Positions 1 through 44,601 of a DNA stretch of 44,601 bases are shown piece by piece. The notes beneath the pieces are model-generated. The model had not been told where the DNA came from. It saw nothing but the letters and a program-made list of their open reading frames with translations, and searched no databases. Positions within the stretch are counted from its first letter, which is position 1. Each line of letters begins with the position of its first letter. Position numbers and translations under genes: made by a program. This DNA comes from Oerskovia merdavium. GTDB lineage: Bacteria > Actinomycetota > Actinomycetes > Actinomycetales > Cellulomonadaceae. Where the stretch lies: assembly GCF_014836755.1 (NCBI RefSeq), contig NZ_JACSQF010000014.1, positions 68,839-113,439 on the forward strand. Direction: 5' to 3'.

Positions 1-19
1 CCCCCCCCCCCCCCCCCCC
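1..19. other. poly-C contig edge
   Basis: Nineteen consecutive C residues open the window, matching the poly-G run at the other end. Both read as G runs going outward from the contig, which fits a sequencing or assembly edge artefact. Bases 20-108 hold no gene I can support. Confidence 0.8.
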
Positions 20-108
20 ACACCGTTCCCGCTCAGCCGACCTCGCTCGTCAGCACCCCTCCCGGCCCGGCCCCGTTCCTCCGCGCCTCACCGGCCCGAC
101 GCGGCCCC

Positions 109-525
109 TCACGCCAACGGGTCCACAGGCACGACCACGCAGATCTGGAACGTGTCCCGGCCGCGCCGCAGCAGGTAGCGGAAGCTCTCGGTGTCGGCCT
201 CGCCCGCCCACTCGTCGCGGTAGCTCCAGCGCACGTCGACCCACACCAGGCCGGCGCTCGTGGTCCCGAGCGACCGGATCTGCGCGACCGCTCCGACGAG
301 CCCCCGCTCGCGGTAGCCCTCGGCCGCGCCGCGGAAGGACTCGCGCACCATCTCGGCGTCGCTGATGAGGACCGAGGCCTCGTCGGTCACGACCAGGGCG
401 GGGAACGCGTACGTCTCCGCGATCGTGTCGAGGTCCCCGGCGGCGAGCGCCACGCCGTACGAGTTGAGGAAGGCCTGGACGTCGTCGTGGTCGTAGGCGG
501 TCGCGTCGCCGGTGGGGGTCGTCAT
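109..525 (-). CDS. SnoaL-like / NTF2-fold protein
   Basis: This 138-aa protein begins with a short polar leader. It then has the helix-strand layout of the SnoaL/NTF2 fold: an N-terminal helix (DVQAFLNSYGVALAAGD), a middle segment and a C-terminal beta sheet (WVDVRWSYRDE, FRYLLRRG, FQICVVVP). The family includes small cyclases, isomerases and ligand-binding proteins, and no catalytic residues can be assigned here. Its ATG overlaps the stop of the upstream oxidoreductase as ATGA, so the two are translationally coupled and probably act on related substrates (inference). The reading frame continues upstream, but the ATG at the overlap is the natural start. Confidence 0.75.
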   Translation of the reverse strand: MTTPTGDATAYDHDDVQAFLNSYGVALAAGDLDTIAETYAFPALVVTDEASVLISDAEMVRESFRGAAEGYRERGLVGAVAQIRSLGTTSAGLVWVDVRWSYRDEWAGEADTESFRYLLRRGRDTFQICVVVPVDPLA

Positions 526-1454
526 CCCCTCACGGTAGGCGCGGTGGGCTCGCCCGGCACGAGATGGGCGGGCTGCTCGAGTCCTGCGGTGATCGCGGCG
601 AGCAGCGCGACCGGCCCGACCAGCTCGTCCGCCCCGTCCGCTGCGACCTCTCCTGCGACCTGCGCCAGGAAGTGCGCGAGGACCGGTGCGAGGTAGTCCG
701 GCCCGACCTCCAGCTCGCCCTCGACCGACCCGCCCGTCGTGGTCACCGTCGCGTGGAAGGGCTGGGTGGGGTGCAGGGCGGGGTCCACGAACCGCAGGCG
801 CACGACGACGTCGCGTCCGCCCGTGGTCGCGCTCACGGTCGCGGTCACGCCGTCCTCGTCCTGCCCGACGGCGGGTTCCCCCCACGCGAGCCCGTCGTCG
901 CCTCCCAGCAGTGCCCGGGCTGCCTCGACCAGGTGGACGCCCAGGAAGAACAGCCCGTCGTGCACCGACCGGGGGTCGGCGGGGCCCGTGACCGTCAGGG
1001 CTGTGACCGCGCCGAGCGCGGCCGCCTCGGTGCGCAGCCGCGCGACGTCGGGCACGAAGCGCAGGGCCGAGCACGAGAGGAGCAGGGCCCCGCTCGCGCG
1101 CGCCGCGGTCACGAGCTCCTGGGCGTCCGCGACCGAGGCGGTGAAGGGCTTGTCGACCAGCACGGGCAGCCCTGCCCGGACGAAGGGCAGGGCCGCCGCG
1201 CGGTGGAGCCGGCCCGCGCGGTGGGCGACGATCACGGCGTCGACCGACGCGACGTCGTCGGGCACGCCGGAGCGGACCCCGGTGCCCGCCGCCGCGCTCG
1301 CCGCGGCGAGCTCCTCGACACGTTCGGGTGCGCCGTCCGCGAGGACCGTCACCCGGACGCCCGGGAAGCGCCGCTCGACGTTCAGCAGGCGCACGTAGTG
1401 GTCGGCGTGCGAGGAGTCGAGCCCGACGAGCGCGACACGGACGTTCTGGGTCAT
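522..1454 (-). CDS. Gfo/Idh/MocA family NAD(P)-dependent oxidoreductase
   Basis: This 310-aa protein has an N-terminal Rossmann domain. VRVALVGLDSSH replaces the usual GxGxxG, followed by VDAVIVAH and the family's (E/D)KP motif as DKPFTAS (D101-K102-P103), whose lysine normally contacts the nicotinamide and substrate. The C-terminal half is the alpha/beta domain of the family. Members oxidise or reduce sugars, inositols and related compounds; the substrate here is unknown. The divergent nucleotide loop (LDSSH) is typical of a subset of the family and may alter cofactor preference. It precedes the SnoaL-like gene with a 4-base overlap. A GAGAAT hexamer lies six bases before the ATG, so the mRNA may be leaderless. 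Confidence 0.85.
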   Translation of the reverse strand: MTQNVRVALVGLDSSHADHYVRLLNVERRFPGVRVTVLADGAPERVEELAAASAAAGTGVRSGVPDDVASVDAVIVAHRAGRLHRAAALPFVRAGLPVLVDKPFTASVADAQELVTAARASGALLLSCSALRFVPDVARLRTEAAALGAVTALTVTGPADPRSVHDGLFFLGVHLVEAARALLGGDDGLAWGEPAVGQDEDGVTATVSATTGGRDVVVRLRFVDPALHPTQPFHATVTTTGGSVEGELEVGPDYLAPVLAHFLAQVAGEVAADGADELVGPVALLAAITAGLEQPAHLVPGEPTAPTVRG

Positions 1455-1460
1455 CCGGTC

Positions 1461-1466
1461 ATTCTC
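1461..1466 (-). promoter_or_regulatory. candidate leaderless -10 for the oxidoreductase
   Basis: GAGAAT read on the minus strand sits exactly 6 nt before the ATG at 1454, the same spacing seen at many other starts in this window. The first base departs from TANNNT. Confidence 0.35.
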
Positions 1467-1518
1467 CCGGACCCCCGGGCCAGGCCGGACGCCGGGCCAG
1501 GTCACGTGCCGCGCCACC

Positions 1519-2490
1519 TCACCACGCCTGCGCGATGAGCTCGGCGAACAGCTCGCCCTCGTCGACGTCGAGCCCCCGCGAGCGGAACCACGCGCACATG
1601 GTCCGGCAGTCGCGCATGAGCAGCTCGGTGCCGTGCGGGTTGGCGACGAGGTCGAGCACCTGCGGCAGGTCGATGATGACGATCCGCTCGCCCTGGGCCA
1701 GGACGTTGTAGGGCGACAGGTCGCCGTGCGCGTACCCGTGGGCGGCGAGGATCCCCATCGCGCCACGGACCTGGTCCCAGTAGCCCTCGACCGTGCCGGC
1801 GTCTGGCCGCACGCGTGCCAGGCGCGGGGCGGCGACCCGGCTCGCGGGCGACCCGTCGACCTGACCCGTGCTCGCGTGCTCCCCGACGAACTCCATGAGG
1901 ATCTCGGTCCCGTCGATCTGGACCGGGTACGGGACGGGGGCGCCGGCGGACCACAGCATCGTCAGCGCAGCGAACTCGGCGTTGGCCCACTGGGCGGCTG
2001 CGGCCTCGCGCCCGTACGAGGACTTGCGCTCGATCGCGCGGCGGTCGCGCGAGCGCCGGACCTGACGTCCCTCGACGTACGCGGAGTCGCGGTGGAAGGC
2101 GCGATGCTCCGAGCTGCGGTACCGCTTGGCCGCGAGCAGCGAGAACTGGTCCGGCTCGTCGGGCACGGCCCGCTCGAGCAGGAAGACGTCGGCCTCCTTG
2201 CCCGTCTTGAGGACGCCGAGGTCGGTGTCGATCGCGGCGTCGGCGGTCACGACCCACTCGGGGCGGGGTTCGGGGCCGCGCATGCCCTTCTCGACGCTCG
2301 ACCACGTGGACCAGCGCTGGTCGGGGTCGAGGTCCGGGTCGAGGTCGGGTGCGTCCTCCTGGACGGAGCTCGGGAAGGAGGCGCGGCGGTAGGCGTCGTC
2401 GGACGAGTCGTCGTGGAAGGCGGCGAACGCCTCGGCGTCGAACGCGCCGGTGGGTCGGGGGAGTGCGGGAAGGTCGGTGTGCTCGTGCAC
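1519..2490 (-). CDS. RIO-type serine/threonine protein kinase
   Basis: This 323-aa protein has RIO kinase hallmarks. A nucleotide loop (TGKEADVF, residues about 96-103) replaces the glycine-rich P-loop. An AAKRY lysine (K122) is followed by the catalytic loop HGDLSPYNVL (D257) and the metal-binding IIDLPQ (D274). Residues 1-60 are acidic and probably disordered. The GTG start at 2490 is preceded by GAGGAG at good spacing; the open frame runs further upstream to about 2616 but in low-complexity Arg-rich sequence. RIO kinases act in ribosome maturation in archaea and eukaryotes; bacterial roles are poorly known. It lies 64 bases upstream of the oxidoreductase gene. Confidence 0.85.
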   Translation of the reverse strand: MHEHTDLPALPRPTGAFDAEAFAAFHDDSSDDAYRRASFPSSVQEDAPDLDPDLDPDQRWSTWSSVEKGMRGPEPRPEWVVTADAAIDTDLGVLKTGKEADVFLLERAVPDEPDQFSLLAAKRYRSSEHRAFHRDSAYVEGRQVRRSRDRRAIERKSSYGREAAAAQWANAEFAALTMLWSAGAPVPYPVQIDGTEILMEFVGEHASTGQVDGSPASRVAAPRLARVRPDAGTVEGYWDQVRGAMGILAAHGYAHGDLSPYNVLAQGERIVIIDLPQVLDLVANPHGTELLMRDCRTMCAWFRSRGLDVDEGELFAELIAQAW

Positions 2491-2647
2491 GGTGGGGCTC
2501 CTCGGTCGAGGTGAGGAGCCGGGCGTCAGAGGCCGGTGCTCCTCGGGAAGGTGGAGGCGTGGGGAACGACGACGACGGTCATCACGACACCTCTCCTTCT
2601 CGCGGCCTCTGGCCACGCGCTCGCGCCGGACCTTCTCCGGAGGACGT

Positions 2648-2679
2648 GCCTACCCTCGCACCCGGCGGCGAGGGTAGGC
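2648..2679 (-). terminator. perfect 12-bp hairpin terminator
   Basis: Arms at 2648-2659 and 2668-2679 (GCCTACCCTCGC and its exact complement) enclose an 8-nt loop, 14 bases past the stop of the minus-strand DUF457 gene. There is no T tract, which is common for actinobacterial terminators. Confidence 0.7.
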
Positions 2680-2693
2680 AACGGTATTTCCGG

Positions 2694-3503
2694 TCAGCCA
2701 GCGAACGACTGCACGAGCAGCGTGTACGTGCCGCTCGTGTCGAAGCCCATCTGCGTCAGCAAGGACCACACGACACCGACGACGGCGTACGCGCTGACGG
2801 GGATCAGCAGGAGCCACTCGCGCACCGACCCCGCGTTGCCGAGGACCGGGAGCGCGAAGTTCCCGCCCGGACGCCAGATGTCGTTGAGCACGTTGGTGCG
2901 CCGCACCCAGCGGGGGGCCTTGAACGTGATGGGCCACAGCAGCGGGCAGCCGCCCGTGGTCATGATGTCGCCGACGATGTGGACCGTGACGCCGAGCCCG
3001 ACCGCGACCGGGAGCCAGTTCCACTCCTCGGGGGCCAGGAGGGCGATGAGGACCGCGATCGTGACCGACCCGATCCACGGCCCGAGCCTGCCCCCGCGCG
3101 TGAGCTTGAGGGCCTTGAGCGCGAACGCCACGAGCAGGATCGCCACGAAGCCCGCCCCGATCGCGACGGTGCCGAACGTGTCCGACTCGATCGTCACGAG
3201 ACCGGCGAGCCAGGCGAGCCCGGTGAAGACCGCGATCCCGAGGATCGAGTGCGTGCCGCGGCGGTGGCCGCCCGAGATGGTCTCGACGACGTTCGCGACG
3301 CCCTCGGACACGGGCGGCAGCGAGTGCGCGATGGTCCCCGAGTGGTGGTCTGCGTCGGGCAGCAGGGCCGCGCCGGCGCACACGATGGCCCCGGTGATGA
3401 CCCCGACGTCCGAGACGGGGTAGATGCCGAGCGTGTACGGGGCGGTCGAGGTGACCGCCACCCATGCGGCCGCGCCGCAGGCGGCGTGGTGGCCACCCAT
3501 CAT
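2694..3503 (-). CDS. YdjM/DUF457 family membrane metal-dependent hydrolase
   Basis: This 269-aa integral membrane protein has the DUF457/YdjM (LexA-regulated inner-membrane hydrolase) pattern. It has an N-terminal GGHHAACG with paired histidines, LLPDADHHSGT, GGHRRGTHS, and a later GDIMTTGGCP motif. These His/Asp clusters are probable metal ligands. About six hydrophobic segments lie between and after the motifs. In E. coli the homologue belongs to the SOS regulon, but its reaction is not established. The gene starts at tandem ATGs (3503 or 3500) and is divergent from the alkylation repair cluster. A strong hairpin follows it. Confidence 0.85.
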   Translation of the reverse strand: MMGGHHAACGAAAWVAVTSTAPYTLGIYPVSDVGVITGAIVCAGAALLPDADHHSGTIAHSLPPVSEGVANVVETISGGHRRGTHSILGIAVFTGLAWLAGLVTIESDTFGTVAIGAGFVAILLVAFALKALKLTRGGRLGPWIGSVTIAVLIALLAPEEWNWLPVAVGLGVTVHIVGDIMTTGGCPLLWPITFKAPRWVRRTNVLNDIWRPGGNFALPVLGNAGSVREWLLLIPVSAYAVVGVVWSLLTQMGFDTSGTYTLLVQSFAG

Positions 3504-3629
3504 GATGCGTTCGTCCCGTCAGTCGTGTTCGTCCCGCACGTGCGGTTCGCGCGGTCTGTCCCGCGCGACAGCACACCCTACCCGGCGGGCACCCACACCC
3601 GACCTCACGATCTGTCAGACCCTGGCGTC

Positions 3630-3635
3630 TACAGT
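3630..3635 (+). promoter_or_regulatory. candidate -10 for the MGMT cluster
   Basis: TACAGT fits an actinobacterial -10 and would start transcription near 3642, about 50 nt before the GTG at 3692. An in-frame ATG at 3638 lies too close to this element to be the start. No convincing -35 is visible. Confidence 0.4.
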
Positions 3636-3691
3636 GCATGGGACACACCGACACCAGGCCCGCACGCACGCACCGGACAGGAGGCACTCCC

Positions 3692-4219
3692 GTGTCGCAG
3701 CTGCTTGACCGGCCCGAGCGGACCGTCCGCCACGGGATCTTCGGCTCGCCCGTGGGAGAGCTCACGGCGGTCGGGGGCGCGGACGGGCTCCGGGCCCTGT
3801 ACTTCGACGCCCACAAGCGGCGTCCCACGGGTGAGACGTTCGGCGAGCGCGACGACGACGCCTTCGAGGAGGTCCGCGTCCAGCTCGGCGAGTACTTCGC
3901 CGGCACCCGCCGCGAGTTCGACCTCGAGCTCGCCCCGGTCGGCGACGGCTTCCAGAAGAAGGTCTGGGCGCTGCTCGCCCAGATCCCCTACGGCGAGACG
4001 CGTTCCTACGGCGACCTCGCGCTCGCGCTCGGCGACAAGAACCTGGCCCGCGCGGTCGGGTCCGCCAACGGCCAGAACCCGCTGAGCATCGTCGTGCCCT
4101 GCCACCGGGTCGTCGGCGCCGACGGCAGCCTGACGGGCTACGCGGGCGGGATCGAGCGCAAGCAGTTCCTGCTCGCCCTCGAGGAGTCGGACGAGACCCG
4201 CGCGAGCCGGCTGTTCTGA
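3692..4219 (+). CDS. methylated-DNA--[protein]-cysteine S-methyltransferase (first copy)
   Basis: This 175-aa suicide repair enzyme transfers alkyl groups from O6-alkylguanine or O4-alkylthymine to its own cysteine. The active-site motif VVPCHRVV is present with Cys137. The family's winged helix is upstream (FQKKVWALLAQIPYGETRSYGDLA), and YAGGIERK-type C-terminal residues close the fold. The GTG start at 3692 is chosen because AGGAGG lies 7 bases before it; an earlier in-frame ATG at 3638 has no such site. The sigma-factor gene begins 16 bases after the stop, so co-transcription with the downstream repair genes is likely. Confidence 0.93.
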   Translation: MSQLLDRPERTVRHGIFGSPVGELTAVGGADGLRALYFDAHKRRPTGETFGERDDDAFEEVRVQLGEYFAGTRREFDLELAPVGDGFQKKVWALLAQIPYGETRSYGDLALALGDKNLARAVGSANGQNPLSIVVPCHRVVGADGSLTGYAGGIERKQFLLALEESDETRASRLF

Positions 4220-4235
4220 TGGCGTCTCGCATCCC

Positions 4236-4814
4236 GTGGCACAGGGCACCTCACGTCCTGGGCGTGCGGTGCGTCTACCCGACGTGAAGCCCTTCGAACA
4301 CGTCGTCGCCGAGCACGGCGCCACGGTCCTGCGCGTGTGCCGCGCGGTCCTCGGTCCCGTGGACGCCGACGACGCCTGGTCCGAGACCTTCCTGTCCGCC
4401 CTCACGGCCTACCCGCGCCTCGACGAGGGCGCCAACGTCGAGGCCTGGCTCGTGACGATCGCGCACCGCAAGGCGATCGACGTCACGCGGCGCCGGGCCC
4501 GTGCACCGGTCGCGGTGCCGGACGTCGCCGAGCTGGTCCACGCACCCAGCCGCGACGGGATCCCCGGGCAGCACATCGAGCAGGGCGACGACGACCTGTG
4601 GCGGGCGCTCGCGGCCCTGCCCCCCAAGCAGCGCCAGGCCGTGGCATACCACCACGTCGCCGGCCTGCCGTACCAGGAGGTCGCGTCGATCCTCGGCGGC
4701 AGCCCCGAGGCCGCGCGCCGGGCCGCCTCGGACGGCATGGGCGCGCTGCGGCGCACGTATCCGGCTGCCCGTCCTTCCTCAACCGCCCGCACCCCGAAGG
4801 GAAGTGCCTCATGA
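4236..4814 (+). CDS. ECF-type (sigma-70 family) RNA polymerase sigma factor
   Basis: This sigma factor of up to 192 aa has region 2 with DADDAWSETFLSAL (core-binding helix) and NVEAWLVTIAHRKAIDVTRRR (-10 recognition). Region 4 is ALAALPPKQRQAVAYHHVAGLPYQEVA with a helix-turn-helix (EVASILGGSPEAARRAASDG). GTG at 4236 is the longest start; GTG codons at 4269 and 4284 are equally possible, since family similarity begins near KPFEHVV. No zinc-finger anti-sigma gene adjoins it. The next gene is an MGMT joined by an ATGA overlap. Between two MGMT genes and alkA it is a strong candidate regulator of alkylation damage repair (inference). Confidence 0.88.
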   Translation: MAQGTSRPGRAVRLPDVKPFEHVVAEHGATVLRVCRAVLGPVDADDAWSETFLSALTAYPRLDEGANVEAWLVTIAHRKAIDVTRRRARAPVAVPDVAELVHAPSRDGIPGQHIEQGDDDLWRALAALPPKQRQAVAYHHVAGLPYQEVASILGGSPEAARRAASDGMGALRRTYPAARPSSTARTPKGSAS

Positions 4815-5461
4815 GCGACACCTCGCCCCGTCCGACGGACCTGCTCGCCTCCCTCGGGAGGGACCTCGACCGCGGCGCCACGCCCGACGACGACTCCCGG
4901 GCCGCGCTCTCGCGGCTGCACGACCGCCTCGCGGCCGACGCGGCGTCGTCGGGCCTGCTCGACGTCGCCTACCGCACGCTCGACACGCCCGTGGGCACGC
5001 TCCTGCTCGCCGCGACCGACCAGGGCGTCGTACGCATCGCGTTCGACGTCGAGGGGCACGACGCCGTGCTCGACCGCATCGCCCGCACCGTGAGCCCGCG
5101 CGTCCTGCGGTCCCCGGCGCGCCTCGACCGGCTCGCGACCGAGATCGACGAGTACTTCGCGGGCGAGCGCCGCACGTTCGACCTGCCGCTCGACCTGACC
5201 ATGGCCTCGGGGCCCTTCCGGCGCGAGGTGCTGAGCCACCTGCGCGACATCGGCTACGGGCGCACCGCGTCCTACGCCCAGGTCGCGGTGGCGGCGGGCA
5301 GCCCGCGCGCCGTGCGGGCCGTGGGGACCGCGTGCGCCAAGAACCCGCTGCCGCTCGTGGTGCCGTGCCACCGGGTCGTGCGCTCGGACGGCACGAGCGG
5401 CAGCTACGCGGGCGGCCCGGAGGCCAAGCGTCTGCTGCTCGCGCTGGAGAGCGCGGCATGA
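4811..5461 (+). CDS. MGMT with N-terminal extension (second copy)
   Basis: This 216-aa protein has a complete MGMT domain: FRREVLSHLRDIGYG winged helix, LPLVVPCHRVV with active Cys186, and SYAGG after it. Unlike the first copy it carries about 50 extra N-terminal residues rich in Asp, Arg and Ala (LLASLGRDLDRGATPDDDS, then ALSRLHDRLAADAASSGLL), predicted helical. Its ATG overlaps the sigma-factor stop and its stop overlaps the alkA start, both as ATGA, giving tight translational coupling. The extension could contact the sigma factor, making this protein both repair enzyme and sensor (inference only). Confidence 0.9.
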   Translation: MSDTSPRPTDLLASLGRDLDRGATPDDDSRAALSRLHDRLAADAASSGLLDVAYRTLDTPVGTLLLAATDQGVVRIAFDVEGHDAVLDRIARTVSPRVLRSPARLDRLATEIDEYFAGERRTFDLPLDLTMASGPFRREVLSHLRDIGYGRTASYAQVAVAAGSPRAVRAVGTACAKNPLPLVVPCHRVVRSDGTSGSYAGGPEAKRLLLALESAA

Positions 5462-6402
5462 CCTCGCTGCCCGACGGCGTCGCGACCGTCCCGCAGGCCG
5501 GCGCGCCGGAGGTGGGCGTCGGGTCGTGGACGCGCCGCGTCCCGGTGGTCGGGCCCTTCGACGCGGCCTCGGCGCTCGCGACGCTCGTCGCGCACGCCGT
5601 GCCCGGCGTCGACCGCGTCGACCGCTCCGACCTCGCGCGTGGTGAGGTCACGCGGCTCGTCGAGACGAGCGCGGGAGCCGTGGCCGTGACGGTGCGGCTG
5701 ACGCCCGAGGAGATCGGTGTGCGGGGGAGCGGGCCGGGCGCCGACGAGGTCTGTGCCCTGGTCGCCCGGTGGTTCGACGCGGACGCCGACCTCGCGACCG
5801 TGCACACGGTCCTGGGGGCCGACCCGGTGCTCGCGCCCCTGCTCGCCCGACGGCCGGGACTGCGTGTCGTCGGGCACCCGTCGGGGTTCGAGGCCGCCGT
5901 CACGACCGTCCTGGGCCAGCAGGTCTCGCTCGCGGCGTGCCGGACCTTCGCGGGGCGGCTCGCGGCCGCCTACGGTCGCGAGGCGGGCGTCGTGGGCGCG
6001 GACGGCCTGCGCCTGTTCCCCGACCCGGACATGCTCGCGGGCGCCCAGGCCGCCGAGCTGCAGTCCGCCGTCGGGATCACGGGTGCCCGGACCCGCACGC
6101 TGCTCGCTCTCGCTGCCGCCTGCGCGGACGGGCTCGTGCTCGGGCCCCACGTCGCGGACGACCCCGCGGCGCTCGCGGACACCCGCGCGCGGCTGCTCGC
6201 GCTGCCCGGGATCGGGCCGTGGACGGTCGACTACCTCTCGGTCAAGGTCCTGGGCGACCGCGACGGGTTCGTGCCCGGCGACCTGGTGCTCCGCAAGGCT
6301 CTCGGCGGGATCGACGCGCGCGCGGCCGCACGGACGGCCGAGGCATGGTCGCCGGTCCGTGCCTACGCGCTGTTCCACCTCTGGACCCACACCGCCTACT
6401 GA
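5458..6402 (+). CDS. AlkA-like DNA-3-methyladenine glycosylase II
   Basis: This 314-aa base-excision enzyme removes alkylated purines. The helix-hairpin-helix is LLALPGIGPWTVDYL (about 246-260). It is followed by GFVPGDLVLRKAL, in which Asp275 aligns with the catalytic Asp of AlkA. The N-terminal 100 residues form the AlkA_N-like beta domain, then GFEAAVTTVLGQQVSL is the conserved helical entry. There is no fused Ada N-terminal zinc domain, unlike many actinobacterial AdaA-AlkA proteins. It is the last gene of the overlapping sigma-MGMT-alkA unit. Confidence 0.92.
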   Translation: MTSLPDGVATVPQAGAPEVGVGSWTRRVPVVGPFDAASALATLVAHAVPGVDRVDRSDLARGEVTRLVETSAGAVAVTVRLTPEEIGVRGSGPGADEVCALVARWFDADADLATVHTVLGADPVLAPLLARRPGLRVVGHPSGFEAAVTTVLGQQVSLAACRTFAGRLAAAYGREAGVVGADGLRLFPDPDMLAGAQAAELQSAVGITGARTRTLLALAAACADGLVLGPHVADDPAALADTRARLLALPGIGPWTVDYLSVKVLGDRDGFVPGDLVLRKALGGIDARAAARTAEAWSPVRAYALFHLWTHTAY

Positions 6403-6458
6403 CGCCGCGCGACCGGAGCCATACTGGAAGAAGCCTCGGCCCTCGGGAAGGACGCACC

Positions 6459-6674
6459 ATGAGCACCACGACGCACACCGCACCGGACCGGGACGTGCCG
6501 GACCTCGACGCGGACGACGACGTGCGCGACCAGATCGAGGCCGGGGTCCTGTTCGCCAACGGACGGCTCGCCGGACGCCGGTTCGCGTCCCTCGCGGAGG
6601 CCCAGGCCTGGGCGCACCCCGAGCTCGGCGACCAGGTCGTCGAGTTCAACCCGGTCTGCGACTGCTCGGTCTGA
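6459..6674 (+). CDS. hypothetical 71-aa protein with C-terminal CxC
   Basis: I do not recognise this small acidic protein. The first 30 residues are polar and Asp-rich, then comes a short folded-looking stretch (GVLFANGRLAGRRFASLAEAQAWAHPELGDQVV). It ends VCDCSV, a CxC pair that could bind metal or take part in redox chemistry. GGGAAGGA precedes the ATG at good spacing, and CATACT about 40 bases upstream may serve as a -10, so it probably has its own promoter between alkA and ligA. Confidence 0.7.
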   Translation: MSTTTHTAPDRDVPDLDADDDVRDQIEAGVLFANGRLAGRRFASLAEAQAWAHPELGDQVVEFNPVCDCSV

Positions 6675-6808
6675 CCCGGCTCGTCGGGCGCGCGGCCCTC
6701 CGGGAGGACCGGAGACCGGCGCGCGTGGGTGGCGTGCGCAAGACTGCACCCCGCGGGCCGACCGGCCCGGCACGAGGGTGCGAGCACGCACACGCGAAGG
6801 GCATGCAG

Positions 6809-8824
6809 ATGAGCGACACCGACCTGACCGCGCTGGCCGAGGGGCTGCGCGCCGCCGCCGGCGCCTACTACGACACCGACGAGCTCAGGATGTCGGATGC
6901 CGAGTACGACTCGGGCATCGAGCAGCTGCGCATCGCCGTGGCCGCCGACCCCTCGCTCGCGGGGCAGTTCGCGGACCTGCTCGACGCCGTGGCCGCAGGC
7001 CAGTCCGCGGGAGGCGACGTCGAGCACCCCACGATGATGGGCTCGCTCGACAAGGCTCCCACGCTCGACGCGCTCGACGCCCTGGTGCTCGCGATCGACG
7101 GCCCCGTCGTGGTCGAGCCCAAGCTGGACGGGCTCGCGATCCGGGCGGTCTACCGCGCCGGACGCCTCGACCTGGTCGCCACGCGCGGCGACGGACGCAC
7201 CGGCGAGGACGTGACCGAGCGGGTCCGACGGCTCGAGATCGACGGGCTGCCCGCGCGGCTCGTGGGAGCGGACCTCTCGGTCGAGGTGCGGGGCGAGGTG
7301 TTCATGGCCGACGCCCGGTTCCCAGCGGCGCAGACAGCCCGGGCCGCGCTGGGCGGGGCGCCGTTCGTCAACCCGCGCAACGCCGCCGCGGGCATCCTGC
7401 GCAAGGGCGACGCGGCGTACGCGGGTCTCCTGACGTTCGCGGCCTACGACGTGGTGCCCGTGGACGACTCTCCGGCGATCGTGGCCGACCCGTCGTACAG
7501 CGCCCGGCTCACGGTGGTCGAGCAGGCCGGGGTCGGCACGGCCCGTGCGCTGGCCCCGTGGCTCGCGGGCGGCGAGCCCGTGGTCCTGACCGGGGAGCCG
7601 GGCACGGTCGCGGTGCGCTCGGCCGTGGGCGCGCTCGCCGAGCGTCGCCCCGACCTCGGGTTCCCCATCGACGGGATCGTCGTCAAGGCGGACCTCGACA
7701 CCGACCGTGCACGGCTCGGTTCCGGGTCGCGCACCCCGCGGTGGTCGGTCGCGTACAAGTACGAGGCCGAGACCGCCGTGACCCGGGTCGTGGCGGTCAC
7801 GACCGGGGTCGGTCGCACGGGGCGTCTCGCGATCCGCGTCGAGGTCGAGCCCGTGTTCGTGGGCGGCACGACCATCACGTTCGCGACCGGGCACAACGCG
7901 ACCTGGATGCTCGAGAAGGACGTGCGGGTCGGCGACACCGTGGTCGTCAAGCGCGCCAACGACGTGATCCCGTACATCGAGTCCGTGGTCCTGGACGAGC
8001 GCCCGGCCGACTCGACGCCCTGGACCCCGCCCGCGACCGACCCGAACGGCGGCGAGTGGGACAAGAGCACGCTGCTGTGGCGCTCGACCGACCCGAGCCT
8101 GTCGGTCGGTGCGACGATCCGGTACGCCGTGAGCCGTGACGCCCTGGACATCGAGGGCATCGGTACGGAGATCGTCGAGTCGCTCGTGGAGCAGGGCCTG
8201 GTCGCGGACGTGGCGGACCTCTTCTCGCTCGACGTCGAGACCCTCACGTCGCTACCGCTCGGCGAGGGCCGCATGCTCGGTGCCAAGAACGCCGTCAAGA
8301 TCGCCGCGGAGATCGAGCGGGCCAAGGGGGCGGCCTGGAACCGGGTCATCACGGCGCTGGGCATCCGCATGACCGGGCGGACCATGGGACGACGCCTCGC
8401 GGCGGCCATCCCCACGCTCGACCTGCTGCGCGCCGCGACCGTCGAGGACCTGGCGGCCGTGGACGGGATCGGACCGATCCGGGCCGCAGCGATCCGTGAG
8501 GGGCTCGACGACCTCGAGACCCGCGGGGTCCTCGCACGACTGGCCGCGGCCGGCGTCCACACGGGCACCGCGCCGGACCCGGAGGACACGGCGGCCCTGC
8601 CGCTCGCGGGCATGACCGTCGTGGTGTCGGGCTCCGTCCCCGGCTACTCGCGGACCACGGTCGCCGAGCTCGTCGAGGCCAACGGCGGCAAGGCCTCCTC
8701 GTCGGTGTCCTCCGCGACGAGCCTGCTCGTCTCGGAGCCCTCGACCTCGAGCAAGTACGTCAAGGCCACGGACCTGGGCGTGCGCATCGTGACGCCCGCG
8801 GAGTTCCTGGCGATGGTCGGGTAG
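6809..8824 (+). CDS. ligA: NAD-dependent DNA ligase, LigA-type, lacking the zinc finger
   Basis: This 671-aa LigA-type protein keeps domain Ia (YYDTDELRMSDAEYD) and the adenylation motif EPKLDGLA (Lys105). It also keeps TRGDGRTGEDVT, VRGEVF, FVNPRNAAAG, IDGIVVK and PRWSVAYKY, an OB fold (GVGRTGRL to NDVIPYI), helix-hairpin-helix repeats and a C-terminal BRCT domain (about 590-671). The four-cysteine zinc finger expected after the OB fold is replaced by cysteine-free sequence, and no cysteine occurs anywhere in the protein. ATG at 6809 is preferred because AAGGG lies 7 bases upstream; ATG at 6803 is too close to it. It is likely a paralogue beside a canonical LigA elsewhere (inference). Confidence 0.9.
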   Translation: MSDTDLTALAEGLRAAAGAYYDTDELRMSDAEYDSGIEQLRIAVAADPSLAGQFADLLDAVAAGQSAGGDVEHPTMMGSLDKAPTLDALDALVLAIDGPVVVEPKLDGLAIRAVYRAGRLDLVATRGDGRTGEDVTERVRRLEIDGLPARLVGADLSVEVRGEVFMADARFPAAQTARAALGGAPFVNPRNAAAGILRKGDAAYAGLLTFAAYDVVPVDDSPAIVADPSYSARLTVVEQAGVGTARALAPWLAGGEPVVLTGEPGTVAVRSAVGALAERRPDLGFPIDGIVVKADLDTDRARLGSGSRTPRWSVAYKYEAETAVTRVVAVTTGVGRTGRLAIRVEVEPVFVGGTTITFATGHNATWMLEKDVRVGDTVVVKRANDVIPYIESVVLDERPADSTPWTPPATDPNGGEWDKSTLLWRSTDPSLSVGATIRYAVSRDALDIEGIGTEIVESLVEQGLVADVADLFSLDVETLTSLPLGEGRMLGAKNAVKIAAEIERAKGAAWNRVITALGIRMTGRTMGRRLAAAIPTLDLLRAATVEDLAAVDGIGPIRAAAIREGLDDLETRGVLARLAAAGVHTGTAPDPEDTAALPLAGMTVVVSGSVPGYSRTTVAELVEANGGKASSSVSSATSLLVSEPSTSSKYVKATDLGVRIVTPAEFLAMVG

Positions 8825-8936
8825 CGGCGTCTGCCGAGGAAGCCGGGCGACAGCCGAGGAGGTGCTCCCCGTCCCCTGCGCGGGCGGGCGGGTGCGCGCC
8901 GCCGTCGTTCGCCCGGCCCGATCCGGCCCCGCGACC

Positions 8937-8942
8937 TAGGGT
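8937..8942 (+). promoter_or_regulatory. leaderless -10 (TAGGGT) for the LssY_C gene
   Basis: TAGGGT ends 6 nt before the GTG start at 8949 and there is no Shine-Dalgarno sequence, so transcription should begin at or next to the start codon. Confidence 0.65.
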
Positions 8943-8948
8943 GGGAAC

Positions 8949-10343
8949 GTGACCCGCCAGAGCGCGCCCGACGCCGTCGGCTCCGCGGTCCCGACCGCCG
9001 GACCGGCACGTCGTCGCGGTGCGAGCCACCGGATCGTCGAGCTCGGGGACGGCTTCTTCTTCGTCTTCGCAGGCCTCGCGTCGGTGTGGCTCGCATGGCT
9101 CGTGCTGAGCGAGTCGATCCACATCGGCTGGTTCACGGTCCTCTACGTCGTCGCGGTGTGGCTCGTGATCGCGTACCTGGCCCTGCCGCGCCTGCACCGC
9201 ATCCTCACGACGCTCTACGTGCCCGAGTACTTCATCGGTCGCACCCGGACCGCGAACGGCCTGCTGGGCGACCCCGTCAACCTGGCCCTGCTGGGTGAGG
9301 AGGGTCAGGTGCGTGCCGCGCTGGAGGCGGCGGGGTGGACGGTCGCGGACGACGTCACGCTGGCTTCGAGCGGACGCATCGTCGCGGCGACCCTGAGCAG
9401 GCGCAGCTACGACCAGGCTCCCGTGAGCCCGCTGTTCCTGTTCGGGCGCCAGCAGGACTTCGCGTACCAGCAGGAGGTCGAGGGCAACCCGTCGCGACGG
9501 CACCACATCCGGTTCTGGCGGTGCCCGCCCGACTGGCCGCTGCCGGGAGGCCGCCGCGTCGACTGGCTCGCGGCCGGGACCTACGACCGGTCGGTGGGGT
9601 TCTCGCTCTTCACGCTCCAGGTCACGCACAAGATCGAGGCGGACACCGACCAGGAGCGCGACCACGTCGTGGCCACGCTCCGGGGCGCCGACGTCGGCGT
9701 CGAGGTGGAGGTCATCGAGGACTTCTCGACGGGATACCACGCGCGCAACGGCGGCGGCGACGCGATCAGGACCGACGGCGACCTCCCCGTCGTCGACGTC
9801 CGTGCCGTGGCTGCCCCGACCGGGCCGGTCGTGGACACCGCTGCGCAGAAGCCTCGCCGCCCGGCCGCGACGACGGCCGGCGCGCTGCTGGTCGTGCTCG
9901 GTGTGGTCGCGGACCTGATCTGGCTCGCGAACCTCGCTCTGCACTGGGACCAGACGCTGAGGTCGCTGTTCCTGGGCGGCGACGTGACCCAGCAGGACAT
10001 CGACGAGGCGTCGGGCCCGCTGCTGGTCGTGGTCGTTGTGCTGCTCTCGCTCGTCGCCCTGTTCCAGCTCTTCCTGGCCTGGCGGGTCTTCAAGGGCCGG
10101 ACGTGGGCGCGTGCCCTGGTCATGGTGCTGGCGGCGATCAGCACGACGTCCTCGTTCGTGGGCTGGGCCGTCTCCGGCGACCAGATCACGTTCCGCACGA
10201 CCCTGCTGACCGTGGCGCTCGACATCCTGGTGCTGCTCACGCTCTCGAGCAAGGACGCCGCGGAGTACACCCGGGACGAGCGCGCCGAGCGTCGTCTCCG
10301 ACGGGAGCGACGGCGCAGGCCCGAGGTGGCCACGGCCGGGTGA
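8949..10343 (+). CDS. LssY C-terminal domain membrane protein
   Basis: This 464-aa protein has two N-terminal membrane segments (about 36-60 and 63-80). A soluble LssY_C-type region follows (about 95-245) with the family signatures SPLFLFGRQQDFAYQ, RRHHIRFW, AAGTYDRSVGF, VTHKIEADTDQERD. Four C-terminal hydrophobic segments (about 300-430) and a very basic tail end the protein. LssY-family proteins are linked to membrane or secretion functions but their reaction is unknown. The PAP2 phosphatase domain of longer relatives is absent. The GTG start is fixed by the TAGGGT box six bases upstream. Confidence 0.8.
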   Translation: MTRQSAPDAVGSAVPTAGPARRRGASHRIVELGDGFFFVFAGLASVWLAWLVLSESIHIGWFTVLYVVAVWLVIAYLALPRLHRILTTLYVPEYFIGRTRTANGLLGDPVNLALLGEEGQVRAALEAAGWTVADDVTLASSGRIVAATLSRRSYDQAPVSPLFLFGRQQDFAYQQEVEGNPSRRHHIRFWRCPPDWPLPGGRRVDWLAAGTYDRSVGFSLFTLQVTHKIEADTDQERDHVVATLRGADVGVEVEVIEDFSTGYHARNGGGDAIRTDGDLPVVDVRAVAAPTGPVVDTAAQKPRRPAATTAGALLVVLGVVADLIWLANLALHWDQTLRSLFLGGDVTQQDIDEASGPLLVVVVVLLSLVALFQLFLAWRVFKGRTWARALVMVLAAISTTSSFVGWAVSGDQITFRTTLLTVALDILVLLTLSSKDAAEYTRDERAERRLRRERRRRPEVATAG

Positions 10344-10403
10344 CGGGCTGCGCCCCTGGCGTGTCGCGAGGCGACCGGGCGTCCTCGACGGAGGACCCGC
10401 GGA

Positions 10404-10409
10404 TATCGT
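10404..10409 (+). promoter_or_regulatory. leaderless -10 (TATCGT) for the VOC gene
   Basis: TATCGT ends 6 nt before the ATG at 10416, with no ribosome binding site between. Confidence 0.65.
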
Positions 10410-10415
10410 GGCCCG

Positions 10416-10850
10416 ATGACATCGGTCAAGCAGTTCCAGGTCACCTTCGACTGCGCAGAACCCGAGCGCGTCGCCCTCTTCTGGTGCGAGGTGCTGGGGT
10501 ACGTCGTCCCACCGCCGCCCGAGGGGTTCGCCACGTGGGAGGACTTCGCCGACACCCTGCCTCCTGCCGACCGAGGGGCCGCGTTCGTCTGCCAGGACCC
10601 CACCGGAGTCGGCCCACGCCTGTACTTCCAGCGCGTCCCGGAGAGCAAGGTCGTCAAGAACCGCGTGCACCTCGACGTGCGGGTCGGCACCGGGCTCGTG
10701 GGCGCCGAGCGCCTCGCCACGCTCGAGGCCGAGTGCGCGCGGCTGGTCGCGCTGGGCGCGACCCGGGTGCGCCTGCTCCCGGCCGACGACGACGAGGAGT
10801 CCTGCATCGTGATGCAGGACGTCGAGGGCAACGAGTTCTGCCTCGACTGA
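10416..10850 (+). CDS. VOC (glyoxalase-like) family protein
   Basis: This 144-aa protein matches the glyoxalase-like (Glyoxalase_6) type. It begins FQVTFDCAEPERVALFWCEVLGY, the usual first beta-alpha unit. The middle is LYFQRVPESKVVKNRVHLDV, where the His of HLDV is a probable metal ligand, and it ends CIVMQDVEGNEFCL, where the Glu of NEFC is the second typical ligand. The substrate cannot be inferred. It converges with the S66 peptidase gene across a 93-base gap that holds a long imperfect hairpin. Confidence 0.85.
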   Translation: MTSVKQFQVTFDCAEPERVALFWCEVLGYVVPPPPEGFATWEDFADTLPPADRGAAFVCQDPTGVGPRLYFQRVPESKVVKNRVHLDVRVGTGLVGAERLATLEAECARLVALGATRVRLLPADDDEESCIVMQDVEGNEFCLD

Positions 10851-10867
10851 GCGTGCCGACGCCGGGG

Positions 10868-10920
10868 CCGGGCGCCCATCAGACCTTCCGCTCCGCCGGT
10901 CGGAGATGGCGGGCACCCGG
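10868..10920. terminator. bidirectional hairpin between convergent genes
   Basis: The outer arms 10868-10880 (CCGGGCGCCCATC) and 10905-10920 pair with a small bulge, and an inner CTCCG/CGGAG stem sits inside. It lies between the VOC gene and the S66 peptidase gene and could end both transcripts. Confidence 0.5.
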
Positions 10921-10943
10921 GAGGGACCGCTCACGAGCGCAGG

Positions 10944-11975
10944 CTAGCGACTGGTGCTCGGCCAGGACTGGACGATGCTCCGCTCCGCCGCGTCGATCAC
11001 CACCCGCGCCTGTGCGCCGTTGAGCAACGGCAGGTGCGGAGGTACATGGCCTATCTCCATGTCGAAGACGATGGGGACGTCGAGGTCCGCGAGGGCGTCG
11101 ACGACGGCGTCGCGCTGCGACAGTCCACCGTCGGTAGTCCCTCCCGGTGCCCGTGTGCTGCCCACGAGTACTGCGGCGGCGCTCTCGAACCAGCCGGCGT
11201 ACCGGAGCTGGTGGAGATACCGGCAGATGGTGAACGCAGATTCTTCGGCTGCTTCGAGGTAGACGAGGAGTGGTCCGAACCGGCGCCCGAACGCCCGGAC
11301 ATCGCCATAAGGCGAGCCGACGATCCCGGACAGCACCTCGATGCACCCTCCGATCAGCGTTCCTGTGACGTCCAGGGTGGGCGCGGGGCCGTACAGGTCC
11401 CAGCTGCTGGGCCTCTTGTCGAGCCACTCGGTCGCGGACGCGTTCGACAGCGGGCTCCAGCTCGCTGCGACCCCGCTGTCGGACTGCGTGACGACGCCGT
11501 CGGACATCGCGAGGTTGAGCCAGTGAACGAGACCTGGCAGCGTCTCGTACGGTGTGTCGGCGAGGTTGTCGCCGTGCAGCGTCGCCAACCCGGACCGGAG
11601 CGTCAGCGGCACCATCCACGAACAGGAGTCCGAGTAGCCGACGACCCACGTCGGCTCTGCCTGCGCGATGGCCTCGTAGTCGAGCTGGTCGAGCAGGTCG
11701 AGCGCGGTCCCAGCACCGCCCCACGGCGGGATGACTGCACGAACCGCCGGGTCGGTGAGCATGCTGGTCAGCTCCGCGGCCCGCTGTGACTTCGGTGCGG
11801 AGATCCACCGGTCTGCGCTCATGCACTCACCCACGACCACCTCGAACCCTCGTGCCCGGAGCCAGCCGATCGAGTAGTCGATGCGCGATCGTCCGAGCTC
11901 GCCGACGCCGGCCGAGGGACTCGTCACCCCGATGCGGTCACCAGGGCGAAGGGGGCGTGGGAAGCGCAGAGGCAT
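10944..11975 (-). CDS. S66 family serine peptidase (LD-carboxypeptidase / MccF-like)
   Basis: This 343-aa protein has the S66 catalytic triad: Ser115 in VVGYSDS, Glu241 in VYLEAAEE and His310 in EIGHVPPH. The N-terminal PGDRIGVTSPSAG is also typical. Members cleave LD-peptide bonds in recycled murein peptides or inactivate microcin C-like peptidyl nucleotides (MccF). The length and central insertion fit the MccF-like branch somewhat better, which would make it a self-immunity or detoxification enzyme (inference). GC content and codon choice look lower than those of its neighbours (about 58-70 per cent per line against over 70), suggesting later acquisition. Confidence 0.85.
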   Translation of the reverse strand: MPLRFPRPLRPGDRIGVTSPSAGVGELGRSRIDYSIGWLRARGFEVVVGECMSADRWISAPKSQRAAELTSMLTDPAVRAVIPPWGGAGTALDLLDQLDYEAIAQAEPTWVVGYSDSCSWMVPLTLRSGLATLHGDNLADTPYETLPGLVHWLNLAMSDGVVTQSDSGVAASWSPLSNASATEWLDKRPSSWDLYGPAPTLDVTGTLIGGCIEVLSGIVGSPYGDVRAFGRRFGPLLVYLEAAEESAFTICRYLHQLRYAGWFESAAAVLVGSTRAPGGTTDGGLSQRDAVVDALADLDVPIVFDMEIGHVPPHLPLLNGAQARVVIDAAERSIVQSWPSTSR

Positions 11976-12065
11976 GCCGCCCAGGAGACCACGACATCGT
12001 GACGGTGGTCCGTCGGCACACCGGATGCTGCACCGTTCGCATCATCAGCGCCCGCCCCACGCGCT

Positions 12066-12224
12066 TCAGTCGAAGTTCGGGTCGCCGTTGACGTTGAAGG
12101 TCTCGGCGACCCACGGGAACACCCATGTGAAGAGCACGAGCACCACGGCCGCGACCAGGATCAGCGACTGCACGACCTTGGCGAAGCGGTTGCCCGGCAG
12201 GTGCCGGAAGATCCACCCGTACAT
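12066..12224 (-). CDS. small membrane protein paired with the sortase
   Basis: This 52-aa protein has one membrane segment (about residues 19-39, VQSLILVAAVVLVLFTWVFPW). The N-terminus is basic (RHLPGNRFAK) and the C-terminus acidic and probably extracytoplasmic (NVNGDPNFD). The ATG overlaps the sortase stop as TGATG and has AGGAG upstream, so the two are made together. I infer a sortase accessory or membrane partner; no family function is known to me. Confidence 0.8.
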   Translation of the reverse strand: MYGWIFRHLPGNRFAKVVQSLILVAAVVLVLFTWVFPWVAETFNVNGDPNFD

Positions 12225-12985
12225 CACTGCACTCCTGGGTCGTTGAGGACTTGCTCGGGCATCCCGTCGGCCCGGTCCATCCAGCCGACGAACTTGGCGT
12301 AGGTGATCCATCGGTGGGAGTTGCCGAATTCCCCGAGCGTGGGGGAGTGGCACGTCGTGAGGGTCAGGAGCCGTTCGGTGGGCTCGACGCCGGGCTGGTT
12401 GGGCACGGGGGCGATGACGTCGACCTGGCTGGGCAGCACGATCTCGTGGCCCGTGACCTCGTACACGTACCAGGTGGTCGCGGTCTCGACGATGACCTGG
12501 TCGCCCTCGACGAGCTCGTTGACGAAGCGGAACGAGTTGCCGTACGTACGCCGGTGCCCGGCGAGCGCGAAGTTGCCGACCTCGCCGACCTGCTGGGTCT
12601 GCGTGTAGTGACCGGCGACGGCCTTGTTGAGCAGCGCGGTCGTGGTGCCCTGGACGATCGGCATGGTGTTGTCGGTCTTGCCGTACCAGGCGGGCACGAC
12701 GAGCGCGCCGATGGTCTCGCCCTCGGCGACGGCCTCCGGGACGGGGGGAGCGTCGGTACGCAGCTCGCCCGCGACCTGAGGGGCTTCCGGAAGCGACTCC
12801 TGGAACTGCGTCATGATCGTCTGGGCGGCCTGGTTCGACTGGACCGTGGTCCACCACAGCTGCCACACGACGAACAGGCCGAAGATCACGCCGAGGGTGA
12901 TCAGCAGCTCGCCCAGCACCCCGAAGGCCGCGGAGACCGCACCACCGCCGGAACCGCCTCGCGTTCGGTTGCTGGTGTGCCTCAC
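12224..12985 (-). CDS. class E sortase
   Basis: This 253-aa cysteine transpeptidase is anchored by an N-terminal membrane helix (about 20-45) after a basic Gly-rich tail. The catalytic residues are His144 (LAGHRRT), Cys212 (LLTLTTCHS) and Arg225 (SHRWITYAKF). Class E enzymes of high-GC actinobacteria usually recognise LAXTG-type sorting signals and attach proteins to the cell wall; no substrate gene lies in this window. The GTG start at 12985 follows GGAGAAGAGGG. The downstream 52-aa membrane protein is translationally coupled. Confidence 0.92.
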   Translation of the reverse strand: MRHTSNRTRGGSGGGAVSAAFGVLGELLITLGVIFGLFVVWQLWWTTVQSNQAAQTIMTQFQESLPEAPQVAGELRTDAPPVPEAVAEGETIGALVVPAWYGKTDNTMPIVQGTTTALLNKAVAGHYTQTQQVGEVGNFALAGHRRTYGNSFRFVNELVEGDQVIVETATTWYVYEVTGHEIVLPSQVDVIAPVPNQPGVEPTERLLTLTTCHSPTLGEFGNSHRWITYAKFVGWMDRADGMPEQVLNDPGVQ

Positions 12986-13120
12986 AAGCCCTCTTCTCCG
13001 GTCGTGACCGCTGCGCGGATCGAGTCCACAGCCTAGTCGGTCCAGGCGGGCCGAGGCCCGTGCACGCAGGGTGGAAAAGGGCCGTCGTCGCAGGTGGTGG
13101 GGCCTGGTCGTGGTGGGCTC

Positions 13121-13180
13121 GAGACAGAACAGCGGAGCGGGCCCAGGTTTCCCTGGACCCGCTCCGCTGTTCGCTGTCTC
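13121..13180 (-). terminator. long hairpin terminator after tRNA-Leu copy 1
   Basis: Arms 13121-13147 and 13152-13180 pair over about 26 bp with one mismatch and a 2-nt bulge, including ACAGCGGAGCGGG/CCCGCTCCGCTGT. It starts 6 bases past the 3' end of the minus-strand tRNA and separates it from the sortase gene. Confidence 0.8.
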
Positions 13181-13186
13181 AACGAG

Positions 13187-13271
13187 TGTCCGGAGGGGGA
13201 CTTGAACCCCCACGCCCGATAAAGGGCACTAGCACCTCAAGCTAGCGCGTCTGCCATTCCGCCACCCGGAC
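13187..13271 (-). tRNA. tRNA-Leu(GAG), copy 1
   Basis: This 85-nt class II tRNA on the minus strand has acceptor arms GTCCGGG and TCCGGAC and discriminator A. The anticodon loop TTGAGGT gives GAG (bases 13236-13238). A long variable arm (TGCCC/GGGCG) and a GGGGGTTCAAGTCCCCC T arm complete it. CCA is not encoded. It is identical to the copy 188 bases away. Confidence 0.96.
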
Positions 13272-13321
13272 GGGTGTCTTGCTGTGTCCTGCTGCCGGTG
13301 TCGCCACCGGGTCCCGCACAA

Positions 13322-13354
13322 CGAAGCGGACCGAGGTTTCCCTGGTCCGCTTCG
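13322..13354 (-). terminator. hairpin terminator after tRNA-Leu copy 2
   Basis: Perfect 11-bp arms (13322-13332 and 13344-13354) carry the same loop core as the terminator of copy 1. Two base pairs differ between the copies with both sides changed, which supports a conserved stem. Confidence 0.75.
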
Positions 13355-13374
13355 CGGTTCGCTGTCTCAACGAG

Positions 13375-13459
13375 TGTCCGGAGGGGGACTTGAACCCCCA
13401 CGCCCGATAAAGGGCACTAGCACCTCAAGCTAGCGCGTCTGCCATTCCGCCACCCGGAC
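13375..13459 (-). tRNA. tRNA-Leu(GAG), copy 2
   Basis: This 85-nt sequence is identical to copy 1, with anticodon GAG at 13424-13426. It is the promoter-proximal copy; upstream on the minus strand (13504-13509) TATGTT may be its -10. It has its own downstream hairpin, so the two tRNAs may be separate units with some read-through. Confidence 0.96.
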
Positions 13460-13623
13460 AGGTGTCAGGTCCCGGCGTTCCCGCCGGGGGCCTTGCGGGG
13501 AAAAACATAACACGTTCCGGGCGCCAAGCGTGCATCGGGTCCGTGGGGCAGACTGGGGAGCGACCCTGGTCCCCGGGCACCGGTCGGTGCAGGTCAGGGG
13601 TGGTTTCGCCTACCGGATCGTCA

Positions 13624-14946
13624 GTGGATGGGGTGCTCGTGGCCGAGGACAAGGACGCACGACCGGACGGCGCTGCGGCGTCGAGCACGGGGAGCGGGGG
13701 TGATCGCCCCTCGGCGTCGGTCAAGCACCTCGCGGGCGCGAGCCCTGCGGCGCGCAAGGTCGCGGGCGCCCGGCGGAACCCCTCGGTCGTCGGCTACGAC
13801 GACACGGTGCCGTCCTGGCTGCGGACGAGCGCGGGCTGGTCGTGGCGCCTCCTGCTGCTCATCGCGGGCATCGGTGTGATCTTCTACGCGACCGCCCAGG
13901 TGCAGATCGTGTTCATCGCGGTCTTCCTGGCCCTTGTCATCACCTCGGTCCTGCGCCCCGTGACGGACTGGTACGCGAAGATCATGCCGCGAGGACTCGC
14001 CACGGCTCTCGCGCTGCTCTCGGCGTTCCTGGTGCTGGGGGGCCTGCTGACCTACGTCATCACGTCGGTCGCAGGTCAGTGGGACAAGCTGGCGGGCCAG
14101 TTCAACACCGGCATCGAGAAGATCTTCGACTTCCTCGAGCACGGCCCCCTGCCGGTGACGATCACGTCCGACGACGTCGACACCTGGATCGAGAACGGTC
14201 GCAAGTGGATCACCGAGCACGGTGGCGACATCGCGAGCCAGGCCGCGGCGAGCGCCGGCTCGGTGTTCGAGGCCTTCGCGGTCCTCGCGCTCGCGATCTT
14301 CTGCACCATCTTCTTCCTGGCCCGCGGCAAGGACATGTGGACCTGGTTCCTCAACCAGCTGCCGGCCCGCTCGCGCGAGACGTGGACCGTGGCCGGGGGA
14401 GCGGGCTGGTACACGTTCTCGGGCTACGCCCGGGGGACCGTCATCATCGCGCTCGCGGACGGGATCCTCGCCGCGATCGTGCTCGTCGTGCTGGGCGTCC
14501 CCCTCGCCGCGCCGCTCGCGGTCCTGGTGTTCATCGGCGCGTTCATCCCGCTCATCGGTGCGCCCGCGGCCATGGTCATCGCCATGGTCGTCGCGCTGGC
14601 GGCGAACGGGGTCGTGAACGCAGCCCTCGTCGGTATCTTCATCGCGCTCATCGGTCAGTTCGAGGGCCACATCCTCCAGCCGCTCGTCATGGGCAAGCAG
14701 GTCTCGCTGCACCCCGTCGTGGTCGCGCTCGCGGTCACGTCCGGAACGTTCATCGCAGGGATCCTGGGTGCCGTGGTCTCGGTCCCCCTCGTCGCCGTCG
14801 CCTGGGCGGTCTTCAGCAAGCTGCGCCGCAAGGACCCGCCCATGGAGGACGAGATCCCCACGGCCAAGGAGATCGCCCTCTCCGGTCGTGGGCGCTCCTC
14901 GAACGGTGGGGCCACGAACGACAAGGAGGCGACGGCCGACGCCTGA
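13624..14946 (+). CDS. AI-2E family transporter (DUF20 permease)
   Basis: This protein of about 440 aa has a polar N-terminal region of about 75 residues. The typical AI-2E/PerM arrangement follows: paired membrane helices near 77-130, a soluble segment (DKLAGQFNTGIEKIFDFLEHG to ENGRKWITEHGGDIASQ), and further helices. GYARGTVIIALADGILAAI and FIPLIGAPAAMVIA lie in the last helices, with FEGHILQPLVMGKQVSLHP before the final pair. Members export small molecules or exchange Na+/H+; the substrate here is unknown. In-frame GTG codons at 13624, 13633 and 13639 are all possible starts, and 13639 has the best purine-rich leader. Confidence 0.85.
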   Translation: MDGVLVAEDKDARPDGAAASSTGSGGDRPSASVKHLAGASPAARKVAGARRNPSVVGYDDTVPSWLRTSAGWSWRLLLLIAGIGVIFYATAQVQIVFIAVFLALVITSVLRPVTDWYAKIMPRGLATALALLSAFLVLGGLLTYVITSVAGQWDKLAGQFNTGIEKIFDFLEHGPLPVTITSDDVDTWIENGRKWITEHGGDIASQAAASAGSVFEAFAVLALAIFCTIFFLARGKDMWTWFLNQLPARSRETWTVAGGAGWYTFSGYARGTVIIALADGILAAIVLVVLGVPLAAPLAVLVFIGAFIPLIGAPAAMVIAMVVALAANGVVNAALVGIFIALIGQFEGHILQPLVMGKQVSLHPVVVALAVTSGTFIAGILGAVVSVPLVAVAWAVFSKLRRKDPPMEDEIPTAKEIALSGRGRSSNGGATNDKEATADA

Positions 14947-15011
14947 GGTGAGCGACGCCGTCGGGCAGGAGGGCTCCTGGCGGCGTTCCCCGCACGGAGG
15001 AGGAGGGTGCT

Positions 15012-16229
15012 GTGCGCACGCATGTCCGTCGCCCGGTCCTCGTGCTGCTCGCAGCCGTCGCGATCGTGCTCGCGCTGCTCGCCGCGGACGCGGTCCGGCG
15101 GGTCGTCGAGGGCCGATCGGAGCAGGCCACCGACGCGCCGTTCTACGTGCCGCCCACGCCCCTCGCGGAGGCGGCGCCCGGGACGATCATCCGGAGCGAA
15201 CCGATCGCGAGCGCCCCCGAGGGATCGCTCGCCTGGCGCGTCCTCTACCACTCGCGGGACCTCGCGGGTGACGACGTCGCGGTGTCGGGGGTGGTCGTCG
15301 TGCCCGACCGGCCCGCACCCGAGGGCGGTCGCACCCTGGTGTCGTGGGCGCACCCCACCACGGGCGCAGCGCCACGGTGCGCGCCCTCGCTCGCGCTCGA
15401 CCCCTTCGAGCTGGTCGAGGGACTGCACGAGCTGCTCGCGGCGGGCTACGCGATCGCCGCGACCGACTACCCGGGCCTCGGTGTCGACGGTGCGTCCTCG
15501 TACCTGCTCGGAGTGCCCGAGTCGAACAGCGTCCTCGACATCGCGCGCGCGGCGCGAGCGCTGCCGGACGGCGGGGTCGGCGACCGCCTGCTGCTCTGGG
15601 GGCATTCGCAGGGCGGTCAGGCGGCGCTGTTCGCTGCCGAGCGGGCGGGGTCCTACGCACCCGAGCTGACTCTCGAGGGGGTCGCCGTGGCGGCCCCGGC
15701 CGCGAACCTGAACGCGCTGATGTCGGACGACATCGTCAACCTGTCGGGCACGACGATCGCCTCGTTCGCCGTCCCGGCCTACGAGGCCGCGTACGCCGAC
15801 CGCTACCCGAAGTCCGAGATCGACGGCATCCTGACTCCCGCCGGCGCTGCCGCGACGCCCAGGATGGCCGCGCTCTGCCTGCTGACCGAGACCCGTGAGA
15901 TCCACGCGATCGCCGACCCGCTGGTGGGCGGCTACGTCACGGCCGACCCGGCCACGACCGAGCCGTGGCAGACGCTCCTGCGGGAGAACAGCGCGGGCGG
16001 GCAGCCGATCGACGTGCCCGTGTTCGTCGGGCAGGGGCTCGCCGACAGGCTCGTGGTGCCGGCGACCACCGAAGGCTACGTGAGGCTGCTCTGTGCGCAG
16101 GGTGCGGACGTCGTGCTCCACACCTTCCCGGGGATCACGCACGCCCTGGCGGCCGACGCGTCCCTGCCCGAGCTGTTCCTCTGGCTGGCCGAGGTCGAGG
16201 CGGGCCGCCGCCCCTCGACCGCCTGCTGA
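15012..16229 (+). CDS. secreted lipase-family alpha/beta hydrolase
   Basis: This 405-aa protein has an N-terminal signal sequence or anchor (RRPVLVLLAAVAIVLALLAADA, about 6-27). The hydrolase of the secretory lipase (LIP) family follows, with nucleophile Ser199 in LWGHSQGG, Asp345 in GLADRLVVP and His377 in GITHA. The YPGLGVDG segment is characteristic of the family. It probably hydrolyses esters outside the membrane. The GTG start at 15012 has GGAGGAGGAGGG upstream, one of the strongest ribosome binding sites in the window. Confidence 0.9.
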   Translation: MRTHVRRPVLVLLAAVAIVLALLAADAVRRVVEGRSEQATDAPFYVPPTPLAEAAPGTIIRSEPIASAPEGSLAWRVLYHSRDLAGDDVAVSGVVVVPDRPAPEGGRTLVSWAHPTTGAAPRCAPSLALDPFELVEGLHELLAAGYAIAATDYPGLGVDGASSYLLGVPESNSVLDIARAARALPDGGVGDRLLLWGHSQGGQAALFAAERAGSYAPELTLEGVAVAAPAANLNALMSDDIVNLSGTTIASFAVPAYEAAYADRYPKSEIDGILTPAGAAATPRMAALCLLTETREIHAIADPLVGGYVTADPATTEPWQTLLRENSAGGQPIDVPVFVGQGLADRLVVPATTEGYVRLLCAQGADVVLHTFPGITHALAADASLPELFLWLAEVEAGRRPSTAC

Positions 16230-16311
16230 CCGGCTGCCCTCCGCGGCTCGGCCCAGGCAAGCGGCGCAAATCCCTCGCCGCGGCCACCGGCGGCCTGCCA
16301 CAGTTCTCGCC

Positions 16312-17520
16312 ATGACCACGAACACCCGGGCGACCGTGAAGACCACGGCGACCCGCCTGACCAAGACCCTCTGGAGCTGGGCCTCGATCCTCGACGACGG
16401 CGCCCGCGAGCAGGCCGAGCGCACCTCGACCATGCCGTTCGTCTACCCGCACCTCGCGCTCATGCCCGACGCCCACCTGGGCCTGGGCGCGACCGTCGGC
16501 TCGGTGATCCCCACGCTGCGCGCGATCGTCCCCGCCGCCGTCGGGGTGGACATCGGCTGCGGCATGGTCGCGGTCCGCACGCAGTACACGGCTGCCGACA
16601 TCGCTGGACCGGCGCTGCGCGACCTGCGGCTCGCGATCGAGCAGGCCGTGCCCACGAGCGCCGGCTCCTACAACCAGCGCCTGACGGAGACCGCCGAGGC
16701 GCGCGTGGCGGAGCTCGAGGCGCTCGCGGGCAAGGCCGGCTTCGATCCCGCGCGGTACGCGGGGAGCTGGCGCCTGCAGCTCGGGTCGCTGGGGTCCGGG
16801 AACCATTTCATCGAGGTCAGCCTCGACGAGGAGGACCGGGTCTGGTTCTTCCTGCACTCGGGCTCGCGCGGGGTCGGCAACAAGATCGCGCAGCACCACA
16901 TCGCGGTCGCGCGCGACCTCATGACCCGGTACTGGATCGACCTGCCGGACAAGGACCTCGCGTACCTCGTCGAGGGCACCGACGAGTTCTGGGCGTACAT
17001 CCGCGAGCTGCGGTGGGCCCAGCACTTCGCGCTGCTCAACCGCGAGGAGATGATGGACCGCGTGGTGGCCGCGTTCGACGCCTGGTCGGGGCTCGCGCCG
17101 GTCGAGGAGGCCGAGCGCATCAACTGCCACCACAACTTCACCGAGCTCGAGCACCACTTCCACAAGGACGTGTGGGTCTCCCGCAAGGGGGCCATCCGTG
17201 CCCGGGAGGGGGACCCGGGTCTCATCCCGGGGTCCATGGGCACGGCGTCGTACGTCGTCGTGGGCAAGGGGAACCCGCTCGCGCTCGACTCCGCGCCGCA
17301 CGGCGCGGGGCGTGAGTACTCGCGGAGCAAGGCGCGCCGGACCTTCACGCACGAGCAGCTGCGCGAGGCCATGGCGGGCATCGAGTACCGCGACACCGAC
17401 GCGTTCATCGACGAGATCCCGGCGGCGTACAAGTCGATCGACCGGGTCATGCAGGACGCGGCGGACCTCGTCGAGGTGCGTCACACGCTGCGGCAGATCG
17501 TCAACGTCAAGGGAGACTGA
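16312..17520 (+). CDS. rtcB: RtcB family RNA ligase
   Basis: This 402-aa GTP-dependent ligase joins 2',3'-cyclic phosphate (or 3'-phosphate) RNA ends to 5'-OH ends. The metal ligands are visible in order: Asp80 and Cys83 (GVDIGCGM), His165 (GSGNHF), His182 (LHSGSRG) and His273/274 (NCHHNFTE). The nucleophile that takes GMP is His330 in SAPHGAGR, and VSRKGA and LIPGSMGT are also conserved. No archease, rtcA or rtcR gene adjoins it, so its RNA substrate is unclear. It lies between the lipase and ald genes, with a strong terminator after it. Confidence 0.93.
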   Translation: MTTNTRATVKTTATRLTKTLWSWASILDDGAREQAERTSTMPFVYPHLALMPDAHLGLGATVGSVIPTLRAIVPAAVGVDIGCGMVAVRTQYTAADIAGPALRDLRLAIEQAVPTSAGSYNQRLTETAEARVAELEALAGKAGFDPARYAGSWRLQLGSLGSGNHFIEVSLDEEDRVWFFLHSGSRGVGNKIAQHHIAVARDLMTRYWIDLPDKDLAYLVEGTDEFWAYIRELRWAQHFALLNREEMMDRVVAAFDAWSGLAPVEEAERINCHHNFTELEHHFHKDVWVSRKGAIRAREGDPGLIPGSMGTASYVVVGKGNPLALDSAPHGAGREYSRSKARRTFTHEQLREAMAGIEYRDTDAFIDEIPAAYKSIDRVMQDAADLVEVRHTLRQIVNVKGD

Positions 17521-17587
17521 CCGGTCCACGGACCGTCGGGCGTCGGGGCGGCCTCGGTCGAGGACGGCCAGGGCCTTCCCCCGTCCC

Positions 17588-17638
17588 GCCCGACGACGGA
17601 CCGCACCTTCTCCGTGAGGGTGCGGCCCGCCGTCGGGC
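17588..17638 (+). terminator. 20-bp hairpin terminator after rtcB
   Basis: Arms 17588-17607 and 17619-17638 pair with two mismatches around an 11-nt loop, 68 bases past the rtcB stop. Confidence 0.75.
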
Positions 17639-17728
17639 AGGCGCGGCGCAGGCGGGCACACGCCCCGGACCACGGGGCCCGCGGCCGCTCGGCGCGCGTG
17701 ATCGCCCGGCACGCGACACGCTGACGGC

Positions 17729-18844
17729 ATGAGGATCGGGATTCCCGCCGAGGTCAAGAACAACGAGTTCCGCGTCGCGCTCACCCCCGCGGGCGCGCAC
17801 CACCTGGTCGCCGCAGGGCACGAGGTCCTGGTGCAGGCCGGGGCCGGGCTGGGCTCGGCGATCTCCGACGAGGAGTTCGCGGGCGCGGGCGCACGCGTGG
17901 TGGGCACTGCTGAGGAGGTCTGGGGGCGCGCCGAGCTCGTGTGCAAGGTCAAGGAGCCCGTGCCGAGCGAGTACCCGCTGCTGCGTGACGACCTGCTGCT
18001 CTTCGCGTACCTGCACCTGGCGGCCGACCCCCTCGGCACGGCCGCGCTGCTCGACGCGGGCACGACCGCGGTCGCCTACGAGACCGCCCAGGCGCCCGAC
18101 GGCTCGCTGCCGCTGCTCGCGCCCATGAGCGAGGTGGCCGGGCGCATGGCGACGCAGGTCGGGGCCTATCACCTCATGCGTCCTGCGGGCGGCGCGGGCG
18201 TGCTGCTCGGCGGCGTTCCCGGGAGCAGGCCGGGGCGGGTCGTGATCCTCGGTGGCGGGACCGCCGGCCGGCACGCGGCCGAGATCGCGGTGGGGATGCG
18301 TGCCGAGGTCACGATCCTCGACCTGTCGCTGCCCGTGCTGCGCGCGCTCGACCAGGAGTTCGCGGGCCACGTGCGGACCGTCGCGTCGAGCGCGTACGCG
18401 ATCGAGCAGGAGGTGCTCGCGGCCGACCTGGTGATCGGCGCCGTGCTGGTCGCGGGGGCCAGGGCGCCCCGGCTCGTGACGAACGACCTCGTGGCGCGCA
18501 TGCGGCCCGGGTCGGTGCTCGTCGACATCGCGGTCGACCAGGGCGGCTGCTTCGAGGACACCCGGCCCACGACCCATGACGACCCCACGTTCCGGGTGCA
18601 CGGCTCGACGTTCTACTGCGTCGCGAACATGCCCGGCGCCGTGCCCGTGACGAGCACGCTCGCCCTGACCAGCGCGACCCTGCCCTACCTCGCACTCCTC
18701 GCCGACGGCGGGGCGCGGGCGCTCCGGACGGTCCCGCTGCTGCGCAACGGACTGACGACCGTGACCGGCACCCTGGTCAACGAGCAGGTGGGCGCCGCGC
18801 TCGGGCTGCCGTGGACGCGCGCCGAGGACGTCCTGGGGGAGTGA
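17729..18844 (+). CDS. ald: alanine dehydrogenase
   Basis: This 371-aa NAD-dependent enzyme interconverts L-alanine and pyruvate plus ammonia. Arg15 (NEFRVALTP), Lys75 (VKEP), His96 (YLHLAAD) and Asp270 (DIAVDQGG) sit at the numbers known from mycobacterial Ald. The Rossmann motif VVILGGGTAGRHAAE is at about 171-185. The start MRIGIPAEVKNNE is the family's canonical N-terminus. The only -10-like element is CACGCT, six bases upstream of the ATG, so a leaderless message is possible but weakly supported. Confidence 0.96.
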   Translation: MRIGIPAEVKNNEFRVALTPAGAHHLVAAGHEVLVQAGAGLGSAISDEEFAGAGARVVGTAEEVWGRAELVCKVKEPVPSEYPLLRDDLLLFAYLHLAADPLGTAALLDAGTTAVAYETAQAPDGSLPLLAPMSEVAGRMATQVGAYHLMRPAGGAGVLLGGVPGSRPGRVVILGGGTAGRHAAEIAVGMRAEVTILDLSLPVLRALDQEFAGHVRTVASSAYAIEQEVLAADLVIGAVLVAGARAPRLVTNDLVARMRPGSVLVDIAVDQGGCFEDTRPTTHDDPTFRVHGSTFYCVANMPGAVPVTSTLALTSATLPYLALLADGGARALRTVPLLRNGLTTVTGTLVNEQVGAALGLPWTRAEDVLGE

Positions 18845-18960
18845 TCGGGGGGTCAGGGAGCACTGCCGGAGCGCGGTGCGGCCCGCGGCCGCATCAGAAC
18901 GCGGTCGTCCGGGCGGGAAATGCCCTGTCGGCCCCTTACGGCCGGTGGCATGCTGTCCGG

Positions 18961-19602
18961 ATGGAGCCTTTCGTCCTGGCCAACGAGCACGTCCACCTCG
19001 CGATGCCCACGGCAGCGGACGTCGACCGCATCACCGAGCTCTGCCAGGGCGCGGAGATCGCGGCGTGGACCACCGTGCCCAGCCCGTACACGCGGGCGGA
19101 CGCGGCGTCGTACATCGAGGAGGTCGTGCCCGAGTCGTGGCGCACGGGTCGCGGGAGCACGTGGGCGATCCGCCGACCCGAGGCTCCCGAGGGGCCGGTC
19201 CTCGGCATGATCGGGCTCGCGCTGGACACCTCGCCGACCCCCGAGCGCTCGGCCGAGATCGGGTACTGGCTCGCTCCCGAGGCGCGCGGCGAGGGGCTCG
19301 TGACCGAGGCCGGGCGGATCGTGACCGACTGGGCGTTCGACGACGAGGGACTCGGGCTCTCGCGCATGGTCTGGACCGCGTTCACGGGCAACTGGGCCTC
19401 GCGTCGCGCCGCGTGGCGGCTCGGGTTCCGTGTCGAGGGGACGGTGCGGGGCTTCGGCGTCCAGCGGGGCGTGCGCCGCGACGCGTGGATCGGCACCCTC
19501 CTCGCGGGCGACCCGCGAGAACCGGTCGAGCCGTGGCCGTCCGCGGAGACGGACGGCGACCTCGCCGGGATTGATGTCGTGAGCAGGGTGCCCGCCGGGT
19601 GA
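18961..19602 (+). CDS. GNAT family N-acetyltransferase (RimJ/RimL-like)
   Basis: This 213-aa protein matches the Acetyltransf_3 (RimJ/RimL) type. It has LANEHVHLAMPTAADVDRI at the start, the central strand GLALDTSP...AEIGYWLAPEARGEGL with the acetyl-CoA loop, and TGNWASRRAAWRLGFRVEG with the conserved Asn and Gly-Phe. The substrate (amino acid, peptide or ribosomal N-terminus) is unknown. A longer in-frame extension overlapping the end of ald exists, but the ATG at 18961 matches the family N-terminus. Its stop lies 11 bases before the M3 peptidase start. Confidence 0.88.
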   Translation: MEPFVLANEHVHLAMPTAADVDRITELCQGAEIAAWTTVPSPYTRADAASYIEEVVPESWRTGRGSTWAIRRPEAPEGPVLGMIGLALDTSPTPERSAEIGYWLAPEARGEGLVTEAGRIVTDWAFDDEGLGLSRMVWTAFTGNWASRRAAWRLGFRVEGTVRGFGVQRGVRRDAWIGTLLAGDPREPVEPWPSAETDGDLAGIDVVSRVPAG

Positions 19603-19613
19603 AGATAGGACGC

Positions 19614-21701
19614 ATGACGAGCACCCTCGACCCGGCCAACCCCTTCGCCGCGGCGTCCACCCTCCCGTACGAGCTCCCCGACTTCACGACGATCCGCGAG
19701 GAGCACTATCTCCCCGCGCTGCGCGCCGGCATGGACGCCGAGCGCGCGGAGATCGAGGAGATCGTCACCAACCCCGAGGCGCCCACGGTCGCCAACACCC
19801 TCGAGGCGCTCGAGTCCGCAGGACAGCTCCTGACCCGTGCGGTCACGGTCTTCTACAACGTCGCGAGCTCCGACTCGACGCCGGGTCTCGAGGACATCGA
19901 GGAGACCATCGCCCCCGAGCTCTCGGCGCACCACGATGCGATCTACATGGACGCACGCCTGTACGCGCGCGTCCGTGCGCTCCAGGACGCCGTCGACGCG
20001 GGCGAGCTCGCGCTCGAGGCCGACACGGCCTGGCTCCTGCACACCCTCCTCGTCGACTTCCGCCGTTCGGGCATCGAGCTCGACGCCGCGGACCAGGACC
20101 GCCTGCGTGAGCTCAACGGGAAGCTGACCTCGCTCGAGGCCGCGTTCGGTCGCAAGCTGCTCGCGGGCGCCAACGCCGCGAGCGTCCTGGTCGACGACGC
20201 CGCCGAGCTCGAGGGGCTGCCCGAGGACGCCATCGCCGCGGCTGCGGCCGCGGCCGCGACGCGCGGGCACGAGGGCAAGTACCTCCTCGAGATGCAGCTG
20301 CCCACGCAGCAGGGCGTCATCGCGTCGCTCTCGCGCCGCGAGACCCGCGAGCGCGTCCAGCAGGCGTCCATGACGCGTGGTGCCACGGGCGACGACAACG
20401 ACACGCGCCAGATCGTGATCGACCTCGCGCGCCTGCGCGCCGAGCACGCCCGCCTCCTCGGGTACGACCACCACGCGGCGTACATCGCCGAGGACGCGAC
20501 GGCCAAGACGACCGGTGCCGTCAACGCGATGCTCTCGCGCCTGGCCCCCGCGGCCGTGGCGAACGCCCGCCGCGAGGCCGGTGACCTCGAGGTCGCCCTC
20601 GCCCGCGAGGAGGGCGACGACGCCGAGCTGCGCGCGTCCGACTGGGCGTACCTCGCCGAGCAGGTCCGCAAGGAGCGCTACTCGCTCGACGACGCCGCGC
20701 TGCGTCCCTACCTCGAGCTCGACCGCGTCGTGACCGACGGCGTGTTCAAGGCCGCGAACCTGCTCTACGGCATCTCGTTCGCCGAGCGCTCCGACCTGGT
20801 GGGCTACCACCCGGACGTCCGCGTGTTCGAGGTCTTCGACGGGCCGGTCGGCGAGCAGGACAAGGGCCTGGGGCTGTTCCTCGCCGACTTCTACACGCGC
20901 GAGTCCAAGCGCGGCGGTGCCTGGATGAACAACCTGGTCGACCAGAACCACCTCCTGGACCAGCCGCCCGTCGTCGTGAACAACCTCAACATCGTCAAGC
21001 CCCCGGCGGGCGAGCCCACGCTGCTCGTGTGGGACGAGGTCATCACGCTCTTCCACGAGTTCGGCCACGCGCTGCACGGGCTCTTCTCGGACGTGCGCTA
21101 CCCGTCGCAGTCGGGTACCGAGGTCCCGCGCGACTTCGTCGAGTACCCCTCGCAGGTCAACGAGATGTGGGCCTGGGAGCCCGCGATCCTCACGTCCTAC
21201 GCGGTGCACCACGTCACGGGCGAGCCCATGCCTGCCGAGTGGGTCGAGACCATGCTGGCCTCGCGCCTGTTCAACGAGGGCTTCGGGACGACCGAGTACC
21301 TCGCGGCCGCGCTGCTCGACCAGGCCTGGCACCAGATGAGCCCCGAGCAGGTCCCCACGAGCGTCGACGAGGTCCTGCCGTTCGAGGCCGCGGCCCTCGA
21401 CGCGGCCGGCGTCGGGTTCGCGCCCGTGCCGCCCCGCTACCGCACGACGTACTTCAACCACGTGTTCGGCGGCGGCTACTCGGCCGGGTACTACTCCTAC
21501 ATCTGGTCCGAGGTGCTCGACGCCGACACCGTGACCTGGTTCGAGGAGAACGGCGGCCTGAACCGGGCCAACGGCGACGCGTTCCGCAAGAAGCTGCTCG
21601 CGCGCGGCGGTTCGGTCGACCCCATGGTCGCGTTCGCCGACCTGCGCGGCCGCGACCCGGAGATCGCGCCGCTGCTGACGCGTCGCGGGCTCGACGCGTA
21701 G
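19614..21701 (+). CDS. M3 family zinc metallopeptidase (dipeptidyl carboxypeptidase / oligopeptidase A type)
   Basis: This 695-aa cytoplasmic oligopeptidase has zinc motif HEFGHALH (His481, Glu482, His485), and the third ligand Glu510 in VEYPSQ sits at the expected distance. The C-terminal YFNHVFGGGYSAGYYSYIWSE carries the Tyr/His residues that bind substrate in this family. An Ala-rich run occurs near residue 205. The ATG at 19614 follows AGGA; a GTG at 19599 overlapping the upstream stop is an alternative that adds five residues. It cleaves short peptides, probably for protein turnover and feeding. Confidence 0.93.
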   Translation: MTSTLDPANPFAAASTLPYELPDFTTIREEHYLPALRAGMDAERAEIEEIVTNPEAPTVANTLEALESAGQLLTRAVTVFYNVASSDSTPGLEDIEETIAPELSAHHDAIYMDARLYARVRALQDAVDAGELALEADTAWLLHTLLVDFRRSGIELDAADQDRLRELNGKLTSLEAAFGRKLLAGANAASVLVDDAAELEGLPEDAIAAAAAAAATRGHEGKYLLEMQLPTQQGVIASLSRRETRERVQQASMTRGATGDDNDTRQIVIDLARLRAEHARLLGYDHHAAYIAEDATAKTTGAVNAMLSRLAPAAVANARREAGDLEVALAREEGDDAELRASDWAYLAEQVRKERYSLDDAALRPYLELDRVVTDGVFKAANLLYGISFAERSDLVGYHPDVRVFEVFDGPVGEQDKGLGLFLADFYTRESKRGGAWMNNLVDQNHLLDQPPVVVNNLNIVKPPAGEPTLLVWDEVITLFHEFGHALHGLFSDVRYPSQSGTEVPRDFVEYPSQVNEMWAWEPAILTSYAVHHVTGEPMPAEWVETMLASRLFNEGFGTTEYLAAALLDQAWHQMSPEQVPTSVDEVLPFEAAALDAAGVGFAPVPPRYRTTYFNHVFGGGYSAGYYSYIWSEVLDADTVTWFEENGGLNRANGDAFRKKLLARGGSVDPMVAFADLRGRDPEIAPLLTRRGLDA

Positions 21702-21714
21702 TCGTCCCCGCCGT

Positions 21715-21748
21715 GCCGAGGTGGACCCGCGCACGGGTCCCCCTCGGC
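21715..21748 (+). terminator. 15-bp hairpin terminator after the M3 peptidase
   Basis: Arms 21715-21729 (GCCGAGGTGGACCCG) and 21734-21748 pair with one mismatch around CGCA, 13 bases past the stop. Confidence 0.8.
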
Positions 21749-21824
21749 GCCCGGGCGTCGGGAGCGCACCAGGGTCGGTTCAGGGCAGGGGTGGGGGAGA
21801 CCCCCGATGTGCCCGACGACGCGC

Positions 21825-21862
21825 CCTCCCTAGCCTGGAGGCGAGCCACCCTGGTGGCTCGC
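21825..21862 (+). promoter_or_regulatory. candidate promoter and operator of the multicopper oxidase gene
   Basis: TAGCCT (21831-21836) can serve as -10 and is flanked by CCTCC/GGAGG (21825-21841). At the expected start of transcription lies a perfect 10-bp inverted repeat with a 2-nt centre, GCGAGCCACC at 21841-21850 and its complement at 21853-21862. The position suits repressor binding or a 5' mRNA hairpin. A metal-responsive repressor is a guess from the gene it controls. Confidence 0.5.
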
Positions 21863-21912
21863 CGAGCGCGGAGCCGTCCGCGCCGACCTGACCTGGGAGC
21901 CTCGCGACCGAC

Positions 21913-23652
21913 ATGACCACGCTGCCCGACGGTGACGCCCCCCTCCCCGGGACCCCCGCGGAGGGTGACGGGCCTTCCCGGCCCGAGCCTCGCCGTCGGC
22001 GCCGCTGGGGCGTCGTGGTGGTGGTGCTCGTCGCCCTCGTCGTCGGAGGCATCGCGGCAGGTGTCGCCGTGGCCTTCTCCCGGGGTGCGACCTCGACCGA
22101 GGGCGAGGTCGAGTTCACGCGCCCGCTCGCGATCCCGCCGCTCGCCGGGTCGAGCGTCGAGGACGGGGTCCGGGTGTTCTCGCTCGACCTGCAGGAGGGT
22201 GAGACCGACCTGGGTCAGGGCGGGCTCACCCCGACGCTCGGCGTCGACGGGTCGTTCCTGGGGCCGACGTTGCGCGCGTCCCGCGGCGAGCAGGTCCGCA
22301 TCGAGGTGACGAACTCGATGTCCGAGACGAGCACGCTGCACTGGCACGGCATGAAGCTCCCCGCGGTCATGGACGGCGGCCCGCACCAGCAGGTCGACCC
22401 CGGGCAGACGTGGTCCCCGACGTGGACGGTCTCCCAGCCCGCGGCGACGCTCTGGTACCACCCGCACCTGCACGGACGCACGGCCGACCACGTCTACCGC
22501 GGCCTGGCGGGCCTCTTCCTGCTCGACGAGCCTGCGGGCTCGCCCGAGGCCGCGGTCCAGGACGCCCTGCCGCACGAGTACGGCGTGGACGACGTCCCCC
22601 TCGTGGTCCAGGACAAGAAGTTCCACCCGGACGGCAGGCTCGACGACGCCGACCCCTTCCTGTCGAGCACGGGGGTGCGCGGTGCAGTGGTCCTGGTCAA
22701 CGGGACGCCGGAGCCGTACCTCGACGTCACGACCGAGCGGGTCCGGCTGCGCGTGCTCAACGGGTCCAACGCGCGCGTCTACGACCTCGGGTTCGACGAC
22801 GGTCGCGACTTCCAGCTGGTCGGCTCGGACGGTGGCCTGCTCGGCGCGCCCGTCACGACCGACCGCATCCAGCTCTCACCGGGCGACCGGGCCGAGATCG
22901 TGGTCGCGCTCACCCCCGGCGAACGGACCGTGCTGCGCAGCTTCCCGCAGGAGCTCGGGGTGAACGCCTTCACCGCGCGGTTCGCCGGCGGGGACGACAC
23001 CCTCGACGTGCTCGAGCTGCGCGCGGCCGACCGGCTCGAGCCCTCGGGGCCCGTGCCGACGACCCTGGCGGACGTCCCCGCCGCGGACGCGGCGAGCGCG
23101 GTCGCCACGCGCCGCTTCGAGCTGTCGGGCACCTCGATCAACGGCCAGGACATGGACCTGCGCAGGATCGACGAGGTCGTCGACGCCGGCGCGACCGAGG
23201 TCTGGGAGGTCACGAGCCTCGACGACTCGCCGCACAACTTCCACGTCCACGACGCCCAGTTCCAGGTGCTCGACGTCTCGGGCGAGCCGCCTCCCCTCGA
23301 GCTCGAGGGGTGGCAGGACACGGTCTACGTGCGCCCCGGCAGGATCACGCGGCTCCTGGTCACGTTCGGCACCGCTCCCGACGCCGAGCACCCCTACATG
23401 TTCCACTGCCACCTGCTCCGCCACGAGGACCAGGGGATGATGGGGCAGTTCGTGGTCGTCGACCCGGCGGCAGCCCCCGGTACGGCGGGGCGCCCCGCCC
23501 CGGGCGACCTGCTGCCGGGGGTGAGCGACGACGTCGGGCACGAGGGCGACCACGCGTCCACGTCCGACGACGCGTCGCGCGGTGGGACCGGCCCGCGACG
23601 CTCGCCCCTCACGGACGGTGCGGACCTCGCGGGCGCCGGACACCACGGCTGA
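21913..23652 (+). CDS. membrane-anchored multicopper oxidase (CueO/laccase-like)
   Basis: This 579-aa protein has a basic N-terminus and one membrane helix (about 33-55) that places the enzyme outside the membrane. All four copper motifs are present: LHWHGMK, WYHPHLHG, PHNFHVHDAQF and MFHCHLLRHEDQGMMGQF, the last with Cys, two His and the axial Met of the type 1 site. The Met/His-rich insert of E. coli CueO is absent. The C-terminal tail is acidic and His-containing (GHEGDHAS, GAGHHG), possibly copper-binding. It probably oxidises Cu(I) or phenolics. No other copper gene adjoins it. The ribosome binding site is weak. Confidence 0.92.
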   Translation: MTTLPDGDAPLPGTPAEGDGPSRPEPRRRRRWGVVVVVLVALVVGGIAAGVAVAFSRGATSTEGEVEFTRPLAIPPLAGSSVEDGVRVFSLDLQEGETDLGQGGLTPTLGVDGSFLGPTLRASRGEQVRIEVTNSMSETSTLHWHGMKLPAVMDGGPHQQVDPGQTWSPTWTVSQPAATLWYHPHLHGRTADHVYRGLAGLFLLDEPAGSPEAAVQDALPHEYGVDDVPLVVQDKKFHPDGRLDDADPFLSSTGVRGAVVLVNGTPEPYLDVTTERVRLRVLNGSNARVYDLGFDDGRDFQLVGSDGGLLGAPVTTDRIQLSPGDRAEIVVALTPGERTVLRSFPQELGVNAFTARFAGGDDTLDVLELRAADRLEPSGPVPTTLADVPAADAASAVATRRFELSGTSINGQDMDLRRIDEVVDAGATEVWEVTSLDDSPHNFHVHDAQFQVLDVSGEPPPLELEGWQDTVYVRPGRITRLLVTFGTAPDAEHPYMFHCHLLRHEDQGMMGQFVVVDPAAAPGTAGRPAPGDLLPGVSDDVGHEGDHASTSDDASRGGTGPRRSPLTDGADLAGAGHHG

Positions 23653-23733
23653 GGTCTGACCACATGTCGTGGCCTCGTGCGTTCGCGGGGCGAGACACCT
23701 CGCGATCGCTTCGAGGGCGGCGAACCCAGCGGG

Positions 23734-23739
23734 TACGGT
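23734..23739 (+). promoter_or_regulatory. leaderless -10 (TACGGT) for the M20 peptidase gene
   Basis: TACGGT ends 6 nt before the ATG at 23746 and no ribosome binding site is visible. Confidence 0.65.
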
Positions 23740-23745
23740 GTGGCC

Positions 23746-25089
23746 ATGACGAGCCACGCCCACCCCGCGAACCCCCCGGCCCACCCGACCGCCGAGCAGG
23801 AGGTCGCGCGCATCTGCCAGGACCTGCTGCGCATCGACACGTCGAACTTCGGGGACGGGTCGGGCCCGGGCGAGCGCGCCGCGGCCGAGTACGTCATGGC
23901 CTCGCTCCACGAGGTCGGGCTGAGCCCCGAGCTGTTCGAGTCCGCACCGGGACGGGCGAGCGTCGTGGTGCGCCTGCCGGGTCAGGACCCCACGCGCCCC
24001 GCGCTCGTCCTGCACGGGCACCTCGACGTCGTCCCCGCACAGGCCTCGGACTGGTCCGTGGACCCGTTCGCGGGCGAGGAGAAGGACGGGCTGCTGTGGG
24101 GGCGCGGCGCGGTCGACATGAAGGACATGGACGCGATGATCCTCGCGGTCGTGCGCCAGATGGTCCGCGAGGGCCGCAAGCCCGCACGCGACGTCGTCGT
24201 GGCGTTCTTCGCCGACGAGGAGGCGGGCGGCACGTACGGCGCGAGCTGGGCCGTCGACCACCGCCCCGAGATCTTCGAGGGCGCGACCGAGGCCATCAGC
24301 GAGGTCGGTGGGTTCTCCGTGGACATCGACGGCAAGCGTGCCTATCTGCTCCAGACCGCCGAGAAGGGCATCGCCTGGCTGAAGCTCGTCGCCGACGGCC
24401 GCGCCGGGCACGGCTCGCAGGTCAACACCGACAACGCCGTGACGCACCTCGCGGCCGCGGTCGCGCGCATCGGTGCCTACCAGTGGCCGTACACCATCAC
24501 GCCCACGGTCGACGCGCTGCTGCGCGGCGTGGCCGACCTGACCGGACTGCCCTACGACCCTCGCGACCAGGCCGGTATCGACGCGCTCGTCGCGGCCCTC
24601 GGCCCGGCCGCGAAGTTCGTCGGCGCGACCGTACGTCACACGTCCAACCCGACCCAGCTGGGCGCAGGCTACAAGGCCAACGTCATCCCCGGGCGCGCAG
24701 AGGCCGCAGTCGACGTGCGCCTGCTGCCCGGGCACGAGGACGAGGGCTTCGCGGTCATCGAGGGGCTCGTGGGCGAGCACGTGCGGATCGAGCCCATCCA
24801 CCGCGACATCTCGCTCGAGGTGCCCTTCGAGGGCGACCTGGTCGACGCCATGATCGCGTCGCTGCACGCCGAGGACCCGGGCGCCACGGTCCTGCCGTAC
24901 ACGCTCTCGGGCGGGACCGACAACAAGTCCCTCGCGCGGCTCGGCATCACGGGCTACGGGTTCGCGCCGCTCCAGCTCCCCGCGGACCTGGACTTCTCCG
25001 GCATGTTCCACGGGGTCGACGAGCGCGTGCCCGTCGCGTCCCTGAAGTTCGGCGTGCGCGTCCTGGACCGCCTGCTGCGGACCTGCTGA
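23746..25089 (+). CDS. M20 family metallopeptidase/deacylase
   Basis: This 447-aa di-zinc hydrolase has metal ligands in LVLHGHLDVVPA (His92, Asp94), GRGAVDMKDMD (Asp124) and ADEEAGG (catalytic Glu158, Glu159). The later GRAGHGSQ contributes the dimerisation-domain His. It ends FSGMFHGVDERVPVASL, where the His in FHGVDE is the last ligand. Members include dipeptidases, ArgE/DapE-like deacylases and carboxypeptidases; this length and layout fit the M20 dipeptidase branch common in actinobacteria, but the substrate is not decided. The start is fixed by the leaderless -10. Confidence 0.9.
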   Translation: MTSHAHPANPPAHPTAEQEVARICQDLLRIDTSNFGDGSGPGERAAAEYVMASLHEVGLSPELFESAPGRASVVVRLPGQDPTRPALVLHGHLDVVPAQASDWSVDPFAGEEKDGLLWGRGAVDMKDMDAMILAVVRQMVREGRKPARDVVVAFFADEEAGGTYGASWAVDHRPEIFEGATEAISEVGGFSVDIDGKRAYLLQTAEKGIAWLKLVADGRAGHGSQVNTDNAVTHLAAAVARIGAYQWPYTITPTVDALLRGVADLTGLPYDPRDQAGIDALVAALGPAAKFVGATVRHTSNPTQLGAGYKANVIPGRAEAAVDVRLLPGHEDEGFAVIEGLVGEHVRIEPIHRDISLEVPFEGDLVDAMIASLHAEDPGATVLPYTLSGGTDNKSLARLGITGYGFAPLQLPADLDFSGMFHGVDERVPVASLKFGVRVLDRLLRTC

Positions 25090-25099
25090 GGCGACCGCG

Positions 25100-25130
25100 C
25101 CCTGCCCGTCGACGAGCCCGGCGGGCAGGG
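25100..25130. terminator. hairpin between convergent genes
   Basis: CCCTGCCCG at 25100-25108 pairs exactly with 25122-25130 across a 13-nt loop, lying between the M20 gene and the minus-strand DUF5703 gene. Confidence 0.6.
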
Positions 25131-25161
25131 GCGGCCGGACCCCGCCGAGGGCGGGGCGAGC

Positions 25162-25392
25162 TCAGAGGGTCGAGCGCACCCGGATGATCTTGCGGCGCAG
25201 CCACACGCGCCGCTCGCCGCCCACGTACAGGCGTGTGCGCTCGAGCTCCCAGTGGCCGTGCTCGGCCTCGTCGGTCAGGAGGCGGACCGCGTCGTGCCGG
25301 CTCACCGACCTGTCGATCGTGAGCACCCGGTACTCGTACTGGCCGCCGTTCTCGGCCCAGCCGGTCCGCTGCCGAGGGGTCGTGCTCGTCAT
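25162..25392 (-). CDS. DUF5703 family protein
   Basis: This 76-aa protein fits the actinobacterial DUF5703 pattern: YEYRVLTIDRSVSRHDAVRLLTDEAEHGHWELERTRLY, then a basic strand GGERRVWLRRKIIRV. Conservation beside an M20 peptidase, an aldo/keto reductase and UppP is frequent in this order, but its function is unknown. The N-terminal fifteen residues are polar. It is too short for an enzyme and looks like a small alpha/beta binding protein. Confidence 0.85.
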   Translation of the reverse strand: MTSTTPRQRTGWAENGGQYEYRVLTIDRSVSRHDAVRLLTDEAEHGHWELERTRLYVGGERRVWLRRKIIRVRSTL

Positions 25393-25492
25393 CCGTCACC
25401 GTCCACGCGTTCGTTCCGAGCCGGGGGAGCGGTGAGCCGTACCTCACCCTCCCGCCGAGGGATTCCGAGTGCCATTGTGCCTCGCGCAGGTC

Positions 25493-25498
25493 TACCGT
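25493..25498 (+). promoter_or_regulatory. leaderless -10 (TACCGT) for the acidic small protein
   Basis: TACCGT ends 6 nt before the ATG at 25505. Confidence 0.6.
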
Positions 25499-25504
25499 CA
25501 GGGT

Positions 25505-25825
25505 ATGACCGCTGACCCGCGCGCCGCTCTCGATCGATTCATCGCGGCCCTCGAGGCCCACTACACCGCGGTCGCCGCTCGCCGTGGCGAGGACGACCCG
25601 GCGGTCGACGACGCCTACTACGTGCTGGCCGACGCCTACGAGGTGTACGACGAGGCGCTCGCCCAGGTGCACGGCGAGGCCACGCCGTTCTACCTCGCGG
25701 AGGACGACGAGGACGACGACGACGAGGGTGACGAGGACGGCGACGACGAGGGCGACGAGCAGGACTTCGACGACCAGGACGAGGAGCTCGACCAGGTCGA
25801 CCTGAGCGACGGCGTCAGCCGCTGA
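25505..25825 (+). CDS. small acidic-tailed protein, function unknown
   Basis: This 106-aa protein has two parts. Residues 1-65 are helical (LDRFIAALEAHYTAVAARRGEDDPAVDDAYYVLADAYEVYDEAL), resembling a short two-helix domain. Residues 66-106 are almost entirely Asp and Glu. The DNA-mimic-like tail could interact with basic partners or metal. Homologues in related actinobacteria have been labelled primosomal or hypothetical, and I cannot support a function. Its stop is 3 bases from the stop of the convergent aldo/keto reductase gene. Confidence 0.75.
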   Translation: MTADPRAALDRFIAALEAHYTAVAARRGEDDPAVDDAYYVLADAYEVYDEALAQVHGEATPFYLAEDDEDDDDEGDEDGDDEGDEQDFDDQDEELDQVDLSDGVSR

Positions 25826-25828
25826 CCC

Positions 25829-26797
25829 TCACCAGCGCTCGGGGTATCCGAGCGGCAGCGCGCTGACGTCGTCGAGCGCGTAGTGCACCGCGTCGGGCAG
25901 CTCGAGGTCGCAGGCCGCGAGCGAGGCGCGCAGCTGCGCGGGGGTGCGCGCCCCGACGATCGCGCTCGACACGGCCGGCCGCTCGAGCAGCCAGGCCAGG
26001 GCGACGTCGAGGGGTGCGCGGCCCAGGCCGTTCGCGGCCGTCGCCACGGCCTCGACGATCCCCGACGACGCCCCGTCGAGGTAGGGCTGCACGAACCCGG
26101 CCAGGTGCGAGGACGCACCGCGTGAGTCCGCGGGCAGTGAGCTGCGGTACTTGCCCGTGAGGACCCCCCGCCCCAGGGGGGACCACGCGAGGACCCCGAA
26201 CCCCATCTCGGTCGCGGCCGGCACGACGTCGCGCTCGATCCCGCGCTGGAGCAGCGAGTACTCGAGCTCGACCGCGGCGAGCCCCACGTCACCGTGCGCG
26301 TCGAGCGAGGCCGCGGCGCGGGCGGCGGCCCATCCAGGGTGGTTGGACAGCCCCACGTAGCGCGCACGCCCCGTCGTGACCGCGAGCCGCAGCGCCGAGA
26401 GCGTCTCGGTGAACGGCGTGCGCGGGTCGGGGGTGTGGACCAGGAAGAGGTCGACGTGGTCCGTCCCCAGCCGTTCGAGCGAGGCGTCGAGCGAGTCGAG
26501 CAGCGCACCGCGCGAGGCGTCCACGGCGTTGCCGTCGGCCGTGGTCCGGATGCCCGCCTTGGTGCACAGCAGGACCTCGCGACGGTCGACCTTGCCCGCG
26601 AGGATCGAGCCGATCATGGACTCGCTGTCACCGCCGCCGTAGGAGGCCGCGGTGTCGACGAGGTTGCCCCCGGCGTCGACGAAGTCGCGGAGCTGCTCCG
26701 CGGCGTCGATCTCGTCGGTGTCGCGGCCCCACGTCATGGTCCCGAGGCCCAGGGGTGAGACGCGCAGGCCGGTACGACCGAGCTGACGAAGTTCCAT
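25829..26797 (-). CDS. aldo/keto reductase
   Basis: This 322-aa NADPH-dependent oxidoreductase has a TIM-barrel fold. The catalytic tetrad is Asp48 and Tyr53 (LVDTAASYGGG), Lys80 (LLCTKAG) and His121 (FLVHTPDP). Cofactor-binding residues are in AWSPLGRGVLTGKY and AIVGARTPAQL near the C-terminus. The substrate cannot be predicted. The frame is open further upstream, but the ATG at 26797 matches the family start (MELRQLGRTGLRVSPLGLGT), and TAATCT seven bases before it suggests a leaderless message. Confidence 0.93.
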   Translation of the reverse strand: MELRQLGRTGLRVSPLGLGTMTWGRDTDEIDAAEQLRDFVDAGGNLVDTAASYGGGDSESMIGSILAGKVDRREVLLCTKAGIRTTADGNAVDASRGALLDSLDASLERLGTDHVDLFLVHTPDPRTPFTETLSALRLAVTTGRARYVGLSNHPGWAAARAAASLDAHGDVGLAAVELEYSLLQRGIERDVVPAATEMGFGVLAWSPLGRGVLTGKYRSSLPADSRGASSHLAGFVQPYLDGASSGIVEAVATAANGLGRAPLDVALAWLLERPAVSSAIVGARTPAQLRASLAACDLELPDAVHYALDDVSALPLGYPERW

Positions 26798-26804
26798 GCG
26801 CGGC

Positions 26805-26810
26805 AGATTA
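26805..26810 (-). promoter_or_regulatory. leaderless -10 (TAATCT) for the aldo/keto reductase
   Basis: TAATCT on the minus strand ends 7 nt before the ATG at 26797. Confidence 0.6.
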
Positions 26811-26978
26811 CCGGCCAGGGGCGCCCCCCGCCCGGACGTGGCGCGCGTCGCCGGGGTGAGGTCCGTCGCTCTGGGCCGACGCGTCCAGCCGGTGTCCGGG
26901 AGATGGCCGGCGTGCGGCGGCTCGGTGACGGTTGCCCCCGCGGCGCCTGTCGGTCCCGGAGGGCGGCGGCGGGGCAGG

Positions 26979-26984
26979 TATCGT
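26979..26984 (+). promoter_or_regulatory. near-leaderless -10 (TATCGT) for uppP
   Basis: TATCGT ends 8 nt before the GTG at 26993; no ribosome binding site is seen. Confidence 0.5.
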
Positions 26985-26992
26985 GACCGCTC

Positions 26993-27853
26993 GTGAATGC
27001 GTGGGAAGCGATCCTCCTCGGCCTCGTCCAGGGCCTGACCGAGTTCTTGCCGGTGTCCTCGAGCGCGCACCTGCGCATCGTGGGAGAGCTGATCGGCTCC
27101 TCGGACCCGGGGGCCGCCTTCACGGCGATCACCCAGATCGGTACCGAGACGGCTGTCATCCTCTACTTCCGGCGAGACATCGCCACGATCTGCTCGGCCT
27201 GGTGGCGGGCGTTGCGCGGTGACAGCGGGACCGACTGGCGCTCGCGCATGGGCAAGCACGACCACCACGCCGCGATGGCATGGTTCATCGCGCTCGGCTC
27301 GATCCCGATCGTGGTCCTGGGCCTGGCGTTCCAGGACGCGATCGAGGCGTCGCTGCGCAACCTGTACATCACGGCCCTCACCCTGACCGTCTTCGCCCTG
27401 CTGCTCGGCTTCGCGGACCGGGTCGGTGCCAAGACGCGCACGCTCGACGAGCTGACGCCGCGCCAGGCCGTCGGTTTCGGGCTGGCGCAGGCGCTCGCCC
27501 TGGTCCCCGGAGTGTCCCGGTCGGGAGGCACCATCACGGCGGGCCTGCTCATGGGCTTCACACGCGAGGCCGCGGCCCGCTACTCGTTCCTGCTCGCGAT
27601 CCCCGCGGTCCTGGGCTCGGGGTTCTACCAGCTCGCCAAGTCGGTCACGGGCGAGCCCGTCCCGGGGTCGCCGGGCTTCGGTGCGACCCTCATCGCGACC
27701 CTGGTCGCGTTCGTCGTGGGCTACCTCGTGATCATCGCGTTCCTCAAGATCGTCTCGACGTTCAGCTACAAGCCGTTCGTGATCTACCGGCTCGTGCTCG
27801 CTGCGGTCGTCGTGATCCTGCTCACGGTGGGCGTGCTCCAGCCGCTCGCCTGA
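26993..27853 (+). CDS. uppP: undecaprenyl-diphosphate phosphatase (BacA type)
   Basis: This 286-aa polytopic membrane enzyme dephosphorylates undecaprenyl diphosphate to recycle the lipid carrier for peptidoglycan and confers bacitracin tolerance. Motif 1 is [14 protein letters not shown] (Glu17, His26), motif 2 is [11 protein letters not shown], followed by [18 protein letters not shown]. About eight hydrophobic segments span the protein. The GTG start gives the canonical N-terminus ([13 protein letters not shown]). It converges with corA, the stops being 4 bases apart. Confidence 0.96.
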
Positions 27854-27857
27854 GCGC

Positions 27858-29009
27858 CTACATCCAGCCGACCTTCTTGAACGCGCCGTAGAGCCCGAAG
27901 CAGCCGGCCACCATGATCGCGATGGCCAGGGGGTAGCCCAGCGTCCAGTGGAGCTCGGGCATGTGGTCGAAGTTCATGCCGTAGATCCCGCCCACGATCG
28001 TGGGGAACACGAGGATCGCTGCCCAGGCGCTGATCGTGCGCATGTCCTCGTTCTGGCGCACCGACACCTGGGACAGGTGCACCGAGAGCATGTCGGAGAG
28101 CAGGTCGTCGTGCGCGTCGAGGTGTCGGTCGATCCGTTCGACGGTCGACACGAGCCGCTCCATGAGCCGCTTGTCGAACGTGATGCGGGACCGGGCGCTG
28201 CCCGAGACCAGCTCGGGGAGCTCGGCCGTGATGGGCAGCAGAGCGCGGCGGGCCTCGGTGATCTCCCGCTTGAGGTCGTAGATGGGCACGACCGGGTCCA
28301 CGTTCCGTTGCCGCTCGAACACGAGCTTCTCGACCTCGGCGACCGCGTCGCCGAGCGCGAGCTCGACGTCCGAGGCCGTGGCGACGAGCGCGAACAGCGC
28401 CTCCTCGGCGAGATGGCGGAACCCGGTGCTGCGTCCGTGCGACGGGCCGGTCAGGTGCTCGCGCATGCGGTCGTGGACGCCTGCGGCGCCCTTCTCGACC
28501 GTGACGACCACGTCGGGTCCCACGAGGAGGCAGAAGCTGCCCGTGCTGACCTGGCGGTCCTCCTCCTGGAACGACACGGTGGGCGTGACGACCAGGAGCC
28601 AGTCCATCCCGATGTGCTCGACGTGCGCGACGGGGTGCTTGACGCGCACGTGCACGGGCAGGTGCCCGCGGCCCACCTGGCTCGAGAGCCCGACGCCCAG
28701 CGCGTCCGCCGCGCTCACGAAGTCCTCGAGCGTGCGCACCTCGTACCAGCGCGTGCCGCCTGTTCCCTTGCCGCCCGATCCCTCGCCGCCGCTGCCCGAC
28801 GTCTCGCTGTCGGTCCCGGCCGGAGCCCCCTCGCCGTCCTTCTCCCACCGGCCCGACCAGTCCCCGGGGTGCGTCACGGGTGTCACGCGCCCGTCGGGCC
28901 CCTCGACCCACAGCTCCTTGTACCGGGTGGGCTCCGAGCGCGGGGCGCCCTGTTCGTCGGGCCGGCCTCCGGTGGGGCGGGGGGCGTCGGGTCGTGTGGG
29001 TTGGCTCAC
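27858..29009 (-). CDS. corA: CorA-family Mg2+/Co2+ transporter
   Basis: This 383-aa protein has a C-terminal pair of membrane helices with the pore signature YGMNFDHMPE (Gly344-Met345-Asn346) and a basic C-terminus. The long cytoplasmic domain ends in helices typical of CorA (RHLDAHDDLLSDMLSVHLSQVSVRQNEDM). Residues 1-85 are Gly, Ser and Pro rich and probably disordered, longer than in classical CorA. The GTG start at 29009 has CAGAAT six bases upstream. It is divergent from mshC. Confidence 0.92.
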   Translation of the reverse strand: MSQPTRPDAPRPTGGRPDEQGAPRSEPTRYKELWVEGPDGRVTPVTHPGDWSGRWEKDGEGAPAGTDSETSGSGGEGSGGKGTGGTRWYEVRTLEDFVSAADALGVGLSSQVGRGHLPVHVRVKHPVAHVEHIGMDWLLVVTPTVSFQEEDRQVSTGSFCLLVGPDVVVTVEKGAAGVHDRMREHLTGPSHGRSTGFRHLAEEALFALVATASDVELALGDAVAEVEKLVFERQRNVDPVVPIYDLKREITEARRALLPITAELPELVSGSARSRITFDKRLMERLVSTVERIDRHLDAHDDLLSDMLSVHLSQVSVRQNEDMRTISAWAAILVFPTIVGGIYGMNFDHMPELHWTLGYPLAIAIMVAGCFGLYGAFKKVGWM

Positions 29010-29015
29010 CCCTGC

Positions 29016-29021
29016 ATTCTG
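29016..29021 (-). promoter_or_regulatory. candidate leaderless -10 (CAGAAT) for corA
   Basis: CAGAAT on the minus strand ends 6 nt before the GTG at 29009; only the first base departs from the TANNNT pattern. Confidence 0.45.
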
Positions 29022-29064
29022 GCCCGACGGCGCAGGCGCGCCACCGGGGCGGGCGCGCCCTCGC

Positions 29065-29085
29065 CGTCGGGCACCTCGCCCGACG
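29065..29085. other. inverted repeat between divergent corA and mshC
   Basis: CGTCGGGC (29065-29072) and its exact complement (29078-29085) are separated by 5 nt in the 120-base divergent promoter region. It may be an operator, though GC-rich repeats occur by chance here. Confidence 0.3.
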
Positions 29086-29093
29086 AGCGGGGC

Positions 29094-29123
29094 GGAACCC
29101 GCGGGACCGTTCGCGGTTAAGGT
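29094..29123 (+). promoter_or_regulatory. mshC promoter: TAAGGT -10 overlapping a SigR/SigH-like site
   Basis: TAAGGT (29118-29123) ends 6 nt before the GTG, giving a leaderless message. GGAAC (29094-29098), 17 nt, then GTT (29116-29118) also fits the disulfide-stress sigma consensus (GGAAY-N16-18-GTT) of SigR in Streptomyces and SigH in mycobacteria. Other mycothiol genes are known targets of SigR in Streptomyces. Confidence 0.5.
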
Positions 29124-29129
29124 TGTCGC

Positions 29130-30404
29130 GTGCACTCCTGGCCCATGCCCCAGATCCCGTCCCTGCCCGGCCGCGGCCTCCCGATCCAGGTGCACGACAG
29201 CACCACCGGGGAGCTCGTCGTCGCCGCGGAGGGGGACACCGCGACCATGTACGTCTGCGGGATCACCCCGTACGACGCGACCCACATCGGGCACGCCGCG
29301 ACCTACGTCGGGTTCGACCTCCTCAACCGCGCGTGGCGCGACGCGGGTCACACCGTGACGCACGCGTCCAACGTGACCGACGTCGACGACCCTCTGCTCG
29401 AGCGCGCGACCGCGACCGGCGTGGACTGGTGGGACCTCGCGGTCGAGCAGACGGCCCTGCTGGCCGAGGACATGACGGCTCTCGGCGTCGTGCCCCCCGA
29501 CGTGTACCGCGGCGCGGTCGAGGCCATCCCCGACGTGGTCCAGGCCGTCGAGGCGCTCATCGAGGACGGCTTCGCCTACCGCGTCCCGGTCGAGCCCGGC
29601 GCGGGCGGAGACGCCCCCGAGCTCGGCGACGTGTACGCGGACCTGAGCGCCGACGCGCGCTTCGGCGCGGTCTCGCGGCTCAGCCGCGACGACATGGTGC
29701 GGCTCTTCGGCGAGCGCGGGGGAGACCCCGAGCGCGACGGCAAGAAGGACCCCCTCGACCCGCTGCTCTGGCGGCGCGAGCGTGTGGGCGAGCCCTCGTG
29801 GGACGGTGCGAGCCTCGGCACCGGGCGCCCCGGCTGGCACATCGAGTGCGCGGTCATCGCCCGTGACGGGCTGGGCCTACCCTTCGACATCCAGGGTGGC
29901 GGCGCCGACCTGCTCTTCCCGCACCACGAGATGTCGACCTCGCACGACCGCCTGCTCGACCACGGGTTCGGTGCGCGCAACCACGTGCACGCCGGCCTTG
30001 TCGCCTACCAGGGCGAGAAGATGAGCAAGTCGCGCGGGAACCTCGTGTTCGTCTCCGCCCTGCGCGCCACGGGCGTCGACCCCATGGCCATCCGCCTCGC
30101 GCTCCTCGCGCACCACTACCGCTCCGAGTGGGAGTGGACCGACGCGGACCTCCCGGCCGGCGTCGAGCGCCTCGAGCGCTGGCGCTCGGCCGTCTCCGGC
30201 AACGGCGGACCCGACGCCGACGCGACCCTCGCCGCGGTGCGCGAGGCGCTCGCGAACGACCTCGACGCGCCCACGGCGCTCGCGGCCGTCGACGCGTGGG
30301 CCGACGTCTCGCTCGCGGAGGGCCGGGACACCTCGGGTGACACCGAGGGCGCCCCCGGGGTGATCTCGCGGGCGGTCAACGCCCTGCTCGGGGTGCGTCT
30401 CTAG
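29130..30404 (+). CDS. mshC: cysteine:1-D-myo-inosityl 2-amino-2-deoxy-alpha-D-glucopyranoside ligase
   Basis: This 424-aa enzyme makes the third step of mycothiol synthesis: ATP-dependent joining of cysteine to glucosaminyl-inositol. It is a cysteinyl-tRNA synthetase relative without the tRNA-binding C-terminus. The HIGH motif is THIGHA (52-55) after zinc ligand Cys43 in [16 protein letters not shown] supplies another ligand, LLFPHHEMS follows, and the KMSKS loop is EKMSKSRGN. The N-terminus ([15 protein letters not shown]) is typical of MshC rather than CysS. It converges with the PAC2 gene across a strong terminator. Confidence 0.95.
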
Positions 30405-30443
30405 AACCTGTCGAACGGCCGGTGCAGCCGGCCGGTGGACGCC

Positions 30444-30485
30444 GCGGCCCGCGGCGCCTCCCCTGAGGGGGGCGCCGCGGGCCGC
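30444..30485. terminator. bidirectional 15-bp terminator between mshC and PAC2
   Basis: Perfect arms 30444-30458 and 30471-30485 enclose a loop that itself can pair (CCCCTGAGGGG). It is placed between convergent genes. Confidence 0.85.
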
Positions 30486-30518
30486 AGTCGTCCTGGGTCG
30501 CCCTGCCCGGGCCCTTCG

Positions 30519-31439
30519 CTAGGGCAGCGGCCCACCCGACCCGTTGTCGCGGCGGCGCAGGTAGCGCTCGAACTCGCGCGCGATCGCCTCGCCGCTCGCC
30601 TCGGGCAGCTCGGCCGTGTCCTTGGCCTCCTCGAGCTGCTGGACGTACTCCGCGATCTCGGCGTCCTCGGCCGCGAGCTCGTCGACGCCGTGCTGCCAGG
30701 CCACGGCCTCCTCGGGCAGGTCGCCCAGCGGGACGGGGTCCGACAAGAGCTCCTCGACCCGCGCCAGGATCGCGAGCGTGGCCTTGGGGGAGGGCGAGTT
30801 CGCGACGTAGTGCGGCACGGCCGCCCACAGCGACACCGACTGCATGCCGCGCTCGGCCGCCGCGTGCTGGAGCACGCCGACGATCCCCGTGGGGCCCTCG
30901 TACGAGCTCTGCTCGACGTCGAGGACCGCGCGCAGCCCCACGCTCTCCGACGTGGCCGTCATGGGGATGGGGCGCGTGTGCGGGACGTCGGCCAGCAGCG
31001 CGCCGATCGTCACGACGGTCGTGACCCCCTCGCGCTCGGCGATGTCGAGCAGCTCGCGGCAGAACGTGCGCCAGCGCATCGACGGCTCGATCCCGTGCAC
31101 CAGGACCACGCGTCGCCCGCTGGCCGGCACGGTCACCGCGGTCACGGTCGTGGTGGGCCAGGTGATCTCCCGGCGGCCGTCGTCCGAGGTGGTCACGACC
31201 GGGCGGTTGACCTGGAAGTCGTGGTACTCCTCGGGGTCGATCGCTGCGATCTCCTCCGCGCCCCAGACGTCGTGCAGGTGCAGGAGCGCGGCGGTCGCGG
31301 CGCCCCCCGCGTCGTTCCACCCCTCGAACGCCGCCAGCATCACGGCCTGGCGAGGCTCGTCGGCCGACGACGGGGGTAGTGCCGGGGTGGTCGGCTCGGG
31401 CAGGTCGGCCGGGTCGATCGGTTCCGGGGTCTCGTTCAT
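30519..31439 (-). CDS. PAC2 family protein
   Basis: This 306-aa protein resembles proteasome assembly chaperone 2. It has AAFEGWNDAGGAATAALLHL, VTTSDDGRREITWP, VVLVHGIEPSMRWRTFCREL, VVTIGALLADVPHTRP and SLWAAVPHYVANSPSPKATLAIL. The C-terminal 70 residues are helical and acidic. Actinobacterial PAC2 proteins lie near the proteasome region, but a role in assembling the 20S core is not established in bacteria. TAGGCT lies six bases before the ATG, indicating a leaderless message. Confidence 0.9.
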   Translation of the reverse strand: MNETPEPIDPADLPEPTTPALPPSSADEPRQAVMLAAFEGWNDAGGAATAALLHLHDVWGAEEIAAIDPEEYHDFQVNRPVVTTSDDGRREITWPTTTVTAVTVPASGRRVVLVHGIEPSMRWRTFCRELLDIAEREGVTTVVTIGALLADVPHTRPIPMTATSESVGLRAVLDVEQSSYEGPTGIVGVLQHAAAERGMQSVSLWAAVPHYVANSPSPKATLAILARVEELLSDPVPLGDLPEEAVAWQHGVDELAAEDAEIAEYVQQLEEAKDTAELPEASGEAIAREFERYLRRRDNGSGGPLP

Positions 31440-31445
31440 CGTCCC

Positions 31446-31451
31446 AGCCTA
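31446..31451 (-). promoter_or_regulatory. leaderless -10 (TAGGCT) for the PAC2 gene
   Basis: TAGGCT on the minus strand ends 6 nt before the ATG at 31439. Confidence 0.65.
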
Positions 31452-31524
31452 GGCCGCGCAGGCGGCGGGGCGGGGCAGCCGACGCGCACCACCCCCGACG
31501 GGGAGGCCGCGTGAGCGGGCGGGC

Positions 31525-31555
31525 TATGGTGGCAGGGACGGCCACGAACCGTCCC
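31525..31555 (+). promoter_or_regulatory. HAD-gene promoter with 5' leader hairpin
   Basis: TATGGT (31525-31530) can serve as -10. GGGACGG (31535-31541) pairs with CCGTCCC (31549-31555) at the very start of the expected transcript and could stabilise its 5' end. Confidence 0.45.
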
Positions 31556-31562
31556 CCCGAGC

Positions 31563-32306
31563 ATGGAGAATGCGTTGAACCCCCTGGAAGCACCCGATCT
31601 CACCCGCACCGACAGCGCCCCGCGCGAGGCGCTCGCCCTGCCACAAGCCGTCCTGTGGGACATGGACGGCACGCTCGTCGACACCGAGCCGTACTGGATC
31701 GCCGCCGAGCACGAGCTCGTCGAGGCGCACGGCGGCACCTGGTCGCACGAGCAGGCCCTGCAGATGGTCGGCAACCCCCTGACCGAGTCGGCCAAGATCC
31801 TCCAGGACGCGGGCGTCGACCTGCCCTCCGAGCAGATCATCGACTTCCTCATCTCGCGCGTGATCGAGCAGGTCCGCGTCGAGGTCCCCTGGCAGCCGGG
31901 AGCCCGAGAGCTCCTCGCGGAGCTCCGGGAGCGCGGCGTGCCGTGCGCCCTGGTGACGATGTCCTACCGATCGCTCGCCGAGCAGGTCGTCCAGATGGCG
32001 CCGGTCGGGTCGTTCGTGACCCTGGTGTGCGGCGACGAGGTCACGCACGGCAAGCCGCACCCCGAGCCGTACCTCGCGGCGGCCGAGCGGTTGGGCGTCG
32101 ACGTGACACGCTGCGTCGCGATCGAGGACTCGCCCACGGGCATCGCGTCCGCGCGGGCTGCCGGCGCGGCGACGCTCGGCGTCGAGGCGGTCGTGCCCGT
32201 CCCGGTGCTGCCGGGACTGAGCCGCACGCCGTCGCTCGCGCTCGTCGACGTCGACGCGCTCTCGCGCATCCTCGCGGGCGACGTGGTCGACCTCATCGAG
32301 GACTGA
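31563..32306 (+). CDS. HAD superfamily phosphatase (beta-phosphoglucomutase-like)
   Basis: This protein of up to 247 aa has the HAD motifs LWDMDGTLVD (nucleophile Asp33, acid Asp35), VTMSYRS (motif II), GKPHPEPYL (motif III Lys) and IEDSPTGIASARAAG (motif IV). The alpha-helical cap lies between motifs I and II (subclass I). Such enzymes remove phosphate from sugars or metabolites. A TTG at 31575 has a better-spaced GGAG than the ATG at 31563 and may be the real start. It ends 4 bases from the convergent RecB-family gene. Confidence 0.9.
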   Translation: MENALNPLEAPDLTRTDSAPREALALPQAVLWDMDGTLVDTEPYWIAAEHELVEAHGGTWSHEQALQMVGNPLTESAKILQDAGVDLPSEQIIDFLISRVIEQVRVEVPWQPGARELLAELRERGVPCALVTMSYRSLAEQVVQMAPVGSFVTLVCGDEVTHGKPHPEPYLAAAERLGVDVTRCVAIEDSPTGIASARAAGAATLGVEAVVPVPVLPGLSRTPSLALVDVDALSRILAGDVVDLIED

Positions 32307-32310
32307 CGGG

Positions 32311-33249
32311 CTAGGGAGCGGCCGCCTCCGGGGCGATCCCGAGCGCCAGCTCGATCGCACCCTCGGGGATCTCCGGGGGCGTGCCGCCGAACTGCGGGCA
32401 CAGGGCCTGGTGCGCGCACCACCCGCACAGCGGGGTCTTGCGCGGGGCCCACTGCCCGCTGCGGGCGGCCTGCGTGATCGAGGACCACAGCGTCCGCACC
32501 TGCTCCTCGACCGCGACGAGGTCCGCCTCCTGCGGCTCGGCGCGCAGCACCTGGCCGTCGCCCAGGTAGACGAGCTGGAGCATCTTGGGGATCTCACCCC
32601 GCTCGCGCCACAGCACCAGGCCGTAGAAGCGCATCTGGAACAGCGCCGAGCCCTGGTACTGGGGCCGGGGGGTCTTGCCCGTCTTGTAGTCGACGACCCG
32701 CATCGCGCCGTTCGGGGCGACGTCCAGCCGGTCCACGATGCCGCGCAGCAGCGGCCCGTCCTCGAGCTGGGTCTCGACGAACATCTCGCGCTCGGCCGGC
32801 TCGAGGCGGTTGGGGTCCTCGAGCGTGAAGTAGGTGCCCAGGAGGTTCCCGGCACCCTCGAGCCACTCCTCGACCGCGCCCTCCGCCGCGCTGCCCGCTC
32901 CGCCCGCGTCCGCGAAGAGCTCGGCGTAGCGGGGCTCGGCCTCCTGGAGGCGGTCCCACTCGCCCGGGACCATGGCCTGGGCTGCCGCGAGCGTGCGCTC
33001 GCCCACCGGGGCGTCGTACAGCCGCTCGAGCACCGAGTGGACCAGGGTGCCGCGCGCGGCCGCCGCGCTGGGCGGCTCGGGGAGCCGGTCCACGACCCGG
33101 AACCGGAACAGCAACGGGCACTGCATGAAGTCGTTCGCCCGCGACGGCGACAGCGCCGGGCGCCGGCGCTCGCGGGGGGAGTCGCCGACGGGCTCGACCG
33201 TCATGTCGGTGGAGTCGGTGCCGACGAGGTCGGGGGCGAGGGACGTCAT
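32311..33249 (-). CDS. RecB family exonuclease with Fe-S cysteines (PD-(D/E)XK)
   Basis: This 312-aa single-domain nuclease of the Cas4/AddB type has N-terminal SPSRANDFMQCPLLFRF with Cys44 and GTLVHSVLERL with the motif His. Asp in RGIVDRLD and the Asp-x-Lys core in VVDYKTGK follow. The C-terminal LCGWCAHQALCPQF has three cysteines that with Cys44 would bind a 4Fe-4S cluster. It is not linked to cas genes here. This gene is commonly next to trmI and the proteasome locus in actinobacteria; its role is presumed DNA processing or repair. The ATG at 33249 is supported by the leaderless TAGGCT. Confidence 0.92.
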   Translation of the reverse strand: MTSLAPDLVGTDSTDMTVEPVGDSPRERRRPALSPSRANDFMQCPLLFRFRVVDRLPEPPSAAAARGTLVHSVLERLYDAPVGERTLAAAQAMVPGEWDRLQEAEPRYAELFADAGGAGSAAEGAVEEWLEGAGNLLGTYFTLEDPNRLEPAEREMFVETQLEDGPLLRGIVDRLDVAPNGAMRVVDYKTGKTPRPQYQGSALFQMRFYGLVLWRERGEIPKMLQLVYLGDGQVLRAEPQEADLVAVEEQVRTLWSSITQAARSGQWAPRKTPLCGWCAHQALCPQFGGTPPEIPEGAIELALGIAPEAAAP

Positions 33250-33255
33250 GCGTCG

Positions 33256-33261
33256 AGCCTA
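33256..33261 (-). promoter_or_regulatory. leaderless -10 (TAGGCT) for the RecB-family gene
   Basis: TAGGCT on the minus strand ends 6 nt before the ATG at 33249. Confidence 0.65.
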
Positions 33262-33322
33262 CGTGTCGACGCCCACACGGCCGCCACGCCCCACAGCACG
33301 GGTTCGGCACAGGTGACCGACA

Positions 33323-33328
33323 TAGGGT
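33323..33328 (+). promoter_or_regulatory. leaderless -10 (TAGGGT) for the site-2 protease gene
   Basis: TAGGGT ends 6 nt before the GTG at 33335. Confidence 0.65.
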
Positions 33329-33334
33329 GTCGAC

Positions 33335-34501
33335 GTGGAGACCACCCCGGCACCGGCCCGTCGCGCCCCCCGAGACCCGCGCCTGACGAAGGGCTGGGTC
33401 ATCGGCCGGGTGTCGGGTGCGCCCGTCATCCTCACGCCCTCGTGGTTCCTCGCCGCGGCCGTCCTGACGCTCCTGTTCGCCCCGACCGTGCGCAGCTTCG
33501 CGCCCGGCCTGGGCGTGGGGATCTATCTCGTCTCGTTCGTGTTCGTGCTGCTGCTGTTCGTCTCGGTCTTCCTGCACGAGGTCGCCCACGCCGTGGTCGC
33601 CAAGTCCCGTGGGCACGAGGTCACCGAGCTCGCGGTGACGATCTGGGGCGGGCACACGGCCTACTCGGGCACGTCGCGACGTCCCCTCGACGGGATCCTC
33701 ATCTCGGTCGTGGGCCCGCTGACGAACCTGCTCCTCGCGGTCGTGTGCTGGTTCGCGTTCCAGGCGCAGCCGACCATGACCGTCCCCGCTCTGCTGCTGT
33801 ACGCGGCGGCTTTCTCCAACGCGTTCGTGGGGGTCTTCAACCTGCTGCCCGGTCTGCCGCTCGACGGGGGACAGATCCTCGAGTCCGCGGTCTGGGCCGT
33901 CACGGGGTCCCGGACCCGGGGCACGATCGTCGCGGGCTGGGTCGGGCGTGTCATGGCCGTGGGCGTCGTGGCGTGGGCCCTGGGCTGGCCCCTGCTCAAC
34001 GGGTACGAGGTGGACCTGTTCACGGTCGCGTGGGCCGCGCTGATCGGCGCGTTCCTGTGGTCCGGGGCGGGGGCGGCGATCACGAACGGCCGCACGCGCG
34101 AGGCGGTCGCGGGCCTCACGGTGGCCTCGCTCGCGTACCCGGCCGTCGCCGTGCCCGTGGCCACCACGGTGTCCGACGCCGTCGCGGCGGCCCAGCGCGC
34201 GGGCGCGGGGCACGTCGTGCTCACCGACGCGCTCGGGCACCCCGTGGCCTACGCCGACCCCGCGGCCGTCGCGGCCGTGCCGCCCGCCCAGGCGCCGCTG
34301 ACCCCGGTCGGGGCCGTCGCCGTCGGGCTGCCGCCCACCGCGCAGGTGGACGTGCACCTCGCAGGCCAGGCCATGCTCGACGCGGTCGCCTCCGCGACGC
34401 GCGACGCACCCCTGCTCGTCGTGACGGACGCCGGGCGCGTCGTCGGGCTGCTCGACGTGAGCCACGTCGTCGCGGCGCTCCAGGCCGCGCGCGGACGCTG
34501 A
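33335..34501 (+). CDS. site-2 protease family zinc metalloprotease (M50)
   Basis: This 388-aa polytopic membrane protease has zinc motif HEVAH (His81, Glu82, His85) in a membrane helix and the second motif NLLPGLPLDGG (Asp177 as third ligand). About six hydrophobic segments span residues 32-250. The C-terminal 130 residues look like a pair of CBS domains (ATTVSDAVAAAQRAGAGHVVLTDALGHPVAYA, LLVVTDAGRVVGLLDVSHV), which may sense adenylate ligands. Such proteases cleave membrane-bound anti-sigma factors or other substrates; the target is unknown. Confidence 0.93.
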   Translation: METTPAPARRAPRDPRLTKGWVIGRVSGAPVILTPSWFLAAAVLTLLFAPTVRSFAPGLGVGIYLVSFVFVLLLFVSVFLHEVAHAVVAKSRGHEVTELAVTIWGGHTAYSGTSRRPLDGILISVVGPLTNLLLAVVCWFAFQAQPTMTVPALLLYAAAFSNAFVGVFNLLPGLPLDGGQILESAVWAVTGSRTRGTIVAGWVGRVMAVGVVAWALGWPLLNGYEVDLFTVAWAALIGAFLWSGAGAAITNGRTREAVAGLTVASLAYPAVAVPVATTVSDAVAAAQRAGAGHVVLTDALGHPVAYADPAAVAAVPPAQAPLTPVGAVAVGLPPTAQVDVHLAGQAMLDAVASATRDAPLLVVTDAGRVVGLLDVSHVVAALQAARGR

Positions 34502-34550
34502 GGGCCCCGGCCCCGCTGACGGACGGGACTCCCGCGCCGGGCAGCCCGAC

Positions 34551-34556
34551 TAGGAT
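34551..34556 (+). promoter_or_regulatory. near-leaderless -10 (TAGGAT) for trmI
   Basis: TAGGAT ends 8 nt before the GTG at 34565. Confidence 0.5.
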
Positions 34557-34564
34557 GGTCGCCC

Positions 34565-35719
34565 GTGACCCAAGAGCCCACGCACGACGCGCCCGCCCCG
34601 TCCGCCCCGAGCGACGCCCCCGCCTCGCCGGCCCCCACGGCGACCGGCGCCGACGTGCGCCGCGGCCCGCTGCGGCTCGGTGACAAGGTCCAGCTGACGG
34701 ACCCGCGCGGTCGCCTGCACACCATCACCCTCGCGACCGGGGCCACGTTCCACACGCACCGCGGCTACCTCAACCACGAGGACCTGGTCGGCCTGCCCGA
34801 GGGCTCGGTCGTGCGCAACACCGCGGGCATCGAGTACCTCGCGCTGCGCCCGCTGCTGGCCGACTACGTCCTGTCGATGCCGCGCGGCGCGGCCGTGGTC
34901 TACCCCAAGGACGCGGGTCAGATCGTCGCGATGGCGGACATCTACCCCGGTGCGCGCGTCATCGAGGCCGGCGTCGGCTCGGGCGCGCTGACCATGTCGC
35001 TCCTGCGCGCGGTCGGCGACCAGGGCTCGGTGCACTCGATCGAGCGTCGCGAGGACTTCGCCGCGATCGCGCGCGGCAACGTCGAGCTGTTCTTCGGCGG
35101 GGAGCACCCCGCGTGGGAGCTCTCGGTCGGGGACCTGTCCGACGTCCTGCCCCAGGTCGCGGAGAACGGCTCGATCGACCGGGTCGTGCTCGACATGCTC
35201 GCGCCGTGGGAGAACCTCGACGCGGTCGCCGACGCGCTCGCACCGGGCGGTGTGCTGATCTGCTACGTCGCGACCGCGACCCAGCTCTCGCGCCTCGCCG
35301 AGGACCTGCGCGCCGACGGGCGCTACGCCGAGCCCTCGGCCTGGGAGTCCCTTGTCCGCGGCTGGCACCTCGAGGGCCTCGCGGTGCGCCCGCAGCACCG
35401 CATGGTCGGGCACACGGGCTTCCTGCTCACCGCTCGCCGCCTGGCCGACGGCACGGTCGCGCCCCTGCGCAAGCGTCGCCCCGCCAAGGGCTCGTACCCC
35501 GTCGCCGAGGAGTGGACGCCCGAGGACCTGGGCGAGCGGTCGGTCTCCGACAAGCGCGTGCGTCGCGTGCGCCGTGACGTCGGCCAGGGCCCGCAGCTCG
35601 ACCCGCGCACGGGCCAGCCGCTCGTGCCCGTCCCCGACGACGAGGCCGCGGACGTCGCCGGCACAGTGGAGGGCGCCGCGGACACCCTGGACGTTTCGGA
35701 CGCCGTCGACAACGATTGA
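34565..35719 (+). CDS. trmI: tRNA (adenine-N1-)-methyltransferase
   Basis: This 384-aa enzyme makes m1A58 in the T loop of tRNA. The N-terminal small domain starts near residue 33 after a Pro/Ala-rich tail. The SAM-binding motif is VIEAGVGSGALTMSLL (132-147), with HSIERREDF and RVVLDMLAPWENL (motif IV) following. The C-terminus (about 300-384) is basic then acidic and probably disordered, longer than in Thermus TrmI. In actinobacteria the gene regularly precedes the proteasome ATPase, as here. Confidence 0.93.
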   Translation: MTQEPTHDAPAPSAPSDAPASPAPTATGADVRRGPLRLGDKVQLTDPRGRLHTITLATGATFHTHRGYLNHEDLVGLPEGSVVRNTAGIEYLALRPLLADYVLSMPRGAAVVYPKDAGQIVAMADIYPGARVIEAGVGSGALTMSLLRAVGDQGSVHSIERREDFAAIARGNVELFFGGEHPAWELSVGDLSDVLPQVAENGSIDRVVLDMLAPWENLDAVADALAPGGVLICYVATATQLSRLAEDLRADGRYAEPSAWESLVRGWHLEGLAVRPQHRMVGHTGFLLTARRLADGTVAPLRKRRPAKGSYPVAEEWTPEDLGERSVSDKRVRRVRRDVGQGPQLDPRTGQPLVPVPDDEAADVAGTVEGAADTLDVSDAVDND

Positions 35720-35734
35720 GGAACGACGGTCTCA

Positions 35735-35750
35735 GCAGGGGTGTCCCTGC
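35735..35750 (+). terminator. short hairpin after trmI
   Basis: GCAGGG and CCCTGC pair around GTGT 16 bases past the trmI stop. It is short and may only attenuate transcription into mpa. Confidence 0.3.
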
Positions 35751-35773
35751 AGCGGCCGCCCAGGTCTTGTGCG

Positions 35774-35779
35774 TAAGGT
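35774..35779 (+). promoter_or_regulatory. candidate mpa promoter -10 (TAAGGT)
   Basis: TAAGGT lies about 100 bases before the mpa ATG. The message would have a leader ending in GAGAGGGAG, a good ribosome binding site. No clear -35 is visible. Confidence 0.45.
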
Positions 35780-35877
35780 CGAGCCTCGATCACCGGGCTG
35801 CCGGAGGTCGGTGACGCGCCGGTGACGGGGTCGACCGCACGACCTCCTGACGGCGCCAGGCGAGAGGGAGAAGCCGG

Positions 35878-37569
35878 ATGACCGAGACACCTGGACTGAC
35901 ACCTGGACAGACCCCGAGCCGTGACAGTGAACGCCAGCAGGCGATCCTGTCGGCCAAGAACGAGCGCCTCGCGGAGGCGCTGCGTGCGGCGCGGGACCAG
36001 ATCATCGACCTCAAGCGTCAGATCGACGAGCTCGCCAAGCCGCCGGGGACGTACGCGGTCTTCCTCGGAGCCCACCCGGACGGGACGGTCGACGTCTCCG
36101 CCGCGGGCCGCAAGATGCACGTGGGCGCGAGCCCCAGCCTCGACCTGTCGACGCTGCACCCGGGCCAGGAGGTCAAGCTCAACGAGGCCATGACCGTGGT
36201 CTCGGCGGGCGGCTACGAGCAGGTCGGGGAGCTCGTGACCGTCAAGGAGCTCCTGGGCTCGGACCGCGCGCTCGTCGTCGGGCGCTCGGACGAGGAGCGC
36301 GTGGTCCGTCTCGCGGGCTCGCTCGCCGACGCGCCGCTGCGCATCGGGGACTCGCTCACGATCGACACGCGCAGCGGCTTCGTGTTCGAGATCGTGCCCA
36401 AGTCCGAGGTCGAGGAGCTGGTCCTCGAGGAGGTCCCGGACATCGACTACTCGGACATCGGCGGGCTGGGGCCGCAGATCGAGCAGATCCGCGACGCGGT
36501 CGAGCTACCGTTCAGCCACCCGGACCTGTTCCGCGAGCACGGGCTGCGCCCGCCCAAGGGCGTCCTGCTGTACGGGCCGCCCGGGTGCGGCAAGACGCTC
36601 ATCGCCAAGGCCGTGGCCAACTCCCTCGCGCACACGGTCGCCAAGGCGCGGGCCGCGGCGGGCGAGCTCGCGGGCGAGGAGGTCACCTCGGACCCGGACG
36701 GCGCCAAGAGCTACTTCCTCAACGTCAAGGGCCCCGAGCTGCTCAACAAGTACGTGGGGGAGACCGAGCGCCACATCCGGCTGATCTTCGCCCGTGCCCG
36801 GGAGAAGGCCTCGCAGGGCACGCCCGTCGTGGTCTTCTTCGACGAGATGGAGTCGCTGTTCCGCACGCGGGGCACCGGGCTGTCCTCGGACGTCGAGACC
36901 ACGATCGTGCCCCAGCTCCTGAGCGAGATCGACGGCGTCGAGCGCCTCGACAACGTGATCGTCATCGGCGCGTCCAACCGTGAGGACATGATCGACCCCG
37001 CGATCCTGCGGCCCGGTCGTCTCGACGTGAAGATCAAGATCGAGCGACCGGACGCCGAGGGCGCCAAGGAGATCTTCGCGAAGTACCTGACGACCGACCT
37101 GCCGATCCACCCCGAGGACCTCGCCGAGCACGGGGGCAGCGCCCAGGGTGCGATCGACGCCATGATCACGAGCGTGGTCGAGCGCATGTACTCCCAGGAG
37201 GACGAGAACCAGTTCCTCGAGGTCACGTACGCGAGCGGCGACAAGGAGGTCCTGTACTTCAAGGACTTCAACTCGGGGGCCATGATCCAGAACGTCGTGG
37301 ACCGCGCCAAGAAGTCCGCGATCAAGGACCTCCTGGCGACCGGTCAGCGCGGCATCCGGGTCGAGCACCTGCTCGCGGCGTGCGTCGACGAGTTCAAGGA
37401 GAACGAGGACCTGCCCAACACGACCAACCCGGACGACTGGGCGCGCATCTCGGGCAAGAAGGGCGAGCGCATCGTCTTCATCCGCACGATCGTCCAGAAG
37501 AAGGGCGACGGGGCGGGGGCCGTGGCGCGCACGATCGACACGGTCACGAGCACGGGGCAGTACTTGTAG
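35878..37569 (+). CDS. mpa: proteasome-associated AAA ATPase (Mpa/ARC)
   Basis: This 563-aa protein forms the hexameric unfoldase that recognises pupylated proteins and feeds them to the 20S core. Residues about 17-54 form the coiled coil that binds Pup ([18 protein letters not shown] and on). Tandem OB domains (about 57-185) follow. The AAA module has Walker A GPPGCGKT (233-240), Walker B FFDEME (Asp322-Glu323) and arginine-finger region AILRPGRLD. The C-terminus GQYL is the motif that docks into the proteasome alpha ring. An insert of about 20 residues ([20 protein letters not shown]) follows Walker A, as in other actinobacterial ARCs. Confidence 0.97.
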
Positions 37570-37613
37570 GTGCCCGCGGGCACGGATGCCGGCGCGAGGC
37601 GCCGTGCAGCACG

Positions 37614-37650
37614 GCCAGGCCCGACGGCGCAGCCCGCCGCCGGGCCTGGC
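37614..37650 (+). terminator. 16-bp hairpin terminator between mpa and dop
   Basis: GCCAGGCCCGACGGCG (37614-37629) pairs with 37635-37650 with one mismatch around a 5-nt loop. A 14-bp palindrome (37570-37583) also follows the mpa stop directly. Confidence 0.8.
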
Positions 37651-37737
37651 GCGCGTCCGGGACGACTCACCCAGGGCGGAACCCGGCCCGTGGGAGCCGA
37701 GCCGTGGACAGCCCGCCCCGCCGTCGGGACCCCGGCA

Positions 37738-37743
37738 TAGGGT
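37738..37743 (+). promoter_or_regulatory. leaderless -10 (TAGGGT) for dop
   Basis: TAGGGT ends 7 nt before the GTG at 37751, giving dop its own promoter after the mpa terminator. Confidence 0.6.
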
Positions 37744-37750
37744 GGTGCTC

Positions 37751-39412
37751 GTGACCGTGCGACGCGTGATGGGGATCGAGACCGAGTACGGCGTGCTGCA
37801 GCCCGGGCGACCGCAGGCGAACCCGATGCTCCTGTCGAGCCAGGTCGTGACCACCTACCGGGCGCTCGCGGCCCGCGCGGACGGGGCCCGGGGCAAGGCC
37901 CGCTGGGACTACGACGACGAGGACCCCCTGCAGGACGCCCGGGGCTTCCACCTCCAGCGTTCGGCGGCCCATCCCTCGCTCCTGACGGACGACCCGACCC
38001 GCCCGGCGCCGTCGGGCCCCGTGACGGCCCGGGCACAGGGCGCGGAGACCTTCCAGGAGGTCGCCCGGCCCACGCACGAGGACTACGACGACCCGAGCGC
38101 CGCGAACGTCATCCTGACGAACGGGGCGCGCCTGTACGTCGACCACGCGCACCCCGAGTACTCCTCGCCCGAGGTGACCAACCCGACCGACGCGGTGTGC
38201 TGGGACGTCGCGGGCGAGCGCATCATGCTCGCGGCCTCGCGCGAGCTGGGCGCGGTCCCGGGCTCGGAGGTCGCGCTCTACAAGAACAACGTCGACGGCA
38301 AGGGCGCGTCCTACGGCACGCACGAGAACTACCTCGTGGACCGGGCCGTGCCGTTCGCCACGCTCGTCGAGCTGCTCACCCCCTTCCTCGTGACACGGCA
38401 GGTGTTCACGGGCTCAGGACGCGTCGGCCTGGGCTCGGTGGGCCAGGAGCCGGGCTTCCAGCTCTCGCAGCGGGCCGACTACATGGAGGCCGAGGTCGGC
38501 CTCGAGACGACGCTGCGCCGCCCCATCGTCAACACGCGTGACGAGCCGCACGCCGACCGCCAGCGCTGGCGTCGCCTGCACCTGATCATCGGGGACGCGA
38601 ACCTCTTCGAGGTCGCGACCTACCTCAAGCTCGGCACCACGTCCCTCGTGCTGTTCGTGATCGAGCAGCTCGACGCGCTCTCTGCGGTCGAGGGCCCCTC
38701 CGGGGCCTCGCTGCGCGCCGAGCTCGCGGCCCTGCGCCTGCACGACCCGGTGTCCGACGTGCAGAAGGTCAGCCGCGACCTCGACCTCACGGCGCCGCTC
38801 CTGCTCGCGGACGGGCGTCACCTGACGGCGCTCGAGGTGCAGCGGACCTACGCCGACGTGGCCCGCCGGGCCGCGGAGCACCTGGGTCCTCTCGACGACC
38901 AGACCCGCGCGGTCCTCGACCGCTGGGACTCGGTCCTGGCCCGCCTCGGGACGGACCTGGCGTCGTGCGCCCGGGAAGTCGAGTGGGTCGCCAAGCTGCG
39001 CCTGCTCGACCGCCTGCGCCGCCGCGACCACCTCGACTGGGACCACCCGCGGCTGGCAGCGATGGACCTCCAGTGGTCCGACGTGCGCCCCGAGCGCAGC
39101 ATCTACCACCGGTTGCTCGCCGCAGGGGCCGCCGAGCGGCTCGTCGACGAGCGGGCGGTCTCCCAGGCCGTCCACCACGCGCCCGAGGACACCCGGGCGT
39201 ACTTCCGGGGCGAGGTCATGGCCCGGTTCGGCGACGAGGTCTCGGCCGCGAGCTGGGACTCGGTGATCTTCGACGTCGCCGGCGCCCCCTCGCTCCAGCG
39301 CGTGCCCATGCTCGACCCGCTGCGCGGGACCCGGGCGCACATCGGCGCGCTGCTCGAGGCGAGCAAGGACGCCGGAGCGCTGCTCACACGCCTGTCCGGG
39401 ACGTCGCGATGA
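37751..39412 (+). CDS. dop: Pup deamidase/depupylase
   Basis: This 553-aa glutamine-synthetase-like enzyme removes Pup from substrates and, where Pup ends in Gln, deamidates it. The metal/ATP motif is VMGIETEYGV. The insertion loop typical of Dop lies between ALAARADGARGKARWDY and FQEVARPTHEDYDD. LYVDHAHPEYSSPE, YKNNVDGKGASYGTHENYL and NTRDEPHAD follow, and the C-terminal domain ends RGTRAHIGALL. Since Pup here already ends in Glu, depupylation is its likely main task (inference). It is longer than PafA by about 100 residues, as expected. Confidence 0.96.
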   Translation: MTVRRVMGIETEYGVLQPGRPQANPMLLSSQVVTTYRALAARADGARGKARWDYDDEDPLQDARGFHLQRSAAHPSLLTDDPTRPAPSGPVTARAQGAETFQEVARPTHEDYDDPSAANVILTNGARLYVDHAHPEYSSPEVTNPTDAVCWDVAGERIMLAASRELGAVPGSEVALYKNNVDGKGASYGTHENYLVDRAVPFATLVELLTPFLVTRQVFTGSGRVGLGSVGQEPGFQLSQRADYMEAEVGLETTLRRPIVNTRDEPHADRQRWRRLHLIIGDANLFEVATYLKLGTTSLVLFVIEQLDALSAVEGPSGASLRAELAALRLHDPVSDVQKVSRDLDLTAPLLLADGRHLTALEVQRTYADVARRAAEHLGPLDDQTRAVLDRWDSVLARLGTDLASCAREVEWVAKLRLLDRLRRRDHLDWDHPRLAAMDLQWSDVRPERSIYHRLLAAGAAERLVDERAVSQAVHHAPEDTRAYFRGEVMARFGDEVSAASWDSVIFDVAGAPSLQRVPMLDPLRGTRAHIGALLEASKDAGALLTRLSGTSR

Positions 39413-39456
39413 CTCGCACGCGCGGCGCGCTCCGGCGCGGACCCGGCCGGAGAGCC

Positions 39457-39462
39457 TAGGCT
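39457..39462 (+). promoter_or_regulatory. candidate pup promoter -10 (TAGGCT)
   Basis: TAGGCT could drive pup-prcB-prcA-pafA with a leader of about 80 nt that contains the direct repeats at 39500-39523. Confidence 0.45.
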
Positions 39463-39499
39463 TCGAGAAGACGCGGTCCCCGTCACGGCGGTCCGCACC

Positions 39500-39523
39500 G
39501 CACGTCAGCACGGCACGTCAGCA
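39500..39523 (+). repeat. direct repeat in the pup leader
   Basis: GCACGTCAGCA occurs twice, at 39500-39510 and 39513-39523, in the expected untranslated leader upstream of the AGGAGG (39538-39543) of pup. Confidence 0.5.
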
Positions 39524-39548
39524 GGATCGACACACCCAGGAGGCGAAG

Positions 39549-39740
39549 ATGGCCCAGGAACGCACCAGCGCATCGCACGAGGACCGCCGTCCCGACGACG
39601 ACGCGGCGCCCGCGCCCGTCGCCCCGCAGGCGCAGAGCCGGGACGCGGAGGTCGACTCGCTCCTGGAGGAGATCGACGAGGTCCTCGAGTCCAACGCCGA
39701 GTCCTTCGTCAGGGGCTTCGTCCAGAAGGGCGGCGAGTAG
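39549..39740 (+). CDS. pup: prokaryotic ubiquitin-like protein Pup
   Basis: This 63-aa modifier is attached to lysines of target proteins by PafA. The N-terminal half is polar and disordered. The helical Mpa-binding part is [31 protein letters not shown]. The C-terminus is GGE, not the GGQ of mycobacteria, so the terminal carboxylate is genetically encoded and no deamidation is needed. A strong AGGAGG precedes the ATG. It is 20 bases upstream of prcB. Confidence 0.97.
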
Positions 39741-39760
39741 CCGAGAGGGGCCGGGAGCTG

Positions 39761-40696
39761 ATGACCATGGACTTCTCCGGGCGTCTGCCGCACGCCTTCA
39801 CCACCCCGGGCTCCTCGTCGTTCGTGGAGTTCCTCGCGAACCACGCCCCCGACCTCCTGCCGTCCCACCGGGTCGGCACCACGGGGGCCGCGGGGCACGC
39901 CGCCCCGGCGGGGCCGGGGGCCCAGCTCGCGCCGCACGCGACCACGATCGTCGCCCTGACCTTCGGGGACGCCGGGCCTGCGGGCGCGGGAGGTGAGGTC
40001 GGCGTGGTCATGGCGGGCGACCGCCGCGCCACGATGGGCTCGATGATCGCGAACCGGGAGATCGAGAAGGTCTTCCCGGCCGACGAGTTCTCCGCGGTGG
40101 GCATCGCGGGTACCGCCGGGATCGCCGTCGAGCTCGTGCGCCTCTTCCAGCTCGAGCTCGAGCACTACGAGAAGATCGAGGGTGCCCTGCTGTCGCTCGA
40201 CGGCAAGGCGAACCGCCTCTCGACCATGATCCGTCAGAACCTGGGCCTCGCGATGCAGGGCCTGGCCGTGGTGCCCTTGTTCGCGGGGTACGACCTGGAC
40301 CGGGGGACGGGCCGCATCTTCTCGTACGACGTCACGGGCGGACGCTACGAGGAGCGCGACCACCACAGCGTCGGCTCGGGATCGGTCTTCGCCCGCGGCT
40401 CGCTCAAGAAGCGCTGGCACCCGGGGCTCGACGCCCAGGGCGCGGTGCACGTCGCGGTCGAGGCGCTCTACGACGCGGCCGACGACGACTCGGCGACGGG
40501 GGGCCCGGACTCCGTCCGGCAGATCTGGCCCGTGGTCGTCACGGTGACGGCCGACGGGTACCGGCGCGTGCCCGACGACGAGCTCGCCGCGGTCGCGGCG
40601 CAGATCGTCGCCGAGCGCACCGAGCAGGCCGACGGGAACCGCGCCGCGCGCCCCCGGGCACCGCGGACCGCAGGACAGGGAGGTGACGCACAGTGA
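39761..40696 (+). CDS. prcB: proteasome subunit beta
   Basis: This 311-aa precursor of the catalytic 20S subunit has a propeptide of about 60 residues ending HA just before the catalytic Thr61 ([10 protein letters not shown]), which autocleavage exposes. The Asp/Lys/Ser active-site neighbours are in [11 protein letters not shown] and later [13 protein letters not shown]. The C-terminal tail ([26 protein letters not shown] region) is basic and likely flexible. Tandem start ATGs lie at 39761 and 39767. The stop overlaps the prcA start as GTGA. Confidence 0.97.
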
Positions 40697-41424
40697 GCAT
40701 GCCGTTCTACGTCTCGCCCGAGCAGCTCATGAAGGACCGGGCGGACTTCGCGCGCAAGGGCATCGCCCGCGGTCGCTCGGTCGTCGTGCTCGCCTACGAC
40801 GACGGCATCGCGTTCGCGACGCACAACCCGTCCAGGTCGCTGCACAAGATCTCGGAGATCTACGACCGCATCGCGTTCGCGGCCGTGGGCAAGTACAACG
40901 AGTTCGAGAACCTGCGCGTCGCGGGCGTGCGCTACGCCGACCTGCGCGGCTACTCCTACGACCGGGCCGACGTCAACGCCCGCGGGCTCGCGAACGCCTA
41001 CGCGCAGACGCTCGGCACGGTCTTCACGACCGAGTCCAAGCCGCTCGAGGTCGAGCTCGTCGTGGCCGAGGTGGGGCCCAGCCCCGCGCAGGACCAGATC
41101 TACCGGCTCTCCTACGACGGGTCGGTCGCGGACGAGACCGGGTTCGTCGTCATGGGAGGTCAGGCCGAGCAGCTCGGGCGCGACCTGGGCGAGGCGTGGC
41201 GTCCCGGGATGACCCTGCCCGAGGTCCTGCACCTCGCGGTCTCGACGCTCGGCGGCGCCGACGCACGTGACGCTCCCGAGGGCGAGCAGGCCATCCCCGC
41301 GAGCCAGCTCGAGGTCGCGGTGCTCGACCGCACGCGCCCGCGCCGGGCGTTCCGCCGGCTCACCGGCACGGTGCTGGCCGGTCTGCTCGAGGAGAAGCCA
41401 GAGGAGGCTCCGCATGGACCGTAG
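40693..41424 (+). CDS. prcA: proteasome subunit alpha
   Basis: This 243-aa subunit forms the outer rings that gate the core and receive the Mpa C-terminus. The N-terminal gate [22 protein letters not shown] and the [19 protein letters not shown] strand are typical. The last 40 residues are variable. The GTG start overlaps the prcB stop by 4 bases, and an ATG two codons later is an alternative. The 3' end overlaps the pafA start by 11 bases. Confidence 0.97.
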
Positions 41425-42775
41425 GATCTTCGGCCTCGAGACCGAGTACGGCGTGACGTGCGCGTCCGACGACGGGCGCGGCCTGTCCGCGGACGAGGTC
41501 GCGCGCTACCTGTTCCGCAAGGTCGTCGCGTGGGGCCGGTCGTCGAACGTGTTCCTGCGCAACGGGTCGCGCCTGTACCTCGACGTCGGCTCCCACCCCG
41601 AGTACGCGACGGCCGAGTGCGACGACGTGCGCCAGCTCGTGGCCTACGACCGGGGCGGCGAGCGCATCCTCGAGGGGCTCGTCGCGGACGCCCAGGAGAG
41701 GCTCGAGCACGAGGGCCTGCCCGGCCGGATCCACCTGTTCAAGAACAACACCGACTCGGCGGGCAACTCCTACGGCTGCCACGAGAACTACCTCGTGCGC
41801 CGCCAGGGCGACTTCTCGCGGCTCTCCGACGTGCTGGTGCCGTTCCTCATCACGCGCCAGGTGCTCACGGGGGCAGGCAAGATCCTCGCGACGCCGCGCG
41901 GGGCGATCTTCGCGCTGTCGCAGCGCGCGGACCACATCTGGGAGTCCGTCTCGAGCGCGACCACGCGCTCGCGCCCCATCATCAACACGCGCGACGAGCC
42001 CCACGCGGACGCCGAGCAGTACCGGCGTCTGCACGTGATCGTCGGGGACTCGTCCATGGCCGAGACCACGACCATGCTCAAGGTCGGGGCGACCGACCTG
42101 ATCCTGCGCATGATCGAGGCAGGGGTGCCCATGCGGGACATGGCGCTCGAGAACCCCATCCGGTCGATCCGCGAGATCAGCCACGACATGACGGGTCGTC
42201 ACCCCGTGCAGATGGCGAACGGGCGCACCGTGACCGCGGTGGACCTGCAGGGCGAGTACCTCCAGCGCGTCAAGGAGTACGTCGACGCGAACGAGACGCC
42301 CACGCCCGTCGTCAAGCAGGTCCTGGACCTGTGGGAGCGCGGGCTGCGGGCGCTGGAGACCGACGACCTCTCGCTCGTCGACCGCGAGCTGGACTGGGTC
42401 ATCAAGCTCAAGATCCTGAGGCGCTACCAGGAGAAGCACGGGCTGGAGCTCGACGACCCGCGCATCGCGCGCCTCGACCTCGCGTACCACGACATCTCGC
42501 GCACCGAGGGCCTGTACAACATGCTCGCGGCGCGCGGCATGGTCGAGCGGATCACGACCGACCTCGAGGTGTTCGAGTCCACGGCCGTCCCGCCGCAGAC
42601 GACACGTGCCAAGCTGCGGGGCGACTTCGTGCGCAAGGCGCAGGAGGCCCGCCGCGACTACACGGTCGACTGGGTGCACCTCAAGCTCAACGACCAGGCG
42701 CAGCGCACGGTGCTGTGCAAGGACCCGTTCCAGAACGTCGACGAGAGGGTCGAGCGGCTCATCGAGTCGATGTGA
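41414..42775 (+). CDS. pafA: Pup--protein ligase
   Basis: This 453-aa glutamine-synthetase-like ligase phosphorylates the C-terminal Glu of Pup and joins it to lysine side chains. The motifs are [68 protein letters not shown] and a C-terminal domain ending [11 protein letters not shown]. It lacks the long insertion seen in Dop. GAGGAGG about 6 bases upstream of the ATG lies inside prcA. A hairpin 38 bases past the stop separates it from the FKBP gene. Confidence 0.97.
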
Positions 42776-42813
42776 CGGGACTCCCGCCCGCGGGCCGGAC
42801 CGAGCAGTGACCG

Positions 42814-42844
42814 GGGAGCCTCCACCGTTAAGGTGGTGGCTCCC
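42814..42844 (+). terminator. hairpin between pafA and FKBP with the -10 inside
   Basis: GGGAGCCTCCACC (42814-42826) pairs with 42832-42844 with one mismatch around GTTAA. The loop and right arm hold TAAGGT (42829-42834), a likely -10 for the FKBP gene. The element may end the proteasome transcript and start the next one. Confidence 0.6.
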
Positions 42845-42869
42845 TGTCCCGTCTTGCCCGAGGAGCGTC

Positions 42870-43796
42870 GTGCGTCGTGTGTCCCGCCGGCCTGCGGCCG
42901 TCGTCCTGGCCCTGGTGGTCGCGGTGTCCGCCGTCGGCTGCGCAGAACCGACGGGGAACGCGGCTCCCGCCAACACGCAGGTCGCGGTCTCCGGGCTGCT
43001 CGGCGAGCCCCCCGTGGTCACGTTCGACCAGCCTCTGACGATTCCCGAGACCCGCTCCGAGGTCCTCGTACCGGGGACGGGCGAGGCCCTGGTCGAGGGA
43101 CAGCCGGTCCTCCTGAACATGTACGGGGTCGACGGGCGCGACGGGTCGGTGATCCAGAGCACCTTCGTCGACGCTCCTGCGGCGCACCGGCTCACCGCCG
43201 AGTCCCTCGGCTCGGAGGTCGTCGACGCCCTGGTGGGCCAGCGCGTCGGTGCCCGGGTCCTGTTCCTCGAAGAGGCGGACGACGTCCCGGTCGTGCTCGT
43301 GATCGACGTGCTGCCCTCCCGGGCGACCGGCGAGGCCGTGGCACCGGTCGAGGGGCTCCCGGTCGTGACGCTCGACGCCGACGGCGTCCCGTCGGTCGAG
43401 GTGCCCGCGGACACGGCCCCACCGGGCGACCTGATCGTCCAGCCGCTCGTGCGGGGCGCCGGCGTGCAGATCGAGGCGGGCCAGGTCATCACGGTCCGCT
43501 TCACGGGCGTCGCGTGGTCCACGGGCGAGGTCGTCGACTCGAACTGGGCGCCCGGGTCCCTGCCCGCCTCGACCATGGTCGGCATCGGCCAGATCATCGA
43601 GGGGTGGGAACAAGGGCTTCTCGAGCAGAGCGTCGGCAGCCAGGTGCTGCTGGTCGTCCCCCCGTCGCTCGCCTACGCGGGGACCGCCAAGCCGTTCGCG
43701 GACGAGACGCTGGTCTACGTCGTGGACATCCTGGACGCACACTTCCCGGTGGTCGACGAGACCCCGGGTTCCGAAGGTCAGACGGAAGGTCAATAG
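42870..43796 (+). CDS. FKBP-type peptidyl-prolyl isomerase lipoprotein with two FKBP-like domains
   Basis: This 308-aa exported lipoprotein has a signal peptide with lipobox AVGC (Cys24). The first FKBP-like domain (about 52-150, EVLVPGTGEALVEGQPVLLNM to VVLVIDVL) lacks most binding-pocket residues and looks degenerate. The second (about 188-292) is canonical: VITVRFTGVAWSTGEVVDSNW, IIEGWEQGLLEQSVGSQVLLVVPPSLAY, TLVYVVDIL. It probably assists folding of exported proteins. The GTG at 42870 follows GAGGAG. FKBP genes regularly sit downstream of pafA in actinobacteria. Its stop is 3 bases before hisF. Confidence 0.92.
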   Translation: MRRVSRRPAAVVLALVVAVSAVGCAEPTGNAAPANTQVAVSGLLGEPPVVTFDQPLTIPETRSEVLVPGTGEALVEGQPVLLNMYGVDGRDGSVIQSTFVDAPAAHRLTAESLGSEVVDALVGQRVGARVLFLEEADDVPVVLVIDVLPSRATGEAVAPVEGLPVVTLDADGVPSVEVPADTAPPGDLIVQPLVRGAGVQIEAGQVITVRFTGVAWSTGEVVDSNWAPGSLPASTMVGIGQIIEGWEQGLLEQSVGSQVLLVVPPSLAYAGTAKPFADETLVYVVDILDAHFPVVDETPGSEGQTEGQ

Positions 43797-43799
43797 CTC

Positions 43800-44570
43800 A
43801 TGTCGGTCACGGTCCGTGTCATCCCCTGCCTGGACGTCGACGCAGGTCGCGTCGTCAAGGGGGTCAACTTCGAGAACCTGCGGGACGCGGGCGACCCGGT
43901 CGAGCTCGCGGCCCGCTACGACGCCGAAGGGGCCGACGAGCTGACGTTCCTCGACGTCTCTGCCTCGTCGGGCAACCGTGAGACCACGTACGACGTGGTG
44001 CGGCGCACGGCCGAGCAGGTCTTCGTGCCGCTCACGGTCGGGGGCGGCGTGCGGACCACCGACGACGTGGACAAGCTCCTGCGCGCGGGCGCGGACAAGG
44101 TGGGCGTCAACACGGCCGCGATCGCCCGCCCCGAGCTCATCGCGGAGATCGCGGACCGGTTCGGCAGCCAGGTGCTCGTGCTCTCGGTCGACGCGCGTCG
44201 CGTGAGCGGCGAGACCCGCACCGAGTCGGGCTACGAGGTGACCACGCACGGTGGTCGCCGCGGCACGGGCATCGACGCGGTCGAGTGGGCCGCGCGCGCG
44301 GCGGGGCTGGGTGCGGGGGAGATCCTGCTGAACTCGATGGACGCCGACGGCATGACGAGCGGGTTCGACCTGGAGATGTTCGCGGCCGTGCGTCCCGAGG
44401 TGAGCGTCCCGCTCATCGCGAGCGGCGGGGCGGGCACCCCGGAGCACTTCGCGCAGGCGGCGCAGGCGGGGGCGGACGCGGTCCTCGCGGCGAGCGTCTT
44501 CCACTTCCGGACCCTGACGATCGGTGACGTCAAGGCGCACATGCGCGACGCGGGCGTCCTGGTCCGCTGA
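43800..44570 (+). CDS. hisF: imidazole glycerol phosphate synthase cyclase subunit
   Basis: This 256-aa TIM barrel makes imidazole glycerol phosphate and AICAR from PRFAR and ammonia delivered by HisH. Catalytic Asp12 ([12 protein letters not shown]) and Asp131 (LSVDARR) are present, as are the phosphate-binding loops TVGGGVRT and IASGGAGT. The N-terminus and length match the family. It follows the FKBP gene by 3 bases. No other his genes are visible before the contig ends, so it may lead a his segment that continues beyond it. Confidence 0.96.
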
Positions 44571-44581
44571 GGTCGGGACGC

Positions 44582-44601
44582 GGGGGGGGGGGGGGGGGGG
44601 G
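44582..44601. other. poly-G contig edge
   Basis: About 20 consecutive G residues end the window. Together with the opening poly-C this looks like a technical artefact. Confidence 0.8.

Follow-up and report, generated by a model that had tools for sequence, protein, structure and literature searches.

What is known of the adaptive response to alkylation comes from Ada. In Oerskovia merdavium, we describe an alkylation-repair regulon of a dedicated ECF sigma factor, a reading that the evidence below supports well. The locus lies in a 44,601-nucleotide stretch of DNA (the window), and its sigma factor is paired with an alkyltransferase, MGMT2, that carries an N-terminal extension. We consider it fairly probable that MGMT2 is an anti-sigma factor, which would detect alkyl damage in the act of repair and release the sigma factor in response.

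Genes of the locus and the sigma-MGMT2 pair

Four genes of repair and regulation lie in a row on the forward strand, as described in a first-pass annotation of the window, and Pfam searches confirmed the identity of each. MGMT1 (3692..4219) has a GTG start with GGAGG upstream and encodes an Ogt-type O6-alkylguanine-DNA alkyltransferase without an N-terminal extension (PF01035, 5.5e-35; PF02870, 1e-9). The ECF sigma factor (4284..4814) comprises 176 amino acids with sigma2 and sigma4 only (Sigma70_r2, 3.4e-13; Sigma70_r4_2, 1.4e-11). Its frame is open from 4236, and comparison with relatives points to GTG 4284 as the most likely start. MGMT2 (4811..5461), the predicted alkylation-sensing anti-sigma factor, consists of an N-terminal two-helix extension and an alkyltransferase (PF01035, 1.2e-30; PF02870, 1.8e-11, the latter match beginning only at residue 53). 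The fourth gene, AlkA (5458..6402), encodes an AlkA-type DNA-3-methyladenine glycosylase II (PF06029/PF00730; AlkA_N, 1.4e-14; HhH-GPD, 2.5e-6) and is the putative cargo gene of the operon. The last three genes overlap as ATGA, as had been annotated, at 4811-4814 (sigma/MGMT2) and 5458-5461 (MGMT2/AlkA), while MGMT1 and the sigma gene do not overlap. A YdjM-type membrane protein, a RIO kinase, a 71-amino-acid protein without family and an NAD-dependent DNA ligase are encoded next to the locus.

The annotation had also pictured a sigma factor without a zinc-finger anti-sigma factor between two methyltransferases. Indeed, a Pfam scan detected no anti-sigma domain in the four locus proteins or in the four flanking gene products. 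However, calling the sigma factor an orphan would miss its near-obligate partner, MGMT2, which is also the best anti-sigma candidate.

This partnership extends well beyond the window. Orthologues of the sigma factor were found in 23 of 59 related genomes, all with E<=3.0e-31, the next matches being 5e-16 or weaker, and in 22 of the 23 sigma-positive relatives MGMT2 is located directly 3' of the sigma gene. It adjoins the sigma gene in all 27 further loci from a class sample (L051-L077), which are the best matches among the 54 sigma-positive genomes of 393 sampled. A GTDB scan revealed 384 stretches encoding relatives of the sigma factor. Among the best 80 of these 384, hereafter the named loci, a scripted search found MGMT2 next to the sigma gene in 78; in one of the two misses (L147) the MGMT2 frame begins at the contig end, and the other (L158) is a true split. 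The first-pass annotation had named co-occurrence of sigma and MGMT genes as a check, and it proved to be strong. The 4-base overlap of the MGMT2 start with the sigma stop was present in 43 of 47 pairs and in 67 of the 78 named loci, two sets with some species in common, and its recurrence in relatives indicates that the junction is not a product of chance.

MGMT1 precedes the sigma gene in 40 of the 78 loci (a slightly altered rule gave 42 of 80). Since MGMT2 is near-invariant beside the sigma gene and MGMT1 is variable, the sigma-MGMT2 pair is, judged by gene order, the core of the system, with MGMT1 and AlkA as accessories and variable cargo. A phylogenetic tree of 23 MGMT1 and 74 MGMT2 sequences misplaced none of them; its MGMT1/MGMT2 split reached a support of only 0.44, and the tree was therefore left out of the evidence.

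Promoter motif and predicted regulon

The motif CTCAC-N17-CGTCTAC (the strict motif) occurs on the forward strand at 3604..3632, as the predicted ECF promoter of MGMT1, and at 4250..4278, as the promoter through which the sigma gene is predicted to control itself, 5 nt before the likely GTG start of this gene. We infer that this motif is recognised by the sigma factor. Because the -10 element ends so close to the sigma start codon in the window, the sigma mRNA is possibly leaderless.

In the window's genus, the strict motif was found before MGMT1 in all seven genomes. The same seven genomes contained 17 strict matches in total (reversed control: 0), of which 7 precede MGMT1, 5 the sigma gene and 3 a gene for a small Ada-zinc-like protein, and 2 are apparently unrelated. 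The Ada-zinc-like gene is unlinked, and the strict motif stands before it in all three genus genomes in which PF02805 detected the gene. A motif match in front of a NUDIX gene (L103) in the window's genome was rejected as a regulon target and is probably due to chance, since the six other genus genomes contain no such strict match.

A looser form of the motif (CTCAC-N16to18-CGTY) was detected upstream of the sigma gene in 38 of 47 loci versus 74 of 2350 shuffles, and the spacer measured 17 in all 38 matches, though 16 to 18 were allowed. Among the 80 named loci, this form precedes the sigma gene in 60 and MGMT1 in 16 of the other 20, both counted without a shuffle control. Thus, one of the two genes follows the looser motif in 76 of the 80 loci, the exceptions being L147, L161, L167 and L169. 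MGMT1 of L167 sits at a contig edge. The consensus of 95 distinct sites reads GAY-CTCAC-R at -35 and CGTCTAC at -10, where CTCAC and CGTY were preset by the search pattern and the flanking letters were free.

Genome-wide, the strict motif gave 28 matches in 15 of the 23 sigma-positive relatives (reversed control: 3), with none in the other 8, versus 2 matches in the 36 sigma-negative relatives (reversed control: 8). One genus supplied 17 of the 28 matches. In 21 cases the match precedes the gene for the sigma factor, MGMT1, MGMT2 or the Ada-zinc-like protein, the rest being apparently unrelated or unplaced. Six named genomes contributed 14 strict matches (reversed control: 2), with 7 located before sigma, MGMT1, MGMT2 or PF09859 genes and 7 apparently unrelated. 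Cellulomonas sp. Root930 yielded no strict match and contains the looser form only. The first-pass annotation had suggested a promoter motif shared with other repair genes, and the motif before MGMT1 and the sigma gene does recur before some unlinked ones. Besides the Ada-zinc-like gene, these include a PF09859 oxygenase gene in R. erythropolis. Moreover, in both genomes seen with a split pair, Rhodococcus rhodnii and a fragmented assembly (G051), the distant MGMT2 is itself immediately preceded by the motif.

After MGMT2, on the same strand and within 2.8 kb, 47 of the 78 loci encode at least one of five tested repair genes: the PF09859 oxygenase (20 loci), AlkB (17), Tag (16), AlkA (15) and an Ada-zinc protein (12). 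None of the five was found in this interval in the remaining 31 loci, two of which offer less than 1 kb of sequence there.

Relation to Ada and to sigma factor group ECF122

An Ada-type response has an Ada_Zn_binding domain on a transcription activator. PF02805 was detected neither in the window's genome (E<=1e-3) nor in the four locus proteins. Together with the shared promoter motif, this bears out the earlier suggestion that a dedicated ECF sigma factor controls alkylation repair here. Among the 59 relatives, with Ada scored as Ada_Zn_binding at E<1e-27, one genome has both sigma factor and Ada, 22 have the sigma factor only, 23 Ada only and 13 neither (Fisher 2.7e-6); in the class sample, the 44 genomes from the same order gave 1, 15, 26 and 2 respectively (8.9e-9), and these tests ignore shared ancestry in samples that overlap. 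Outside the order, 29 genomes have both, 9 the sigma factor only, 218 Ada only and 93 neither (p=0.57), that is, Ada is present in 29 of 38 sigma-positive genomes. We therefore rejected an exclusion across the class, which is valid only within the order: since both systems co-occur freely elsewhere, replacement of Ada is a local pattern and not a rule. In two genera, some species have the sigma factor and others have Ada (G011 versus G035; G408 versus its congeners). From these distributions, the sigma-MGMT2 system seems to replace the classical Ada regulator in some lineages of the order.

The types of target gene (ogt, alkA, alkB) are common to both systems, as is a self-alkylating repair protein as the likely sensor. 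They differ in that the window has a sigma factor, whereas the Ada and AdaA-AdaB systems have an Ada-type activator. In addition, the predicted sensor cysteine of the window is the O6-alkylguanine acceptor, while that of Ada is the phosphotriester cysteine, and the proposed switch is release here but activation in Ada.

The window's sigma factor very probably belongs to ECF122, a group that the ECF reclassification of Casas-Pastor et al. 2021 is said to define; that work may also contain a predicted promoter motif. ECF122 has 6-O-methylguanine DNA methyltransferases in its neighbourhood, is listed with 'Unknown mechanism' and has WP_057211282.1 of Cellulomonas sp. Root930 as its exemplar (PMC8999054). 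Our assignment rests on this methyltransferase neighbourhood and on the orthologue of the window's sigma factor that we found in the exemplar's strain, next to a helix-bearing MGMT2 (L157). Like ECF122, the window's sigma factor consists of sigma2 and sigma4, lacks an adjacent classical anti-sigma factor and has the conserved adjacent methyltransferase reported for the group (PMC8999054). The association of sigma factor and methyltransferase is thus already in print; new here are the promoter motif, MGMT2 with its helical extension as the near-invariant partner and the near-exclusion of sigma factor and Ada within the order. The part of PMC8999054 that describes ECF122 gives no mechanism, sensor or regulon, and we found no mechanism for the window's sigma factor in literature titles or abstracts on sigma factors and alkylation repair.

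MGMT2 as a candidate anti-sigma factor

The N-terminal extension of MGMT2 (4811..4963, forward strand) covers residues 1-51. AlphaFold2 predicted two helices in it, at residues 8-20 and 27-46, with an overall pLDDT of 93.4 for MGMT2 and block means of 68 to 90 in the extension. Four of its residues (L36, L40, A44 and D51) do not vary among 47 aligned rows. MGMT2 copies generally carry about 25-75 extra N-terminal residues that end in a stretch of the type LxRLHxRLxxxAxxxGLLDVAYR, and the strict L3L3A6D pattern is missing in 9 of 124 copies. When the relatives were searched with a 58-position profile of the extension, 21 of the 23 with the sigma factor gave a match that covers the helices, and none of the 36 without it did (Fisher 5e-14). 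Profile matches in G034 and G023 begin only at the enzyme part, and in the divergent, sigma-positive G037 and G052, MGMT2 lacks the second-helix motif.

By its sequence, the enzyme part is ordinary, with an intact active site. It shows the features of an O6-alkylguanine-DNA alkyltransferase (PF01035/PF02870 and PCHR), and the PCHRV active site at 5363..5377 (forward strand), with C186, is invariant in the 47 aligned rows. Of 125 MGMT2 copies picked by script, 124 contain PCHR, and the remaining one (L138) is a wrongly chosen frame. The best structural matches of this part are M. tuberculosis OGT (4bhb, 4wxc) and the Ada C-terminal domain (1sfe). Natural Ogt/Ada structures align with the profile only from its position 39 or beyond (42, 42 and 39 for these three chains), so that most of the extension has no counterpart there; two engineered fusion chains match from positions 12 and 26.

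By description, the extension resembles CnrY, which is part of a membrane signalling system: both have two short helices in about 50 residues, those of MGMT2 being predicted. In contrast to CnrY, the helices of MGMT2 sit on a soluble DNA repair enzyme. The two helices of CnrY wrap the sigma factor CnrH (PMC7406223).

We propose the following mechanism, in which both the binding of MGMT2 to the sigma factor and its release by alkylation are inferred from the features above. The sigma factor would read CTCAC-N17-CGTCTAC promoters, its own included. MGMT2, produced in step with it from the overlapping gene, would keep it inactive via the two-helix stretch. Transfer of an alkyl group from DNA to the active-site cysteine of MGMT2 would then change its shape or destabilise it and release the sigma factor; for some members of the alkyltransferase family, a strong fall in melting temperature upon alkylation is reported (PMC10779285). 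Once released, the sigma factor would activate MGMT1 and the sigma-MGMT2-AlkA genes, and in other species also AlkB, Tag, the PF09859 oxygenase and the small Ada-zinc-like protein. As soon as the lesions are cleared, new unalkylated MGMT2 would end the response. An autoregulated sigma factor would need a brake, and as MGMT2 is both a coupled two-helix partner and a single-use alkyl acceptor, repair would, on the simplest view, use up this brake.

Contact between the two proteins is where this proposal meets its main rival. The sigma factor may run the regulon while its activity is set elsewhere, whether by an anti-sigma factor encoded away from the locus, by transcription or by proteolysis; in that case MGMT2 would be cargo only, and its helices might, for example, recruit repair to RNA polymerase. 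We folded a read-through chain (L063, sigma-stop-MGMT2 in one frame, the natural TGA read as Gly) with AlphaFold2, using an alignment of 35 rows picked after local MAFFT trials. With a pLDDT of 65.6 and a pTM of 0.41, docking was unsupported. Likewise, a test on 96 pairs (Neff 67) found sigma-MGMT2 covariation in the extension not significantly above that in the enzyme body (p=0.08). Both results leave room for MGMT2 as cargo, as does the report that many ECF groups have no cognate anti-sigma factor and that their control is uncharacterised (PMC8999054). However, it is the helix-bearing MGMT2 and not MGMT1 that is the near-invariant, translationally overlapping partner and that tracks the sigma factor through the relatives, and positive autoregulation would call for a brake. 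We therefore consider this rival possible but rather unlikely.

A co-activator version would draw on the same pairing and helices: alkylated MGMT2 could bind and activate the sigma factor or the holoenzyme, like methylated Ada, without inhibition by the unmethylated form. Ada itself is a precedent for a self-alkylating activator (PMC10779285). Yet MGMT2 has neither Ada_Zn_binding nor another activator domain according to Pfam, and ATGA-coupled production together with a two-helix appendage would be more typical of an anti-sigma factor, which makes co-activation improbable in our view. Hardly credible at all is an ordinary constitutive repair cluster with a sigma factor nearby by chance, given that the pairing is conserved across the class, that the motif spacer is exactly 17 nt and that the same motif precedes some unlinked repair genes.

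On balance, we lean slightly towards the full form of our proposal, with MGMT2 as anti-sigma factor: a suicide repair enzyme that doubles as anti-sigma factor would free one sigma factor per lesion, so that O6-alkylguanine would be counted stoichiometrically. This would be another adaptive response, with an evolutionary origin of its own, that has taken the place of Ada in several lineages within the order. Such a system would represent an actinobacterial alternative to Ada; its promoter motif is defined, its regulon is predicted, and its candidate sensor would report O6-alkylguanine itself. The orphan group ECF122 gains a testable mechanism, and the compact pair of sigma factor and promoter could be used for alkylation biosensors. 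If the mechanism is true, the known types of anti-sigma factor will include DNA repair enzymes. In many actinobacteria, the defence against alkylation appears to depend on a dedicated sigma factor tied to a one-shot repair enzyme, and this enzyme may itself be the damage sensor.

Small proteins at the sigma-system loci

Downstream of AlkA, the forward strand encodes a 71-aa protein (window 6459-6674) with the C-terminal end NPVCDCSV. Frames resembling it are present in two loci of the genus (L033 and L034), and a Pfam scan of the window's protein returned no family.

The genus relatives L090, L099 and L104, and also L136 (7082-7339), encode a stand-alone protein, roughly 86-114 aa long, whose match to the 65-position Ada_Zn_binding profile covers positions 20-63 only. 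Its gene lies within the operon or behind a predicted sigma promoter. As judged by eye (YGRLDC...PCAVC), Gly stands where the Ada site has its first cysteine, the methyl acceptor.

Promoter motif and a divergent subgroup

Two genomes, G037 (L043) and G052 (L049), form a divergent sigma/MGMT2 subgroup, in which the two genes still overlap as ATGA, a CTCAC-N17-CGTT motif is retained and MGMT2 is without the second-helix signature.

In the window's own genome, a NUDIX hydrolase gene begins directly after a perfect motif match (G000:C42:222505-222533, L103); none of the six other genus genomes has a strict match before such a gene.

Coexistence with Ada

Outside the order, many class-sample genomes have Ada alongside the sigma system, for example in family f22 and genus g59. 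In such genomes, the two may divide the labour between them.
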